From NCBI RefSeq assembly GCF_034120055.1, contig NZ_CP139368.1:1240001-1304000 (forward strand): a stretch of DNA of 64,000 bases, written 5' to 3'. Below the pieces are notes generated by a model. That model was not told the DNA's origin. It ran no database searches and worked only from the letters and a program-made list of their open reading frames with translations. This DNA is from Microbacterium rhizosphaerae. Lineage in GTDB: Bacteria > Actinomycetota > Actinomycetes > Actinomycetales > Microbacteriaceae. A program made the translations under genes and the position numbers. Positions within the stretch are counted from its first letter, which is position 1, and every line of letters starts with the position of its first letter. Positions 1-64,000 of this stretch are shown in pieces.

Positions 1-1
1 G

Positions 2-3000
2 GAGAAGGACAAGCTGACCGACTGCGACCACTCGACGAGCCCGGCCTTCTGCGTGCTGAGCGTCCCGAACGCGGGCCACCCGCAGGGCAGCATGTACATG
101 TGGGACGGCTCGACGTGGAAGTTCGTCGGCGACCAGAACGGCGACAAGCTGCCCACCGGCGGCCCGAAGGACAAGGACTACTACCAGCTCACGGCCGACG
201 ACGGCCTCGGTCACGCGGCGGGTCTCTACCGCTTCTCGTCGAGCGGGCACGCGTGGAACGCGGTCGCCGGTCCGTTCGCGCACGGCATCGACCTGCCCGC
301 GTCGCCGACGACCGACGAGATCTTCCGGCTCGACGAGCACGAGATCCAGGCGCAGGCCGAGTCCGGCGCGGGCGACTCCACGTCCGTCGGCGTGGCCGGA
401 GCCGTGTCGATCAACATCATCCACAACATCACCGAGGCGGTCATCCCGGCGGGCGCCTCCGTCACCCTCAGCACGGCGGACCTGACGCTCAAGAGCCGCA
501 GCAACGAGCGCGACACGTCGAAGGCGACGAGCAAGGCCGAGGTCGGCGACAGCGTCGGGATCGGCGCATCCGTCGCCATGAACCTCATCCTCGGGCAGGA
601 CGGGGGAACCCTCCTCTCCGACAACCGGGTGCGCTCCGAGGTCGAGAACGGGGCCACGGTCACCGGCGGCGTGAACGTCGACATCGAGGCGAAGGGCTGG
701 CGCCAGCTCGTGACCGAGACGGAGGCGGGTACGAAGACCTCGGGCGACAACCCGGCGATCACGCCCGCGGTCGCGCTGCTGGTCGACAACCACGACAACG
801 TCACCGCGCGCCTGGGAACCGGCACCGGTCTCACGGCGACCGGGGCTGTCACGATCTCGGCCGAGCACACGAACGAGATCGAGACCTCGGGCAAGGCGGA
901 GGCCGCGAGCAAGGACGTCGCGATCGGCGCCATCGTCGCGCTGAACGTCGTCCTCGACTGGGGAACGCTCGCGGCCACCGACCGGTCGGTCTCCGGCACC
1001 TCCGTCGAGATCACGGCCACGTCCGAGATGGCCGACACCGCGAAGGCGACGGCGAGCGCGCGCGGCAGCAGTGACAGCGACAACAGCGGCGACAAGAAGT
1101 CCGACCAGCAGATCAAGGACAGCCCGAACTCCTCGGGCGGCACGAACGGCAAGACCACGCCGAAGTCCAACGACCAGACGTCGTCGGCGAACAGCAGCTC
1201 GAGCGGCAAGACCGGCCAGAGCGGCGGCGGCACGGGCATCGCGGCATCCATCGCCTGGAACTGGATCGAGACGACCAACGAGGCCCGCATCGGCTCCGGC
1301 ATCACCGTCACGGCCACCGGCGGTGACGTCAAGGTGAGCGCATCGAACATCACCGGCAACACCGCCCAGGCGATCAGCACCGCGTTCGACCTGACCTCCG
1401 GCAGCACCGAGATCGGCGCGGCGATCGGCTTCAACTACCTGAACATGACCAACCGGGCCCACATCCAGACCGGCACGACGGTGTCGGGCGCGGGCATCAC
1501 GGTCGAGGCCATCACGCCGTCCGGCAAGCACGACGACTTCATCATCTGGGCGTTCGCCGCCGCCGGCGGTAAGTCGGGCACGAGCTTCGCGGCCTCGGCC
1601 GGCATCAACGTGCTGAACCTGAACACCGAGGCGCGCGTCGGCCAGGGTGCGTCGCTCACTTCGACGCAGGGCATCACGGTCAACGCCACGACCGACATGC
1701 GCCTGCTGAACCTGGCGCTGTCCGGAGCCCTCTCGACGAGCGGCAAGGGCATCGGCGGTGCGTTCGCGGTCAACATCCTGCCGAACATCACCACGGTCGC
1801 CGCGATCTGCTCGGGCAGCGACGCCTCGACCGACCCCGACTGCAACAGCGTCACGACGGCCACGACGCTGCAGGCGGCGGGCGCGATCGGCGTGACCGCG
1901 ACCGACACCTACGCGCCCCTCGCGCCGACGACCGGCAACAGCACGATCGACAACCACCTGCCCGCGCTCTCGTCGTTCGCGCTCGGCGGTGCCGTCGGCG
2001 GCGACGGTCTCGCGGTCAGCGCGACCATCGTGGTCGACGTGCTCCTGTACGACACCGAGGCGTACATCGGCAACAGCGCGAAGGTGAACCAGACGACGAC
2101 CGGCGGCTCCGGGCAGTCGGTGAACGTCGCGGCCGAGGACGACACGAACATCGTCGACGTCTCGGGCGGTCTGGCCCTCAGCGGCGGATCGTCCTCGGTC
2201 GCGGGGTCGATCATCGTGCTCGTCATGACGAAGACCGTGAACGCCTCCATCGGCTCCAGCGCCAAGGTCAACGCGGGCGGCGGCGTCTCGGTGAGCGCGA
2301 CCTCGACCGAGCAGCTGCTCGAGATCGTCGTCGGCGGCAGCGCCTCCGACTCCAGCGCAGCGGTCGCGGGCACGTTCGCGGTCATCATCGTCAACCCGGG
2401 CGACCAGGCGACGGCGGCGTCGATCGGCAGCAGCGCGGTCGTGCACGCGAACGGTGCCGTGTCGGTCACCGCCTCCGACACGTCGGACAAGATCAGCATC
2501 ATCAGCGGCAACGTCGCCATCTCGACCTCGAGCGCCGGGGTCGGCGCATCCCTCGCCCTCCTCGTGCGCAACGGCACGGTCACGGCGACGATCGGCAACA
2601 ACGCGAGCGTGGAGGGGGATGCCGCGGCCGGCGTCTCCGTGAACGCCACGCAGGAGCTGAACCTGCTCATCACCGCGATCGCGGGCGCGGGCGGCGACTC
2701 GGCCGGCGTCGGCGGATCCGTGGTCGTCGACGTCAACACCGACGTGACGACGGCATCCATCGGCTCGTCTGCGAGCGTGAACTGCAGCGGTGTCGGCTGC
2801 ACGAACTCCAGCGTCGACAACACCCAGGCGGTGGGCGTCAAGGCGAAGGACACCACGACGATCCTCGCCCTCGCGGGCGCGCTCGCGGTGGGCGGCACGG
2901 CCGGCGTCGGCATCGGCGTCGACGTCGAGGACATCCACAAGACCACGACCGCCTCCATCGGCGACTCGGCGACGGTCCACGCCAACGGCGACGTCGTGAC

Positions 3001-6000
3001 GACCTCGCAGTCCTCCGAGGACATCAAGTCGATCTCGGTGGGCGGCTCGGGCGGCGGCACGGCCGCAGTGTCGGTGAACGCCGCGATCCCGGTCGTCAGC
3101 GTGTGCACGGATGCGTCGATCGGCAACTCGGCGAACGTCCGGGCAGGCGGCAACGTCATCGTGTCGGCCGACGAGTCCCTGAACCTCATCGTCCTCGCCG
3201 GCAACATCTCGGTCGGCGGCACAGCCGCGGTCGGCGCGGGTGTCGCCGTGCCCGTCGTCACGAAGAACACGGACGCCACGATCGGGTCGAGCGCGACGGT
3301 GACGGCGCTCGGCATCGGCAGCCACATCTCCGGAACCGACGGCACCGTCAACGCCGGCTCCTACGCGACCAACGGCCAGGACATCCGTTTCGACCCGCGC
3401 GGCCTCCAGGGCGGCTGGCCGACGGCGCCGCCGAACGCGCCGATCAACCAGGGCCTCGAGGCGAACGGCTACATCATCAACCTCGGCTACAAGCACGGCT
3501 TCCAGCTCGGCCAGCAGGTCGTCTACGACAACGGCGGCGGAGCCTCCATCGGTGGGCTCACGAGCGGCACCAGCTACTACGTCATCCCGGTGTCCGACAC
3601 CGAGATCGAGCTGTACACGCAGCGCGGGCCCCCGTCGAACCCGACCTGCGCAGACCCCAACCTCGTGTGCGGCATGTCGATGCCGGCCGGCGCCCTCATG
3701 GGCGAGAACCAGCGCTTCGTGCCCACCGACCAGCCCGGCGTCGCCTCCGACACCTCGCTCCGGTTCTCGGCCGCGAACGACGTGGCCTCCAACTTCATCG
3801 TCCTCCCGTACGCCTGGCCCAGCGGCAAGACCCCGCACATCGGCGACCCGGTCGTCTACAGCGCGGGCGGCGGCACCCCGATCGGCGGACTCGTCGACGG
3901 AGCGACCTACTACGTCGTCGACAACAACCCGCAGCACCTCCAGCTCGCGGCCACCTACTGCGACGCGGTCGGCGTCGACAAGGGCGCGGACGGCATCTGC
4001 CAGAGCTCCCCGAAGAACGGCGGCGGCGTCAGCCTCGGCGGCGACGACCAGACCGGCGGCCCGGGCTTCGTCCACATCATCAGCTTCACCTCGACCGGCG
4101 CCGGACGCTCCCAGAGCATCGTCCCGGCGGGCATGCTCCCCGCGGGCAACGCCTCCGAAGAGGGCGCCCAGACCGTCACCCCGCCGACGCGCTCGGGCTT
4201 CCAGGGCGTCGCGGTCACCGCCTCCAACAGCGACGTGATCTCCACGATCGGCATCGCGGCCGGCGGCGCCGGCACCGCGGCCGTGAGCATCTCCGGCTCG
4301 ATCGCCGTCGTGACCGTCCACACCGTCGCCTCGATCGGCAACAGCGCCCACATCGACTGCGGCGCTCTCGACTCGGCGTGCGCGGCGAACGACCCGAGCG
4401 CCGACGGCGGCCAGTCGGTGCTCGTCTCCGCCGTCAACGACTTCCACACGGTCGGGGTCGCGGCATCCATCGCCGTCGCCGGCACGGCGGGGGTCGGCGC
4501 ATCCGCCGCGGTCCGCGTCGAGGAGCTCCACACCGACGCATCCATCGGCAGCAGCGCCGTCGTCAACGCGAAGAACAACGTCGAGGTCCGCGCGACCGCG
4601 AGCGACGCGGTCATCTCCGTCAACGCGGCGGCCGCCGGCGGCACGGTCGGCGTCGCCGGCACGGTGGGCGTCTCGGTCATCAACGAGTTCACGAACGCCT
4701 ACACGGGCACCGGCACGACGGTCCGGGCGAACGGCAGCATCGGCGTCGTCGCGAACAGCGACAGCGAGCTGCTGCTCATCACGGCGACCATCGCCGCCGG
4801 CTACGTCGGCGTCGGGGTGGGCGTGGATGTCGCGGTCGTGTCCAAGCAGACGCGCGCCTACCTCGGCTCCAGCGACGTCATCGTCACGCTCGGCAACGGC
4901 GGCGGCATCGACGGCGCCGACACCGGGCAGCTCGGCGACTCGTCGTTCCCGACGCAGACCGAGTACGGACTCGTCGTCCAGGCCGGCTCGCACGAGAAGC
5001 TGTTCGGCCTCGTGGCGGGCATCGCGGCCGGCATGGTCGGGGTCACGGGCAACGTCGGCGTCACGATCTTCTCCGTCGACACGCAGGCGTTCATCGCCTC
5101 CGGCACGTTCGTCAACCGCAAGGACTCGACCCACATCGTCGACAACACGAACACCCTGCAGGGCGTCGACGTGTCCGGCAGCGACATCTTCGACTCGCTG
5201 ACCTTCGCGGGCGGCGTCGCGGGCGGCTTCGTCGGCGTCGCGGGCGGCGTCGACATCGGCGTCGCGAACATCAGCGTGCTCGGCCAGATCGGGTCGGGGA
5301 CGGATGTGTGGGCCCGCGGCACGGTGCAGGTCAACGCCCTCTCGATCAAGCACGTGCAGACCTACGCGGTGAGCGTCGGCGGCGGCTTCGTCGGCGTCGC
5401 CGGTGCGGTCTCGGTGTGGTCGGTCGGCACGGCGCCCAACGCCACCTACTCGGCCGACGACCACGGCCCCAACCGCCACGCCTGGAGCGGTACCGCGAAC
5501 TACGCGAGCGGCGACGTCGTCACGGGCTCCGACAGCCACACCTACATCGCGCAGCAGAACAACAAGGGCCAGGACCCGACGACCACCTCGGGCTACTGGA
5601 AGCTCGACACGCCCCAGGACTCCACGCAGGGCCAGGGCACCGACTCGAAGTCGCAGGCCGACTCCATGGCCTCGGGCAGCAGCAGCGGTTCCGGCGCGCC
5701 CGCGTTCAACCCCGGCGCGAACTACACCAAGGGCGACTACGTCACCTACAAGGGCCAGACGTACCAGGCGACGGACAACATCTCGGCGGGCGGCCCGAAC
5801 CCCGACGCGGTCGACGGCAGCGGACACGTCGCCACCGGCAACCTCTGGTACGGCGTGGCCGACGGCTGGAAGGGCGCCCTCAACGGAGCGCCCCAGGACC
5901 CGTCGACCCCGTTCACCACGGCGCACCTGTACCACCACGGCGACCTCGTGAGCTTCGGCGGCCACGACTACGAGGCGCAGGGCACGTTCACCTCCACCAC

Positions 6001-9000
6001 CAACCCCACCGTCGACACGACCGACTGGCAGCTCGCCGACGACAACTACCAGCTGCAGGTCTCGGGTGCGGGGGCGAACGGCACGTCGAGCCTGAACAGC
6101 TCGTACTCCGGCACGAGCCCGACGCAGGACGCGTTCACCGCGACCACGCCCTCTCCCGTCGCCTGCGATCCGTCGCACGCCCCGGTGGGCACGGCATCCG
6201 TCGTGTGCGGCACGATCCACTCGCTCGGCGGTGACGTGCAGGTGCGGGCGAGCGAGAACGTCGACACCGTGGCCCTGGCCGGCGCGGTGGCGGGCGGCGC
6301 GGGGGCCCTCGGCGCAGGCATCACGGTCATGTCGATCGGCGACGTCGTCGACGCGGGCATCTACGGCGGGGCATCGGTCAGCGCGGCCGGCACGGTCGGC
6401 GTCCACACGCTGTACAACGAGCACGTGCTCGACATCGGCGTCGCGGGAGCGGTCGGCGGCATCGCGATCGGCGCCCAGGTGGTCGTGCTCAACGACTCGA
6501 GCTCGCAGAAGGCGCACATCGACGACGGCGCCTCGATCCCGACGGCGGGCACTCTGCTCCAGGTCGACGCGACGGCGAACCGCACGCTGCGCGCGTACGC
6601 GATCGGCATCACCCTCGCCGCCCTGGGCACCGGCGCCGCGGTCTCGGTGATCAACCTCAGCGGTGACACGCAGGCCCTCATCGGCGACGTCGCGATCGGC
6701 TCGGGCGGAGCGATCGGCGGCATCGACGTCGAGGCCACCGACAACGTCACCTCGACGATCCTCTCGGTCGGCGTCGTGGCCGGCGTGGGCCTCGCCCTCA
6801 GCGGCATCGTCGCGGTCGTCGACTACAGCGGCACGACCCGAGCGGTCTCCTTCGCCCACGGCACCGTGTCGATCGGCGGAGCGGGAGTGACGGTCAAGGC
6901 GACCGGCGCCCGCGGCTCGCTGGCCCCGACGGCGGTGAACATCGCCGTCGGCGGCGGCCTCTCGGTCGGCTTCACCCTCGTCGTGGCGACGCAGGAGCGC
7001 AACGCCGAGGCCGAGCTGGGCGGCAACGTGACGACCTCGGGAGCCGTCGATGTCGAATCGACCGCGACCGATGTCGCGTCCGCCTTCACGCCGGGCGCGG
7101 TGATCGGCGCGGCCGCCATCGCCGCGATGATCCCGATGGCCACCGTCAGCGGCCACACGACCGCGACGATCAGCGGGACCGTCGGCGGTGCGTCGGGCGT
7201 CACTGCCAAGGCCGCGGGCGTGAAGAAGGCGGATGCCGAGGTCGACATCCTGAACATCTCCGGCACCATCGGCGTGAGCGTCGGCGTGGCGATCGCGACC
7301 GTCTCGGACGGGGCCGACATCCAGGCCACCGTGTCGGGCAGCGTGACGACGTCCGGTGCGCTGAACGTCACGGCCCAGACGACCCTGGGCGATCGCAACG
7401 AGGCCATCGCCATCGGCAGGTCGCTCACCGCGGCGCTCCTGGGTTCGGGCGCGGTCTTCGCCGCCATGGCGAACATGGGCGGCGCCGTGCGCGCAGAGCT
7501 CGACGGCGCCGTCACGAGCTCCACGAGCGTGGACGTGAGCGCGACCGGCACGAACCGCGCCGACTCCGAGCTGCTGGTCGTCGACGCGGGTGGCCTCGCG
7601 GGTGTCGCAGTGAGCATCGCGGATGCCGAGATCCACTCGGCGGCGAAGGTCGAGGCGCTGTCGGTCTACGGCAGCAGCGTCCAGACGATCACGAGCTCGG
7701 GCCCCGTCACCTTCGACGCGGAGTCGCACAACACGGCGATCACCCACACGCAGATGGGTGCCGGCGGGGGCCTGTTCGGCGTCGGCGTGAGCGTGCCGAC
7801 GGCCGACATCGCCGGCGCGACGACCGCCTCCGTCGACAACAGCGTGAACGCGCCGTCGCTCTCGATCACCGCGAACGGGGAGAACAGCGCGACGACGAAC
7901 ACCGACATGCTGAGCATCGGCGGTCTGGCGGGCGTCGGCGCGGACGACTCGCACGCGACCGTCGAGTCGTCGGCCCTCGTGAGCGCCGTGGTCGGCTCGC
8001 ACAGCACTCTGACGCTCACCGGTGCCGCGATGGTCAGCGCGACCAAGGGCAACACGGTCCAGTCCACGACCGGCAGCGTCAACGCCTCGCTCGGCGCCAG
8101 CGTCGGCGCGATCGGGTCGGAGGCGCAGGATCACGGCGGCAGCACCGCATCCTTCGGCGGCGAGATGGCGAGCGGCAGCCAGCTGACGGTCCAGACCGGG
8201 GCGACCGACTCCGCCACGACGGCCCTGTTCGTCGTCTCCGTGGCGCTCGGGGTCGGCGCATCCGTCGTGTCCGCCACCGGCAACATCGACGGGACGGATG
8301 CCGCGTCCCTCGCCGGCACCACGAACATCCACAGCGCGGCCACCGCGATCACGGTGCACGCCACGCGCGGAGCGATCGCCCTCACGAACGTCACGGGCGG
8401 CGCGGGGGGCATCCTCGGCTCCGGCACCGACATGAAGGCCATCGGCACGGTCGGCGGCACGGTCCAGGCCTACGTCGACAACGGCGCGACCGTGGGAACG
8501 ACGAACGGCAGGCCCGCGTCCCTCGCCGTCAACGCCGACGACTCCGCGGTCGCGGGCGGCGGCGCCAAGGCGGGCGCGGGATCGCTCGGCCTCACGATCG
8601 GCTCTGCGATCGGCTCGGCCACGGCGAACCCGACCGTCCAGGCCACCCTCGGCACGAACGTCCACGTCGTGCTGGGCACAGCGGCGACGAACGGGCTGAC
8701 CGTGCAGGCGATCTCGCACCGCGCGCAGGCCGTCGGAACGGCGAAGGTCGTGGGCGGCGGCATCGCGAACGTGGGCCTCCCGGCCGCCGACGCCACGTCC
8801 GACCCGACTGTCGACGCGCACTTCGGCGCCGGCACGACGATCCTCGTCGGCGGGACGGTGATCCTGGATGCCGAGTCCCTGCAGGACCCGCAGGGCGCCG
8901 CGCTGACGGACGACATCGTCGGCCTGAACGTCAACGGCGGGGCGGCGCCGGACGACACGGTACTGTTCCCGCAGCACGGACTGTCCACGGGCGACCAGGT

Positions 9001-12000
9001 GCTCTACCAGTCGAACGCTCCGATCGGCGGCCTGCGCAACAACCACACCTACTCGGTCATCATCCCGACCGCTGTCGACGGCACGCCCGACCCCGACCAC
9101 GTCGGCTTCGGCGTGACGTGGGCCGGCGCATCCATCGACGCCCTCAGCCTCACGCCCACGCAGTCCGGCTCCGACACGGCGCGCGGACTCCTGCGCTTCA
9201 GCGGCCCGCACCACTTCGAGAACGGCGACGCGCTCATCTACCGGTACGACCCGGCCCACGCCACCTCGATCGGCCTCACGGACGGCGGCATCTACTACGT
9301 CCGCGTCATCGACCCGAACACCGTGGCGCTGTACACGTCGCAGGCCGACGCCGTGCAGGCCGCGAGCGTCTTCCACACGTCGGACGTCAGCGGCAACCTC
9401 ATCGGCGGCACGCCGTTCACGGCCGGCCAGCAGGTCACCTACCGCTCCGCGCCCCAGAGCACGTTCGTGCACGGCCCGGGAACACCGGCGGTCAACGGCC
9501 ACCCGGCCTGCTCGTACTGCAACCACGCGGTGGACGTGAACGTCGACGGCAGCGGCAACGTCACGGGCGACAACAGCGGCGCCTACAACGTGTACCTGCC
9601 GACGGTGAACGTGAACCCGGTCACCCACGCGGTGACGCTCTCCGACCACAACCTCCACTCGGGCCAGGCCGTCACCTACCGCATCAGCGACGCGTCGCAG
9701 AAGATCCCGGAGCTCACGGTCGGCGCCGTCTACTACGTGATCCGCGTCGACGCCTACACGATCAAGGTCGCTGCGACGTACTGCGACTCGGTCGGCCACG
9801 TCGGCGACCCGGGGACGTGCCCGGTCAGCTCGGTCGTGACCCCCATCCACATCTCGGCGCCGCCCGAGTCGAGCGCGGTCGAGGCCTTCGCCCCGGTCGG
9901 CATCGGCCTGACCGACGGCGCGACCTACACGGTGGCCAGCCGCAACGGCTCCGGCCAGATCACGCTCAGCGGGCAGAGCCTCTCCACCGATCACGTGTAC
10001 GGCGACCAGACGCTGTTCCTCGCCGGCCACTCGCTCACCGCGGGCACCGGCGCGCAGGAGCTCATCATCGAGCTCACCGGCTCGCTCACCGGAACCCAGA
10101 AGCTGCTCGCCGCGGACGGCACCTCGCTCCGCTCCGCATCGCCGCCCCCGGGCAACGGCGTCACGACGGCCGCGGCCAGCGGCGGCGGCGGCGGCGCCGG
10201 CTCCTTCACGTCGCAGACCTCCCAGACGAACGTCAACCCGACCGTCCGCGCGTACGATGCGGCGACGTCGATCACCGCGGGCGGCAACGTCGGCATCACC
10301 GCGACGACCCACACCCACGACGAGGCGACCACGAGCAACGGCTCGGGCGGCCTGATCTCCGGCGCCGGAGTGTCCTCGCACGTCGACGGCACGGCGAACA
10401 CCTCCGCATTCGTCGGCAGCGGGCCCGACGGCATCCAGGGGAACACGGCGGCGACGCAGGTCACCGCGGGCGGCGTGAGCATCACGGCGGGCGGCATGGT
10501 GCGGGTCGAATCCACCTCGCAGTTCATCGCGAATGCGGACGCCGACACGGAGAGCGGCGGCCTCGCCGGCGGCTCGATCTCGCACGCCGAGGTGCACCTG
10601 ACCGACAACAACGTCTCGGCGGTCGGAGCCGGCGCCCACGTGGTGGGCGGCTCCGTGAAGATCCTCGCCACGACCACCGGGTCGAACATCACGAGCCACT
10701 CGCGGTCGATCTTCATCGCCTTCGCCGGCTTTGCGACGGCCAAGGCCGTCTCCGAGCTGAAGAGCCACGACACGGCGCTGATCGACGGCCAGGAGGGCGA
10801 CGGCACGTGGGTCGAGGGCGACAGCGGCGTCGACGTGCGCGCCCTCCACATCGGCAACACGCGCTCGCAGGACGACGACCCCGAGTGCTGGTGCATCGGC
10901 CCGTCGTACAGCGACGGCTTCAACAACTTCCAGTTCTCCGAGACGGCGGCCGCGCACTCGGGCGCGACGGTGACGGCGGGCACCCGCATCCAGTACGGCG
11001 TGAACACCAACGACCAGAGCCTCGACCCGGCCGACCCGTCGCCGTGGCACCTGGCCCACCCGTCGGGGCAGAACCACCTGGCTCTGTACGTGCAGGCCGA
11101 GACGAACGCGGGCGACCAGATCGACAACACCGATACGCGGGTCGCGGACTGGAACGCCGACGTCGTCATCCACGAGGGCCCGAGTCCGCTGCTCATCATC
11201 GGTGCGGACGGTCATGTGGTGACGGCCGTCAACATCATGGTCAACGGCGTCCACAACCCGGCGCCGGGCACGGACTTCAGCGGCGGACCCGTCATCGAGG
11301 TGAACGACCTCATCAACCACGACACCGGCGACGTCCTGATGAGCTCGACGAACGGCACGATCGAGAACAGCCTGAGCGGCGGGTCGAACACGGCCGCGCA
11401 CTACTGGGGAACCTTCTACTACCGCGACAACTGGCAGAAGGTCACGATCCTCAACCACTCGACGGTGCGGCTCGTCGTCGACGACATCAACGTGCTCAAC
11501 ATCGGGTCGCCCGTCGTCACGCTGAGCGCCTCCGGGGGGACGACGCATCCGCTGTTCGCCATCGTGCGCCAGGTCGATCCGACGCTCGTGACGATCACGA
11601 ACGACGCTCCCGCACTCGGCCCCGATCTGCTGGTCAACGGCACGATCACGAACCCGATCGGCGAGACCGACATCTCGAGCACCGGCTCGATCTCGTCGTC
11701 GACCGTCCGCGACGGCTCGAGCTCCGCCTTCAGCGGCCCGCACACCGACCTCGTGCAGTCGAACATCGTGCACCTCGTCGCGGGAACGTCGATCGGCGCG
11801 AGCGGCACCTACCTGAACGTCGACCTCGTCCAGTGGGCAGGTCACACCCTCGAGTTCACGACCTCCTCCGGCACGAGCCAGTACATCGACCTGCTGACGC
11901 GGCTGCGCGACCCGGCGATCACCGACCCGCAGACGCCGGCCTACGTGATCGCCATCGACCACATGGTCGCGGGCGACAGCATCTACGTGCGTCTGCAGGC

Positions 12001-15000
12001 CACGCAGTACCAGACAAGCGTGCCCGCCATCCCGGGCATCACGGTGACCGCGACGAATCCGAACGGCGTGTCCGGGACGTTCGCGAAGTTCTACAACCCG
12101 GACAGCGCGCATTGCTACTACGCGGTCGGCTGCCCGAACCCGACCGAGGAGCCGGGAGCCTTCGCCACGGGCGGGCACGCGACCGCGAGCACGTACGACT
12201 TCAGCCTGCTGGATGCCGGCTCCAACGGGGCCAACGGCCTGATCGACGTCTTCGCCGCCAACGACTCCGCCGGCGCCACGCGCATCAACATCATCGGGCT
12301 CGTCCAGATCGAGCAGCCGGCCTCCGGCGTCACGGCCTCGACCTACGGCACCGTCAACGCCGACACCAACGGCTTCATCACGCTCACCGAGAAGCTCGGC
12401 GACCTGCGCGCGGGGCTCATCAGAAGCACCGATGACGACGTGACGCTGACCGCGCCCGGATCGATCTACGATGCTCCGCAGCCGTCGCCGAACCCGCCGG
12501 CGACCGGTCACCCGCAGGGCACGCCCACCCCGGAGGTGGTCGGCGACAACATCACCCTCACGGCGCAGACCGGCACGATCGGCCTCGACAGCAACTTCCT
12601 CGAGATCCAGTCGTCCTACGACACCTTCGGTGTGCTGAACGCGCAGGCCCCGGGCGTCATCCGCATCTCGCAGACCACCGGCGACCTGCACGTCGACACC
12701 GTCACCACCTGCTACGGGTCGAGCCTGACCACCTGCGCGAACATCACGCTGACCAACGACAACGGCTCGATCACCGACGGCCACAACGCCGGCGCCGGCG
12801 GCACCGCGGCCAACGTCATCGGCGACACGATCAACCTGTGGGCGCAGTACGGCAGCATCGGCGCGGCCGACGGCAGCAACGACCTGAAGCTCGACTCGGC
12901 GGCGGGCAGCGGATGCACGAGTCAGTACACGCTGCTGTACCAGGGGGCGAACTACCAGAACACGACGGATGCGAACCGCGCCGTCACCGCCACCTGCTGG
13001 GTCGCGGCGCAGGCCGGCGGCAGCATCGACCTGACCGAGGTGTCCGGCTCCATGAATGTGCTTCTCGCTCACGCGGGCGAGGCCGCCGGACACGTCGCCG
13101 GACCCGACAGCGTGCGCCTGACCACCACCGAGACCGGTGTCGAGGGCAACGACATCATCCTCATCCACTCGGGCTCCACGCTCGTCGTCGAGAACGCGCC
13201 GCAGACCGTGCCGTGGGGCCTCATCGAGGCCGACGGCGGCAATGTCGTCCTGCGCTCCGCCGACGACATCGTCACCGATCCGTCGAGCCGGATCATCGCG
13301 ACGATCATGAGCGGCGACCCGGGCGTCGTCACGACCGACCCCAACCAGTCGAAGAAGACCACGGGCAACATCGACGTCTACGGCGACTGCCACAACGGGA
13401 CGGGCACCTGCGCGATGCCGACGCTGGACACCACGAAGCCCGACCCGACGCAGGGCGACGGCACCGTGATCGTCCTGCGCAGCGGGCAACCGGCATCCGG
13501 AATGCTGCCCGGCGAGATCGCCAACGGCGGCTCGGGCACCCTGACACGGGTCTTCGGCAACTCCGAGGCCGACACGTTCATCTTCGACCGCACGATCCTC
13601 GTCGGGCAGACGCGGGCGTACGGCGACCAGCTGCCGACGCAGGCGGGCGTGTACGCGCCGCTGTGCAACGGGCCTCCGAACATGTGCGTCGACAGCTTCG
13701 TCGTCAACCGCCTCCAGTCGATGGTCGCGGTCGGCTCGGACGTGGCACTCGCCTCGACCCTCACCCTCGACGGCCAGGGCGGCAGCAACGTCTACTCGGT
13801 CTTCACGAGCGGCAGCAAGGCGGCCGGCGCGAACAACTACGAGGTGAACGTCCTGGGCTCGCACGCTCCCGCCGACGGCACCGACACCCTCAACATCTAC
13901 GGCTACGACACCTACACGGGCAGCACCCCGGACAACACCGGCATCGATCCGAGCACGCAGGCCGACTACGCCACGAACGACATCTTCCTGCTCCGCGGCA
14001 CCCCCTCCGGCATCGTCGGCGAGACGGCGGCCCGCCCGAGCATCTACCAGGGCACGGGCGCGAACCCGGCCGGCGGCCAGGACCCGTTCTCGGGCGGCTC
14101 CGGCTTCGTGGCGCAGCTGCACACGTCCCTCGCGAACTCCCAGGCGAACATCGGCGGCACGCAGACCACCGGCGTGAACGGCCAGTTCGCGGTCGAGCGG
14201 ATCAACTACGACTCCGCGATCAACGGCGGCCTGCACGTCTACTCGCTCGGCGGCAACGACTACTTCGCCGTCGACGACAACGCGGCCTCCACTTACCTCG
14301 ACGGCGGCTCGGGCGACAACCAGTTCCAGATCGGCCAGCTCTACGGCCTGCGCCGCAACGCCGGTCCGGTGGCGCAGAACCCGCCCCCGAGCTTCAACGG
14401 ATCCGGCAACCTGGCCGCCGAGAACGTCTTCGACGTCGCCACCGTCGCGACCACACGCGGCTGGCTGTCGCGCGGCACGAGCGCACCGCTCGTCGCCCAG
14501 GGCGGCACAGGCAACAACACCTTCACGGTGTACTCGAACCACGCGGTGCTGCACCTCGAGGGCGACGGCGGCAACAACCTCTTCATCGTCCGGGGCTTCG
14601 CGCTCGCCAAGGTCGACAACAGCGGCAACATCGTTCTGCCCGGCGGCTGCACGACGATCGAGGCGCCGGCCTGCATCCCGATCCCGATCACGACGAACGG
14701 ATACTCGACAGCAGCGCAGACCGACGTGCGCACCGGCGCGGGCAACAACCAGGTCGAGTACAACATGAACGCGCCGGTGTCGGTGGACGGCGGCACGGGC
14801 TTCAACAAGCTGATCATCCTGGGCACGGAGTTCGCCGACCACATCGTGGTGACCGACCACGGCATCTTCGGCGCGGGCATGTCGGTGACCTTCCGCAACA
14901 TCCAGGTGATCGAGGTCGACGCGCTCGAGGGCGACGACGTCATCGACGTCCTCTCCACGCCACCGGGCGTGGCGGTGCGCGTCATCGGCGGCCTGGGCAG

Positions 15001-18000
15001 CAACCAGGTCAACGTCGCCGGCGACGTGAGCGGCAACGTCTACTCGAAGGACATCAACGGCACGAGCGGCACGATCAACCTCTCCGTGATCACGAACGAC
15101 CAGCTGTACCAGGACGTCGTGATCCCGGGTGTCGCGCTGAGCGTCGCACAGGGCTCGCAGGGCGCGGTCATCGTGACCGAGCACGGCGGCGGCACGGTCG
15201 TCTCCGAGACGCAGAACGGCCAGGTCACCAGACCGCCCATCGGCACGATCGACTCGTACACCGTGCGGCTCGCGCAGGCCCCGACGTCGAACGTCTACAT
15301 CGCGGTGAACGCCGAGCCCGACATCCGGCTCAACCAGCAGGCGAACCCCGCGGGCGACTCGATCCTGCTCGCCACGGCGCCGCTCGGCACGGTCCCGAAC
15401 GTGGGCACGACGACGGCGAACAGCGACTTCTACCAGCACGTCATCATGGATGCGACGGCCACCGACCTGCCGCAGCGCGCGCTCGTGCTGGTCTTCACAC
15501 CGACGAACTGGCAGATCCCGCAGGTCGTGTGGGCCGGCGCCATCAACGACGGGCTGGATGACGGCATCCGTCACTACGAGATCAGCCACAGCGTGCTGAG
15601 CGCCGACCCGTTCTACGACAACGCCGTCGTGCGCAACGTCGAGGTCGAGAAGATCGACCCGGGCAGCCCGGCGATCCTCGTGACCGACCTCGGCAACACG
15701 AACACGACCGGCACGTCGATCGACTCGCGCTTCTCGGACGGCGTCGGAAACGGTACGAGCACCTTCACCTCTGCGACCGCGGACTTCACGCTCAACGACG
15801 TCGGCCAGCCGATCAGCGAGATCGACGGCGGTGCGAAGATCCCGGCGAACACCGTCATCCTCGCGGTCGTCGACGCGCACACCGTGACGCTCTCGGCAGG
15901 CGTCGCCGCCGGCACCGGCATCGCATTCGCCCTCCCGGCCCGTCTCTCGTCCGTGCAGCAGTACCGCGACGGCGTGACGAGCGGCTCGACGATCACCTCG
16001 GCCAGCGCCGGCTTCAACCAGGGCGACATCGGACGGGCGATCATCGAGGCCGACACCGGCAGCGCCATCCCGGTCGGCGACACGATCCAGTCCGTGTCCG
16101 CGGACGGCACCACGGCGACCCTGTCGCTCGGCGTGTCGGCGGCCTCCGGCGTCGTCTTCGCCATCCCGGACCGCAACGCGAGCAACCTGATCCTGGGGGG
16201 CAGTGGCAACGCGACGACCGGCATCTCGGGCTTCTCGTCCGTGGTGCTGGCCGCCGCGCCCACCGCATCGGTCACCGTGAGCATCACGGCCGCCAATGAC
16301 CCGCGCATCCAGCTGTCGAGCACCGACCCGCGGTTCCACGTCGTCTCGAACCCCGACGGCATCCACGCGGGCGTCTACACGATCACCTTCTCGACGTCCG
16401 ACTGGTCGAAGCCGGTCGTCGTGCGCGAGGATGCCGCGCTCTGGTTCAGCACGGCGGACCCGCACAACTCCTACCTGACCGCCACGGTCACGAGCACGGC
16501 CGACCCGCGCTACATCGGCGTCGACAACAGCTCCACGCCATGGGACGTGCTGGTGATGAACGACCTCACCGCCGCCGGCATCGTGCAGGCGCCGGACAAC
16601 ATGGTCGTCACCAAGTGCGCCGACGTGGCGTGCACGACACCGGGCCCCGGCTCGAGCTTCAGCCTGCGCCTCGCGTCGGCTCCGACGCAGAACGTCACGG
16701 TCGCCATGGTCACCGACGGCCAGACCGACATCGTCACCGGCGGCGGTATCACGAACGCGGCGTTCGGCGCCAAGAAGGCCGTCACCTTCTTCACCGGCAA
16801 CGTCACCGTCGCGGGCACCGTCATCACGCTCGGCGCCGCGGAGCTCGGCAGCTTCATCGCAGACGGCTTCAAGCAAGGTCAGCTGGTCCAGGTCACGGGC
16901 GACGGTGCCACCTTCACCGCGACGACCACCGCGGTCACCGCGACCACGATCACTCTGAGCACCACACCCGGAAGCGGTTCCCACTCTGTGACGATCGCCC
17001 GCATCGTGAATGCCGGACTGTTCACCGGCTCGGTGGCCTATGACGCGACAGCAGGCACCCTGACGCGCACCGACGGCTCGAGCTGGCTTGACGACGGCTT
17101 CCTCGAGGGGCAGATCTTCAAGATCGGCGCATCCGGCGTCATGCTCAAGATCCAGTCGCTGACCGGCACGGACTCGTCACGCGTCGACATCCTGACTGTC
17201 ACCGACAAGACAGCTCTCGCCGGCGTCCTCGGCGCATCCGGAACGATGACCCTCACCCTCACCCAGTGGGCCGCCGAGCTCACCTTCACGCCGAGCAACT
17301 GGTACGTGCCGGTGGCCATCCCGGTCGTCGCCGACCCGAAGTTCAACGTGCCACCGGGCAACCAGTCGCTGCTGAGCTTCCCGAAGATCGCGCACCTGCT
17401 GTCGGCGATCCGCGGTCCGCTATCGGTCGAGGGCGGCCCGACGGTCGACAACCACGCCGCGCTCAACCTCCCGGTCATGATGCCGGGCGAGGGCAACGCG
17501 CAGCCCTTCGGCATCGGCATCCAGCCGCCTGAGGCCCAGCAGGTCAACGTGCTGAACATCTTCGACGACGGCGCGCAGCAGAACGAGGTCGGGACGCTCA
17601 GCTCCACGGCCCTGAGCGGCTACGGCATGGGCCCGGGTGTGGACTTCAGCCACCACAAGGGCTACGTGCCGGGCGACCCGTCGCACCCGACCTTCGGGGA
17701 GCCTCCGGTGTTCCCGAGCGGCATCAGCTTCGGCTCGATCACCGTCGACCCGGCCACCGGCCAGATCCAGACGAACGCGAGCCTGTCGACCATCCAGGTG
17801 CTGAACCTCATGGAGGGCCAGGGCAACGACACCCTCACGGTGACCGGCACACTCGTCGGCGGACCGTTCACCAACGAGGACGGCACCCCGGGCACGACGT
17901 TCGTCCACGGCGGACTCACGAGCCTCAACGGCGGCGGCGGCGCGCTCCTGAGCATCACCGGCATCTTCGACATCACCTCGACCGCGACCGGAGGCACGAT

Positions 18001-21000
18001 CACGCGCAAGGACGGCACCCCGTGGGCGACCGACCAGTTCGCGGTCGGCCAGGAGCTGATGTGGAACGGCGTTCCGATCGGGGTGGTCACCGCGATCAGC
18101 GGCCCGACGGTCACGTTCCACGGCATCGGCCCGGCCGCCGGCACGAGCCTCCACGGCACGGTCGCGGTGTTCGACCCGGCCGTCACCGTCACCGCGAACG
18201 TCCACGTCGTCGGCAACGAGCTGATCCGCACCGACATGCGCTCGTGGGTCGAGGCCGGCTTCTCGCAGGGCCAGACGGTCACGATCGACGGCGTCGTCGC
18301 GGGCAAGATCAGCTCCATCACCGGACCGACGCAGGACATCCTCGTCCTCGACGGCTCCGGCACGATCGACCCGCTGGGCTGCGGCGTGGGCGGCACGTGC
18401 ACGGCGACGGTCGCCGAGGCATCCGCGTCGAACAACGCCGTGCGCTACGGCGGCAACGTCTTCACGATCACCGGAGGTGCCGGTCCCGGTCCCAGTGCCG
18501 TCCCGCCGACCATCAGCGGGACGTTCACGCCCGGCACCTCCGGCGGCTCGACACTCCTCACGCGCTCCAGCGGGTCCTGGATCGCCGACGGGTTCGTGGA
18601 CGGCATGGTCCTGCAGGTGGGCGGCCTTCCCGCCTGGACGATCACCGGGGTGACCGCGCTCACCCTCACCCTGACCGGGCCTGCCTTCACGAACTCCCTG
18701 GTCAGCGTCACCGTCATCGGGTACGCGCCGTCGCCGCTGGTCGTCTACGGCGACACGTCGCAGGACGGCATCTGGTACAGCGGCGACACGCACACGCAGA
18801 CGAGCCGGGTCTTCGGCTCCAAGCCGTTCCCGAACCAAGTCGGCGTCGGGACTCCGCAGTTCGTGTTCCCCGTCGCCGATCCGTACCGCCACGCGGGCAA
18901 CAACATCATCGACGCGCACACGCTGTTCGCGAACGTGCCGGAGGGCCAGGTGCCGTCGATCGGCCTCACCATCTACGGCGGCTCGGGCGACGACACGATC
19001 TGGGGCAGCCAGGCCGGGGACTTCGTCGCCGGCGGCTCGGGCAACAACACGATCTACGGCGGCCGCGGCGACAACATCATCCTCGGCGCCAACGGCGTGA
19101 ACGTGAACCCGATCACGCGCGCGGTCTCGTTCCCGACCGTCAACACGAGCACGTATCAGGATGCCGACCCGCTCGTCGCGGGCGACAACCTGATCTACGG
19201 CGAGGTCCCGAACGCCACGACCACCGACCGGTTCGGCGACTATAACAACCTCATCTTCGGCGCCTTCGGCATCGTGACACAGGACACGCAGGAGGCGACG
19301 GTCGGCGAAATCCCGAACACGCAGCGGGACGTGACAGGCACACTCGCCGGGCACGTGCCCTCCGGTAGCGCGCTCAACGGCCTGGCCACGCTCACCTGCG
19401 CGGCCGCCTGCTTCCAGGCCTCCGACGTGGGCCTCATGGTCAGCGACGGGCCGCTCCTGTCCGCGGGCACGATCATCACCGCGGTCAGCGGCGACCTCAA
19501 GACCGCGACCCTCTCGCGCGACCCGGTGGGCGGCGCGGCCGTCACCGCGACCGGCACGACGATGACCATCGGTCCGGCGCAGGGCTACTGCCGCCCGACC
19601 GGCACCGTCTCGCTGAACCAGTACTGCGCACCGAGCGGCACGACCCCCTGGCACGACCCGCGGCTCGAGAAGATCCAGACGACCCTCGACATCCTCGGCG
19701 CCGCATCGGATGCCGTGCAGAACCACGGTGACAACCGCATCTACGCATCTGGCGGCGACAACATCATCATCGGCGGCGACGGGAACAACGACATCCAGGG
19801 CGGCCCTGGACGCAACCTCATCGTCGGCGGCAGCGCCGTCCTGAGCCGGTCGGCGCACCTGTTCAACTACACGAACGCGCGGTTCCAGGACCTCACGGGC
19901 ACGCAGATCTACAGCACGACGACGGCGACGCTGACGAACAGCCTGACCAACGGCGTGGCCCAGAACGACCCGACCGGGCACGCGTGGTGGGGCGACTTCC
20001 TCTCCGGCACCGGCGGCATCCTGCTCTCGGTCCCGCTCGGCGACACCACGCACGGAACCGTGCTCGAGGACTCCGCCTACAAGGGCGCCGACTACATCGC
20101 CGGCGGCTCGGGCTCGGCCATGATCTTCGGCGAGTCCAACGACAACATCATCCAGGCGCACGGCTCGATCGACATCACGGCGCCGCCGTCCGCCACCGGC
20201 TACCCCACGACCTCCAACGGCTCGCCGTCGATCGGCAGCGTCTTCGGCGGGGCCGCGACCTGCAGCTTCCGCGCCTCCTTCCTCGGCAACCGCGTCGGCG
20301 CGTGCCGCGACTCGGGGAACAACCTGCTCATCAACCCGTCCGTGAACGACTACCCGCTCGAGTACACGGTGACGACGAGCATCACCTTCGGCGCCCACAC
20401 CATGACGCTCCCGACCGGCCAGTACTGGGCGGACGGCGGGTTCGCGGTCGGCCAGACGCTGAACGTCAACGGTGTCGCCGTCGGCGTGGTCAGCGCCGTG
20501 AGCGGCAACGTCCTCACCGTCACCGGGGCGCCGGCCCCCGCATCCTGCACCTCCCTGCCGTGCACCGCGTCGGCGACCGTGGCAGCCACCGACGGCCAGA
20601 GCTACGTCGAGGGCGGCCGCGGCAACAACACGATCTTCGCCAACCGCGGTCAGAACGACATCATCGGCGGCAACTCCGACATGTTCAGCCTGACGCTGCC
20701 GGGCGAGCGCGCGAGCGGGTCGAACCTGATCTTCGGCGGATCGGGCCTGAACGCGGGTCGCGAGGACTGCGGCGACGGGTATCTGGATGCCAACAACCAC
20801 TGCATCACGAACCCCAACGGGCACGCGCACGACGCGAACGTCATCCTGGCGAACAACGGCGAGGTCATCCGTCTCGTGGGCGTCAACGGCGCGAACGGGG
20901 TCGGCAGCACCGGAGTGGCCACCTCGATCGGCTACCTGAACTTCAACTACGACGTCAACGGCTACCTGACGGCGACCGAGCGCATCATCGCCCGTGCGGT

Positions 21001-24000
21001 GAACCTGCTCGACAACACCCCGGGCGGACCCGACCTCGCCGGCCAGGCCACCGGCCCGCAGGTCGTCGGGTCGAAGGCGACCAACGGCGTCGGCGACATC
21101 GGCGGAACCCCGATCACGGTCGACGGCGTGCCGCTCATGAAGGGCAGCGAGATCCACGCAGAGTCCGGCGACGCGTTCATCTACGGCGGCCCGGCGAACG
21201 ACGTCATCTACGGCGGCGGCCAGAACGACACGATCATCACGGGCTACGCCGACAACTGGGTCTCGGGTGGCCGCGGCGACCAGTGCATCATCGGCGGCGG
21301 CGGGCGCTGCTTCGCGAGCCGCAACAGCTCGAGCTACGGCGAGCCGCTGTACGGCGTCGCGCCGATCCCGGCCGCGCAGCTGAGCGAGCTCATCACGACG
21401 CCCGGCAATGTGCAGCAGGCGGTCATCAACGTCGCCGGCGCCCTGACCTACACCGCCGTCCTGTGGCCGTACAACTGGGATCCGGCGGCCGCGGCCACCG
21501 GTGCACCGAGCTTCTCGACCGGCTGCAAGCAGAACGCGATCTGCGCCCACTACCAGCCGCGCATGGGCCACAACATCATCTACGGCGGCTGGGGCAACGG
21601 CGTCATCCACGCCGGTCCCGGACAGTCCGCGGTGTCGGGCGCCGAGGCGCCGGAGCTCGGCTACCTCGACAACTTCAAGCTCGACGGCTCGGTCCTCAAC
21701 TCGGCTCCATACGAATCCGACTGGTACCGGCCCTTCAACCCGGGCAACCCGGCCGGATGGTTCCCGCTCGGCGACGACGGCAACGGCAACGCCGCCCGCG
21801 CCGGGATGTCCGGCAAGTCGAGCTACTTCGACCCGACCGATCCGCGGCGCGAGGTGTTCCTGAGCCCCAACCCGACGAACAACTTCGTGCTGGGCAGCCC
21901 CAGCCCGATCCTGTGCACCTGGGCGGCCGGACAGACCGCACTGGGTCAGGGCTGCCTGCCGTTCTTCCTCACCTTCGACCCGACCGACAACGGTCTGCCG
22001 CTCGACCTCACGTGGTACCCCGGCACGGGCGACCCGCAGATGCCGGTGACCGGAGACAAGGCGATCTTCGGCGACCTCGGCAACGACTACATCGTCGCCG
22101 GCATGGGTCGCGTGCGGGTGTACGGCGGCTGGGGCAACGACCTCATCGACGTCCGCGCGAACACCTCCGTCGACAACGGCCTGAACGACGGCCCGGTTCC
22201 CGACCTCGTGCGGGGCACTGGCAACTCGTTCACGCTGCCCACATCGACGCCGACCTTCGGAACGCCGGCCTGGGAGTCCCTCGCCTACGGCGGCGCCGGC
22301 CAGGACATCTACTTCGCCGGCACCGGCGGCGACCGCCTCATCGACTGGGTGGGCAACCACAACAGCTACTACGTGCCGTTCTCGCAGTTCGGGATGCCGG
22401 CCGTCAGCCGCACGCTGCAGCCGTTCCTGCCGGAGTTCCTGTACGCGCTGTCCAAGAGCGACGGCGCCGACCAGACGCTCATGACGCGCTACGTGGCCTT
22501 CGACGACAGGTACCAGGGACTCGCATCCCGCAACGGAGAGCCGTACGGCGAGCTCGGCCTCGTCCTGCAGCACGACGACGCGTGGCATCAGCAGACCGGG
22601 TCGCCGTTCAACCAGATGCCCGAGAACCTCGGCGGCACCGCGATCGACGTCATGAAGACGGCGAACATCCGGCCGTTCAACTCCTCCGGCATGGGGTCGT
22701 CGTCCGGAGTCGTGGGCGGGGCCATGCTCCCGATGCTCTCCCTGCCCTCCGGCCAGGGCGTGAACCTGCCGTCCGGCACCAACCCGGCCGGCGCGTCCAG
22801 CGTGCCGTTCCTCGTCGCCGGAGCGCCGGGCAGCACGGTCGCCTACTCGTTCACGCAGGGCACGCTGAGCGTCACCGGCACGGGCACGATCTCGGCCGCG
22901 GGCACGTTCGGCGCTCTGCTCGACCTCTCCGGCTTCGCCGACGGCGGCATCAACGTCGCCGTGACGGTCACGAGCCCCACCGGCAAGGTGACGACGATGA
23001 CGTCGGTGATGGGCAAGAACAGCGTCGCGCCACCCTCACCGACGCTCGGCGTCGCCGCGTACGCCAACCTCGCCACCCGCACGACCTTCACCGTGACGGT
23101 GACCGGGCAGGCCGGCTCCATCGCGAACGTCGTGATCACCGACACCTCGTCGCCCATCGCGCGGGTGGCCAACGGCATGGACATGGTCGGCACGAACGGC
23201 ACCGTCGTGATCCCCGTCGACGTGTCGAACCTCGTCGACGGCGTGCTGACGATCACGGTCACCCTGACCAACGGCGCGGGGGTCAGTGCATCCACCGTCG
23301 TCACCGCGACCCTCGACACCATCCCGCCGCCGCTCACGGTGATCAACTACCCGGCCTCCATCACCTCGTCCAACGCGGGCAGCTACTGGTTCTACACGAC
23401 CGGCCAGACCGGAGCGACCATCGCCTACACGTTCACCGACGGCACGACGACGGTGGGCGACAGCAAGCCGGTCAACGGCAGCGGCCAGTGGAACGTCAAC
23501 AACATCTACCTCACGCCGCTCAAGGACGGACCCATCGTCTTCACCGTCACCGAGACGGAGCCGTCGGGCAACACGACGGTGTTCACCGTGACGCTGCTGA
23601 AGTCGACATCGCCACTGGCCCCGCCGACGATCGTCCTGAACTCCGCGGACGACTCCGGTGTCTCGGCATCCGACGGCATCACCAACGTGACGGCGCCGCG
23701 CTTCATCGTGACCCTCGCGGCCGGAGCCGTGTCGTCGACGATCTACGTCGGGGGAGTCGTGTACACCGGACAGGCGCTCGCCACCGGCACCTACTCGGTC
23801 ACGGCGACCGATACGGATGCCTACGGCAACACGTCCGCCCCTTCGGCCGCCTGGACCCTCGTGATCGACGCCACGCCGCCCACGGGCACCGTCACGATCA
23901 GCAACGGCAAGACCGTCGGCACCACCGTCTACGTTGCGGGCACCACGGCATCCCTCGCCCTGTCGTTCTCGGGCGCACCGGCGGGGCTCACGACGATGTC

Positions 24001-24670
24001 GGTGTCGCTCGACGGCGGCGCCTACAGCGCGCCCGTGGCCTACGCCGCGACCGTCACCATCACCGGCCTCTCCGGCAACGGCACGCACACCGTCTCGGTG
24101 CTCGTGACCGACATGGCGGGCAACTCGGTGATCGTCACGCGGACCTTCGTGCTCGACAACACCCCGCCCGCGATCACCTCCTCGAGCATCGCCCCCACCA
24201 ACGGCACCTCCTACGACGTGTCGCAGCGCATCGCGCTCGCCTTCGGGGCGACGGATGCCGCATCCGGGGTCGCTGCCGTGACGGCGACCCTCGACGGGGT
24301 CGCCGTCGCGAGCGGCACGGTGATCGTCGGGGAGACCCTCGCGGCCGGGGTGCACACGGTGGTCATCACCGCGACGGATGCCGTGGGCAACACCTCGACG
24401 TCGACCTTCACGGTCACCGTCCGCGCCACGATCGCAGGCCTCCAGGCGGCCGTGGACTACGGGGTTTCGATGGGCTACATCAGGTCGTCGGTTGCCTCGA
24501 GCATGCAGTCGTACCTGAGCGCCGCGCAGAGCGCCCTGAACGCCGGCAACCACACCCTGGCGAAGTCCGACCTGGCCTCGTTCGTGGCGCTCACCGGCAA
24601 CAAGGGGGTGTCGAGCGCCTACGGGGCCCTGTTGAAGGGCTGGGCGAACGACCTCTCGTCGACCCTGTAA
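2..24670 (+). CDS. giant extracellular repeat protein (>8,200 aa), 5' end outside window
   Basis: The frame is open from base 2 to a TAA at 24668-24670, about 8,222 codons with no stop; the GTG at 53 is only the first start-like codon in view, so the true N-terminus and any signal peptide lie upstream. The protein is almost entirely repeats: ~58-residue units built on A-S-I-G-S-S-A-x-V and G-x-V-x-V-x-A strands (beta-solenoid-like), chitin-binding-like modules, RTX-like G-G-x-G-x-(D/N) runs, Ig-like domains and a short helical C-terminal domain. Ser, Thr, Gly, Ala and Val dominate and Cys is rare, as in secreted adhesins. There is no LPXTG motif or C-terminal membrane segment. By architecture it is a surface or biofilm-type matrix protein; that function is inference. 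It converges on the RamB-like regulator and has no obvious dedicated secretion partner here. Identity of the exact family is not known to me. Confidence 0.85.
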   Translation, partial: EKDKLTDCDHSTSPAFCVLSVPNAGHPQGSMYMWDGSTWKFVGDQNGDKLPTGGPKDKDYYQLTADDGLGHAAGLYRFSSSGHAWNAVAGPFAHGIDLPASPTTDEIFRLDEHEIQAQAESGAGDSTSVGVAGAVSINIIHNITEAVIPAGASVTLSTADLTLKSRSNERDTSKATSKAEVGDSVGIGASVAMNLILGQDGGTLLSDNRVRSEVENGATVTGGVNVDIEAKGWRQLVTETEAGTKTSGDNPAITPAVALLVDNHDNVTARLGTGTGLTATGAVTISAEHTNEIETSGKAEAASKDVAIGAIVALNVVLDWGTLAATDRSVSGTSVEITATSEMADTAKATASARGSSDSDNSGDKKSDQQIKDSPNSSGGTNGKTTPKSNDQTSSANSSSSGKTGQSGGGTGIAASIAWNWIETTNEARIGSGITVTATGGDVKVSASNITGNTAQAISTAFDLTSGSTEIGAAIGFNYLNMTNRAHIQTGTTVSGAGITVEAITPSGKHDDFIIWAFAAAGGKSGTSFAASAGINVLNLNTEARVGQGASLTSTQGITVNATTDMRLLNLALSGALSTSGKGIGGAFAVNILPNITTVAAICSGSDASTDPDCNSVTTATTLQAAGAIGVTATDTYAPLAPTTGNSTIDNHLPALSSFALGGAVGGDGLAVSATIVVDVLLYDTEAYIGNSAKVNQTTTGGSGQSVNVAAEDDTNIVDVSGGLALSGGSSSVAGSIIVLVMTKTVNASIGSSAKVNAGGGVSVSATSTEQLLEIVVGGSASDSSAAVAGTFAVIIVNPGDQATAASIGSSAVVHANGAVSVTASDTSDKISIISGNVAISTSSAGVGASLALLVRNGTVTATIGNNASVEGDAAAGVSVNATQELNLLITAIAGAGGDSAGVGGSVVVDVNTDVTTASIGSSASVNCSGVGCTNSSVDNTQAVGVKAKDTTTILALAGALAVGGTAGVGIGVDVEDIHKTTTASIGDSATVHANGDVVTTSQSSEDIKSISVGGSGGGTAAVSVNAAIPVVSVCTDASIGNSANVRAGGNVIVSADESLNLIVLAGNISVGGTAAVGAGVAVPVVTKNTDATIGSSATVTALGIGSHISGTDGTVNAGSYATNGQDIRFDPRGLQGGWPTAPPNAPINQGLEANGYIINLGYKHGFQLGQQVVYDNGGGASIGGLTSGTSYYVIPVSDTEIELYTQRGPPSNPTCADPNLVCGMSMPAGALMGENQRFVPTDQPGVASDTSLRFSAANDVASNFIVLPYAWPSGKTPHIGDPVVYSAGGGTPIGGLVDGATYYVVDNNPQHLQLAATYCDAVGVDKGADGICQSSPKNGGGVSLGGDDQTGGPGFVHIISFTSTGAGRSQSIVPAGMLPAGNASEEGAQTVTPPTRSGFQGVAVTASNSDVISTIGIAAGGAGTAAVSISGSIAVVTVHTVASIGNSAHIDCGALDSACAANDPSADGGQSVLVSAVNDFHTVGVAASIAVAGTAGVGASAAVRVEELHTDASIGSSAVVNAKNNVEVRATASDAVISVNAAAAGGTVGVAGTVGVSVINEFTNAYTGTGTTVRANGSIGVVANSDSELLLITATIAAGYVGVGVGVDVAVVSKQTRAYLGSSDVIVTLGNGGGIDGADTGQLGDSSFPTQTEYGLVVQAGSHEKLFGLVAGIAAGMVGVTGNVGVTIFSVDTQAFIASGTFVNRKDSTHIVDNTNTLQGVDVSGSDIFDSLTFAGGVAGGFVGVAGGVDIGVANISVLGQIGSGTDVWARGTVQVNALSIKHVQTYAVSVGGGFVGVAGAVSVWSVGTAPNATYSADDHGPNRHAWSGTANYASGDVVTGSDSHTYIAQQNNKGQDPTTTSGYWKLDTPQDSTQGQGTDSKSQADSMASGSSSGSGAPAFNPGANYTKGDYVTYKGQTYQATDNISAGGPNPDAVDGSGHVATGNLWYGVADGWKGALNGAPQDPSTPFTTAHLYHHGDLVSFGGHDYEAQGTFTSTTNPTVDTTDWQLADDNYQLQVSGAGANGTSSLNSSYSGTSPTQDAFTATTPSPVACDPSHAPVGTASVVCGTIHSLGGDVQVRASENVDTVALAGAVAGGAGALGAGITVMSIGDVVDAGIYGGASVSAAGTVGVHTLYNEHVLDIGVAGAVGGIAIGAQVVVLNDSSSQKAHIDDGASIPTAGTLLQVDATANRTLRAYAIGITLAALGTGAAVSVINLSGDTQALIGDVAIGSGGAIGGIDVEATDNVTSTILSVGVVAGVGLALSGIVAVVDYSGTTRAVSFAHGTVSIGGAGVTVKATGARGSLAPTAVNIAVGGGLSVGFTLVVATQERNAEAELGGNVTTSGAVDVESTATDVASAFTPGAVIGAAAIAAMIPMATVSGHTTATISGTVGGASGVTAKAAGVKKADAEVDILNISGTIGVSVGVAIATVSDGADIQATVSGSVTTSGALNVTAQTTLGDRNEAIAIGRSLTAALLGSGAVFAAMANMGGAVRAELDGAVTSSTSVDVSATGTNRADSELLVVDAGGLAGVAVSIADAEIHSAAKVEALSVYGSSVQTITSSGPVTFDAESHNTAITHTQMGAGGGLFGVGVSVPTADIAGATTASVDNSVNAPSLSITANGENSATTNTDMLSIGGLAGVGADDSHATVESSALVSAVVGSHSTLTLTGAAMVSATKGNTVQSTTGSVNASLGASVGAIGSEAQDHGGSTASFGGEMASGSQLTVQTGATDSATTALFVVSVALGVGASVVSATGNIDGTDAASLAGTTNIHSAATAITVHATRGAIALTNVTGGAGGILGSGTDMKAIGTVGGTVQAYVDNGATVGTTNGRPASLAVNADDSAVAGGGAKAGAGSLGLTIGSAIGSATANPTVQATLGTNVHVVLGTAATNGLTVQAISHRAQAVGTAKVVGGGIANVGLPAADATSDPTVDAHFGAGTTILVGGTVILDAESLQDPQGAALTDDIVGLNVNGGAAPDDTVLFPQHGLSTGDQVLYQSNAPIGGLRNNHTYSVIIPTAVDGTPDPDHVGFGVTWAGASIDALSLTPTQSGSDTARGLLRFSGPHHFENGDALIYRYDPAHATSIGLTDGGIYYVRVIDPNTVALYTSQADAVQAASVFHTSDVSGNLIGGTPFTAGQQVTYRSAPQSTFVHGPGTPAVNGHPACSYCNHAVDVNVDGSGNVTGDNSGAYNVYLPTVNVNPVTHAVTLSDHNLHSGQAVTYRISDASQKIPELTVGAVYYVIRVDAYTIKVAATYCDSVGHVGDPGTCPVSSVVTPIHISAPPESSAVEAFAPVGIGLTDGATYTVASRNGSGQITLSGQSLSTDHVYGDQTLFLAGHSLTAGTGAQELIIELTGSLTGTQKLLAADGTSLRSASPPPGNGVTTAAASGGGGGAGSFTSQTSQTNVNPTVRAYDAATSITAGGNVGITATTHTHDEATTSNGSGGLISGAGVSSHVDGTANTSAFVGSGPDGIQGNTAATQVTAGGVSITAGGMVRVESTSQFIANADADTESGGLAGGSISHAEVHLTDNNVSAVGAGAHVVGGSVKILATTTGSNITSHSRSIFIAFAGFATAKAVSELKSHDTALIDGQEGDGTWVEGDSGVDVRALHIGNTRSQDDDPECWCIGPSYSDGFNNFQFSETAAAHSGATVTAGTRIQYGVNTNDQSLDPADPSPWHLAHPSGQNHLALYVQAETNAGDQIDNTDTRVADWNADVVIHEGPSPLLIIGADGHVVTAVNIMVNGVHNPAPGTDFSGGPVIEVNDLINHDTGDVLMSSTNGTIENSLSGGSNTAAHYWGTFYYRDNWQKVTILNHSTVRLVVDDINVLNIGSPVVTLSASGGTTHPLFAIVRQVDPTLVTITNDAPALGPDLLVNGTITNPIGETDISSTGSISSSTVRDGSSSAFSGPHTDLVQSNIVHLVAGTSIGASGTYLNVDLVQWAGHTLEFTTSSGTSQYIDLLTRLRDPAITDPQTPAYVIAIDHMVAGDSIYVRLQATQYQTSVPAIPGITVTATNPNGVSGTFAKFYNPDSAHCYYAVGCPNPTEEPGAFATGGHATASTYDFSLLDAGSNGANGLIDVFAANDSAGATRINIIGLVQIEQPASGVTASTYGTVNADTNGFITLTEKLGDLRAGLIRSTDDDVTLTAPGSIYDAPQPSPNPPATGHPQGTPTPEVVGDNITLTAQTGTIGLDSNFLEIQSSYDTFGVLNAQAPGVIRISQTTGDLHVDTVTTCYGSSLTTCANITLTNDNGSITDGHNAGAGGTAANVIGDTINLWAQYGSIGAADGSNDLKLDSAAGSGCTSQYTLLYQGANYQNTTDANRAVTATCWVAAQAGGSIDLTEVSGSMNVLLAHAGEAAGHVAGPDSVRLTTTETGVEGNDIILIHSGSTLVVENAPQTVPWGLIEADGGNVVLRSADDIVTDPSSRIIATIMSGDPGVVTTDPNQSKKTTGNIDVYGDCHNGTGTCAMPTLDTTKPDPTQGDGTVIVLRSGQPASGMLPGEIANGGSGTLTRVFGNSEADTFIFDRTILVGQTRAYGDQLPTQAGVYAPLCNGPPNMCVDSFVVNRLQSMVAVGSDVALASTLTLDGQGGSNVYSVFTSGSKAAGANNYEVNVLGSHAPADGTDTLNIYGYDTYTGSTPDNTGIDPSTQADYATNDIFLLRGTPSGIVGETAARPSIYQGTGANPAGGQDPFSGGSGFVAQLHTSLANSQANIGGTQTTGVNGQFAVERINYDSAINGGLHVYSLGGNDYFAVDDNAASTYLDGGSGDNQFQIGQLYGLRRNAGPVAQNPPPSFNGSGNLAAENVFDVATVATTRGWLSRGTSAPLVAQGGTGNNTFTVYSNHAVLHLEGDGGNNLFIVRGFALAKVDNSGNIVLPGGCTTIEAPACIPIPITTNGYSTAAQTDVRTGAGNNQVEYNMNAPVSVDGGTGFNKLIILGTEFADHIVVTDHGIFGAGMSVTFRNIQVIEVDALEGDDVIDVLSTPPGVAVRVIGGLGSNQVNVAGDVSGNVYSKDINGTSGTINLSVITNDQLYQDVVIPGVALSVAQGSQGAVIVTEHGGGTVVSETQNGQVTRPPIGTIDSYTVRLAQAPTSNVYIAVNAEPDIRLNQQANPAGDSILLATAPLGTVPNVGTTTANSDFYQHVIMDATATDLPQRALVLVFTPTNWQIPQVVWAGAINDGLDDGIRHYEISHSVLSADPFYDNAVVRNVEVEKIDPGSPAILVTDLGNTNTTGTSIDSRFSDGVGNGTSTFTSATADFTLNDVGQPISEIDGGAKIPANTVILAVVDAHTVTLSAGVAAGTGIAFALPARLSSVQQYRDGVTSGSTITSASAGFNQGDIGRAIIEADTGSAIPVGDTIQSVSADGTTATLSLGVSAASGVVFAIPDRNASNLILGGSGNATTGISGFSSVVLAAAPTASVTVSITAANDPRIQLSSTDPRFHVVSNPDGIHAGVYTITFSTSDWSKPVVVREDAALWFSTADPHNSYLTATVTSTADPRYIGVDNSSTPWDVLVMNDLTAAGIVQAPDNMVVTKCADVACTTPGPGSSFSLRLASAPTQNVTVAMVTDGQTDIVTGGGITNAAFGAKKAVTFFTGNVTVAGTVITLGAAELGSFIADGFKQGQLVQVTGDGATFTATTTAVTATTITLSTTPGSGSHSVTIARIVNAGLFTGSVAYDATAGTLTRTDGSSWLDDGFLEGQIFKIGASGVMLKIQSLTGTDSSRVDILTVTDKTALAGVLGASGTMTLTLTQWAAELTFTPSNWYVPVAIPVVADPKFNVPPGNQSLLSFPKIAHLLSAIRGPLSVEGGPTVDNHAALNLPVMMPGEGNAQPFGIGIQPPEAQQVNVLNIFDDGAQQNEVGTLSSTALSGYGMGPGVDFSHHKGYVPGDPSHPTFGEPPVFPSGISFGSITVDPATGQIQTNASLSTIQVLNLMEGQGNDTLTVTGTLVGGPFTNEDGTPGTTFVHGGLTSLNGGGGALLSITGIFDITSTATGGTITRKDGTPWATDQFAVGQELMWNGVPIGVVTAISGPTVTFHGIGPAAGTSLHGTVAVFDPAVTVTANVHVVGNELIRTDMRSWVEAGFSQGQTVTIDGVVAGKISSITGPTQDILVLDGSGTIDPLGCGVGGTCTATVAEASASNNAVRYGGNVFTITGGAGPGPSAVPPTISGTFTPGTSGGSTLLTRSSGSWIADGFVDGMVLQVGGLPAWTITGVTALTLTLTGPAFTNSLVSVTVIGYAPSPLVVYGDTSQDGIWYSGDTHTQTSRVFGSKPFPNQVGVGTPQFVFPVADPYRHAGNNIIDAHTLFANVPEGQVPSIGLTIYGGSGDDTIWGSQAGDFVAGGSGNNTIYGGRGDNIILGANGVNVNPITRAVSFPTVNTSTYQDADPLVAGDNLIYGEVPNATTTDRFGDYNNLIFGAFGIVTQDTQEATVGEIPNTQRDVTGTLAGHVPSGSALNGLATLTCAAACFQASDVGLMVSDGPLLSAGTIITAVSGDLKTATLSRDPVGGAAVTATGTTMTIGPAQGYCRPTGTVSLNQYCAPSGTTPWHDPRLEKIQTTLDILGAASDAVQNHGDNRIYASGGDNIIIGGDGNNDIQGGPGRNLIVGGSAVLSRSAHLFNYTNARFQDLTGTQIYSTTTATLTNSLTNGVAQNDPTGHAWWGDFLSGTGGILLSVPLGDTTHGTVLEDSAYKGADYIAGGSGSAMIFGESNDNIIQAHGSIDITAPPSATGYPTTSNGSPSIGSVFGGAATCSFRASFLGNRVGACRDSGNNLLINPSVNDYPLEYTVTTSITFGAHTMTLPTGQYWADGGFAVGQTLNVNGVAVGVVSAVSGNVLTVTGAPAPASCTSLPCTASATVAATDGQSYVEGGRGNNTIFANRGQNDIIGGNSDMFSLTLPGERASGSNLIFGGSGLNAGREDCGDGYLDANNHCITNPNGHAHDANVILANNGEVIRLVGVNGANGVGSTGVATSIGYLNFNYDVNGYLTATERIIARAVNLLDNTPGGPDLAGQATGPQVVGSKATNGVGDIGGTPITVDGVPLMKGSEIHAESGDAFIYGGPANDVIYGGGQNDTIITGYADNWVSGGRGDQCIIGGGGRCFASRNSSSYGEPLYGVAPIPAAQLSELITTPGNVQQAVINVAGALTYTAVLWPYNWDPAAAATGAPSFSTGCKQNAICAHYQPRMGHNIIYGGWGNGVIHAGPGQSAVSGAEAPELGYLDNFKLDGSVLNSAPYESDWYRPFNPGNPAGWFPLGDDGNGNAARAGMSGKSSYFDPTDPRREVFLSPNPTNNFVLGSPSPILCTWAAGQTALGQGCLPFFLTFDPTDNGLPLDLTWYPGTGDPQMPVTGDKAIFGDLGNDYIVAGMGRVRVYGGWGNDLIDVRANTSVDNGLNDGPVPDLVRGTGNSFTLPTSTPTFGTPAWESLAYGGAGQDIYFAGTGGDRLIDWVGNHNSYYVPFSQFGMPAVSRTLQPFLPEFLYALSKSDGADQTLMTRYVAFDDRYQGLASRNGEPYGELGLVLQHDDAWHQQTGSPFNQMPENLGGTAIDVMKTANIRPFNSSGMGSSSGVVGGAMLPMLSLPSGQGVNLPSGTNPAGASSVPFLVAGAPGSTVAYSFTQGTLSVTGTGTISAAGTFGALLDLSGFADGGINVAVTVTSPTGKVTTMTSVMGKNSVAPPSPTLGVAAYANLATRTTFTVTVTGQAGSIANVVITDTSSPIARVANGMDMVGTNGTVVIPVDVSNLVDGVLTITVTLTNGAGVSASTVVTATLDTIPPPLTVINYPASITSSNAGSYWFYTTGQTGATIAYTFTDGTTTVGDSKPVNGSGQWNVNNIYLTPLKDGPIVFTVTETEPSGNTTVFTVTLLKSTSPLAPPTIVLNSADDSGVSASDGITNVTAPRFIVTLAAGAVSSTIYVGGVVYTGQALATGTYSVTATDTDAYGNTSAPSAAWTLVIDATPPTGTVTISNGKTVGTTVYVAGTTASLALSFSGAPAGLTTMSVSLDGGAYSAPVAYAATVTITGLSGNGTHTVSVLVTDMAGNSVIVTRTFVLDNTPPAITSSSIAPTNGTSYDVSQRIALAFGATDAASGVAAVTATLDGVAVASGTVIVGETLAAGVHTVVITATDAVGNTSTSTFTVTVRATIAGLQAAVDYGVSMGYIRSSVASSMQSYLSAAQSALNAGNHTLAKSDLASFVALTGNKGVSSAYGALLKGWANDLSSTL
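350..3330 (+). repeat. beta-solenoid-like repeat block 1 of the giant protein
   Basis: In-frame repeats of roughly 56-80 residues. Each has a turn of the form A-(S/T)-I-G-(S/N/D)-(S/N)-A-x-V, then a strand G-x-V-x-V-x-A, then a hydrophobic Gly/Ala stretch (for example V-G-G-T-A-A-V-G) ending in V-x-x-x-T-x-A before the next I-G-S turn. Clear copies start near 2250, 2415, 2590, 2755, 2953, 3112 and 3280. A low-complexity Ser/Lys/Asp/Asn linker at about 1060-1220 interrupts the block. Similar units recur at about 4200-5430 and 6220-8880. Confidence 0.8.
3490..3990 (+). repeat. unnamed H-x-x-x-G-(D/Q)-x-V-x-Y module, cluster 1
   Basis: Two in-frame copies of a module reading H-(G/I)-x-x-G-(Q/D)-x-V-x-Y, then I-G-G-L, then G-x-x-Y-Y-V and a strand ending I/L-x-L. 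The second copy ends in A-T-Y-C-D-A-V-G, which reappears almost unchanged in the second cluster near 9775. I do not recognise a named family. Confidence 0.7.
5446..6050 (+). other. three tandem chitin-binding (CBM5/12-like) modules inside the giant protein
   Basis: Three consecutive segments fit the compact ChtBD3/CBM5-12 pattern of an aromatic, Y/x-x-G-D-x-V, G-x-x-Y-x-A and a terminal W about 35-45 residues later. Module 1 runs from about 5476 (W-S-G-T-A-N-Y-A-S-G-D-V-V to G-Y-W-K-L), module 2 from about 5704 (Y-T-K-G-D-Y-V to L-W-Y-G) and module 3 from about 5914 (L-Y-H-H-G-D-L-V to D-W-Q-L-A-D). A Ser-rich linker separates 1 and 2. The family bind chitin or other beta-glycans; whether these copies bind anything is inference. 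Confidence 0.6.
6220..8880 (+). repeat. beta-solenoid-like repeat block 2 of the giant protein
   Basis: A second long run of Gly/Ala/Val-rich units resuming after the chitin-binding-like modules, with recurring strands such as G-G-D-V-Q-V-R-A, G-x-V-G-V-H-T and the V-T-S-G-A-(L/V)-x-V pattern. The turns are more diverged from I-G-S-S-A than in block 1, suggesting older duplications. Confidence 0.7.
8970..9990 (+). repeat. unnamed H-x-x-x-G-(D/Q)-x-V-x-Y module, cluster 2
   Basis: Three to five further copies of the module seen at 3490-3990: H-G-L-S-T-G-D-Q-V-L-Y (about 8975), H-H-F-E-N-G-D-A-L-I-Y (about 9211), F-T-A-G-Q-Q-V-T-Y (about 9415), H-N-L-H-S-G-Q-A-V-T-Y (about 9649) and a terminal G-L-T-D-G-A-T-Y half copy (about 9907). 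A-T-Y-C-D-S-V-G near 9775 matches the first cluster. The two clusters bracket the central solenoid blocks. Confidence 0.7.
11200..13400 (+). repeat. filamentous-haemagglutinin-like strand repeats
   Basis: Segments such as G-D-V-L-M-S-S-T-N-G-T-I, D-V-T-L-T-A-P-G-S-I, N-I-T-L-T-A-Q-T-G-T-I-G, N-I-T-L-T-N-D-N-G-S-I and T-I-N-L-W-A-Q-Y-G-S-I-G recur at irregular spacing. The N-I-x-L-x-A-x-x-G-x-I strand is typical of right-handed beta-helix adhesins of the FHA type. Similarity was judged by eye only. Confidence 0.55.
15740..18690 (+). repeat. two further unnamed repeated modules
   Basis: Module type X reads F-x-x-x-D-(V/I)-G-x-x-I then I-P-x-x-(T/D)-x-I then (V/A)-T-L-S and occurs at about 15770, 15995 and again near 19415. 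Module type Y reads L-T-R-x-D-G-x-S-W-x-x-D-G-F-x-x-G-Q then V-x-G then I-T-G and occurs at about 16845, 17060, 18000, 18220 and 18555, with a sixth copy near 20400. Calx-beta-like stretches lie between them. No family name is claimed for either module. Confidence 0.65.
18960..22350 (+). repeat. RTX-like glycine-rich calcium-binding-type repeats
   Basis: Nonapeptide-like runs with G-G-S-G-D-D-T-I, G-G-S-G-N-N-T-I-Y-G-G-R-G-D-N-I-I-L-G, G-G-D-G-N-N-D-I, G-G-R-G-N-N-T-I, Y-G-G-G-Q-N-D-T-I-I and F-G-D-L-G-N-D-Y-I occur in at least nine clusters separated by 100-700 bases of other sequence. Many positions normally Asp are Asn. Haemolysin-type repeats bind Ca2+ and fold outside the cell; calcium binding here is inference. 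Confidence 0.7.
22740..24420 (+). repeat. bacterial Ig-like domain array near the C-terminus
   Basis: Five or so units of 80-100 residues, with the pattern G-S-T-V-A-Y-S-F-T, G-T-F-G-A-L-L-D-L-S, D-G-x-x-x-V-x-V-T-x-T-(S/D)-P-x-G, and later D-x-T-P-P-x-(G/I)-T-x-T-I and D-x-(A/V)-G-N-(T/S). The last two have the D-x-x-G-N-x-S ending typical of Big/Ig-like stalk domains. Confidence 0.65.
24430..24667 (+). other. FIMAH-like helical C-terminal domain
   Basis: The last ~80 residues switch from beta to helix: L-Q-A-A-V-D-Y-G, I-R-S-S-V-A-S-S-M-Q-S-Y-L, A-A-Q-S-A-L-N-A-G-N, A-K-S-D-L-A-S-F, T-G-N-K-G-V-S and a final A-L-L-K-G-W-A-N-D-L. The spacing of L-x-x-A-x-x-A-L-x-x-G-(N/D), L-x-x-F and G-K/N-x-(I/V)-(S) resembles the FIMAH domain at the C-termini of secreted Gram-positive enzymes. 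It replaces any cell-wall sorting signal. Assigned from memory of the family pattern. Confidence 0.5.
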
Positions 24671-24722
24671 GTCTCACGCGCCCCTTCCGCCGGTGGCTGC
24701 ACTCCCGCGGACTTCTGCGCTC

Positions 24723-24736
24723 CCGCGGATCCGCGG
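24723..24736. other. GC palindrome between convergent genes
   Basis: CCGCGGATCCGCGG is a perfect 14-base palindrome in the 122-base gap between the giant gene and the convergent regulator gene. It may form part of a bidirectional terminator, but there is no T-tract, so this is weak. Confidence 0.3.
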
Positions 24737-24792
24737 AAGCCGAGGCCTCCGCTGTTGCGCGCAACTCCGCAGTCACACGACCTCAGCAGGGC

Positions 24793-26235
24793 TCAGCCCT
24801 CGGCGTGCCGGTCGAGGAAGGCGTAGACCTCCGTCGCGTCGACGCCGGGGAACTTGCCGCTCGGCAGCGGGGAGAACATCTGCATGTGCACGCGGGCGCT
24901 CGGCCAGGCCTTGCCGTCCCAGCGGGCCGCGGCATCCGTCGGCGGCCGCCGGCAGCACGTCTCGTCCGGGCACGTCGACACCGCGCGCTTCTGCGTCTCG
25001 CGCCCTCGGAACCACTTCGCGTCGTCGAACGGAACGCCGACGGTGACCGAGAACTCGCCGGAGCTCGTCGAGCCGGTCTGCGTCGAGCACCAGAACGACC
25101 CGGCGGGGGTGTCGGTGTACTGGTAGTGCTCGGTGGTGCGGTTCTGCTCCTCGAACGCCGAGCGCGCGAGGAACTTGCGGCACACCATCTGACCCTCGAC
25201 CGAGCCCGTGACGTCCATCGGCAGCGGCAGGTCGTCGTTCTCGTAGACGCGCGAGATGGCGCCCGTCCCGTCCACCCGCAAGAAGTGCAGGGGGATGCCG
25301 AGGTGGTGCGTCAGCAGGTTGGTCATCCGCATCCCGGCCGCCTCGTGCGTGACGCCGAACGCGTCGCGGAAATCCTCGACCGCGAGGTTGCGGTCCTTCT
25401 TCGCCTGCTGCAGGAACGCCACGGCGTTGGTCTCGGGCATCAGGCAGCACGCGGCGTAGTAGTTGATCTCGAGCCGCTGCTGGAGGAAGTCGGCGTACGA
25501 CGTCGGCGGCTGGTGGCCGAGCATCCGGTGCCCCATCGCCTGCAGCGCCATCGAGCGCAGGCCGTGCCCGCCGGGGATGGATGCCGGCGGCAGGTAGATG
25601 CGCCCGTTCTGGATGTCGGTGACCGATCGCGCGGAGTGGGGGAGATCGGTGACGTAGATGAGCTCGAAGCCGAGCTGCTCGGCCATGAGGCTCACGGTGC
25701 GGTGCGTGAGCGCGCCCGACACGTGGCCGGCCGACTTCAGCTGCTTCTCCGCGAGCCGCTCGATCTCCGGCAGGTAGTTGTTCCGCTCGCGCATGTGCAG
25801 CCGCAGCTCGGTGTTGGCGCGACGCGCCTCCTCCGGTGTGGCGATGGCTTCGCGCTCGCGGCGGTGCAGCTCGCGGTGCAGCCCGAGGATGGACTCCAGC
25901 GTGTCGTCGCTCATGGCCTTGCTGACCTTCACCGGCGTGACGCCGAGGCGCCGGAACACCGTGCTCGCCTGCGCCCGCTCGAGCTCGATCTCCAGGGCGG
26001 CGCGGCGGTTCGGCGGCTCGGTCGACAGCAGGTCGGCGAGCTCCACCCCCGTGGCCCGCGCGATCTCCTGCAGCAGCGAGAGCTTCGGCTCGCGCTTGCC
26101 GTTCTCGATGAGGCTCAGGTGGCTCCCTGCGACGCCGACCTGTGCCCCGAGCTCGTCCAGGGTCATGCCGCTCTCGAGGCGGTGGTGACGGATGCGGTGG
26201 CCCAGGGTGGCCAGTTCGATGCCGGAGGCGGTCAT
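24793..26235 (-). CDS. ramB: RamB/ScfR-type XRE-family transcriptional regulator
   Basis: 480 residues, the usual size of the short-chain fatty acyl regulator family. An XRE-type HTH occupies residues ~11-70 ([19 protein letters not shown]). An IrrE-like peptidase-fold domain lies at ~225-280, but G-H-R-M-L-G-H lacks a clean HExxH, so it is probably a sensor rather than a protease. A C-terminal domain holds a Cys cluster (C-P-D-E-T-C-C, ~424-430). Relatives such as corynebacterial RamB and mycobacterial Rv0465c control acetate, propionate and glyoxylate-cycle genes. Here it is divergent from PEP carboxykinase, fitting control of gluconeogenic carbon flow. The ATG at 26235 follows TATGCT by six bases, so the transcript is probably leaderless; the AAGGA touching the ATG is too close to be a ribosome site. 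The gene symbol is by family, not proven orthology. Confidence 0.85.
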
Positions 26236-26241
26236 TCCTTG

Positions 26242-26247
26242 AGCATA
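26242..26247 (-). promoter_or_regulatory. -10 element of the ramB-like gene (leaderless)
   Basis: On the minus strand TATGCT is followed by six bases and then the ATG at 26235. This matches the TANNNT-N6/7-start arrangement repeated across the window. Confidence 0.6.
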
Positions 26248-26289
26248 GCGAAAGAATCGCGGTTCTTTGCACCGGATCGGCGCGAAAGA
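26248..26289. promoter_or_regulatory. candidate RamB-type operator in the ramB-pckG divergent region
   Basis: An inverted repeat AAAGAA-N6-TTCTTT (26251-26268) lies directly behind the regulator's -10 box. Three GC(G/A)AAAGA-type half sites are present: plus strand at 26248, minus strand at 26263-26270, and plus strand at about 26282. The position suits autorepression of the regulator and control of pckG. The assignment to this protein is inference. Confidence 0.45.
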
Positions 26290-26348
26290 GTCCTGCGAGG
26301 AGGGGGAGAGTTGTCATAGACCTCAGATCTGACGAAACAGGAGCGATG

Positions 26349-28223
26349 ATGGCCTTGGCAGAGAGCTTCACCCGGACGACCGGCCCGATCACACGTCCCG
26401 TGACGGCGCTGCGCGAGTTCGGCGCCCGTCCTGCCTACACCGGCGCCGGCATGGACGCCCTCGTCGCCTGGGTGGACGAGGTGGCCGCACTGACGCAGCC
26501 TGCCCGCATCCACTGGGTCGACGGATCGCGCGCCGAGAACGACGCCCTCGTGCGCGAGATGGTCGCCGAGGGCAAGCTCATCAAGCTGAACCCCGAGTGG
26601 CGCCCCGGCTCGTACCTGGCCCGCTCGCACCCGAGCGACGTCGCCCGCACGGAGGGGCGCACGTTCATCGCCTCGGAGCGTGAAGAGGATGCCGGTCCCA
26701 CGAACAACTGGGCCGACCCGGCCGAGATGCGCGCCACGATGACGGGCGTGTTCGCCGGCTCGATGCGCGGACGCACGATGTACGTCGTACCCTTCTCGAT
26801 GGGAGCCGTCGGCGGCCCGCTGTCGCACCTGGGCGTGCAGATCACCGACTCGGCGTACGCCGTGGCATCCATCGGCATCATGACGCGCGTGGGCGACGCC
26901 GTCACCGCCCTCATCGCCGGCGGCCAGCCGTGGGTCAAGACCGTGCACTCCGTCGGTGCGCCCCTCGCCGAAGGCGAGCAGGATGCCGAGTGGCCCTGCA
27001 ACGACGAGAAGTACATCGTCCACTACCCCGACACGCTCGAGGTGTGGTCGTTCGGCTCCGGCTACGGCGGCAACGCGATCCTCGCGAAGAAGTGCTTCGC
27101 GCTGCGCATCGCGTCGGTGATCGGCCGCGACGAGGGATGGCTCGCCGAGCACATGCTGCTCATCCGGGTGATCGACCCGCGCGGCAAGGCGTACCACGTG
27201 GCCGCCGCCTTCCCGTCGGCCTGCGGCAAGACGAACCTGGCGATGCTGCGCCCGACGATCCCCGGCTGGCGCGTCGAGACGCTCGGCGACGACATCGTCT
27301 GGATCCGCCCGGGCGAGGACGGGCGCCTGTGGGCCATCAACCCGGAGGCGGGCTTCTTCGGCGTCGCGCCGGGCACCGGCGAGTCGACCAACGTCACGGC
27401 CGTCGAGACGCTGTGGGGCAACACGATCTTCACCAACGTGGCCCTGCGCCCCGACGGCGACGTGTGGTGGGAAGGCCTCACCGACGAGGCGCCGGCCGAG
27501 CTCATCGACTGGGAGGGCAAGCCCTGGACGCCGGCATCCGGCCGCCCCGCCGCCCACCCGAACTCGCGGTTCACGGTCAGTGCCGCGCAATGCCCGCAGA
27601 TCGCCGCGGACTGGGAGGAGGCCGTCCCGCTGGATGCCATCCTCTTCGGCGGGCGACGTGCGACCAACGTCCCGCTCGTGGTCGAGGCCACCGACTGGAC
27701 GCACGGCGTCTTCCTCGGCTCGACCATCTCGTCGGAGCGCACCGCCGCCGCGGAGGGCACCGTCGGCGAGCTGCGCCGCGACCCGTTCGCGATGCTCCCG
27801 TTCTGCGGCTACAACATGGCGGACTACTTCGGCCACTGGCTGAAGGTCGGCCAGGCGGCGCGCTTCGACCGCCTGCCGCGCATCTTCCAGGTCAACTGGT
27901 TCCGCCGCGGCGCGGACGGCCGGTTCCTGTGGCCGGGCTTCGGCGACAACTCGCGCGTGATCGACTGGATCGTCCGCCGCATCGACGGCGAGGTCCCGGC
28001 GATCGAGAGCCCGATCGGGCGCCTGCCGCGCGTGCAGGATCTGAACCTGTTCGGCCTGCGGATTCCGGCCGAGGACCTCGACGAGCTCTTCGCCATCGAC
28101 CGCACGTCGTGGGAGCGCGAGGCCGACCTCACCGAGGAGTTCTACGCGACCTTCGACGGCAAGATCCCGGCCGCCCTGCAGTCCGAGCTCGCCGCGCTGC
28201 GCTACCGCCTGCAGCGAGCCTGA
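26349..28223 (+). CDS. pckG: phosphoenolpyruvate carboxykinase (GTP)
   Basis: 624 residues, standard for the GTP-dependent enzyme, which converts oxaloacetate and GTP to PEP, GDP and CO2 in the cytoplasm, the entry step of gluconeogenesis. F-P-S-A-C-G-K-T-N (~residue 287) is the GTP-enzyme P-loop. [10 protein letters not shown] carries the metal-binding Asp, and M-G-P-type [11 protein letters not shown] and [11 protein letters not shown] are also family hallmarks. Two consecutive ATGs occur at 26346 and 26349; AGGAG at 26339-26343 is only two bases from the first and five from the second, so 26349 is preferred. The frame stays open upstream to 26142 but that stretch overlaps the divergent regulator. 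Regulated probably by the adjacent RamB-like protein. Confidence 0.95.
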
Positions 28224-28251
28224 ACGCACTCGTTCCGGGGCCCGCGTTCCT

Positions 28252-28271
28252 CCCGGGTCCCGGAACCCGGG
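28252..28271. terminator. hairpin between convergent pckG and ABC exporter
   Basis: CCCGGGT (28252-28258), six-base loop, ACCCGGG (28265-28271) in a 55-base gap between two convergent genes. No T-tract follows in either direction, as is common for actinobacterial terminators. Confidence 0.5.
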
Positions 28272-28278
28272 CCGGCGC

Positions 28279-30294
28279 TCACACCAGCAGCTGGTGGCGG
28301 GCGAGGTCGCGGTACAGGGGCGTGGATGCGACGAGCTCCGAGTGCGTCCCCTGACCAACGACGCGGCCGTGGTCCAGCACGACGATGAGGTCGCTGTCGA
28401 CGACGGTGGACAGACGGTGCGCGATCACGATGAGCGTGCGACCGGATGCGACGGCGTCGATGGCATCCCGCATCCGCTGCTCGTTCAGACCGTCGAGGGA
28501 TGACGTCGACTCGTCGAGCAGCAGGATCGGGGGAGCGGCCAGCAGCGCACGGGCGATCGCGAGCCGCTGACGCTCGCCGCCGGACAGCATGACGCCGCCC
28601 TCGCCGACCGGGGCCTCGAGCCCCAGCGGGCTGCGGTCGAGCACGTCGCCGAGATTCACCTCGCGCAGCACGAGCTCGCACGCCTCGTCGGAGGCATCGG
28701 GGGAGGCCAGCCGCAGGTTGTCGGCGATCGTGCCCGCGAGGGTCGGCGCATCCTGTTCGACGTAGCCGAGCCGGGCGCGCAGGTCGTCGCGATCGAGCGT
28801 GCGCACATCGGCGCCGTCGAGGAGGATCGCCCCGCCGGTCGGGTCGTAGAACCGCTCGATGAGCGAGAGGGTCGTGGACTTGCCGGCGCCCGACGGCCCG
28901 ACGAGCGCGACCCGCGCGCCGTGCGGCACGGCGAAGGAGACGCCGCGCAGCACATCGCCGTCGGCGTCCGTCTCGACGTTCTCCGGTGCTCGCGCCTGCA
29001 GCGGTGAGGCGACCGCGACATGGGCGGACTCGAGCAGCGTCGCAGCCTCCGACTCGGCCTTGACGCGTGCCGCGACGACGGCGGCCGGGTAGCGGAAGTG
29101 CACGTCGCGGAACTCGATCGCCGCCGGCGCCTGTTCCGGTCCGCGGGCCTGTTCCGGTCCCCGGGCGTGTTCCGGTCCCCGAGCCTGTTCCGGTCCCCGA
29201 GCCTGTTCCGGTCCGCGAGCCTGTCGAGGGGTCGCACCCTCATCGGCTCCGGTCAGCGAGGCCGCGATGGCCGCGTCATCCGCCGTCTCGATGGGCAGGT
29301 CCAGCACCTCCTGGATGCGACCCAGCGCCCCGAGCGCCTGGTTCACCGACGTGATCGCGCCGAAGAACGAGCCGAGCGGCGCGATGAGCATGAACAGGAA
29401 CATGATGAACGTCACGAGGCTCGCGATCGTGATCGCGCCCGACGCGACGCGCAGACCGCCGACGCCGAGTACGACGAGGAGCGACACCTGCAGCGCGATG
29501 CCGGCGACCGGCACGACGAGCGCCGACACCTTCGCGATGCGCACGCCGATCCGGTAGGTCTCCTCGGCGAGCCCGCTCACGGACGCCTCCTCGCGGGCGG
29601 TGGCGCCCGAGGCGCGGACGGTGCGGATCGACCCGATGGCCCGCTCCACCCCGGATGCGAGCTCGCCGACCTTCTCCTGCTGCTGTCGGGTCGCGACCCG
29701 GATGCGTCCGCTCAGCGCGACGACGCCGGCGATGGCGATCGCCAGCACGAGCACGATGATGCCGAGCAGCACCGGGTCGATGACGGCCATCGCGATGATG
29801 GCGCCGACGAAGATCAGGGCGTTGCCGACGGCATCCACGAGACCCTGCGTCATGACGGCGTACAGCAGTGTCGTGTCGGTGCCCACGCGTGACACGAGGT
29901 CGCCGGTGCGCCGGGCGTCGAACTCGGCGATCGGCAGGTGCAGGATGCGCGAGATCAGCTTGCGGCGGCTCGAGTAGACGACCGCCGTGCCGGTGCGCTG
30001 CAGCAGGTAGTGCTGGTAGCCCGACAGCAGGGACGACGCGACGACGAGCGCGATGAGCGCCCAGACGTACGGCGTGAGCTGACCCTGCCCCTGGGCGCCG
30101 GCTTCGACGAGCGTGATGACCTTGCCGACCACCAGCGGCTGGAGGAGGGTCGCGACAGCGCCGAAGATGCTCAGCAGCACCACGATCACGAGCACGCGCT
30201 TGTGCTCGAAGAGGAACGGCAGCAGTTGCGTGAGGCGTGCGCGCGGGCCTTCGGGGGCGGTACGGCGGCCGCGACGGGAGGCGGTCATGGACAT
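28279..30294 (-). CDS. ABC exporter half-transporter (membrane and ATPase domains fused)
   Basis: 671 residues. Residues ~30-330 carry six membrane segments of the type I exporter fold. The ATPase domain shows Walker A G-P-S-G-A-G-K-S-T-T (~466), signature L-S-G-G-E-R-Q-R (~570), Walker B I-L-L-L-D-E-S-T-S-S-L-D and the H-loop I-A-H-R-L-S-T-V. Such proteins dimerise to export lipids or drugs; the substrate is unknown. Between the membrane and ATPase domains, residues ~353-388 consist of A-R-G-P-E-Q repeats encoded by an 18-bp tandem array that looks like an inserted and amplified REP sequence. The ATG at 30294 has GAGG seven bases upstream. A 34-base gap separates it from the small HTH gene upstream, so the two probably form an operon. 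Confidence 0.9.
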   Translation of the reverse strand: MSMTASRRGRRTAPEGPRARLTQLLPFLFEHKRVLVIVVLLSIFGAVATLLQPLVVGKVITLVEAGAQGQGQLTPYVWALIALVVASSLLSGYQHYLLQRTGTAVVYSSRRKLISRILHLPIAEFDARRTGDLVSRVGTDTTLLYAVMTQGLVDAVGNALIFVGAIIAMAVIDPVLLGIIVLVLAIAIAGVVALSGRIRVATRQQQEKVGELASGVERAIGSIRTVRASGATAREEASVSGLAEETYRIGVRIAKVSALVVPVAGIALQVSLLVVLGVGGLRVASGAITIASLVTFIMFLFMLIAPLGSFFGAITSVNQALGALGRIQEVLDLPIETADDAAIAASLTGADEGATPRQARGPEQARGPEQARGPEHARGPEQARGPEQAPAAIEFRDVHFRYPAAVVAARVKAESEAATLLESAHVAVASPLQARAPENVETDADGDVLRGVSFAVPHGARVALVGPSGAGKSTTLSLIERFYDPTGGAILLDGADVRTLDRDDLRARLGYVEQDAPTLAGTIADNLRLASPDASDEACELVLREVNLGDVLDRSPLGLEAPVGEGGVMLSGGERQRLAIARALLAAPPILLLDESTSSLDGLNEQRMRDAIDAVASGRTLIVIAHRLSTVVDSDLIVVLDHGRVVGQGTHSELVASTPLYRDLARHQLLV
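29129..29235. repeat. 18-bp in-frame tandem repeat ending in a REP-like unit
   Basis: Five units of GCCTGTTCCGGTCC(C/G)CG(A/G) at 29129, 29147, 29165, 29183 and 29201, then a terminal unit that runs into GAGCCTGTCGAGGGG. The period is exactly 18, so the host reading frame is kept and encodes A-R-G-P-E-Q on the minus strand. The same repeat type is found inside ribE at 36931-37034. Confidence 0.9.
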
Positions 30295-30328
30295 GGGTGA
30301 CCTCGTGTGTTCCGATCGGGGGAGAAGA

Positions 30329-30538
30329 CTATCTTCGCCCGTACTTCTTGTGCACGGCCTGACGGCTGACGCCGAGGGAGTCCGCGATGGCGACCCACGA
30401 GTAGCCGCGGGCGCGGGCGCGGCGCACCTGCTCGGCCTCGGCGCGGGCGAGCTCGGTCTGCCACGCGCGGATGCGCCGAAGCTCCGCGAGCGGCTCGCCG
30501 CCCGCAGCGGCGATCGCCGCCGGAAGGCCTTCGCTCAT
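30329..30538 (-). CDS. small helix-turn-helix protein
   Basis: 69 residues from the ATG at 30538, which has GGAG four bases upstream; the longer reading from TTG at 30562 would start inside an operator-like palindrome and is less likely. A coiled N-terminal helix (L-R-R-I-R-A-W-Q-T-E-L-A-R-A-E-A-E-Q-V) leads into an HTH R-G-Y-S-W-V-A-I-A-D-S-L-G-V-S-R-Q-A-V-H, then a basic tail K-K-Y-G-R-R. This looks like a compact DNA-binding regulator of the type often found beside Clp or transporter genes in actinobacteria. It is followed after 34 bases by the ABC exporter and preceded by two palindromes, suggesting autoregulation of the pair. Specific function unknown. Confidence 0.75.
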   Translation of the reverse strand: MSEGLPAAIAAAGGEPLAELRRIRAWQTELARAEAEQVRRARARGYSWVAIADSLGVSRQAVHKKYGRR

Positions 30539-30557
30539 CTCCGCTCCGTTTCGTCGC

Positions 30558-30573
30558 GTCAACTTTAGTTGAC
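30558..30573. promoter_or_regulatory. palindromic operator-like site O1
   Basis: GTCAACTTTAGTTGAC: seven-base arms GTCAACT/AGTTGAC around a two-base centre, just upstream of the small HTH gene. A second palindrome with the same GTCAAC/GTTGAC arms is centred 28 bases further on. Confidence 0.65.
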
Positions 30574-30585
30574 ACGATCCGGGCC

Positions 30586-30601
30586 GTCAACCTGAGTTGA
30601 C
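30586..30601. promoter_or_regulatory. palindromic operator-like site O2
   Basis: GTCAACCTGAGTTGAC shares the GTCAAC-N4-GTTGAC arrangement with O1. The 28-base centre spacing puts the two sites close to the same helix face if spacing of about 2.7 turns is tolerated. Probably the binding sites of the adjacent small HTH protein. Confidence 0.65.
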
Positions 30602-30877
30602 GCCCTGTTCTGTCCAGGAGTTTTGGATGAAGCGTCCAGGTTGCGCCCATAGCGTGAACGAGTCCGTTGAAGCGGTAGCGCCTGATCACGGTTCTGCAAC
30701 GTTTCGACAAAGCGTGCACGTGCGTGCGTCAAGACGGATGCCTCGACCCGACGAGGCGGCGACTACCCGTAACCGTTTCGTTGTGCGAGGCGACCAGCCT
30801 GCACGGGCGCGACCGCGTCCGCTCCCCGGCGTGCGCGCCGGGCGGACAAAGCAGGGAAGCACGATCATCGGAGCCCC
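30602..30877 (+). other. gene-free leader upstream of the transglycosylase-like gene, with a GC hairpin
   Basis: No convincing gene. The main structure is a hairpin at 30817-30847: GTCCG, a three-base bulge, CCCGGCG, loop TGCG, CGCCGGG, CGGAC. It ends 22 bases before the GGAG ribosome site and could be a terminator-like attenuator or 5' UTR stem. I looked for a ydaO c-di-AMP riboswitch, expected for some cell-wall hydrolases, and did not find its conserved core. Confidence 0.4.
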
Positions 30878-31573
30878 GTGCCCTCCTTCACCACCGCCAC
30901 CCGAATCGCCGTGGTCGCCGCCGTCGTGGCAGCCGTGGCCATCCCGACCGCGGTGTCCGCCGCCCACGCGAGCGACACCGCATCCACCGCCGTCAAGCCC
31001 GTCGAGGTCGCCACGGCGATCAACGACCAGCTCGTGCTCGGAAAGGCTGAGGTCGCCCTCGAGCCCGTCCGGCCGGACTACGACCAGCTCCAGCTGGGCA
31101 AGACGCACGTCATGAAGACCGCCGCCTTCAGCGACGACGCACCGACGATCGTCGGCGTGCCCTACGTCCCGCCGCCCCCCGCGCCCCCGGCACCGGCACC
31201 GGCGCCGAAGCCGAAGCCCAAGGTCGTGGCCAAGCCCGCTCCGAAGCCGCGGGTCGCCGCGCCCGCTCCCGTGTCCGTCCCGGCGGGCGACGTGCGCGCG
31301 ATCGGCCAGCAGCTCGCCGCCCAGCGCGGCTGGGGCGCCGACCAGTTCGCGTGCCTGAACGCCCTGTGGAACCGCGAGTCGGGCTGGCGCGTCACCGCGA
31401 GCAACTCGAGCGGGGCCTACGGCATCCCGCAGGCGCTCCCCGGATCGAAGATGGGCGCGGGCTGGCAGAGCGACCCGGTCGTCCAGATCACGTGGGGCCT
31501 CAACTACATCGCCGGCCGCTACGGCACGCCGTGCGGCGCGTGGGCGCACTCCCAGTCGACCGGCTGGTACTGA
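30878..31573 (+). CDS. secreted lytic transglycosylase-like protein
   Basis: 231 residues from a GTG at 30878 with CGGAG four bases upstream. Residues 1-32 form a Sec signal peptide (hydrophobic I-A-V-V-A-A-V-V-A-A-V-A-I-P, then A-H-A-S). A Pro/Ala/Lys-rich linker (residues ~94-136, P-P-P-A-P-P-A-P-A-P and P-K-P-K-P-K) leads to a C-terminal lysozyme-like domain. That domain has W-N-R-E-S-G-W (Glu ~167 as likely catalytic acid), S-S-G-A-Y-G-I-P-Q and a terminal H-S-Q-S-T-G-W-Y, the pattern of actinobacterial transglycosylase-like cell-wall hydrolases. It probably cleaves or remodels peptidoglycan outside the membrane. No LysM or other wall-binding domain is seen; the Lys-rich linker may serve instead. 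Confidence 0.85.
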   Translation: MPSFTTATRIAVVAAVVAAVAIPTAVSAAHASDTASTAVKPVEVATAINDQLVLGKAEVALEPVRPDYDQLQLGKTHVMKTAAFSDDAPTIVGVPYVPPPPAPPAPAPAPKPKPKVVAKPAPKPRVAAPAPVSVPAGDVRAIGQQLAAQRGWGADQFACLNALWNRESGWRVTASNSSGAYGIPQALPGSKMGAGWQSDPVVQITWGLNYIAGRYGTPCGAWAHSQSTGWY

Positions 31574-31599
31574 GCCGCAGCCGCTGAGTCGAGCCCGGT

Positions 31600-31623
31600 C
31601 CGGGGACGCCATCGTGTCCCCGG
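31600..31623 (+). terminator. hairpin after the transglycosylase-like gene
   Basis: CCGGGGAC (31600-31607), eight-base loop, GTCCCCGG (31616-31623): a perfect eight-base stem 26 bases after the stop. It sits immediately before the -10 box of the downstream ABC operon. Confidence 0.55.
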
Positions 31624-31630
31624 CCCGGGC

Positions 31631-31636
31631 TAGTCT
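31631..31636 (+). promoter_or_regulatory. -10 element of the Drr-type ABC operon (leaderless)
   Basis: TAGTCT, six bases, then the GTG at 31643. No ribosome site precedes the GTG. Confidence 0.6.
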
Positions 31637-31642
31637 CGTTGG

Positions 31643-32580
<938 letters not shown>

Positions 32581-32584
<4 letters not shown>

Positions 32585-33477
32585 CCTTCCTGCCGGTTGG
32601 TGAGCCTGTCGAACCACAGGCGCCGGGCTCTGCGGCCCAGCCGTCGCTGGACGAGCTGCGCGCCGAGGCGATGGCGTGGGGTCGCAAGCCGCGCCGCCGA
32701 GGCGCGCTCTATGTCGCCGATCACGTCGTGCACGCCATGCGCGCGTACGGCTGGACGATCATCGTCGGCGCGCTGGGTCAGCCCATCCTCTATCTCGTCG
32801 GGCTCGTCGTGGGCCTCGCATCCCTCATCGGCGGGTCCGTCACGGACGCGTGGGGCCAGCACGTGCCGTACCTCGTGTTCGTCGCTCCGGCCCTCCTGAT
32901 GACCGCGGGGATCCAGGTCGCGAGCGAGGAGTTCAGCTACCCGGTCATGGACGGGTTCAAGTGGCGCCGCTATTTCTACGGGTTCAGCGCGTCCCCGATC
33001 TCGCCGCAGCAGATCGCGACGGGTGTCGCCGTGGGCGCGAGCGCCCGCGTCCTGCTCGCGACGGCGGGCTACTTCGTCTTCGTCTGGCTGTTCCAGGCCG
33101 TGCCCCACGGCGGCAGCGGCTGGCTCGCCATCCCGATCGGCGTGCTCGCGGCCTGGTCGTTCGGGATGCCGCTCCTGGCCTACGCGGCGTCGCTGCAGAA
33201 CGACGCAGGCCAGTTCGCCATGGTTCAGCGGTTCGTCTTCATGCCGATGTTCCTGTTCTCCGGCACGTTCTACCCGCTCACCGCGCTGCCGATCTGGCTG
33301 CAGTGGATCGGCTGGATCTCGCCGCTGTGGCACGCGACCGAGCTCGGCCGCGTCGTGACGTACGGGGCGGCCGAGCCGGTGTGGCTCACCGTGGTCCACA
33401 TCGTCTATCTCGTCGCGCTCACCGTTGGCGGCTACCTCGCCGCGCGCAGGATCTTCGTGCGGCGGCTGGGCGCATGA
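32581..33477 (+). CDS. ABC-2 type permease (first)
   Basis: 298 residues with six predicted membrane segments (for example W-T-I-I-V-G-A-L-G-Q-P-I-L-Y-L-V and F-V-F-M-P-M-F-L-F-S-G-T-F-Y-P-L), the latter being a hallmark of DrrB/NodJ-type exporters. It partners the upstream ATPase, with which it overlaps by ATGA. The first ~12 residues (V-G-E-P-V-E-P-Q) are encoded by a REP-like sequence at 32597-32611, so the N-terminus may be an acquired extension. Confidence 0.9.
32597..32611. repeat. REP-like unit inside the first ABC-2 permease gene
   Basis: GGTGAGCCTGTCGAACC matches the GAGC(C/T/G)TGTCGA core found at 29216-29229, 37018-37030 and (reverse) 59709-59730. It lies in the first 30 bases of the coding sequence. 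Confidence 0.55.
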
Positions 33478-33505
33478 GGCCGCGAAGCATGAGGGAGGTG
33501 GAGAG

Positions 33506-34333
33506 ATGACGACCGCAGACGTCCGCACGAGCGAGGCGCCCATCCGCGGCGGCGGCGTTCGCGCCCTCTACGCCGGCAACCCCGGCTCCGTCGTGCAGCG
33601 CGGGTTCATCGCCGCTCGCAGCAGCAGCTGGGTCGTGGTGCTGTCGGGTTTCTTCGAGCCCGTGCTGTACCTGGCATCCATGGGCATCGGCCTGGGGAGC
33701 CTGATCGGCGACGTGCAGACGCCCGCGGGCCCGATCCCGTACGCCGCCTACATCGCCCCGGCCCTGCTCGCCGTCTCGGCGATGAACGGCGCGATCTACG
33801 ACTCGACGTGGAACGTCTTCTTCAAGCTCAATCACGCGAAGCTCTACGAGGGGATGCTGGCCACCTCCCTCGGCCCGCTCGACGTCGCGCTCGGCGAGAT
33901 CGTCTACGCGCTGCTGCGCGGCCTGGTGTACGCGACCGGCTTCATGATCATCATGCAGATCTTCGGCCTGAACCTCGCCTGGACGGCGATTCTGGCGCTC
34001 CCGGCGGTGGTGCTCATCGCGTTCGGCTTCGCGTCGCTCGGCATGGCGGTCACGAGCTACATGAAGGTCTTCCAGCAGATGGACCTCATCAACTTCGTCC
34101 TGCTGCCCATGTTCCTGTTCTCGGCGACGTTCTACCCGATCACGATCTACCCGGAGTGGCTGCAGGTGATCGTGATGGCGCTTCCGCTGTGGCAGGGCGT
34201 CGAGCTGGTCCGGGGACTCACGACCGGCGTGCTCGTCCCCGACATGTGGTGGCACGTCCTCTACTACCTCGTCATGATCGGCATCGGCCTCGTCTTCACG
34301 ACGAAACGACTGCGGGCGCTCTTCCTCGATTGA
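33506..34333 (+). CDS. ABC-2 type permease (second)
   Basis: 275 residues. The ATG at 33506 has GGGAGG about ten bases upstream. Six membrane segments; F-V-L-L-P-M-F-L-F-S-A-T-F-Y-P-I parallels the F-S-G-T-F-Y-P motif of the first permease, so the two are paralogues forming a heterodimeric channel with the one ATPase. It starts 29 bases after the first permease. Two-permease Drr/Nod-like operons are common in actinobacteria and usually export lipids, polyketides or drugs; the substrate here cannot be read from sequence. Confidence 0.9.
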   Translation: MTTADVRTSEAPIRGGGVRALYAGNPGSVVQRGFIAARSSSWVVVLSGFFEPVLYLASMGIGLGSLIGDVQTPAGPIPYAAYIAPALLAVSAMNGAIYDSTWNVFFKLNHAKLYEGMLATSLGPLDVALGEIVYALLRGLVYATGFMIIMQIFGLNLAWTAILALPAVVLIAFGFASLGMAVTSYMKVFQQMDLINFVLLPMFLFSATFYPITIYPEWLQVIVMALPLWQGVELVRGLTTGVLVPDMWWHVLYYLVMIGIGLVFTTKRLRALFLD

Positions 34334-34384
34334 CCGCACGATCGGGCGACCTTCAGGTGGTCGAAAGGTTGGCCGGATTCAGCG

Positions 34385-34390
34385 TATGCT
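34385..34390 (+). promoter_or_regulatory. -10 element of the DUF2269 gene (leaderless)
   Basis: TATGCT, seven bases, then the ATG at 34398. Confidence 0.55.
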
Positions 34391-34397
34391 GACGGGC

Positions 34398-34847
34398 ATG
34401 GACACTCTCATCACGATCCTCCACGTGGGCACCGCGGTGTTCATCGTGGGCCCGATGGCGATCATCCCGATGACCGGCCTGCGCGCTCTGCGTGCGGGCA
34501 ACGCCGCCCAGGTTCGCACCCTCGCGACCTCCACGATGCTCTTCACCTGGCTGTCGCTGCTGACGTTCGTGTTCGGCTTCGGAGCGATGTCGATGGCGCC
34601 CGCCCGCTACCACCTGACCTTCACGACTCCGTGGATCCTGTGGTCCGCGATCCTCTACATCGTCGCGTTCGTCCTGAACGCGTTCGTCGTCGTGCCGCAG
34701 ATGCGCAAGGCGGCCGACGCCATGGTTGCGACGCCCGAGGGCTCGGCGCCGGTGCGGCCCGCGGGCTACGGGCCCATCGCGGCGACCAACGGCATCGCGT
34801 CGCTGCTGCTGGTCGTCGTCGTCATCCTGATGATCTGGAAGCCATAG
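34398..34847 (+). CDS. DUF2269-family integral membrane protein
   Basis: 149 residues with four predicted membrane helices (I-L-H-V-G-T-A-V-F-I-V-G-P-M-A; M-L-F-T-W-L-S-L-L-T-F-V-F-G-F; P-W-I-L-W-S-A-I-L-Y-I-V-A-F-V; I-A-S-L-L-L-V-V-V-V-I-L-M-I-W). The early H-V-G and the overall size fit DUF2269, whose function is unknown. The ATG at 34398 is preferred over the in-frame ATG at 34386 because the latter overlaps the -10 box. Confidence 0.75.
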   Translation: MDTLITILHVGTAVFIVGPMAIIPMTGLRALRAGNAAQVRTLATSTMLFTWLSLLTFVFGFGAMSMAPARYHLTFTTPWILWSAILYIVAFVLNAFVVVPQMRKAADAMVATPEGSAPVRPAGYGPIAATNGIASLLLVVVVILMIWKP

Positions 34848-34866
34848 CCGACGCAGAGCATCCACA

Positions 34867-34905
34867 GAGCGAGGCGGTCACCATCGAAGGGTGACCGCCT
34901 CGCTC
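34867..34905. terminator. strong bidirectional terminator
   Basis: A perfect 16-base stem (34867-34882 with 34890-34905, outer bases GAGCGAGGC/GCCTCGCTC) around a seven-base loop. It separates the DUF2269 gene (+) from the riboflavin operon (-). The 90 bases between it and the ribH stop hold no gene with a valid start. Confidence 0.8.
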
Positions 34906-34996
34906 GCCTCCGGCCCGTAGTGCGCGGGCAAACGCAGCACGAGGCGCGTCCGCGGCTCCTGGACGTCGAGGACGAGACCGACATCGGGCGGATCGG

Positions 34997-35476
34997 TCAG
35001 GCGCGGGCGCGCAGCTCCCGCAGGATGAGCGCTGTGCGCAGGGCGGCGTCGGCCGCCTCCGCGCCCTTGTCCTCCTTCGAGCCGGGCAGACCGGCGCGAT
35101 CCAGACCCTGCTGCTCGTTGTCGAGCGTGAGCACGCCGAACCCGACGGGCTTGCCCGTGTCGAGGGCCACGCGGGTCAGGCCGTCGGTCGCGGCCGACGA
35201 GACGAACTCGAAGTGCGGCGTGCCGCCGCGGATGATGACGCCCAGCGCCACGACCGCGTCGGCGCCCGCATCCAGCGCCGCCTTCGCGACCACGGGCAGC
35301 TCGAAGGAGCCCGCGACGCGCACGAGGCGCCAGGCGGCGCCCGAGGCGTCGAGGGTCCGCGCGGCGCCGGCGATCATGCCGTTCGTGATGACCTCGTGCC
35401 ACGTGCCGGCCACGACGACGACCGACAGGCCCGAGGCATCCACCCGCTCCTGCTCGGGAGCGCCGTGCCCGCTCAC
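34997..35476 (-). CDS. ribH: 6,7-dimethyl-8-ribityllumazine synthase
   Basis: 159 residues. Condenses 5-amino-6-ribitylamino-uracil with 3,4-dihydroxy-2-butanone 4-phosphate, the penultimate riboflavin step. Family motifs are W-H-E-V-I-T-N-G-M, V-A-G-S-F-E-L-P, A-L-G-V-I-I-R-G-G-T-P-H-F-E-F and P-V-G-F-G-V-L-T. Starts with GTG at 35476, whose GTGA overlaps the stop of the upstream ribBA gene, so it is the last gene of the ribD-ribE-ribBA-ribH operon. Confidence 0.95.
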   Translation of the reverse strand: MSGHGAPEQERVDASGLSVVVVAGTWHEVITNGMIAGAARTLDASGAAWRLVRVAGSFELPVVAKAALDAGADAVVALGVIIRGGTPHFEFVSSAATDGLTRVALDTGKPVGFGVLTLDNEQQGLDRAGLPGSKEDKGAEAADAALRTALILRELRARA

Positions 35477-36750
35477 TTCTCGGCCGCCTCGTGCATGGCG
35501 GCGAGCGCTTCTTCGAAGTCGTCGTCGGCGATGATGTGGCCCATCCGATCGCGCTTGGTGGCGAGGTATTGGTGGTTGTTCGGACCGATCCCCACGAGCA
35601 GCGGCACCTGCTCGACGATGTCGAGGCCGAGCTCGCGCAGCTGGTTCACCTTGTCCGAGTTGTTGGTGAGAAGGCGCACCTTCTCGACACCGAGATCCGC
35701 GAGGATGCCGGCCGCCGCCGCGTAGTCGCGCGCGTCCGCCGGAAGACCCAGCGCCAGGTTGGCATCGACGGTGTCGAGGCCGCGCTCCTGCAGGCTGTAC
35801 GCGCGCAGCTTGTTGATGAGCCCGATGCCCCGGCCCTCGTGGCCGCGCATGTAGATGACGACCCCGCCGTCCTGCTCGATGGCGTCGAGCGCCGCCTCCA
35901 GCTGGGGGCCGCACTCGCACTTGAGCGAGCCGAACGCCTCGCCGGTCAGGCACTCCGAATGCACCCGGACCAGCGGGGCGCCGCCCTGCAGCTCGCCCGA
36001 CACGACCGCGATGTGGTCGGTGCCCGTGACGCGGTCCTTGTAGGCGAGGAAGCGGAACGATCCGTGCGACGTCGGCACGTGCGCCTCCGCGCGCAGGCTC
36101 ACCCGTCGCCTGTGCTGTGCGCGCTTGGCCGGGTCGCACGGCTCGTTCTCGTCGAGGTACTCGATGAGCTGCTCGATCGTGATGACAGGCACGCCGTCAC
36201 GCTCGCCGAGCTCGAGCAGGCCCGGCAGACGCATCATCCCGCCGTCCTCCGCGACCACCTCGCCGATGACACCCACCGGCTGCAGGCCGGCGAGCCGCAT
36301 GAGCTCGACCGTCGCCTCCGTGTGGCCGCCGCGCTCGCGGACGCCGCCGTCGACGGCGCGCAGCGGCAGGATGTGCCCGGGACGGATGACGGATGCGGGG
36401 GTGGATGCGGGGTTCGCCAGCACGTTGAGCGTGTGCGCGCGGTCGGTCGCGCTGATGCCGGTCGAGATGCGATCGGCGGCGTCGACGCTGACGGTGTACG
36501 CCGTGCCCCGCGCATCCTCGTTCACGGCCACCATCGGCGGCAGGTCGAGGCGGTCGGCCCAGTCTGTCGGCATCGGCGCGCAGAGGAATCCGCTCGACCA
36601 GCGGACCGCCCAGGCGACCCACTCCGGGGTCGCCAGCTCGGCCGAGAGGACGACGTCGCCCTCGTTCTCGCGGTTCTCATCGTCGGCGACGATGACGGGG
36701 CGCCCGGCGCGCAGCGCGTCGAGGGCCTGGGGGATGGTGGCAAGGCTCAT
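35473..36750 (-). CDS. ribBA: bifunctional DHBP synthase / GTP cyclohydrolase II
   Basis: 425 residues. The N-terminal half (D-D-E-N-R-E-N-E-G-D, R-G-G-H-T-E-A-T-V-E-L) makes 3,4-dihydroxy-2-butanone 4-phosphate from ribulose 5-phosphate; the C-terminal half (V-H-S-E-C-L-T-G-E-A-F, C-E-C-G-P-Q-L, Y-M-R-G-H-E-G-R-G-I-G-L) is GTP cyclohydrolase II with its three zinc Cys residues (C-L-T, C-E-C). The ATG at 36750 follows GGAAGGAGG and overlaps the ribE stop by ATGA. Coupled to ribH downstream by GTGA. Confidence 0.96.
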   Translation of the reverse strand: MSLATIPQALDALRAGRPVIVADDENRENEGDVVLSAELATPEWVAWAVRWSSGFLCAPMPTDWADRLDLPPMVAVNEDARGTAYTVSVDAADRISTGISATDRAHTLNVLANPASTPASVIRPGHILPLRAVDGGVRERGGHTEATVELMRLAGLQPVGVIGEVVAEDGGMMRLPGLLELGERDGVPVITIEQLIEYLDENEPCDPAKRAQHRRRVSLRAEAHVPTSHGSFRFLAYKDRVTGTDHIAVVSGELQGGAPLVRVHSECLTGEAFGSLKCECGPQLEAALDAIEQDGGVVIYMRGHEGRGIGLINKLRAYSLQERGLDTVDANLALGLPADARDYAAAAGILADLGVEKVRLLTNNSDKVNQLRELGLDIVEQVPLLVGIGPNNHQYLATKRDRMGHIIADDDFEEALAAMHEAAEK

Positions 36751-37487
36751 CGTGAGCCTCCTTCCGTGAAAGTCGCCTCGCGGGGTGCGGCCGGTGCCGC
36801 GAAAGACAGAAGCCGTTGCACGTGGCGCGCGAGGATGTCGGTCTCGAGGTTCACACGCTCGCCCGGCGCGCGCTCGCCGAGCGTGGTCGCCGTGAGCGTC
36901 TCGGGGATGAGCGAGACCTCGAACCAGTCTCCGTCTCCGGTCCCCGATCCGTCCCCGGTCCCCGATCCGTCTCCGGTCCCCGATCCGTCTCCGGTCCCCG
37001 AGCCGCTCCCGGTCCCCGAGCTTGTCGAGGGGTCGGACACCGCGCTCACCGTGAGCGACACTCCGTCGACCGCGATGGACCCCTTGTCGACCACGAGCGG
37101 CGCGAGGTGGTGCGGGAGGCCGATGCGGATGACGCGCCACTGGGCGCCGGGCCGTACCTCGAGGATCTCTCCGGTGCCGTCGATGTGACCCTGCACGATG
37201 TGGCCGCCGAGGCGGCCGTGCGCGGACGTGGCGCGCTCGAGGTTGACGCGGCGACCCACCGCGACCCGCTCGAGCGTGGACATGTCCAGAGTCTGCTTCA
37301 TGACGTCGGCGGTGAACCAGTCCGCGCCCTGGTCGACGACGGTGAGGCACACGCCGCTGACCGAGATCGAGTCGCCGTGCCCGGCATCCGACACGGCCTT
37401 CGGCGCGTGCACGGTGAGCCGCACGCCGTCTCCCGAGGGTGCGACGGCGGTGATCTCGCCGACCTCCTCCACGATTCCCGTGAACAT
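36747..37487 (-). CDS. ribE: riboflavin synthase (alpha subunit) with an in-frame repeat insertion
   Basis: 246 residues against the usual ~200-215. Dismutates two 6,7-dimethyl-8-ribityllumazine molecules to riboflavin. M-F-T-G-I-V-E-E-V-G and the duplicated lumazine-binding repeats (S-G-V-C-L-T-V and D-G-V-S-L-T-V; G-H-I-V-Q-G-H) are clear. Between the strands V-S-L-T-V-S-A-V and W-F-E-V-S-L-I-P-E-T-L there is an extra ~33-residue stretch of S-G-T-G-D-G repeats encoded by an 18-bp tandem array (36931-37034). Relatives have a short turn there, so it is probably a tolerated loop insertion. Overlaps ribD by one base and ribBA by four. Confidence 0.93.
   Translation of the reverse strand: MFTGIVEEVGEITAVAPSGDGVRLTVHAPKAVSDAGHGDSISVSGVCLTVVDQGADWFTADVMKQTLDMSTLERVAVGRRVNLERATSAHGRLGGHIVQGHIDGTGEILEVRPGAQWRVIRIGLPHHLAPLVVDKGSIAVDGVSLTVSAVSDPSTSSGTGSGSGTGDGSGTGDGSGTGDGSGTGDGDWFEVSLIPETLTATTLGERAPGERVNLETDILARHVQRLLSFAAPAAPREATFTEGGSR
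36931..37034. repeat. 18-bp in-frame tandem repeat inside ribE, ending in a REP-like unit
   Basis: Five units of CCG(T/C)(C/T)(T/C)CCGGTCCCCGA(T/G) at 36931, 36949, 36967, 36985 and 37003, then GAGCTTGTCGAGGGGTCG. Period and core (CCGGTCCCCGA) and the terminal TGTCGAGGGGTCG match the array at 29129-29235 in an unrelated gene. Confidence 0.9.
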
Positions 37488-38554
37488 CAGGCCTCTCCTT
37501 CTTCTGTCTTGCTCGCTGCGGGCCGGGCGACCACCAGCAGGTCGTCGCCGAGCCGTTCGACGGATGTCACAGCCAGTCGTCGGGCGTCGGCGATCGTGCC
37601 GACCCCGATGTCGCCGAGAGCGAGTCGGCCGCCCCCGAGCACGACGGGGGCGATGTAGGCGAGCACCTCGTCGACGAGGCCCTCGCGCAGGAACGCGGAG
37701 GCGAGCGCGGGGCCGCCCTCGACGAACACGCGCTGGATGCCGAGCTCGCGCAGCGCGTCGAGCACCGGGCGCAGCTCGGGGCCGTCGAAGAACAGCGGCT
37801 CGTGCGGGTGGCGCCGGAGCGCGGCATCCGCCGGCGTCCGACGGGTGCCGACGACGACCGGGACCGGCTGCGACTCCAGGAGGCGCCCGTCCGAACCGCG
37901 GGCGGTGAGGGCGGGATCGTCCGCGAGCACCGTGCCCGTCCCCACGACGATCGCGTCGGCCAGCGCGCGGCGGCGGTGGACGTCCTCGCGCGCCGCGGGG
38001 CCGGTGATCCACTGGCTCGTGCCGTCGTCGGCGGCCGCGCGGCCGTCGAGACTCTGCGCCCACTTGACGGTCACGTGCGGGCGGCCGAGCCGCTGCACCT
38101 CGAGCCACGAGTCGAGGAGCGCAGTGGCCTCGATCGCGCCGACGCCGGATTCGACCTCGACACCGGCCGCGCGAAGCCGGTCGGCTCCGCCCGAGGAGTG
38201 ATCTCCCGGATCGGCGACGGCGTACACCACGCGGGCGACGCCGGCCTCGATGAGCGCGACCGCGCACGGGCCTGTGCGGCCCGTGTGGTTGCAGGGCTCC
38301 AGGGTCACGACCGCCGTGGCGCCGCGAGCGGCGCCCGGCGCGAGCCGTGAGAGCGCGTCGACCTCGGCGTGCGGGGTGCCTGCGCCACGATGCCATCCCT
38401 CGGAGAGCACCTCGCCGTCGGGGGAGAGGACGACCGCGCCGACCTGAGGGTTGACGCCGCGGGGACCGAGCTGCGCGATCTCGAGCGCGCGTGCCATGGC
38501 CGCGCGCTCGACGTCGGCGCGCTGCGCGCGCCGCTCGACGTCGGTTGCCGTCAT
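37487..38554 (-). CDS. ribD: bifunctional deaminase/reductase of riboflavin synthesis
   Basis: 355 residues. The N-terminal deaminase has the zinc motif H-A-E (A-G-T-P-H-A-E-V-D) and P-C-N-H-T-G-R-T-G-P-C; the C-terminal reductase has V-K-W-A-Q-S-L-D-G, G-T-G-T-V-L-A-D-D-P and F-V-E-G-G-P. First gene of the operon. The ATG at 38554 is preceded by AGGAAG at five bases and, 56 bases further up, by an FMN riboswitch. The residue order is normal for the actinobacterial protein. Confidence 0.95.
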   Translation of the reverse strand: MTATDVERRAQRADVERAAMARALEIAQLGPRGVNPQVGAVVLSPDGEVLSEGWHRGAGTPHAEVDALSRLAPGAARGATAVVTLEPCNHTGRTGPCAVALIEAGVARVVYAVADPGDHSSGGADRLRAAGVEVESGVGAIEATALLDSWLEVQRLGRPHVTVKWAQSLDGRAAADDGTSQWITGPAAREDVHRRRALADAIVVGTGTVLADDPALTARGSDGRLLESQPVPVVVGTRRTPADAALRRHPHEPLFFDGPELRPVLDALRELGIQRVFVEGGPALASAFLREGLVDEVLAYIAPVVLGGGRLALGDIGVGTIADARRLAVTSVERLGDDLLVVARPAASKTEEGEA

Positions 38555-38610
38555 CCGTCTTCCTGTCGTGTCCTCGTGACCGGGTCGACGGCGTGCAATG
38601 CGGCTGCCGC

Positions 38611-38782
38611 CGTGCTGCCTCCCATCCGGACTCGCGGGCCGCAGTCCTCGGACTGCCGCACCGCATCACCGTCGGTCCCGGAATTCCACCGGATCGGCCT
38701 CGGCGCTGCCCTTCGGAGAAGGGATCGCCTCGGTTCGCGGACTGTCACCGCCGGTTCGGATTCTCACCGACCCCGGAGCACG
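38611..38782 (-). promoter_or_regulatory. FMN riboswitch (RFN element)
   Basis: On the minus strand the leader contains the diagnostic blocks GGTCGGTGAGAATCCG, CGGCGGTGACAGTCCGCGA, GGTGGAATTCCGGGACCGAC, GGTGATGC, AGTCCGGATGGGAG and GGCAGCACGG in the correct order, with P1 formed by the outer CGTGCT/AGCACG. It ends 56 bases before ribD and is expected to shut the operon when FMN is plentiful. Of the remaining leader I see no clear terminator, so control may act at ribosome access. Confidence 0.95.
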
Positions 38783-38795
38783 TTCTTCGGTCTCC

Positions 38796-38801
38796 AGTCT
38801 A
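38796..38801 (-). promoter_or_regulatory. -10 element of the riboflavin operon
   Basis: TAGACT on the minus strand about 14 bases before the riboswitch P1 stem, correctly placed for a transcript starting just upstream of the aptamer. No strong -35 is seen. Confidence 0.5.
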
Positions 38802-38868
38802 CTAATCGCGGGCGGCACCGTTTCATTCCGAGTCGCTGAATGGCGGCCTGATCGGCTCCGGGACCACG

Positions 38869-38874
38869 TAGCCT
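38869..38874 (+). promoter_or_regulatory. -10 element of glpD
   Basis: TAGCCT 21 bases before the glpD ATG, leaving room for the AAAGGGGA ribosome site. It is back to back with the riboflavin promoter. Confidence 0.45.
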
Positions 38875-38895
38875 GGAGGTGGGGAAAGGGGAAGC

Positions 38896-40722
38896 ATGCC
38901 CGACCGTTCCGGGGAGACGCACCACGAGCCGGTCGCACACGGCTACGACGCGCTCAAGGCTCGCCCGTACGCCGACGTCCTGATCGTGGGCGGAGGCATC
39001 AATGGCATCGCAACCTTCCGCGACCTCGCGCTGCAAGGCGTGGACGTCGCTCTCGTCGAGCGCGGCGACTTCGTCAGCGGAGCATCCGCCGCCTCGTCGC
39101 ACATGATCCACGGCGGCATCCGCTATCTCGAGAACGGCGAGTTCCGGCTCGTGCACGAGGCGGTCACCGAGCGCAACTCCCTGCTGCGCACCGCCCCTCA
39201 CTTCGTCCGCCCGCTGCAGACGACCATCCCGATCTTCTCGACCTTCTCGGGCGTGATCGGCGCTCCCCTCCGCTTCCTCCGGCACGGGTCGGGCCGGCCC
39301 TCCGAGCGCGGGGGCATCCTCATCAAGATCGGCCTCGTCATCTACGACTCGTTCTCGCGCGGGCTGTTCCACGTGAACGGCGTCGTGCCGCGGCACGCCT
39401 TCCACGGTCGTGCGCAGTCGCTGCGCGACCTTCCCGACCTGAGCCCCGATGTGAAATACACCGCGACGTATTGGGACGCCTCGCTCCACGACCCCGAGCG
39501 GCTCGCGCTCGACCTGGTCCGCGACGGGCTGGCGGCGGGCGCCCGCACGCGCTCGGAGGATGCGGCGCACCGCACCGCCCGTGCCGCCAACTACACCGCG
39601 GCGGTGGCCGTCAAGGACGGCCGCGTCGTGCTGCGCGACGTCGAATCAGGCGAGGAGACCGGGTTCGCCGCATCCGTCGTCGTCAACGCCTCGGGTCCCT
39701 GGACCGACATCACGAACGCCGCGCTCGGCAGCCCGACCCGCTTCATGGGCGGCACGAAGGGCTCGCACATCGTGCTCGATCACCCGCGTCTGCTGGCCGC
39801 GACCGGCGGGCGGGAGCTCTTCTTCGAGCATAGCGACGGCCGCATCGTGCTCATCTACCCGCTCAAGGGACGCGTGCTCGTGGGCACGACCGACATCGAC
39901 CACGACATGGCCGACCCGATCGTGTGCACCGAGGCGGAGGTCGACTACTTCATCGACCTCGTCGCCCACGTGTTGCCGGGGATCCCGGTCGACCGCTCGC
40001 AGATCGTCTACCGCTTCGCCGGCGTGCGCCCGCTGCCGCGCCACGACGACGTGTCGCCGGGCTTCGTCTCGCGGGACTACCGCATCGAGCAGGCGCCGCT
40101 GGGCGAGGGAACGGATGCATCGGTCCTGAGCCTCATCGGCGGCAAATGGACCACGTTCCGCGCCTCGGCCGAGCACCTCGCCGACCGGGTCCTCGGGCTG
40201 CTCGCGCGCTCCCGCGTGCGCTCGACGAAGGGCCTCGCCATCGGCGGCGGCCGCGGCTATCCGACCACGGAGCGTGCGCGCCGGCAGTGGATCGCCGGCC
40301 ACCCCGGCGTCTCCGGCGCGCGGGCATCCGTGCTCCTCGACCGCTACGGCACCTTCGCGGCCGACGTCATCCGCGCGATCGCGGCCGACCCTTCGGATGC
40401 CCCGCTCGCCGCAGCGCCCGCGTACTCCACGGGCGAGCTGCGTCATCTCGCCCGCACCGAGCATGTCGTCCACCTCGACGACATGCTCATGCGGCGCACG
40501 AGCATCGCCTTCACCGGCGGGGCGACCCCCGAGGCGGCCGCGGAGATCGCGGAGGCGATCGCTCCGGTCCTCGCATGGGATGCCGCGCGCCAGGCGTTCG
40601 AGGTCGAGCGCGGTCTCGCCAAGGTCGACGCGTTCGTGCCCGCCGCGCCGGCGCGCCACGACGAGGTGTCCGGAACCGACGACGGCGGCTCGCTGACCGG
40701 TCCCATCCCGCTCACCCGTTAG
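38896..40722 (+). CDS. glpD: glycerol-3-phosphate dehydrogenase (FAD-dependent)
   Basis: 608 residues. Oxidises sn-glycerol 3-phosphate to dihydroxyacetone phosphate at the membrane, passing electrons to menaquinone. FAD dinucleotide motif [13 protein letters not shown] (~24-36), then L-V-E-R-G-D-F and [15 protein letters not shown], and the G-T-T-D-I-D and F-A-G-V-R-P-L family segments. The C-terminal ~130 residues form the helical DAO_C domain. The ATG has AGGGGA at a short spacing. glpK follows after 137 bases with its own promoter-like box, giving a glycerol catabolic pair; no glpF facilitator is present in the window. Confidence 0.95.
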
Positions 40723-40810
40723 CTTCCCGGGCCCGCGTGCGGGCAGTCGAGCGGGCGCGAGCGGCACGAGACGGAGCCTGCGGAGCCTTCGACCTGCGCC
40801 GCTGGACCGA

Positions 40811-40816
40811 TAGCCT
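40811..40816 (+). promoter_or_regulatory. -10-like element of glpK
   Basis: TAGCCT, identical to the glpD box, 43 bases before the glpK GTG. A GC hairpin (GCCCGC-GT-GCGGGC near 40730) lies between glpD and this box. Confidence 0.4.
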
Positions 40817-40859
40817 GGCGGAGCCGCGCGGGGGCGCGGCATCCGATCGAGGAGGCGAT

Positions 40860-42356
40860 GTGGCCGAGCATGTGATGGCGATCGATCAGGGGACGACGTC
40901 CACGCGGGCCATCGTGTTCGATCGCCACGGGGCGATCGTCGCGACGGCTCAGCGCGAGCACGCGCAGATCTTCCCCCGGGCCGGATGGGTCGAGCACGAC
41001 CCGGTCGAGATCTGGACCAATACGGAGTGGGTCGTCTCGCACGCGCTCGGCAAGGCGAGGCTGAACGCCGCGGACCTGGCCGGCATCGGCGTCACGAACC
41101 AGCGCGAGACGGCGATCGTATGGGACCGTCGCACGGGCAGACCCGTCTACAACGCCGTGGTCTGGCAGGACACCCGAACCCAGGACCGCCTCGACCGTCT
41201 CGCCGATCAGGCCGAGCGGATCACCGGGATCACGGGGCTCCCGCTCGCGACGTACTTCTCCGCGTCCAAGCTCGCGTGGATCCTCGACAATGCGCCGGGT
41301 GCCCGCGACGCGGCCGAAGCCGGCGACATCCTCTTCGGCACCCCCGACACGTGGATCGTCTGGAACCTCACCGGCGGTCCGTCCGGCGGTGAGCATGTGA
41401 CCGACGTCACGAACGCGAGCCGCACGCTGCTGATGGACCTCACGACCCTCGACTGGTCCGAGGAGCTCCTCGCGGTGTGGGGCATCCCGCGCGCGATGCT
41501 GCCCGCCATCCGGTCCTCGTCCGAGGTGGTCGGGACGGCTCAGCTGCCCGCCGTCGTGCGGCGTGTGCCCGTCGCCGGCATCCTGGGCGATCAGCAGGCC
41601 GCCGCCTTCGGCCAGGCCGCCTTCGACGAGGGCCAGTCGAAGAACACGTACGGCACGGGCAACTTCCTCCTCGTGAACACGGGCACCGAGCTCGTGCGCA
41701 GCTCGCATGGGCTCATCACGACGGTCGCGTACCGGTGCGGGACGGATGCGGCGCGCTACGCCCTCGAGGGCTCGATCGCCGTCACCGGGTCGCTCGTTCA
41801 GTGGCTGCGCGACAACCTCGGCATCATCAGGACCTCGCAGGAGGTGCAGACGCTCGCCGAGTCGGTGGAGGACAACGGCGGCGCCTACTTCGTCCCGGCG
41901 TTCTCCGGCCTGTTCGCACCGTACTGGCGGCAGGACGCGCGCGGCGCGCTGGTCGGCCTCACCCGCTTCGTCACCAAGGCGCACATCGCCCGCGCCGCGC
42001 TCGAGTCGACGGCCTTCCAGACGCGCGACGTGATCGGAGCCGTGACCGCGGACACCGGCCGCGAGCTCGACGAGCTGCGCGTGGACGGCGGGATGACGCA
42101 CAACGACCTGCTCATGCAGTTCCAGGCCGACATCCTCGGCATCCCGGTCGTCCGGCCGAGGGTCGTCGAGACGACCGCCCTCGGCGCCGCCTATGCGGCG
42201 GGCCTGGCGACCGGCGTCTGGGCCGGCTTCGACGACCTGCGCGCACACTGGCAGGAGGACCGTCGGTTCGAGCCCGTGATGCCTGTCGAGGAGCGCGACC
42301 GGCGCTACCGCACGTGGCAGAAGGCCGTCTCGAAGTCCCTCGGCTGGGTGGACTGA
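40860..42356 (+). CDS. glpK: glycerol kinase
   Basis: 498 residues. Phosphorylates glycerol with ATP to glycerol 3-phosphate for GlpD. FGGY-family motifs: [15 protein letters not shown] near the start, [20 protein letters not shown] and [11 protein letters not shown]. The GTG at 40860 is chosen because GAGGAGG ends four bases upstream; the ATG at 40875 has no suitable site. Confidence 0.96.
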
Positions 42357-42374
42357 CACAGGACCAGTCATGCC

Positions 42375-42405
42375 GGTCGTCGAGGAAGCGCAGCGAGTCG
42401 AAACG
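42375..42405. repeat. REP-like intergenic sequence (second type)
   Basis: GGTCGTCGAGGAAGCGCAGC followed by GAGTCGAAACG fills the gap between convergent glpK and the GNAT gene. It resembles the dispersed GGTCGTTGAG...GAGTCGAAACG elements I remember from actinobacterial genomes. It may also act as a bidirectional terminator. Confidence 0.5.
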
Positions 42406-42421
42406 CGGTGACCTCCCAGCC

Positions 42422-42964
42422 TCAGCCGTGGATGCGGTCGATGCGCAAGAGCGCGCACGTCGTGTTGTAGTACGCGTCGGTGAGGCCTTCGTCGCGCATG
42501 CCGATCCGGCGGGCGACGGCCTGAGATGCCGTGTTCTCGGGGTGCGTGACCGCCAGCACGCGGTCGAGCCCCGCCTCGAACGCGTACTCCAGCACCCTCT
42601 GCGCAGCCTCCGACGCGATGCCGCGGCCCCACGCATCCGGGTGCAGGTGCCAGCCGATCTCTGTCTCGCCCGACGGTTGCAGCGGATCGGCGGGACCGGA
42701 TGCCGGCAGGTCCTTCAGCAGCGCCGTGCCGAAGCGTTCTCCGCTCTTGCGGTCGGCGATGAGCCAGATCCCCTTCGGCTCCTCGTCGTCCCACACGGCG
42801 TACCGGTCGACGCGCTCGATCGCCTCGGCGCGATCGGCCATGAGTCGTGGCACGCGGCCGATGAAGCGTTGCACGTCCCATCGCGAGTACGTGTCGAAGA
42901 CGAAGTCGACGTCGTCGGGCCGGAACCGGCGCAGCCGCAGCCGGGGCGTCTCGAGATCCTGCAT
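42422..42964 (-). CDS. GNAT-family N-acetyltransferase (RimJ/RimL type)
   Basis: 180 residues. Starts E-T-P-R-L-R-L-R-R-F-R-P-D-D, the typical opening of RimJ/RimL-like acetyltransferases; the acetyl-CoA loop is W-G-R-G-I-A-S-E-A, followed by V-L-E-Y-A-F and T-H-P-E-N-T-A-S-Q-A-V-A-R-R-I-G-M. These enzymes acetylate ribosomal proteins, antibiotics or small amines; the substrate is unknown. It starts four bases after the glycosylase stop, with GAGGG as ribosome site, so the two are co-transcribed. Confidence 0.88.
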   Translation of the reverse strand: MQDLETPRLRLRRFRPDDVDFVFDTYSRWDVQRFIGRVPRLMADRAEAIERVDRYAVWDDEEPKGIWLIADRKSGERFGTALLKDLPASGPADPLQPSGETEIGWHLHPDAWGRGIASEAAQRVLEYAFEAGLDRVLAVTHPENTASQAVARRIGMRDEGLTDAYYNTTCALLRIDRIHG

Positions 42965-42968
42965 CCCT

Positions 42969-43844
42969 CTATTTCAGCAGGCGCGAGAGGCGCCGGTCGG
43001 CGAGGACCTTCCCGCCGGTCTGGCACGTCGGGCAGTACTCCAGCGAGTTGTCGGCGAAGAACACGCTGCGCACGGTGTCGCCGCATACGGGGCAGGTCTC
43101 GCCGCGGCGGCCGTGCACCTGCATCCCGCGTCTCTTCGCGTCCTTGAGGTCGGCGGGCGGCTTGCCCGTCGCCTCGGACACGGCATCCGTCAGCGTCGAG
43201 ATCGTCGCCGCGTACAGCCGGTCGACGTCCTCATCCGTGAGCGAGGAGGCGAGGGCGTACGGCGACATCTTCGCGGCATGCAGGATCTCGTCCGAGTACG
43301 CGTTTCCGATGCCGGCGACGATCGACTGGTCGCGCAGCACGCCCTTGATCTGCGTGCGGCGGCCCGCCAGCATCCCGGCGAGCACGTCGCGCGTGAACGA
43401 CGGAGCCAGCGGATCGGGCCCCAGCCGCGCGACGCCGGGAACATCGGATGCTGCGCGCACGACGTAGAACGCCAGCGACTTCTTCGTCCCCGCCTCGGTC
43501 AGGTCGAATCCCGAGCCGTCGCTGAGCGCCACGCGCAGCGCGATCGGCGTCCGTCCGGGCTTGATGAGCGTGGTCGGCAACTGGTCGTACCACCGCAGCC
43601 AGCCGGCCTTGGCGAGGTGGAAGACGAGGTGCGGACCTGCGCCACCGTCCTTCGCCGTCGAGATGTCGAGGAACTTGCCGTGACGCGAGACGCCGGTGAT
43701 CTCGGCATCCTTCAGAGCCTCGACCGGCGGGTCGTACGTCTTCAGCGCCGCGATGTTCGCGACCATCGCCCGCACGATGCGCAGGCCGGCCGTGCGCTCG
43801 CCGAGGAAGTCGACCAGCCCCTGCACCTCCGGCATCTCGGGCAT
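42969..43844 (-). CDS. Fpg/Nei-family DNA glycosylase/AP lyase
   Basis: 291 residues. The start is fixed by chemistry: M-P-E-M-P-E-V puts the catalytic Pro at position 2 and Glu at 3, as in Fpg/Nei enzymes that excise oxidised bases and nick the abasic site. The helix-two-turn-helix shows G-I-G-N-A-Y-S-D-E-I-L (~160), and the C-terminal zinc finger C-P-V-C ... Y-C-P-T-C-Q (~248-275) is complete. Probably leaderless: CAGGAT lies six bases before the ATG. The frame runs open upstream through a GC tandem array, but that extension would bury the catalytic Pro and is not used. Whether it prefers 8-oxoG (MutM) or pyrimidines (Nei) is not decided. Confidence 0.9.
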   Translation of the reverse strand: MPEMPEVQGLVDFLGERTAGLRIVRAMVANIAALKTYDPPVEALKDAEITGVSRHGKFLDISTAKDGGAGPHLVFHLAKAGWLRWYDQLPTTLIKPGRTPIALRVALSDGSGFDLTEAGTKKSLAFYVVRAASDVPGVARLGPDPLAPSFTRDVLAGMLAGRRTQIKGVLRDQSIVAGIGNAYSDEILHAAKMSPYALASSLTDEDVDRLYAATISTLTDAVSEATGKPPADLKDAKRRGMQVHGRRGETCPVCGDTVRSVFFADNSLEYCPTCQTGGKVLADRRLSRLLK

Positions 43845-43850
43845 GCGCCC

Positions 43851-43856
43851 ATCCTG
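43851..43856 (-). promoter_or_regulatory. -10-like element of the glycosylase gene (leaderless)
   Basis: CAGGAT on the minus strand, six bases before the ATG; one mismatch to TANNNT. Confidence 0.4.
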
Positions 43857-43894
43857 GCACGCCCCACCGACCTCCGGGCCGCTGTCTCGCCCCG

Positions 43895-44053
43895 TCCCGC
43901 CCGCCCGGCCCCACCGCCCCGGCCCGCCCGCCTCACCCGCCTCACCCGCCCCGCCCCACCCGCCCCACCCGCCCCACCCGCCCCACCCGCCCCACCCGCC
44001 CCGACCACCGCCCCACCCGCCCCACCCGCCCCACCCGCCCCGACCACCGCCCT
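43895..44053. repeat. 9-bp tandem array (CGCCCCACC)
   Basis: From about 43953 the unit CGCCCCACC repeats with at least nine near-perfect copies, interrupted twice by CGCCCCGACCAC; the stretch before it is a degenerate version. It lies between the glycosylase promoter and palindromic element A. On the minus strand it reads as G-G-W repeats. No gene is assigned here. Confidence 0.9.
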
Positions 44054-44060
44054 GCCGTGT

Positions 44061-44160
44061 CGTCCGGGATTCAGTCTGTTCGTTGCACAAGCGGCGGCCG
44101 GGCGGCGAACTTCCGGCCCTGCGCACGTCCGGCGGGCTCGACGAGACTGAATCCCGAACG
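44061..44160. repeat. palindromic element A, left of the first DUF559 gene
   Basis: Arms 44061-44082 and 44139-44160 are inverted copies sharing the core CGGGATTCAGTCT (13 of 13), with 19 of 22 bases matching overall; 56 bases lie between them. A related stretch, reverse-strand CAGGAGACTCTGTTTCCCTG at 44201-44220, may be a decayed half. The remaining 44221-44298 holds no recognisable feature except a GC-rich hairpin-like run. Confidence 0.85.
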
Positions 44161-44298
44161 CCGTGGGCCGCAGCGCGGCGCACGCACGGACGCCATGGTC
44201 AGGGAAACAGAGTCTCCTGCACCCGGCTCACCGGCGTTCGGCTATCCACACCGCGGGTGCGCGCCCGTCGGGGCGCGCCTCGGGGCCGCAACGATCAG

Positions 44299-45144
44299 GT
44301 GGTGTTCGATGTTCTGACCCGCGCCGACCTCATCCGGGACGGCTTCAGCTCCCGTGCCATCACCGCCGCGGTGAAGTCCGGCGACCTCGTGCGTGCTCGG
44401 CAGGACCGCTACCTCGCCCGCGATGCGCCGCCGCCGCTGGTTGATGCTGTCCGCGTCGGAGGTCGCCTCGGCTGTCTTTCACTGCTCGCGCTGCTGGGCG
44501 TCTTCGTCTTCGACGGTTCGACACTGCACGTGCACATGGAGCGAGGTGACAGCAGGATGCGGTCGCGCCTGAGTCGCCGCCGACGTCTGCCCGATCGCGG
44601 GAAGCGCGGGCCGATGCTGCTGCACTGGAGGCGCCTGACGGACGAGCCCGGGTTGGGCGCGGTCGGCGTCATCGATGCGCTGATCTCGGCTGTCCGCTGT
44701 CAGGAGCCGCGCCACGCCATCGCCACTTTGGACAGCGCCCTGAATCTGGGGGTGATCGATGACGTCGGATTCGCCGAGGTCTTCGCGCGCCTGCCGGCGC
44801 GTTTCCAGCTGCTGCGTGGGTTCGTCGACGCCAGGGCGCAGGCGGGGACCGAGACGCTGGTCCGGCTGATGGCGCAGAGACTCGGATGCCACGTCGTCCT
44901 CCAAGTCGTCTTCGAAGGCGTCGGTCGGGTCGACCTGGTTCTGGACGGCTGGCTTGTCGTCGAGTGTGACAGCAGAGCATTCCACGGCACGTGGGAGCAG
45001 CGGCTCAAGGACTATCGACGCGACCGCGCTCTCGCCGCGAAAGGCCTCTGCGTCCTCCGGCTGGCCGCTGAGGACATCCTCTATCGCCCGGAGTCGGTGG
45101 TCGAAAGCCTCCGCGGCCTCATCCACTCCCGCCGGCAGCTCTGA
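44299..45144 (+). CDS. AbiEi-like/DUF559 (PD-(D/E)XK-type) putative endonuclease, copy 1
   Basis: 281 residues from tandem GTGs at 44299/44302. Residues ~1-75 are an AbiEi-type winged helix (L-I-R-D-G-F-S-S-R-A-I-T-A-A-V, L-V-R-A-R-Q-D-R-Y-L); the C-terminal third is a DUF559 fold related to Vsr nucleases: helix Glu in G-T-E-T-L (~185), G-R-V-D-L-V-L-D-G-W (~211) and V-V-E-C-D-S-R-A-F-H (~223), then R-R-D-R-A-L. These supply the D-...-E-x-D/K site pattern of the superfamily. The start is weak: AACGAT precedes the second GTG by six bases, and no ribosome site is clear. It is a paralogue of the gene at 62241-63131. Bracketed by palindromic elements A and B; function unknown, possibly a mobile nuclease. 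Confidence 0.75.
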   Translation: MVFDVLTRADLIRDGFSSRAITAAVKSGDLVRARQDRYLARDAPPPLVDAVRVGGRLGCLSLLALLGVFVFDGSTLHVHMERGDSRMRSRLSRRRRLPDRGKRGPMLLHWRRLTDEPGLGAVGVIDALISAVRCQEPRHAIATLDSALNLGVIDDVGFAEVFARLPARFQLLRGFVDARAQAGTETLVRLMAQRLGCHVVLQVVFEGVGRVDLVLDGWLVVECDSRAFHGTWEQRLKDYRRDRALAAKGLCVLRLAAEDILYRPESVVESLRGLIHSRRQL

Positions 45145-45316
45145 GCCGGACCGCCGGTAGCTCTGAGCCGGGCCGCCGGTCGCCGGTAGCTCTGAGCCGT
45201 GCCGCCCGATCGCCGGTAGTTCTGAGCCGGACCGCCGGTCGCCGGTAGTTCTGAGCCGGACCGCCGGTCGCCGGTAGTTCTGAGCCGGACCGCCGGTCGC
45301 CCTGAGCCCGACCGCG
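45131..45316. repeat. 22/29-bp tandem array that copies the 3' end of the DUF559 gene
   Basis: TCTGAGCC recurs at 45140, 45162, 45191, 45221, 45250 and 45279 (CCTGAGCC at 45301), spacing 22, 29, 30, 29, 29 and 22. The full unit reads GAGCCGGACCGCCGGTCGCC then GGTAGTTCT. The first copy contains the stop codon and last codons of the nuclease gene (CGCCGGCAGCTCTGA), so the array appears to have grown out of its 3' end. Confidence 0.92.
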
Positions 45317-45347
45317 CATGCGCCCAAACGCCGATCCCGACACCGAC

Positions 45348-45450
45348 GGCGTTCAGGATTCAGTCTCCGCGCCTCAGGATGAACCTGATCGCCCCGGAAC
45401 TCGTGCGCCCGTGATCGCTGGCAGCGCGAGGAGACTGAATCCTGAACGCC
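45348..45450. repeat. palindromic element B, right of the first DUF559 gene
   Basis: Perfect 21-base inverted arms at 45348-45368 and 45430-45450, beginning GGCGTTCAGGATTCAGTCT, separated by 61 bases. The arm is shared with element A apart from one A/G and flanking changes (GGCGTTC(A/G)GGATTCAGTCTC). Confidence 0.92.
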
Positions 45451-45489
45451 ACGCTCACAGAACGGCAGCGCGGAAGGACCCCCACCGGT

Positions 45490-45655
45490 AGGTCGCCAGC
45501 CGACCGCCAGCCGACCGCCCGCCGGCAGCCCGCCGGCAGCCCGCCCGCCGGCAGCCCGCCAGCCGACCGCCAGCCCGCCAGGCTGCAGGACCCCGCCGGC
45601 AGCCGCCCGCCAGCCGACGGGACAGCAGCCAGCTGGGCAGTCCGCCCGGCTGGAT
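45490..45655. repeat. degenerate CCGCCAGCCGA / CCGCCGGCAGC low-complexity tract
   Basis: Short units CCGCCAGCCGA and CCGCCGGCAGC alternate through most of the gap between element B and the end of trpS. No gene; the run may terminate trpS transcripts by structure alone. Confidence 0.75.
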
Positions 45656-45668
45656 GAGCGGGGGAAGG

Positions 45669-46673
45669 TCACACGCGGCGCAGGAGCCCGACCCGGTCGT
45701 AGACGTCGGAGAGCGTCGCGTTCGCGACCTCTTCCGCGCGCGCGGCATTCAGAGCGAGCACGCGGTCGAGCTCCGCCGGGTCGTCGAGCATCGCCAGGGC
45801 ACGCTCCCGCACCGGGCCGAACTCCTCCACCACGACCTCGGCGAGACCCTTCTTGAAGTCTCCGTAGCCGCGGCCGGCATACTCGTCCTCGATCGACGGG
45901 ATCTGGCGACCTGTCAGGGCCGCGTAGATCACCAGCAGGTTCGACACGCCGGGCTTCGACTCGCGGTCGTATCGCACCGAGCCCTCGCTGTCGGTGACCG
46001 CGCGCATGACCTTCTTGGCAGATAGCGCCGGGTCATCCAGCAGCCACAGGACACCCGCATCCGATTCCGCCGACTTCGACATCTTGGCCGTCGGGTTCTG
46101 CAGGTCGTAGATGCGCGCCGTCTCCTGCTGGATGACGGGAATCGGCACGCGGAAGGTCTCGCCGTAGCGGGAGTTGAAGCGCTCCGCGAGGTCGCGCGTG
46201 AGCTCGACGTGCTGCTTCTGGTCGTCGCCCACGGGGACGATGTCGGTCTGGTACAGCAGGATGTCGGCGGCCATCAGCACCGGGTAGGTGAACAGCCCGA
46301 CGGAGGTGGCGTCGGCACCGTAGCGCTGCGACTTGTCTTTGAACTGGGTCATGCGTCCGGCCTCGCCGAAGCCCGTGATCGTCGACAGGATCCACGCCAG
46401 CTCGGCGTGCGCCGGCACGTGCGACTGCACGTACAGCGTGGACTTCGACGGCTCGATGCCTGCGGCGATGTACTGCGCGGCCGTACGCCGCGTCTTCGCG
46501 CGCAGCTCGGACGGGTCGTTCGGCTGCGTCAGAGCGTGCATGTCGACGACGGAGAAGAACGCCTCGTAGGACTCCTGCAGGTCGCGCCACTGCATCAGGG
46601 CCCCGATGAAATTGCCGATCTGGAGGGAGTCGGCAGAGGGCTGCATTCCGGAGTAGAGGCGCGGTTTGGTCAC
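45669..46673 (-). CDS. trpS: tryptophanyl-tRNA synthetase
   Basis: 334 residues, a normal class I TrpRS that charges tRNA-Trp. S-G-M-Q-P-S-A ... G-N-F-I-G-A replaces HIGH (~20-25), M-A-A-D-I-L-L-Y-Q-T-D and V-G-D-D-Q-K-Q-H are the Trp-binding and family segments, and K-M-S-K-S is at ~196-200. The GTG at 46673 is preceded by TAGACT at six bases, so it is probably leaderless. It is downstream of xthA and brkB on the same strand but has its own promoter. Confidence 0.96.
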   Translation of the reverse strand: MTKPRLYSGMQPSADSLQIGNFIGALMQWRDLQESYEAFFSVVDMHALTQPNDPSELRAKTRRTAAQYIAAGIEPSKSTLYVQSHVPAHAELAWILSTITGFGEAGRMTQFKDKSQRYGADATSVGLFTYPVLMAADILLYQTDIVPVGDDQKQHVELTRDLAERFNSRYGETFRVPIPVIQQETARIYDLQNPTAKMSKSAESDAGVLWLLDDPALSAKKVMRAVTDSEGSVRYDRESKPGVSNLLVIYAALTGRQIPSIEDEYAGRGYGDFKKGLAEVVVEEFGPVRERALAMLDDPAELDRVLALNAARAEEVANATLSDVYDRVGLLRRV

Positions 46674-46679
46674 CTCACG

Positions 46680-46685
46680 AGTCTA
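46680..46685 (-). promoter_or_regulatory. -10 element of trpS (leaderless)
   Basis: TAGACT, six bases, GTG at 46673. Confidence 0.6.
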
Positions 46686-46696
46686 TGGGAGCCCGA

Positions 46697-47545
46697 TCAG
46701 GCCCCGACGGCGTAGTCCGCGACGACCGGAGCGTGGTCGCTCCACCGTGTGTCCCACGAAGGCGCCCGCACGATCCTGTAGTCGGCCACCCGCTCCGCGA
46801 GCTGCGGAGTTGCGACTTGATAGTCGATGCGCCACCCCGTGTCGTTGTCGAACGCCCGGCCCATCATCGACCACCAGGTGTACGGGCCGTCGACTTCGCC
46901 GTGGAAGCGGCGACCGACATCCACCCAGCCTTGGCCGCGACCGCGCGAGCCGTCGACCCCGGTCACGATGGTGCCTGCGGGCCCGAACAGCCGATCGAAG
47001 TACGCGCGCTCGCGCGGCAGGAAGCCGGACTTCTTGACATTGCCCTTCCAGTTGCGGATATCGAGCTCGCGGTGGCCGACGTTCAGGTCTCCCATGACAA
47101 GGGCGAGAGGCAGCGTGCGCAGCTGCCGCATCCGCTTCTCCATCGCGTTCAGGAAGTCCCACTTCTGGTCCTGCTTCGGCGTATCGGCCTCACCCGACGG
47201 CACGTAGGCGCTGACGACCGTCAGGTCCTCGCCGTCGATGACGAAGTCCGCCTCGAGCCAGCGGCCGGATGCATCGAGCCGCTTCGGGCCCGCCAACAGG
47301 CGTCGCACCACGACCGGATCCTCGCGGCTGGCGATCGCCACGCCGGCGCGGCCTTTCGCGAGGGCCTCGTCGCCGATGATCCGCCATCCCGGCAAGGAGG
47401 CGGCAAGCTGCTCGGCGGTCGCCCGGACCTCCTGCATCGCCATGATGTCGACATCGGCATCCGCCAGCCATTCGAGCATCCCTTTGCGCGTCGCCGCACG
47501 GATGCCGTTGACGTTGATGGAGGCGATACGTACGCGGCGGGGCAT
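46697..47545 (-). CDS. xthA: exodeoxyribonuclease III
   Basis: 282 residues. AP endonuclease/3'-exonuclease of base-excision repair. S-I-N-V-N-G-I-R, M-Q-E-V (metal Glu), Y-V-P-S-G, G-D-L-N-V, W-W-S ... W-R-I-D-Y-Q and W-S-D-H-A-P-V are all in order, so the active site is complete. The ATG at 47545 follows TAGGCT by seven bases. Together with the nearby Fpg/Nei glycosylase the window supplies two base-excision steps. Confidence 0.95.
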   Translation of the reverse strand: MPRRVRIASINVNGIRAATRKGMLEWLADADVDIMAMQEVRATAEQLAASLPGWRIIGDEALAKGRAGVAIASREDPVVVRRLLAGPKRLDASGRWLEADFVIDGEDLTVVSAYVPSGEADTPKQDQKWDFLNAMEKRMRQLRTLPLALVMGDLNVGHRELDIRNWKGNVKKSGFLPRERAYFDRLFGPAGTIVTGVDGSRGRGQGWVDVGRRFHGEVDGPYTWWSMMGRAFDNDTGWRIDYQVATPQLAERVADYRIVRAPSWDTRWSDHAPVVADYAVGA

Positions 47546-47552
47546 GTACGCC

Positions 47553-47558
47553 AGCCTA
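47553..47558 (-). promoter_or_regulatory. -10 element of xthA (leaderless)
   Basis: TAGGCT, seven bases, ATG at 47545. Confidence 0.6.
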
Positions 47559-47575
47559 GCGAGGCCCTCCGACGT

Positions 47576-48874
47576 TCAATGCCGCCCCGCCTCGTCCGAA
47601 GGCTGCGCGTGCAGCCCGTGGTGCGAAGCGGTGGCGGCGGCCACCGCCGGCGTCGCAGCCTCGACCTGCTCGAGCTCGTCCTCGGCCTCTCGCACCGCGC
47701 GGTCGGCCGCCCACCGTCGGTGCCACGGCGCCGTCGCTCGCGCCTCCTGCGCCGTGCGCAGGCGCACCCGGGCTGCCAGCAGCAGGGCCTGGTGCTCGGC
47801 GGCGAGGCGCTCCGCCTCGGTGACGGGGAGGAGCGGGATGTGGTTGTCCTTCGCGGCCACGGCGATCCACGATGCCGCCACCAGCAGCACGATGCCGATG
47901 AGGCGGAACCACAGCAGCAGGACGATCGCGACGGCGAACGTCGCCACGAGCGGGTTCGAGGGCGTGAAGCTGAGGAACAGGCCGAAGCCGAGCTGCAGGA
48001 CCGTCGTCGCGCTCGCCCCGAGCACAGCGCCGGGCATGATGCGCCGCCACGTCAGCTGCGTCCCCGTCAGGAAGCGGAACAGGCCGGCCATCAGCAGGAT
48101 GTTCACGATGAGCAGCGCGAGCACTGTGACGAGCCGGACAGTGAGCAGCGAGGCCTTCGACGAGTTGCTCAGTCCGATCAGGTCGAAGGTGAACTGCAGG
48201 GCCCATGTGCCGAAGGTCACGAGGACCGTGCCGAGGAACAGACCAGCGCCGAAGACGAGGGCGGCCACGAGGTCGAGGCTCTTCAGCCAGAAGTAGTTGC
48301 GGCGGTCGGGCGGGATCCCGAACACTCCGCGCACCGCGCGCCGTGCGTACGAGATCGCGCTGATCGCCGTCCATACGAGGGTGCCGAGGGCGATGACGCC
48401 GGTGATGGTGAGCGTCCCGGTGTTCGCGCTCACGATCTCCTGCACCTGGTGGGGTTTGATCACGCCGTCTTCGGCGATCAGACCGGGAAAGTAGTTGTTG
48501 ATGATCCGGATGAGCTCGTTCGCGGCGCTGACGCTGTCGCCGAGCCACAGCCCGGCGATCGCGAACACGACGTAGAGCGCGGCGAAGCCGGCGAACAGCG
48601 ACTGATAGCTGACGCCCGCCGCCAGGATGAACCCGTCGTGCTGCAGGAAGTTGCGCCAGACGCGCACCGGGAACCACGCGAGCGTGCGCTGGGTCAGCGC
48701 CGTGGCGCGGGCGATCGGCTCGTCGAACCGCTGGCGCAGCGTCTCCTGCCGCTCCTCGAACCGTGCCCGGAGGTCCTTCTCGTCGCGCTCCGCCTGGGCG
48801 GCAGCAGTACGCGAGGACTTCGCGCTGTCGCTCGACGAAGGGGCAGCGCCGTGTTCGACTCCGGGACGGGTCAC
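47576..48874 (-). CDS. YihY/BrkB-family membrane protein
   Basis: 432 residues. A charged cytoplasmic N-terminus (~70 residues, A-Q-A-E-R-D-E-K-D-L-R-A-R-F-E-E-R) precedes the YihY/virulence factor BrkB core of six membrane helices (G-V-S-Y-Q-S-L-F-A-G-F-A-A-L-Y, then W-T-A-I-S-A-I-S-Y-A-R-R-A, V-A-A-L-V-F-G-A-G-L, A-V-L-G-A-S). The tail is again highly charged and His-rich at its end. Family function is unsettled (formerly called ribonuclease BN). The GTG at 48874 lies six bases after TAATCT. Confidence 0.9.
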   Translation of the reverse strand: MTRPGVEHGAAPSSSDSAKSSRTAAAQAERDEKDLRARFEERQETLRQRFDEPIARATALTQRTLAWFPVRVWRNFLQHDGFILAAGVSYQSLFAGFAALYVVFAIAGLWLGDSVSAANELIRIINNYFPGLIAEDGVIKPHQVQEIVSANTGTLTITGVIALGTLVWTAISAISYARRAVRGVFGIPPDRRNYFWLKSLDLVAALVFGAGLFLGTVLVTFGTWALQFTFDLIGLSNSSKASLLTVRLVTVLALLIVNILLMAGLFRFLTGTQLTWRRIMPGAVLGASATTVLQLGFGLFLSFTPSNPLVATFAVAIVLLLWFRLIGIVLLVAASWIAVAAKDNHIPLLPVTEAERLAAEHQALLLAARVRLRTAQEARATAPWHRRWAADRAVREAEDELEQVEAATPAVAAATASHHGLHAQPSDEAGRH

Positions 48875-48880
48875 GGAGTC

Positions 48881-48886
48881 AGATTA
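48881..48886 (-). promoter_or_regulatory. -10 element of the yihY/brkB gene (leaderless)
   Basis: TAATCT, six bases, GTG at 48874. Confidence 0.6.
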
Positions 48887-48945
48887 GCGAGTCGCAGCCG
48901 CCGCATCCGCCGTCGCCGCGGCCGCGTGGCGGACGGTGCGGCGCG

Positions 48946-49725
48946 TCAGCGACCGCGGAGGACGGCCTGCTTGACCTCGGCGATCGCCTTGGTCACCTCG
49001 ATGCCGCGCGGGCACGCCTCGGTGCAGTTGAAGGTGGTGCGGCAGCGCCACACGCCTTCCTTATCGTTGAGGATGTCCATGCGCACATCGCCGGCATCGT
49101 CGCGCGAGTCGAAGATGAACCGGTGCGCGTTCACGATCGCGGCAGGCCCGAAGTACTGGCCGTCGGTCCAGAACACGGGGCACGACGAGGTGCACGCCGC
49201 GCACAGGATGCACTTCGTCGTGTCGTCGAAGCGCTCGCGCTCGACGACCGACTGGATGCGCTCCTTGCCCGGCTCCGGCTTCGAGTCCGCGATGAGGAAG
49301 GGCTTGACCTCCCGGTACGCGGCGAAGAACGGCTCCATGTCGACGACGAGGTCCTTCTCGAGCGGCAGCCCCTTGAGCGCCTCGACGTAGATGGGCTTCG
49401 AGATGTCGAGGTCCTTGATCAGGGTCTTGCACGCGAGGCGGTTGCGGCCGTTGATGCGCATCGCATCCGACCCGCAGATGCCGTGCGCGCACGAGCGGCG
49501 GAAGGTGAGCGACCCGTCCACCTCCCACTTGATCTTGTGGAGCGCGTCGAGCACACGGTCGGTCGAGTACACCTCGACGTCGTAGTCCACCCAGCGCGGC
49601 TCCTCGTCCACTTCGGGGTTGAACCGGCGGATGATGAACGTGACGAGGAACGACTGGATGCCGGTCTCCGCCGTCGTCTCCTCGACTTCGGAGACCGCAT
49701 CCGGATCGACGAGAGCGGTGGACAT
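48946..49725 (-). CDS. sdhB: succinate dehydrogenase iron-sulfur subunit
   Basis: 259 residues. Carries the [2Fe-2S] ligands S-C-A-H-G-I-C-G-S-D with R-L-A-C, the [4Fe-4S] run C-I-L-C-A-A-C-T-S-S-C-P and the [3Fe-4S] set C-R-T-T-F-N-C-T-E-A-C-P. Passes electrons from SdhA to quinone in complex II. The ATG at 49725 overlaps the sdhA stop by one base (TGATG) and has GGAGAGGAAG upstream, so it is translated from the same message as sdhA. Confidence 0.96.
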   Translation of the reverse strand: MSTALVDPDAVSEVEETTAETGIQSFLVTFIIRRFNPEVDEEPRWVDYDVEVYSTDRVLDALHKIKWEVDGSLTFRRSCAHGICGSDAMRINGRNRLACKTLIKDLDISKPIYVEALKGLPLEKDLVVDMEPFFAAYREVKPFLIADSKPEPGKERIQSVVERERFDDTTKCILCAACTSSCPVFWTDGQYFGPAAIVNAHRFIFDSRDDAGDVRMDILNDKEGVWRCRTTFNCTEACPRGIEVTKAIAEVKQAVLRGR

Positions 49726-51527
49726 CAGTACTTCCTCTCCATCGGCTGGTAGCGGGTCACGACGACGGGCTTCCAATCCAGCGTGATGTGGTCCGACGCG
49801 TCCGACGAGTGCGCGTCCCCGGTCAGGTACGCCATCGTGTGCTGCATGTAGTTCTCGTCGTCGCGCTTGGGGTAGTCATCGCGCATGTGGCCCCCGCGGC
49901 TCTCCTTGCGGTTGCGGGCCGCGTAGACCACGACTTCGGCGAGGTCGAGGAGGAAGCCGAGCTCGACGGCCTCGAGCAGGTCGGTGTTGTACCGCTTGCC
50001 CTTGTCGTCGACGTGCACGTTCAGGTAGCGGTCGCGCAGCTCCTCGATCGTGCCGAGCACCTCGCCCAGCGACTCGTCCGTGCGGAACACCTGGGCCTTG
50101 CGGTCCATCTCGTCCTGCAGCGTCTTGCGCAGGACGGCGATGCGCTCGGTGCCGGCGTTGTTGCGCAGCTTCTCGATCATGTCGGAGACGGCCTGGGCCG
50201 GGTTCTCCGGCAGCGGGACGAACTCGGCGGTCTTCACATACTCCACGGCGTTGCGGCCGGCGCGCTTGCCGAACACGTTGATGTCGAGCAGCGAGTTCGT
50301 GCCGAGCCGGTTGGAGCCGTGCACCGACACGCACGCGCACTCGCCGGCGGCATAGAGGCCGGGCACGACGGTCGTGTTGTCGGAGAGGACCTCGGCTTTG
50401 TTGTTGGTCGGGATGCCGCCCATCGCGTAGTGGGCGGTCGGCATGACCGGCACCGGCTCGACGACGGGGTCGACACCGAGGTACGTGCGCGCGAACTCGG
50501 TGATGTCCGGGAGCTTGGTCTCGAGCACCTCGGCGCCCAGGTGCGTGCAGTCCAGCAGCACGTAGTCGCGATGCGGACCGGCGCCGCGGCCTTCCGCGAC
50601 CTCCTGGACCATGCAGCGGCTCACGATGTCACGCGGGGCGAGGTCCTTGATGGTGGGGGCGTAGCGCTCCATGAAGCGCTCGCCGCTCGCGTTGCGGAGG
50701 ATCGCGCCCTCACCGCGCGCGCCCTCGGTGAGGAGGATGCCGAGTCCGGCCAGCCCCGTCGGGTGGAACTGGAAGAACTCCATGTCCTCGAGGGGGAGGC
50801 CCTTGCGCCACACGATGCCGACGCCGTCGCCGGTGAGCGTGTGCGCATTCGAGGTGGTCTTGAAGATCTTGCCGAAGCCGCCCGTGGCGAAGATGACGGC
50901 CTTGGACTGGAAGACGTGCAGGTCGCCCGTGGCCAGCTCGTACGCCACGACGCCGGCGATCTGCTTGTTCCTGCCCTCACCGACCGTGATGAGGTCGAGG
51001 ACATAGAACTCGTTGAAGAAGTTGATGCCGAGCTTCACGCAGTTCTGGAACAGCGTCTGCAGGATCATATGGCCGGTGCGGTCGGCGGCGTAGCATGCGC
51101 GGCGCACCGGGGTCTTGCCGTGGTCGGCCGTGTGCCCGCCGAAGCGGCGCTGGTCGATCTTGCCCTCGGGCGTCCGGTTGAACGGCAGGCCCATGTTCTC
51201 GAGGTCGATGACCGCGTCGATGGCCTCCTTCGCCAGGATCTCCGCCGCGTCCTGGTCGACGAGGTAGTCGCCGCCCTTGACGGTGTCGAAGGTGTGCCAC
51301 TCCCACGAGTCCTCTTCGACGTTGGCGAGCGCCGCCGCCATGCCGCCCTGCGCCGCACCCGTGTGCGAGCGCGTGGGGTACAGCTTGGAGATGACGGCGG
51401 TCTTCGCCCCGGGGCCGGCCTCGATGGCCGCCCGCATCCCCGCGCCGCCGGCGCCCACGATGACGATGTCGAACTGGTGGTAGTGGACGCCGTCCTTGAC
51501 GATGGAATCCGCGGTCTGCGTGCTCAC
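49725..51527 (-). CDS. sdhA: succinate dehydrogenase flavoprotein subunit
   Basis: 600 residues. FAD-binding [11 protein letters not shown], the covalent-flavin His in [15 protein letters not shown] and the C-terminal [15 protein letters not shown] are all present. Oxidises succinate to fumarate in the TCA cycle. The GTG at 51527 gives the standard length; its upstream site (AAGGGC) is weak. It follows sdhD after 71 bases. Confidence 0.96.
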
Positions 51528-51598
51528 GTGATGTATGCCCTTGCCTCTACGTCGTGTCGCTGGTGATCCTGGTGCGTCGCCGTCGTCCCTGCGCAGGC

Positions 51599-52045
51599 TC
51601 ACGCCGTGCAGAGGGCGGCCAGCTCGCTGCCCGGGGTCACTCCCAGGCAGGGGTCGAAGGTGAAGACGACCAGCGTGCCGAGGAGGATGAGGAATGCGGC
51701 CGCCAGCCACAGCGCCCAGACGAGCACGCGCCGGGTGCCGGCGTGCATGACGTAGTCGTTGACGATCGTCCGCATGCCGTTCGCGCCGTGGATGAGGGCG
51801 AGCCAGAGCATGATGACGTCCCACCACTGCCAGAACGGCGTGGCGTACTTGCCCGCGACGAACGCGAAGTCGATCTGGCGCACTCCCTCGCCGGCGACGA
51901 GGTTGATGAACAGGTGCCCGAAGATCAGGACGACCAGCAGGACCCCGGAGGCCCGCATGTAGATCCAGCCCCACTTCTCGAGGTTGGATCCCCTGCGGCG
52001 GGACGGGGCCGGGGTGCGGGGGGCGGCGATGGTGTCGGAGGTCAT
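51599..52045 (-). CDS. sdhD: succinate dehydrogenase membrane anchor subunit
   Basis: 148 residues with three membrane helices. Family features are the heme/quinone-region His in [17 protein letters not shown] and D-Y-V. With SdhC it anchors complex II and binds menaquinone. The ATG at 52045 has GGGAG ten bases upstream; it starts 13 bases after sdhC. Confidence 0.93.
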
Positions 52046-52058
52046 GTCGTCGTCTCCC

Positions 52059-52493
52059 TTACTTCGCGCCGGACATCTCGGCCACGATGACCATGAGCTG
52101 ACGGGGGATGAAGCCGAGCATCGTGATCGCCCAGAGTCCGATGACGCCCCACCACAACTGCCGCTGGTGGCGCGTGCCCCACGACCAGAGGTCGACGAGG
52201 ATGATGCGCAGCCCGTTGAACGCGTGGTAGGTGATCGCCGCGACGAGCACGATCTCGCCGAGGCCCATGATCGGGTTCTTGTACGTGCCGATCACGGCGT
52301 CGTACGCCGCCGGCGACACGCGGATGAGGGCTGTGTCGAGGACGTGCACCAGCAGGAAGAAGAAGATCGCGACGCCGGTGATGCGGTGCAGGACCCAGGA
52401 CCACATCCCCTCGCGGCCGCGATACAGCGTGCCGCGCGGGACCTTGGAGGTGGTTTCCGAGATCTGCGGTGTGAGGCGTGCTGGTGCAGACAC
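52059..52493 (-). CDS. sdhC: succinate dehydrogenase cytochrome b subunit
   Basis: 144 residues, three helices. The GTG at 52493 has a clear AAGGAG seven bases upstream and fixes the start; an open frame continues beyond it without a better site. W-V-L-H-R-I-T-G and F-L-L-V-H-V-L-D hold the heme-ligand and quinone-region His/Arg. First gene of the sdhC-sdhD-sdhA-sdhB operon. Confidence 0.93.
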   Translation of the reverse strand: MSAPARLTPQISETTSKVPRGTLYRGREGMWSWVLHRITGVAIFFFLLVHVLDTALIRVSPAAYDAVIGTYKNPIMGLGEIVLVAAITYHAFNGLRIILVDLWSWGTRHQRQLWWGVIGLWAITMLGFIPRQLMVIVAEMSGAK

Positions 52494-52579
52494 GGCCGTC
52501 CTCCTTGATCGAAAACGGTGGGCTTCGAGCCCCGGGGGAGAGGCTGGGGAGCCTCTGGCGTCTCGCGGGCGCCTCACTC

Positions 52580-52585
52580 ATCCTA
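52580..52585 (-). promoter_or_regulatory. -10 element of the sdh operon
   Basis: TAGGAT on the minus strand about 87 bases before the sdhC start. The leader between them is GC rich and unremarkable. Confidence 0.4.
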
Positions 52586-52651
52586 TTCCCAGCCAGGAGG
52601 TGGTGCGGGCGAGGGCACCCTCACCGCCAGGTGGCCGGCAGGAGCCTCCCG

Positions 52652-52657
52652 TACGCT
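52652..52657 (+). promoter_or_regulatory. -10 element of manC (leaderless)
   Basis: TACGCT, seven bases, ATG at 52665. Confidence 0.55.
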
Positions 52658-52664
52658 GGTGCCC

Positions 52665-53780
52665 ATGCCGCAGCCCATCGAAGACTTCTACGCCGTCATC
52701 CCTGCAGGGGGCGTCGGCAGTCGACTCTGGCCGCTGTCGCGGGCGGACGCACCGAAGTTCCTCCACGACCTGACGGGGTCCGGTCAGACGCTGCTGCGCG
52801 ACACGTGGGATCGGCTCGAGCCTCTCGCCGGCGCCGACCGCATCGCCGTGGTCACGGGGCGCGCCCACCGTGCCGCGGTGGAGAAGGAGCTCCCCGGCAT
52901 CCCGGACAAGAACGTCTTCCTCGAGTCGGAGCCGCGCGAATCGGCCGCCGCGATCGGGCTGGCCGCGGCCATCCTGAGCCGGCGCGAGCCGAACGTCATC
53001 ATCGGCTCTTTCGCCGCCGATCACGTCATCCGCGGTCTGCGGACCTTCGAGTTCGCCGTCCAGCAGGCGGTCGCCGTGGCGCGCGAGGGGTACATCTGCA
53101 CGATCGGCATCCAGCCGACGGAGCCGTCGATCGGATTCGGCTACATCCTGAAGTCCGACGAGCTCCCCGTCGACGGCGCGCCCGAGGCGGCGTTCGTCGA
53201 GCGGTTCGTCGAGAAGCCGGACCTCGAGACGGCGAAGGAGTACTTCGCCGACCGCCGGTACCTCTGGAACGCGGGCATGTTCATCTCCCGCGCCGACGTC
53301 CTGCTGGGCGAGATCGCCGAGCAGGATCCGCACCTCTACGCGGGTCTCATGGATCTCGCCGAGGCCTGGGACGACCGAGAGCGACGCGGCCCGGTCGTCG
53401 ATCGCGTCTGGCCGACCCTCACCAAGATCGCCATCGACTACGTCGTGGCGGAGCCCGCCGCGGCCAAGGGCCGGCTCGCGGTGATTCCGGGCCACTTCGA
53501 CTGGGATGACGTCGGCGACTTCGCGAGCCTCATCAAGCTCAACTCCCACGGGCGCAAGAACGACCTCGCCATCCTCGGCCCCAACGCCCGCGTCCTCGCC
53601 GACGCATCCAGCGGGATCGTGGTCTCGCAGACTAAGCGCGTGATCTCGCTGATCGGCGTGCACGACATCGTCGTGGTGGACACGGACGACGCTCTCCTGG
53701 TCACCACGAGCGAGAACGCGCAGCGCGTGAAGGGCATCGTCGACGCCCTCAAGCTGAATGGCGGAACCGACGTGCTGTGA
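52665..53780 (+). CDS. manC: mannose-1-phosphate guanylyltransferase
   Basis: 371 residues. A-V-I-P-A-G-G-V-G-S-R-L-W-P-L-S-R-A-D (11-29) with the nucleotide-binding G-G-x-G-S-R and the Lys of A-P-K-F, plus F-V-E-K-P and W-N-A-G-M-F, identify a GDP-mannose pyrophosphorylase. It makes GDP-mannose for wall glycans and mannosylated lipids. There is no isomerase domain, so it is monofunctional. The ATG at 52665 is placed by the TACGCT box; upstream in-frame sequence is divergent promoter. Confidence 0.93.
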   Translation: MPQPIEDFYAVIPAGGVGSRLWPLSRADAPKFLHDLTGSGQTLLRDTWDRLEPLAGADRIAVVTGRAHRAAVEKELPGIPDKNVFLESEPRESAAAIGLAAAILSRREPNVIIGSFAADHVIRGLRTFEFAVQQAVAVAREGYICTIGIQPTEPSIGFGYILKSDELPVDGAPEAAFVERFVEKPDLETAKEYFADRRYLWNAGMFISRADVLLGEIAEQDPHLYAGLMDLAEAWDDRERRGPVVDRVWPTLTKIAIDYVVAEPAAAKGRLAVIPGHFDWDDVGDFASLIKLNSHGRKNDLAILGPNARVLADASSGIVVSQTKRVISLIGVHDIVVVDTDDALLVTTSENAQRVKGIVDALKLNGGTDVL

Positions 53781-53908
53781 GCCCCGATATCTCGGGTTCA
53801 TAACCATTCACCTCAGGGGCTTTGTCCGCATGCAAATCGGCCGTCATGCTGGGTAACTTCTATACAGCCCTCGCGAGATCCGCTGGGGAAAAGACGTGGA
53901 GGCGTGAG

Positions 53909-55030
53909 TTGACCATCTCTACCACCCGCAAGCTCGTCGGCGCTGGGGTTGCCGCGAGCCTGCTCCTTGCCCTCGCCGGCTGCGGCTCGGCGCCCACCGC
54001 TACCTCGAGCAGCGCCGGCACGAAGGCCGTCGCCGGTTTCAAGCCCTGCATCGTCTCCGACAGCGGCGGTTTCAACGACCACTCGTTCAACGAGGCGGCG
54101 CTGAACGGCATGAAGGAGGCCGCCGACTCGCTCGGCATCAAGTTCACCCAGGTGACGTCCAAGTCCGCGAGCGACTACACGCCGAACATGCAGGCGCTCG
54201 TGGCCGGCGGCTGCACCTACATCGTCTCGGTGGGGTTCAACCTCTCCGCCGCCACGATCGAGTCCGCCAAGGCCAACCCGAAGATCGACTACGCCATCGT
54301 GGATGACCCGGCCGACGCGAACAACGACGGCAAGACGGATGCCCCGAACATCAAGCCGCTCCTGTTCGACACGGCTCAGGCCGCCTACCTCGGCGGGTAC
54401 GCCGCGGCGGCGTACTCGCACGCTCAGAAGGTCGGCACCTTCGGCGGCATGCAGATCCCGCCGGTGAGCATCTACATGGACGGCTTCGTCGACGGCGTCG
54501 CCAAGTACAACAGCGACAAGAGCAAGAGCGTCCAGTCGTTCGGCTGGGACAAGGCGACCCAGAAGGGCTCCTTCACGGGTGGCTTCGCGGCGAACGACAC
54601 CGCCAAGCAGACCGCCCAGGGCATCCTCGACCAGGGTGCGGACGTCATCCTGCCCGTCGGCGGACCGATCTACCTCAGCGCCGCGGCAGCCATCCGCGCG
54701 CAGGGCAAGGACACGGTCATGCTCGGCGTCGACAGCGACTTCGTCGTCGCCGACCCGAGTGTCGCCGACATCACGCTCGTGTCGATCCTCAAGCGCATCG
54801 ATGTCGCCGTCCACGACGCCGTCATGGCGGGCGGGACCGGCAAGTTCGACCCGACGACGTACGTCGGCACGCTGAAGAACGAGGGCGTCGGCCTCTCCAG
54901 CTTCCACGACTTCGAGTCGAAGCTGCCGGCCGGTCTGACCGACGAGCTGAAGAAGCTCCAGCAGGACATCATCGACGGCAAGATCGTCGTCCAGTCGCCC
55001 TCGTCGCCGAAGGCGGCGTCGGCCGGCTGA
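53909..55030 (+). CDS. BMP-family nucleoside-binding lipoprotein
   Basis: 373 residues from a TTG at 53909 with GGAGG six bases upstream; an in-frame GTG/ATG further up lies in promoter-like sequence. The lipobox L-A-L-A-G-C (Cys 25) marks a lipoprotein signal. The mature part is a PnrA/BMP-type periplasmic-binding protein (D-S-G-G-F-N-D-H-S-F-N, G-T-F-G-G-M, G-A-D-V-I-L-P-V-G-G). It is the receptor of the ABC system that follows after a terminator and so may be made in larger amounts. Likely ligands are purine and pyrimidine nucleosides, given the downstream enzymes. Confidence 0.92.
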   Translation: MTISTTRKLVGAGVAASLLLALAGCGSAPTATSSSAGTKAVAGFKPCIVSDSGGFNDHSFNEAALNGMKEAADSLGIKFTQVTSKSASDYTPNMQALVAGGCTYIVSVGFNLSAATIESAKANPKIDYAIVDDPADANNDGKTDAPNIKPLLFDTAQAAYLGGYAAAAYSHAQKVGTFGGMQIPPVSIYMDGFVDGVAKYNSDKSKSVQSFGWDKATQKGSFTGGFAANDTAKQTAQGILDQGADVILPVGGPIYLSAAAAIRAQGKDTVMLGVDSDFVVADPSVADITLVSILKRIDVAVHDAVMAGGTGKFDPTTYVGTLKNEGVGLSSFHDFESKLPAGLTDELKKLQQDIIDGKIVVQSPSSPKAASAG

Positions 55031-55039
55031 TCCCTGCGG

Positions 55040-55087
55040 ACGGACAGCACGAAGCGGCGACCACGGTCGTCGCTTCGTGCTGTCCGT
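55040..55087 (+). terminator. long hairpin between the lipoprotein gene and its ABC transporter
   Basis: The stem has outer arms ACGGACAGCACGAAGCG / CGCTTCGTGCTGTCCGT (17 pairs) plus four more, separated by a small bulge and a short loop. It can attenuate read-through into the transporter genes, keeping the binding protein in excess. Confidence 0.8.
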
Positions 55088-55117
55088 GGCCTCTCCCCGA
55101 AGTCCGCACGTAACGGA

Positions 55118-55123
55118 TAAGGT
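55118..55123 (+). promoter_or_regulatory. -10-like element of the nucleoside ABC operon (leaderless)
   Basis: TAAGGT, seven bases, ATG at 55131. The same AAGG could act as a ribosome site on read-through messages. Confidence 0.45.
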
Positions 55124-55130
55124 GCAGAAC

Positions 55131-56648
55131 ATGAAGCTCGAGCTGCGTGGAATCACGAAGCGCTTCGGGTCTTTCACGGCGAACGATCACATCGATGTGA
55201 CCGTCGAGCCGGGCGAGATCCACGCCCTCCTGGGCGAGAACGGCGCGGGCAAATCCACCCTCATGAATGTCCTCTACGGCCTCTACCAGCCGGAGGAGGG
55301 CGAGATCCTCCTCGACGGTGTCGCGCATCACTTCCGCGGTCCCGGCGACGCCATGAACGCCGGCATCGGCATGGTGCACCAGCACTTCATGCTGGTCCCG
55401 GTCTTCACCGTCGCCGAGAACGTCATGCTCGGCCACGAGCAGACGAAGGCCCTCGGCTCGCTCGACCTCGCGGCCGCGCGCAAGCACGTCCGAGACGTCG
55501 CCCAGCGCTTCGGCTTCGAGGTCGATCCCGACGCGACCGTCGGCGACCTTCCGGTCGGCGTCCAGCAGCGCGTGGAGATCATCAAGGCGCTCTCGCGGGA
55601 TGCCAAGATCCTGGTGTTCGACGAGCCCACCGCCGTGCTGACGCCGCAGGAGACCGACGAGCTCATGACGATCATGCGCCAGCTCCGCGACGAGGGCACG
55701 TCCATCGTCTTCATCACGCACAAGCTGCGCGAGGTGCGGGAGGTCGCGGACCGCATCACGGTCATCCGCCTGGGTAAGGTCGTGGGCGAGGCGAACCCCA
55801 CCGCGTCCAACACGGAGCTGGCCTCGATGATGGTGGGCCGTGCGGTCGAGCTGACGGTGCACAAGGACGCGCCGAAGGTGAAGCCGGCGGGCGGCCTCGA
55901 GGTGCGCAACCTGCGGGTGATCTCGCCGACGGGCACCGTGCTCGTCGACAACATCTCGTTCGACGTCCGTCCGGGGGAGGTGCTCGCGGTGGCGGGCGTC
56001 CAGGGCAACGGGCAGACCGAGCTCACCGAGGCGATCATGGGACTGCATTCGGGTGTCACCGGCTCGATCGTCCTCGACGGCGAGGAGCTCGCCGGGGTCG
56101 CCGTCCGCGGCACGCTCGACGCCGGCATCGGCTTCGTGCCCGAGGATCGGAACGAGGATGGCCTCGTCGGCGCGTTCTCGGTCGCCGAGAACCTCATCCT
56201 CGATCGCTCCAGCGACAAGGCGTTCAGCTCGATCGGCACCATCAATCGCGGCGTGCTCGATGAGTTCGCGCGGGCGCGCATCGCCGAGTTCGACATCCGC
56301 ACGCAGGGCCCGCAGACCCCCGCCGGGGCCCTCTCCGGCGGCAATCAGCAGAAGGTCGTCATCGCGCGCGAGCTCAGCCGCGACCTGAAGATGCTGCTCG
56401 CCTCCCAGCCGACCCGTGGCGTCGACGTCGGCTCCATCGAATTCATCCACAAGCGCATCATCAAGACGCGGGATGCCGGCATCCCGGTGCTGGTCGTGTC
56501 GACCGAGCTCGATGAGGTCGCGGCCCTCGCCGACCGCATCGCGGTGATGTACCGCGGGAGTATCGTCGGGATCGTGCCCGGGGACACGCCTCGCGATGTG
56601 CTCGGCCTGATGATGGCCGGCGAGCAGCCTGAGGAGTCGGCAGCATGA
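55131..56648 (+). CDS. nucleoside ABC transporter ATPase (two ABC domains)
   Basis: 505 residues. N-terminal domain: Walker A G-E-N-G-A-G-K-S-T (35-43), Q-loop, V-G-V-Q-Q-R-V-E-I-I-K-A-L signature variant, D-E-P-T-A-V-L. C-terminal domain: degenerate Walker A G-V-Q-G-N-G-Q-T-E-L and signature L-S-G-G-N-Q-Q-K, as in NupA/RnsB-type and ribose-type transporters. It drives nucleoside uptake with the two permeases downstream. Its stop overlaps the next ATG (ATGA). Confidence 0.94.
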   Translation: MKLELRGITKRFGSFTANDHIDVTVEPGEIHALLGENGAGKSTLMNVLYGLYQPEEGEILLDGVAHHFRGPGDAMNAGIGMVHQHFMLVPVFTVAENVMLGHEQTKALGSLDLAAARKHVRDVAQRFGFEVDPDATVGDLPVGVQQRVEIIKALSRDAKILVFDEPTAVLTPQETDELMTIMRQLRDEGTSIVFITHKLREVREVADRITVIRLGKVVGEANPTASNTELASMMVGRAVELTVHKDAPKVKPAGGLEVRNLRVISPTGTVLVDNISFDVRPGEVLAVAGVQGNGQTELTEAIMGLHSGVTGSIVLDGEELAGVAVRGTLDAGIGFVPEDRNEDGLVGAFSVAENLILDRSSDKAFSSIGTINRGVLDEFARARIAEFDIRTQGPQTPAGALSGGNQQKVVIARELSRDLKMLLASQPTRGVDVGSIEFIHKRIIKTRDAGIPVLVVSTELDEVAALADRIAVMYRGSIVGIVPGDTPRDVLGLMMAGEQPEESAA

Positions 56649-58015
56649 GCGACACCACGTCCGACCCGAAGGCGGAACCCGGGGGCGCGCCCGAGGCCGA
56701 CCGCGCGGTCCAGGCGGCGCCGGGCGCGGCCACCACGACGGCCACCACCGTCGACACCGCCGCGGGCACGGCTCAGACGATCGCGCCGCCCCCGCGGCAG
56801 AACCTCATCATCCGCGACATCATGCGCGGCAGCGTGGTCACGACGATCCTCGCCATCGTGCTGGCCATGCTGGTGGGCGGCATCCTGATCGCGCTCACCG
56901 ACCCCGCGGTGCAGAAGGCCGCCGGCTACTTCTTCGCGCGGCCGATCGACACGTTCGCGGCGATCTGGAACGCCGTGTGGGGCGCGTACTCGGCCCTGTT
57001 CCAGGGGTCGATCATCAACTTCCAGGCGACGTCGTTCCAGCAGGCGATCCTGCCGCTGACGAGCACCCTGGGCTTCGCGGCGCCGCTCACGGCCGCCGCG
57101 CTCGGTGTCGCCCTCGCCTTCCGGGTGGGCCTGTTCAACATCGGCGCCCAGGGGCAGATGCTCATCGCCTGCGCGGCATCCGCGCTGCTGACGTTCAACC
57201 TCGGTCTGCCGATGATCCTGCAGCTGCCGATCACGCTGATCGTCGGCATCATCGGCGGTGCGCTGTGGGGCGGCATCGTGGGCGTGCTGAAGGCCCGCAC
57301 GGGTGCGCACGAGGTGATCCTCACGATCATGCTCAACTACATCGCCTTCTATCTCGTCTCGTGGATGGTGCGCACGCCGAGCATGCTGCAGAAGCCCGGC
57401 ACCAACCAGCCGATCTCCTCGCCGACGCCGCAGAACGCGGTCTTCCCGGCGCTGTTCGGCCCGCAGTATCCGCAGCTCACGTGGGCCTTCCCCGTCGTAC
57501 TCGTCGCCACCCTCTTCGTGTGGTGGCTCATCGAGCGCTCGAGCCTCGGCTTCCGCATGCGCGCCGTCGGCGAGAACCCGAGCGCGGCCCGCGCGGCGGG
57601 CATCAGCGTGCCGCGGATGTTCGTCTACGCCATGCTGTTCGCGGGCGGTCTCGCCGGTCTCGCAGGCATGATCCAGATCCAGAGCACCATCACGAGCGGT
57701 TTCGATGCCGGCATCCATGCGGGTATCGGCTTCGACGCGATCACCGTGGCGCTCCTCGGCCGCAGCCGCGCGTGGGGCACACTGTTCGCCGGAATCCTGT
57801 TCGGTGCGCTCAAGGCCGGCTCGTTCACGATGCAGGCGCTCCAGGGCATCCCCGTCGACATCGTGCTGGTGGTCCAGTCGCTGATCGTGCTGTTCATCGC
57901 GGCGCCCCCGCTCATCCGCGCGATCTTCTTCCTCCCCAAGACCGAGGCCGAGAAGACGGCGAACGCCGTTCGAAAGTCCACGAAGAAGGCGGCTCGCAAG
58001 GAGGCGGCGGCATGA
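56645..58015 (+). CDS. nucleoside ABC transporter permease (first)
   Basis: 456 residues. An Ala/Thr/Pro-rich cytoplasmic N-terminus (~55 residues) precedes eight or more membrane helices with the BPD_transp_2 hallmarks G-L-F-N-I-G-A-Q-G-Q, N-Y-I-A-F-Y and A-V-G-E-N-P-x-A-A-R-A-A-G-I. Forms a heterodimer with the following permease (NupB/YufP-like). Confidence 0.92.
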   Translation: MSDTTSDPKAEPGGAPEADRAVQAAPGAATTTATTVDTAAGTAQTIAPPPRQNLIIRDIMRGSVVTTILAIVLAMLVGGILIALTDPAVQKAAGYFFARPIDTFAAIWNAVWGAYSALFQGSIINFQATSFQQAILPLTSTLGFAAPLTAAALGVALAFRVGLFNIGAQGQMLIACAASALLTFNLGLPMILQLPITLIVGIIGGALWGGIVGVLKARTGAHEVILTIMLNYIAFYLVSWMVRTPSMLQKPGTNQPISSPTPQNAVFPALFGPQYPQLTWAFPVVLVATLFVWWLIERSSLGFRMRAVGENPSAARAAGISVPRMFVYAMLFAGGLAGLAGMIQIQSTITSGFDAGIHAGIGFDAITVALLGRSRAWGTLFAGILFGALKAGSFTMQALQGIPVDIVLVVQSLIVLFIAAPPLIRAIFFLPKTEAEKTANAVRKSTKKAARKEAAA

Positions 58016-59304
58016 CCATCGCAGAGGCGCAGACCGCCCCGGACGGCACCGTCCAGCTCGCCGTCGTGCAGGTCCGCAAGCTCAAGGTGCCGTTGACGCT
58101 CCTCGTGCTGGCCGCGCTGCTCGGCCTGCTGTTCCTGCTCGCCCCGGCGCACGGGGACACCGTCTACCGGCTCGCCGAGAGCGGCGCGGTGATCAAGCTC
58201 GGCTCGATCTCGGTGCCGGCGCAGCCGGCCATCTGGATCTCGTGGGTCATCGCGGCGCTGCTCGGCGTCTGGTCGCTGGTGCTCGCCATGCGGTATCGAC
58301 CGACGCCCATCTGGCTGTCGATCGTGTACTCCCTTCTCGCGATGTTCGCGTTCCTGACGTGGTCGGGCGCCGGTTCGAGCGCAGCGGTCCCCGTCGTGGG
58401 GCTGCTCGGCGGCTCGCTCTCGCTCGCGGTGCCGCTGATCTTCGGTGCGCTCGGCGGTGTGATCGGCGAGCGGGGCGGCGTCGTCAACGTGGCGATCGAG
58501 GGTCAGTTCCTGCTCGGAGCGTTCACGGCGACCATCCTCGGCAGCGTCACGAAGAATCCGTTCGTGGGGCTCATCGGCGCCATGATCGGCGGCGTGCTCG
58601 TCGCCGCCGTCCTGGCCGTCTTCGCGATCAAGTACATCGTCGAGCAGGTCATCGTCGGCGTCGTCCTCAACGTGCTCGTGTCGGGCCTCACCGGCTTCCT
58701 GTACACCGCGGTGCTGGCGCCGAATGCGGGGGCGCTGAACAGCCCGGTGCCGTTCAAGCCGGTCGCCATCCCCGTGCTCTCCGAGATCCCGGTCATCGGT
58801 CCGGTGCTGTTCGACCAGACCTTCCTGGTGTACCTCATGTACGTCACGGTCGCCGTGGTCGCCTGGGCGCTCTACCGCACACGCTGGGGCTTGCGGCTGC
58901 GCGCCGTCGGCGAGCACCCGCAGGCCGCGGACACCGTCGGCATCAAGGTGAACCCCACGCGGTTCTGGAACCTGCTGCTCGCCGGCGCGATCGCAGGCAT
59001 CGGCGGCGCCTACTTCACGCTCGTCTCGGTGCCGAACTTCACGAAGGACATGACGGCCGGTCTCGGATTCATCGCCCTGGCGGCGGTCATCTTCGGCCGC
59101 TGGGACCCGATCCGCGCCACGCTCGCGGCCCTGCTGTTCGGCTTCGCATCGAACCTGCAGAACCTGCTCAACGTGCTCGGAACGCCGATCCCGAGCGAAT
59201 TCATGCTGATGCTGCCGTACGTCGTGACGATCCTCGCGGTCGTCGGGTTCGCGGGGCAGATCCGCGCACCTGCCGCGGACGGCAAGCCGTATATCAAGGG
59301 GTGA
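58012..59304 (+). CDS. nucleoside ABC transporter permease (second)
   Basis: 430 residues. Contains G-V-V-N-V-A-I-E-G-Q, A-V-G-E-H-P-Q-A-A-D-T-V-G-I and A-L-A-A-V-I-F-G-R-W-D-P, the YufQ/NupC-type second permease. ATGA overlap with the first; GGAGG nine bases upstream. The N-terminal half has an extra helix set that is longer than in Bacillus YufQ. Followed two bases later by cytidine deaminase. Confidence 0.92.
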   Translation: MTIAEAQTAPDGTVQLAVVQVRKLKVPLTLLVLAALLGLLFLLAPAHGDTVYRLAESGAVIKLGSISVPAQPAIWISWVIAALLGVWSLVLAMRYRPTPIWLSIVYSLLAMFAFLTWSGAGSSAAVPVVGLLGGSLSLAVPLIFGALGGVIGERGGVVNVAIEGQFLLGAFTATILGSVTKNPFVGLIGAMIGGVLVAAVLAVFAIKYIVEQVIVGVVLNVLVSGLTGFLYTAVLAPNAGALNSPVPFKPVAIPVLSEIPVIGPVLFDQTFLVYLMYVTVAVVAWALYRTRWGLRLRAVGEHPQAADTVGIKVNPTRFWNLLLAGAIAGIGGAYFTLVSVPNFTKDMTAGLGFIALAAVIFGRWDPIRATLAALLFGFASNLQNLLNVLGTPIPSEFMLMLPYVVTILAVVGFAGQIRAPAADGKPYIKG

Positions 59305-59305
59305 C

Positions 59306-59707
59306 GTGACCGATATCGATTGGGACGAGCTGCGCGCTGCGGCGACGGATGCGATGCACAGGGCGTACGCCCCGTACTCGCGGTTCAAGGTGGGCGCAGC
59401 CGCACTCGTGTCGGACGGCCGGATCGTGTCCGGCTGCAACGTCGAGAACGCGTCGTACGGCGTGACGCTGTGCGCCGAGTGCGGTCTCGTCTCCGAGTTG
59501 CACATGAGCGGGGGCGGCCAGCTCGTCGCGTTCGTGTGCGTGGACGGCGACGGCGCGACGCTCATGCCGTGCGGCCGCTGCCGCCAGCTGCTGTTCGAGC
59601 ACGCGCTGCCCGGCATGCTCCTCGAGACGGTCTCCGGCATCCGCACGATCGACGAAGTGCTGCCCGACGCCTTCGGCCCGCGCGATCTCGAGGAGGCGGC
59701 CCGATGA
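59306..59707 (+). CDS. cdd: cytidine deaminase
   Basis: 133 residues, tetrameric type. Deaminates cytidine and deoxycytidine. C-A-E (T-L-C-A-E-C-G) and P-C-G-R-C-R-Q supply the catalytic Glu and the three zinc Cys; N-V-E-N-A-S-Y is the substrate loop. The GTG at 59306 follows the permease stop by one base, with AAGGGG as ribosome site. First enzyme of the nucleoside breakdown block. Confidence 0.96.
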   Translation: MTDIDWDELRAAATDAMHRAYAPYSRFKVGAAALVSDGRIVSGCNVENASYGVTLCAECGLVSELHMSGGGQLVAFVCVDGDGATLMPCGRCRQLLFEHALPGMLLETVSGIRTIDEVLPDAFGPRDLEEAAR

Positions 59708-59708
59708 C

Positions 59709-59730
59709 CCTTCGACACGCTCAGGGACCG
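59709..59730. repeat. REP-like unit between cdd and deoA
   Basis: CCTTCGACACGCTCAGGGACC, reverse complement GGTCCCTGAGCGTGTCGAAG, fits the same family as the units at 29219, 32597 and 37020. It straddles the short gap before the deoA ribosome site. Confidence 0.65.
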
Positions 59731-59744
59731 GAAGAGGCCGGAGA

Positions 59745-61046
<1,302 letters not shown>

Positions 61047-61071
61047 CTCCCACCCCCACGGAGGAACCACC

Positions 61072-62187
61072 ATGCCCATCGATCAGAACGGCGACGCGCT
61101 CGTCGACGGCGTCTCGCTGCGCGGCCTGCCCAAGGTCTCGCTGCACGACCACCTCGACGGCGCGCTGCGGCCGCAGACGATCCTCGAGCTCGCCGACGAG
61201 GCGGGGGTCGAGGTGCCCGAGTCCGACGCGGGTGCCCTGGCCGACTGGTTCGCTGCGCGCAGCGACTCCGGCTCGCTCGTCGAGTACCTCAAGACCTTCG
61301 ACCTGACCACGGCCGTCATGCAGACCGCGGAATCGCTGACCCGCGTCGCACGCGAGTTCGTCGAGGACCTCGCGACCGACGGGGTGATCTACGGCGAGGT
61401 GCGCTGGGCTCCCGAGCAGCACCTGGCCGGAGGGCTCAGCCTCGTGGAGGCCGTGGAAGCCGTGCAGCAGGGCATCGAGGAGGGGGAGGATGCCGCGGAG
61501 TCCCGTGGCCAGGACATCCGGGTGGGCCAACTCGTCTCCGCGATGCGGCACGCCGACCGCTCCCTCGAGATCGCCGAGCTGGCGGTGGCATTCCGCGGAC
61601 GCGGCGCGGTCGGCTTCGACATCGCCGGCCCGGAGGACGGCTTCCCGCCGTCGCGGCACCGCCCGGCGTTCGAGTACCTCGCTTCGGAGTTCTTCCCGGT
61701 GACCATCCACGCCGGAGAGGCGGCCGGTCTGGACTCGATCCGCTCAGCCCTCATCGACGGCCGCGCCCTGCGCCTCGGCCACGGCGTGCGGATCGCGGAG
61801 GACCTCGAGGTCGTCTCGCGCGCCGGCGACGAGGTCCTCGTGCAGTTCGGCGACCTGGCGCGCTGGGTGCGCGACCGCGAGATCCCGCTCGAGCTGTCGC
61901 CGTCGTCGAACCTGCAGACCGGCGCCATCGAGCGCTGGGGGAGCGAGCTCGCCGATCACCCGTTCGACCTCCTCTACCAGCTCGGCTTCTCGGTGACCGT
62001 GAACGTGGACAACCGCACGATGAGCCGCACGTCGCTGACGCGCGAGCTCGCGCTGCTGGTCGAGACGTTCGACTACGACCTCGACGACCTCGAGGTCTTC
62101 CAGCTGAACGCCGCCGCCGGAGCCTTCCTCCCGGTGGAGGAGCGCGAGGAGCTGATCGACCTGATCACCGACGGATTCGACGTCTGA
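61072..62187 (+). CDS. add: adenosine deaminase
   Basis: 371 residues. Deaminates adenosine and deoxyadenosine to inosine. H-x-H zinc motif in S-L-H-D-H-L-D-G, I-H-A-G-E (catalytic Glu), L-G-H-G-V-R, and S-P-S-S-N and V-N-V-D-N. The ATG at 61072 has GGAGG eight bases upstream. Ends the uptake-catabolism block; palindromic element C begins 12 bases after the stop and could terminate it. Confidence 0.94.
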   Translation: MPIDQNGDALVDGVSLRGLPKVSLHDHLDGALRPQTILELADEAGVEVPESDAGALADWFAARSDSGSLVEYLKTFDLTTAVMQTAESLTRVAREFVEDLATDGVIYGEVRWAPEQHLAGGLSLVEAVEAVQQGIEEGEDAAESRGQDIRVGQLVSAMRHADRSLEIAELAVAFRGRGAVGFDIAGPEDGFPPSRHRPAFEYLASEFFPVTIHAGEAAGLDSIRSALIDGRALRLGHGVRIAEDLEVVSRAGDEVLVQFGDLARWVRDREIPLELSPSSNLQTGAIERWGSELADHPFDLLYQLGFSVTVNVDNRTMSRTSLTRELALLVETFDYDLDDLEVFQLNAAAGAFLPVEEREELIDLITDGFDV

Positions 62188-62198
62188 CGCTCTGCCCG

Positions 62199-62287
62199 GC
62201 CTGCAGAACTCCACGGAGAGGGAGCCCGAGGCGCCCGCGCTCAGCGTGCGCGCCCGAGAGGGACGGGATCCGTGGAGTCCTGCAGAC
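62199..62287. repeat. palindromic element C, 3' side of the second DUF559 gene
   Basis: Inverted arms 62201-62217 (CTGCAGAACTCCACGGA) and 62269-62285 match at 16 of 17 bases, with a GC hairpin between them. The DUF559 stop codon (62241-62243) lies in the loop and the right arm encodes part of its C-terminus. The arm is identical to one arm of element D. Confidence 0.88.
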
Positions 62288-63131
62288 GGCCTGGGCCCCA
62301 CGAGAGGATCTCCTTCATCGTGCTCACGATCTCCTCGCACCGGTAGTAGACGTCCTCGGCAAGCGGCCGGATCGTCGCGTATCCGAGTGCTGCTGCCGCC
62401 AGGTCTCGCCTGCGGTCGCGGACCTGCGCCGTCCATCCCTCATGGAATGCCCGGCTGTCGCATTCGACGATGAGCCAGCCGTCCACAATGAGGTCGACGC
62501 GGCCCACCCCGGGCAACTCGACCTGTACGTCGACGCGGCACCCGAGCTCCACCAGGATCAGTCGCATGAGCGTCTCGGCGCCCGATTCGCTGCGGGCATC
62601 CAGGAGGGCCCGACGTGGACGGAATCGTCGCGGGAGGCGCCGTAGGATCTCCGCGACATCCGCCTCGTCGATGAGGCCGTGGTGCCACGCGCTGTCGAGC
62701 GTGGCGATCGCGTCACGCGGCGACTGGCATCTGCACGCCTGAACGAGCGCTCCGAGGAGATCTGCGGTGAGAGCGTCGTCGCCGGCCTCCACGAACCGCC
62801 AATGGGCGATGACCTCGGGCGGTCGCACGGGCAGGCGGGTCGTACCCGGCGTGAACTGGAAATGCGACCCCGGCCTCTCACGGACGAACACGCCGAGCGC
62901 CGCCAGGAGCGAGACGCAGTCGAGACGGCCGCCGTAGCGCGCCGCCTCGACGAGGGACGGGTGCGTGTCCGGCGTGACATAGCGACCTTTCCGCACGCGC
63001 CAGAGGGCTCCCACGGCGACCTGAGCAGCCAGGCGATGACGGGTGAGCCCCATCTCCCTCACACGGTGCGGGGTGAGGAACGTCGCAGACAGGACGGCCT
63101 TCGCCGTCGCGCGGATGTCAGTGCTCGACAT
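62241..63131 (-). CDS. AbiEi-like/DUF559 (PD-(D/E)XK-type) putative endonuclease, copy 2
   Basis: 296 residues from ATG 63131. The N-terminus has the AbiEi-like winged helix (F-L-T-P-H-R-V-R-E-M-G-L-T-R-H-R-L; W-R-V-R-K-G-R-Y-V). The C-terminal nuclease region has G-A-E-T-L-M-R-L, G-V-G-R-V-D-L-I-V-D-G-W-L-I-V-E-C-D-S-R-A-F-H (~209-231) and R-R-D-L, closely matching copy 1 over its whole length (R-Y-G-G-R-L-D-C-V-S-L-L-A-A-L-G-V-F-V; S-P-R-D-A-I-A-T-L-D-S-A). A frame extends upstream through element D to 63275, but alignment with copy 1 supports the start near 63131. Its last ~15 residues are encoded within element C. Function unknown. Confidence 0.75.
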   Translation of the reverse strand: MSSTDIRATAKAVLSATFLTPHRVREMGLTRHRLAAQVAVGALWRVRKGRYVTPDTHPSLVEAARYGGRLDCVSLLAALGVFVRERPGSHFQFTPGTTRLPVRPPEVIAHWRFVEAGDDALTADLLGALVQACRCQSPRDAIATLDSAWHHGLIDEADVAEILRRLPRRFRPRRALLDARSESGAETLMRLILVELGCRVDVQVELPGVGRVDLIVDGWLIVECDSRAFHEGWTAQVRDRRRDLAAAALGYATIRPLAEDVYYRCEEIVSTMKEILSWGPGRLQDSTDPVPLGRAR

Positions 63132-63221
63132 CCCCCAGCGAAGCGCGGTCGGCGGCGTCGTCGTCCGCCGTGGGTCGCAGGTGTGGACTGCTGCGGCTCC
63201 CGCCTCTCTTCCGGAGGAGAC

Positions 63222-63311
63222 GCCTGCACAACTCCACGGATCAGACGTGACACACCGATCCCCGGAGGGAAACACGCCCCACCGCGCGCAGATCCGTGGA
63301 GTTCTGCAGGC
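63222..63311. repeat. palindromic element D, 5' side of the second DUF559 gene
   Basis: Inverted arms 63224-63242 and 63291-63309 (CTGCAGAACTCCACGGATC, 18 of 19 matching) with 48 bases between. The core CTGCAGAACTCCACGGA is shared with element C, over 1 kb away on the other side of the gene. Confidence 0.9.
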
Positions 63312-63410
63312 CGCGGGGCGCGCGGCGCGCGGCGCGGGGCGCGCGGCGCGGGGCGCGGGGGGCGGGGGCGGGGCGGGGCGCAGGGGCGGGGCGCGCGGGG
63401 GGCGCGGGTC
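63311..63410. repeat. 100-base tract of almost pure G and C
   Basis: GCGGGGCGCGCGGC-type units run from element D to the end of the TauE gene with only a single A and T-free composition otherwise. No gene. Its strand-wise G richness on the plus strand could allow quadruplex-like structure. Confidence 0.85.
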
Positions 63411-64000
63411 AGGCGAACAGTGCCAGGACGCCGCGGATGAGCACGACCGTGGCCCCGGCCCAGGCGAGCGCGAGCATCGCGATGCGGGCGATCCGCGGCG
63501 AGACGTTCCGGGCGAGGATCGACCCGATCGCGATGCCGGCGACCGTGACGGCGACGAGCATCCACACGTCCTGAGCGGGTGCGGCGGGCAGGCCGCGGAG
63601 GGCGACCGAGGCGACGTCGAACACGACGAAGATGACCTGCGCGCTCGCGGCGAAGCTGCGCTGAGGCCAGCGGTCGCCGACCGCGTAGGCGGCGAGCGGC
63701 GGTCCGGACAGGCCGCTGGCGACGTTCATGAAGCCACCCGCGGCTCCCGCGACGACCGCTCCGGTGCGTCCGGTCAGCGAACCGGAGAGGGCCCGGATGC
63801 GTCCCGCGACCAGGGCGAAGTACGCCATCGCGGCGATGAGCAGGAGGAGCGCGGCATCCGGCAGCACCCGCACGAAGAGGGCGCCGAGCGGGGCCGCGAG
63901 GAGGCCCGGCCAGATGAGCCACCACGTCCGCCGCCCATCGACATGGCGCCACACCAGCGGCACGGCGCTGAGCGACGCCACGAAGGCGAGGAGCACGGCG
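63409..64000 (-). CDS. TauE/SafE-family permease, 5' end outside window
   Basis: At least 197 codons, open to the right edge; family members have about 250 residues, so roughly 50 are missing. Membrane helices alternate with the family's G-A-A-G-G-F-M-N-V-A-S-G-L-S-G-P-P-L-A-A-Y half-site and L-A-R-N-V-S-P-R. These proteins export sulfite or sulfonates, or act as general anion carriers; the substrate is unknown. The TGA at 63409 abuts the GC-only tract. Confidence 0.8.
   Translation of the reverse strand, partial: AVLLAFVASLSAVPLVWRHVDGRRTWWLIWPGLLAAPLGALFVRVLPDAALLLLIAAMAYFALVAGRIRALSGSLTGRTGAVVAGAAGGFMNVASGLSGPPLAAYAVGDRWPQRSFAASAQVIFVVFDVASVALRGLPAAPAQDVWMLVAVTVAGIAIGSILARNVSPRIARIAMLALAWAGATVVLIRGVLALFA

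Follow-up and report, generated by a model that had tools for sequence, protein, structure and literature searches.

The gene at 62241-63131 of the window, by which is meant the whole stretch of 64,000 nucleotides from Microbacterium rhizosphaerae that was analysed, lies between two spaced palindromes, or dyads, whose arms match. This arrangement of a gene between matching dyads is real and general. At the level of sequence, arms and spacing are common to both dyads of a locus, and the same dyads occur singly elsewhere; their spacers are little or not alike and of fixed length, the arms diverge with the AbiEi-like half of the encoded protein, and one junction switches repeatedly on a tree between having and lacking a dyad. 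The locus is read here, with a probability of about 0.55, as a two-part system like REPIN/RAYT in which an unrelated nuclease gene is paired with a cognate spaced dyad, and for this system we infer protein binding, cutting of DNA and movement of the dyads. The occurrence of dyads away from the gene, their conserved spacing and the presence of the arrangement in other families of the order go beyond the first-pass annotation of this DNA.

The protein consists of an AbiEi-like part joined to a Vsr/EDxHD-type nuclease and is not a RAYT. Its N-terminal part has the AbiEi antitoxin fold (similarity at E 7e-5), and the C-terminal part has the EDxHD/Vsr-type catalytic fold with its acidic and histidine residues, E186, D213, E223, D225, H230, D239 and D243 of the nuclease being invariant in 67 aligned sequences. 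The gene had been annotated as a DUF559 nuclease paralogous to one at another locus of the window. The paralogy stands, the two proteins being 46% identical, but the label is less secure: the Pfam match to DUF559 is below cut-off (E 0.048), and MTES_1575 is a better match (E 2.7e-6), likewise below cut-off. No match to PF01797, the HUH Y1 transposase, was found among the matches of the protein, and a RAYT search of the genome with PF01797 at E<=0.001 found none, with 5 of 14 control genomes positive. A PDB sequence search gave no match up to E 1, and neither NCBIfam nor the phage families searched gave any. The adjoining genes encode an adenosine deaminase and a TauE-type exporter, and no AbiEii toxin gene lies beside the locus. 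Homologues are currently named DUF559, 'very-short-patch-repair endonuclease' or orphan 'AbiEi antitoxin', and the C-termini of several read like a translated arm, for example LQNST.

Table 1. Nuclease genes and dyads at the two loci of the window.
Feature	Position	Strand	Remarks
Nuclease gene, 296 aa	62241..63131	-	AbiEi-like part, residues 18-178; Vsr/EDxHD-type nuclease, residues 183-281
Dyad C, 3' side of gene, overlaps CDS end	62199..62288		Arms 62201-62217 / 62269-62285
Dyad D, 5' side of gene	63222..63311		Arms 63222-63242 / 63291-63311
Paralogous nuclease gene, first locus	44311..45144	+	Start codon provisional
Dyad A, 5' of first-locus gene	44061..44160		
Dyad B, 3' of first-locus gene	45348..45450		

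Dyads C and D are of equal length (about 90 bp), with near-identical arms and unrelated spacers. All four arms are variants of CTGCAGAACTCCACGGATC; the left arm of C, CTGCAGAACTCCACGGA, pairs with its partner with one mismatch, and the arms of D are complementary at 20 of 21 positions. The arms are thus shared, as had been annotated, but not identical. Dyad C covers the final 48 bp of the gene, stop codon included. The tetranucleotide GTAG is absent from the C and D arms by eye, the other consensus arms having been looked over only. Dyads A and B of the first locus are also real, with arms CGTTC-GGATTCAGTCTC. The description of the C and D arms as unlike those of the first locus holds in so far as arms are locus-specific, but a core (AACTC, AATTC, ATTCAG or ACTCAG) is shared by 50 of 101 consensus arms across the genus. 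Short tandem repeats, with units such as GCCGGTAGTTCTGAGCCGGACC and GCCCCACCC, are found between the first-locus gene and dyad B (45145-45300) and before dyad A (43930-44050).

The match between brackets was scored for each locus as T, the best match of an arm of the upstream dyad to an arm of the downstream dyad. The locus at 62241-63131 has T=20.0. None of 400 random intervals scored above 11.0, and none of 171 neighbouring ORFs above 12.0, which bears out the annotated bracketing by C and D. In the genome (4,057,055 bases, one contig) five homologues were found at E<=0.001, and all five have matching, locus-specific brackets, with T values of 20.0, 18.5, 36.5, 15.0 and 20.5, the fourth with a weak downstream dyad. 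The proposal that the pattern recurs with locus-specific arms was therefore confirmed, and no paralogue without flanking palindromes was met in this genome. At T>=13, a threshold chosen after inspection of the data (others were also computed), matching brackets were found in 60 of 94 loci of a first Microbacterium set (34 fetched automatically and 60 hand-picked across the E-value range among the matches listed), in 42 of 66 loci of a second set whose named records are Microbacterium, Microbacteriaceae or one Actinomycetes MAG (80 named loci less 13 duplicates and L247, which was not evaluable), and in 15 of 19 loci of a third (20 stretches less L342, of which the sequence was too short). Pooled, this gives 117 of 179 genus loci, among which six further near-duplicate pairs remain, or 111-112 of 173 when counted as clusters of 90% identical genes. 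No length-matched random interval (of 400) and no neighbouring gene (of 171) reached the same threshold, and swapped flanks did so in 5 of 400 cases, which answers the concern of the first-pass annotation that matching arms might be equally common around unrelated genes. In 464 kb, mostly stretches centred on nuclease genes, 23 dyads scored at least 16, against none in a single shuffle. Across the order, the protein was found at E<=1e-15 in 82 of 149 sampled genomes, and 12 of 24 loci outside the genus reached T>=13, in families coded f1, f3, f6, f9, f10 and f12; none of the five loci of f14 and f15 did so, and seven other non-genus loci failed too. The loci below this threshold, 62 of 179 in the genus and 12 of 24 in the order, count against the explanation preferred here.

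Spacing is conserved as well. A common arm core was available for 101 loci. In 91 of them the core-to-core distance, which depends on the core picked by the script, is the same within 1 bp in the upstream and the downstream dyad, compared to a permutation mean of 11.6 and maximum of 23; between loci it ranges from 35 to 114 bp. The other ten are discordant: the two distances differ by roughly a helical turn (11 or 12 bp) in four and by 19 bp in another four, and the last two show differences of 2 and 33 bp. Length is constant within an arm type, for instance 79-81 bp in ten copies from genome G025 and 71-72 bp in the C/D type, but 83-84 bp in two copies of the latter. Mean spacer identity in the C/D type, three genomes pooled, is 0.33 compared to 0.33 for shuffled spacers; the corresponding values are 0.39 and 0.34 in G025, 0.44 and 0.35 in G037, and 0.48 and 0.37 for one G011 pair. 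The dyads of G025 and G031 between prpD and prpB have arms identical at 22 of 22 positions and spacers identical at 35 of 60, with a shuffled mean of 52%. As the arms of single dyads are conserved and the spacer is saturated, selection or conversion is needed, and near-identical arms without shared spacers imply that copying of whole dyads is old or rare and that the arms are kept by one of these processes. The unshared spacers are the strongest fact contrary to the REPIN-like proposal. Transposon copying with a shared interior is disfavoured by spacer identities near those of shuffled sequence; the interior common to MITE copies is lacking here, the G037 and G011 values being somewhat above shuffled, with the exception of one tandem pair (604862/605071). 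This pair, two A/B-type dyads at 604862-605158 of the same genome as the window (L291), has nearly identical spacers and is a local duplication; the flanking genes are presumably exonuclease III-like and pntB-like.

Arms also diverge with the protein. Arms are common to 31 of the 34 locus pairs with 70% protein identity or more. The share falls to 31 of 126 pairs at 60-70%, to 41 of 1283 at 50-60% and to 11 of 3507 below 50%, and arm similarity is correlated with the identity of the proteins (Mantel rho 0.304, p 0.001). Partial Mantel tests gave 0.248 (p 0.001) for arms against the AbiEi-like half corrected for the nuclease half, and no correlation in the converse case (0.015, p 0.35). Arms thus appear to follow the N-terminal, AbiEi-like half. 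This fits a protein that recognises its own arm at each locus, and the earlier suggestion that each nuclease has co-evolved with its own recognition sequence gains support. This is not proof, because kinship of loci gives such a correlation under plain descent. An adenosine deaminase gene (add) adjoins 50 of 161 loci, of which 35 reach T>=13; where computed, the nuclease proteins there are 49-68% identical to the 62241-63131 copy, and the arms agree within a locus and differ between species. The shared neighbour indicates that this gene lineage was inherited in place.

Dyads are also dispersed as inverted doublets, as REPINs are in genomes with a RAYT. In the genome of the window, single dyads were found for each of the three arm types searched, of five loci, and one lies 25 bp before purD. 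Exact-core copies number 2 to 10 per type in most genomes with a match, and one in two genomes. A dyad pattern searched in 59 genomes was found in five and its reversed control in three (2, 6 and 1 matches), one 80-bp match in G053 being treated as chance; in another such search of 59 genomes the reversed control had no match.

The junction between prpD and prpB, discovered via a dyad in G025, was compared in 49 genomes (50 of 57 prpD matches were examined, of which G053 was excluded because of a gap in the assembly). Sorted by eye, 24 have an overlapping stop/start TGATG, 14 a dyad and 11 another insert. The dyad sits in an insert of 112-160 bp that splits the overlapping stop/start, and by eye many filled sites retain a left-hand TGATG and a right-hand CTGATG, as do non-dyad inserts. 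Dyad state needs 12 changes on the tree, about as many as with shuffled labels (mean 12.4), and the tree cannot separate gain from loss; a single origin of these dyads is rejected (p-AU 4e-6). Among the 17 dyads detected in 20 junctions of at least 85 bp, which include G007, G008, G033 and G036 from the other inserts, seven have their best arm match, out of 94, in the nuclease locus of the same genome (permutation p 0.0002). For the other ten no sampled own locus is ranked first, which counts against the preferred explanation; in G031, G015, G056 and G058 the dyad has no cognate among the sampled loci, of which only part were fetched. In L133, L144, L148 and L160 the junction holds a different palindromic repeat, GTCGTTGAGCGAG...GAAACGC, in tandem in L160.

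Upstream of purD, a site discovered via a dyad in G000, a dyad scoring at least 11, not always of nuclease type, was found in 13 of 30 genomes (30 of 57 matches were examined). For 4 of these 13 the top-ranked of the 94 is again the nuclease locus of the same genome (permutation p 0.0002), eight of the 13 being from genomes with a sampled nuclease locus. Another hairpin, GTCCA-GACACGCGGA, is found in L298, L300, L304 and L307 where others have nuclease-type dyads. That no fresh dyad insertion was caught in the act in the genomes compared, and that each of the two sites was discovered via a dyad in a single genome, also count against the preferred explanation, as do the matches of the reversed control pattern. 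Dyads are mostly intergenic, and that of L129 lies between two convergent genes according to a crude ORF caller. In G031, however, a nuclease-type dyad (1501-1579 of L055) is in frame within an ABC-F ATPase gene (1067-2779, minus strand). The insert at this loop varies among homologues in length and apparent arm type, the arms beyond G031 being read from protein sequences only. Of 120 homologues listed, 33 are without a bounding motif; among the 87 with both, 6 have 18-19 residues at the loop, five of these six being near-copies, and 81 have 32-71, and 36 inserts are outside any named class.

Under the REPIN-like reading, a protein dimer would sit on the dyad, one AbiEi-like half per arm, at a set distance and phase, and the Vsr/EDxHD nuclease would nick or cut at the bound dyad. 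Repair of the break via short arm homology could spread dyads to new sites, and the same repair could keep the arms of old dyads in step with the nuclease. The gene is often a long-term resident, as beside add in 50 of 161 loci, and the dyads are the dispersed part. A bolder form of this reading can be offered only tentatively: the dyads would be a nuclease-run, independently evolved class of genomic palindromes, in which the protein, through very short conversion tracts at the dyads belonging to it, rewrites the arms alone. Arms would then change genome-wide in concert with the protein, and spacers would drift freely at fixed length. If true, the system would be either selfish or domesticated, would work without a transposase and would be common in an order of Actinobacteria.

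The main rival, a regulator with co-evolving operators, is rather unlikely. The AbiEi-like part would be a DNA-binding regulator, the dyads operators for its own gene and for purD and prpB, and the nuclease accessory. Paired sites on one DNA face would look much like the dyads, with arms that are conserved, spacers that vary freely at a fixed length and a few steps of about 12 bp; dyads recur at the same places before purD and between prpD and prpB, and AbiEi antitoxins autoregulate through inverted repeats. However, upstream and downstream dyads are equally regular, and dyads are found inside the ABC-F reading frame, between convergent genes and in the insert that splits a stop/start. The nuclease residues are invariant, and specificity shifts between species, which is unusual for a regulator of many sites.

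It is improbable that the gene itself is the mobile unit, with the dyads as its ends or duplicated target. Although the dyad-gene-dyad unit is compact and single dyads could remain after gene loss, no kinship is visible by eye between the spacers on either side of the gene in the loci inspected, and gene-hopping as the main mode is disfavoured by the 50 of 161 loci inherited in place beside the adenosine deaminase gene. A defence or toxin-antitoxin locus that its dyads protect or regulate would agree with the AbiEi similarity and the nuclease fold, but is quite improbable given its neighbours; it also fails to explain single prpD-prpB dyads that match a nuclease locus. It is barely credible that the dyads are ordinary terminators, or inverted repeats that arose by chance in GC-rich DNA. 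The dyads do fold as hairpins and are mostly intergenic, C and D as single-stranded DNA folding better than every one of 200 shuffles (z -4.3 and -5.7), but a terminator search found no terminator-like site at the dyads, Rfam gave no family for them at gathering score, and both the lack of T>=13 arms around control genes and the absence of dyads scoring at least 16 from the single shuffle speak against this explanation.

RAYT/REPIN is the known system nearest in anatomy to the REPIN-like arrangement proposed here, and membership fails on the protein and on the GTAG tag. In passages on the REPtron, a RAYT gene is flanked by cognate palindromes (PMC3733652), as the nuclease gene is in the genus loci counted above. 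RAYT gene and palindrome type correspond (PMC8266576), and the REP doublets of SBW25 are described as pairs in inverted orientation whose spacer is less conserved, with 71 bp between the first residues of the invariant 16-mers (PMC3116915). The present system differs in having an AbiEi-like part and a Vsr/EDxHD nuclease instead of an HUH Y1 transposase, and in dyads of low copy number whose spacers have a fixed length and little similarity; it belongs to an order of Actinobacteria. The REP-palindrome system of bacteria seems to have been invented here a second time, without relation to the first. RAYT is, to our knowledge, the only kind of protein dedicated to REP/REPIN systems; another protein, unrelated to it and with palindromes that diverge along with it, would mean that such partnerships evolved more than once in bacterial genomes.

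Other systems share single features with this one. The EDxHD homing endonuclease I-Bth0305I dimerises on a target of nearly 60 bp (PMC3943268), a scale similar to that of the dyads, and the catalytic fold is common to it, Vsr and the present protein. The latter differs in its predicted AbiEi-like DNA-binding part, and its target-like dyads flank the gene in intact form and occur elsewhere in the genome, unlike one empty homing site. CGTC-tagged REPs from five other phyla are, in the passages concerned, palindromes apparently without a dedicated transposase, and rickettsial palindromic elements are named in the same source (PMC3733652). No result here ties the nuclease family to the CGTC-tagged REPs. 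The AbiEi antitoxin of type IV toxin-antitoxin systems is alike over residues 18-178; here it is fused to a nuclease, and no AbiEii gene adjoins. Rickettsial palindromic elements resemble the dyads in being palindromes inserted in frame in protein genes, and differ in that we know of no gene dedicated to them. Literature searches, not all aimed at this link and with subscription papers mostly outside their reach, found no palindromes tied to the nuclease family, which is no proof of absence in print. The reading proposed here would assign a role to a family now filed under the three names given above, and over a hundred natural protein-arm pairs would be a source for the DNA-recognition code of the AbiEi-like part.

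Among the dyads of G025 (L052, L116-L122) most copies look asymmetric, with GCTGAT or GCCGAT at one inner end and GCCAAT or GCCATT at the other, which suggests a polarity of the dyad. At loci of distant homologues (L074, L098, L101, L111, L090 and L093) some arms contain repeated motifs, such as TGCACGAC...TGCACGA in L090 and L093; the first four of these are the loci with the 19-bp difference between upstream and downstream dyads.
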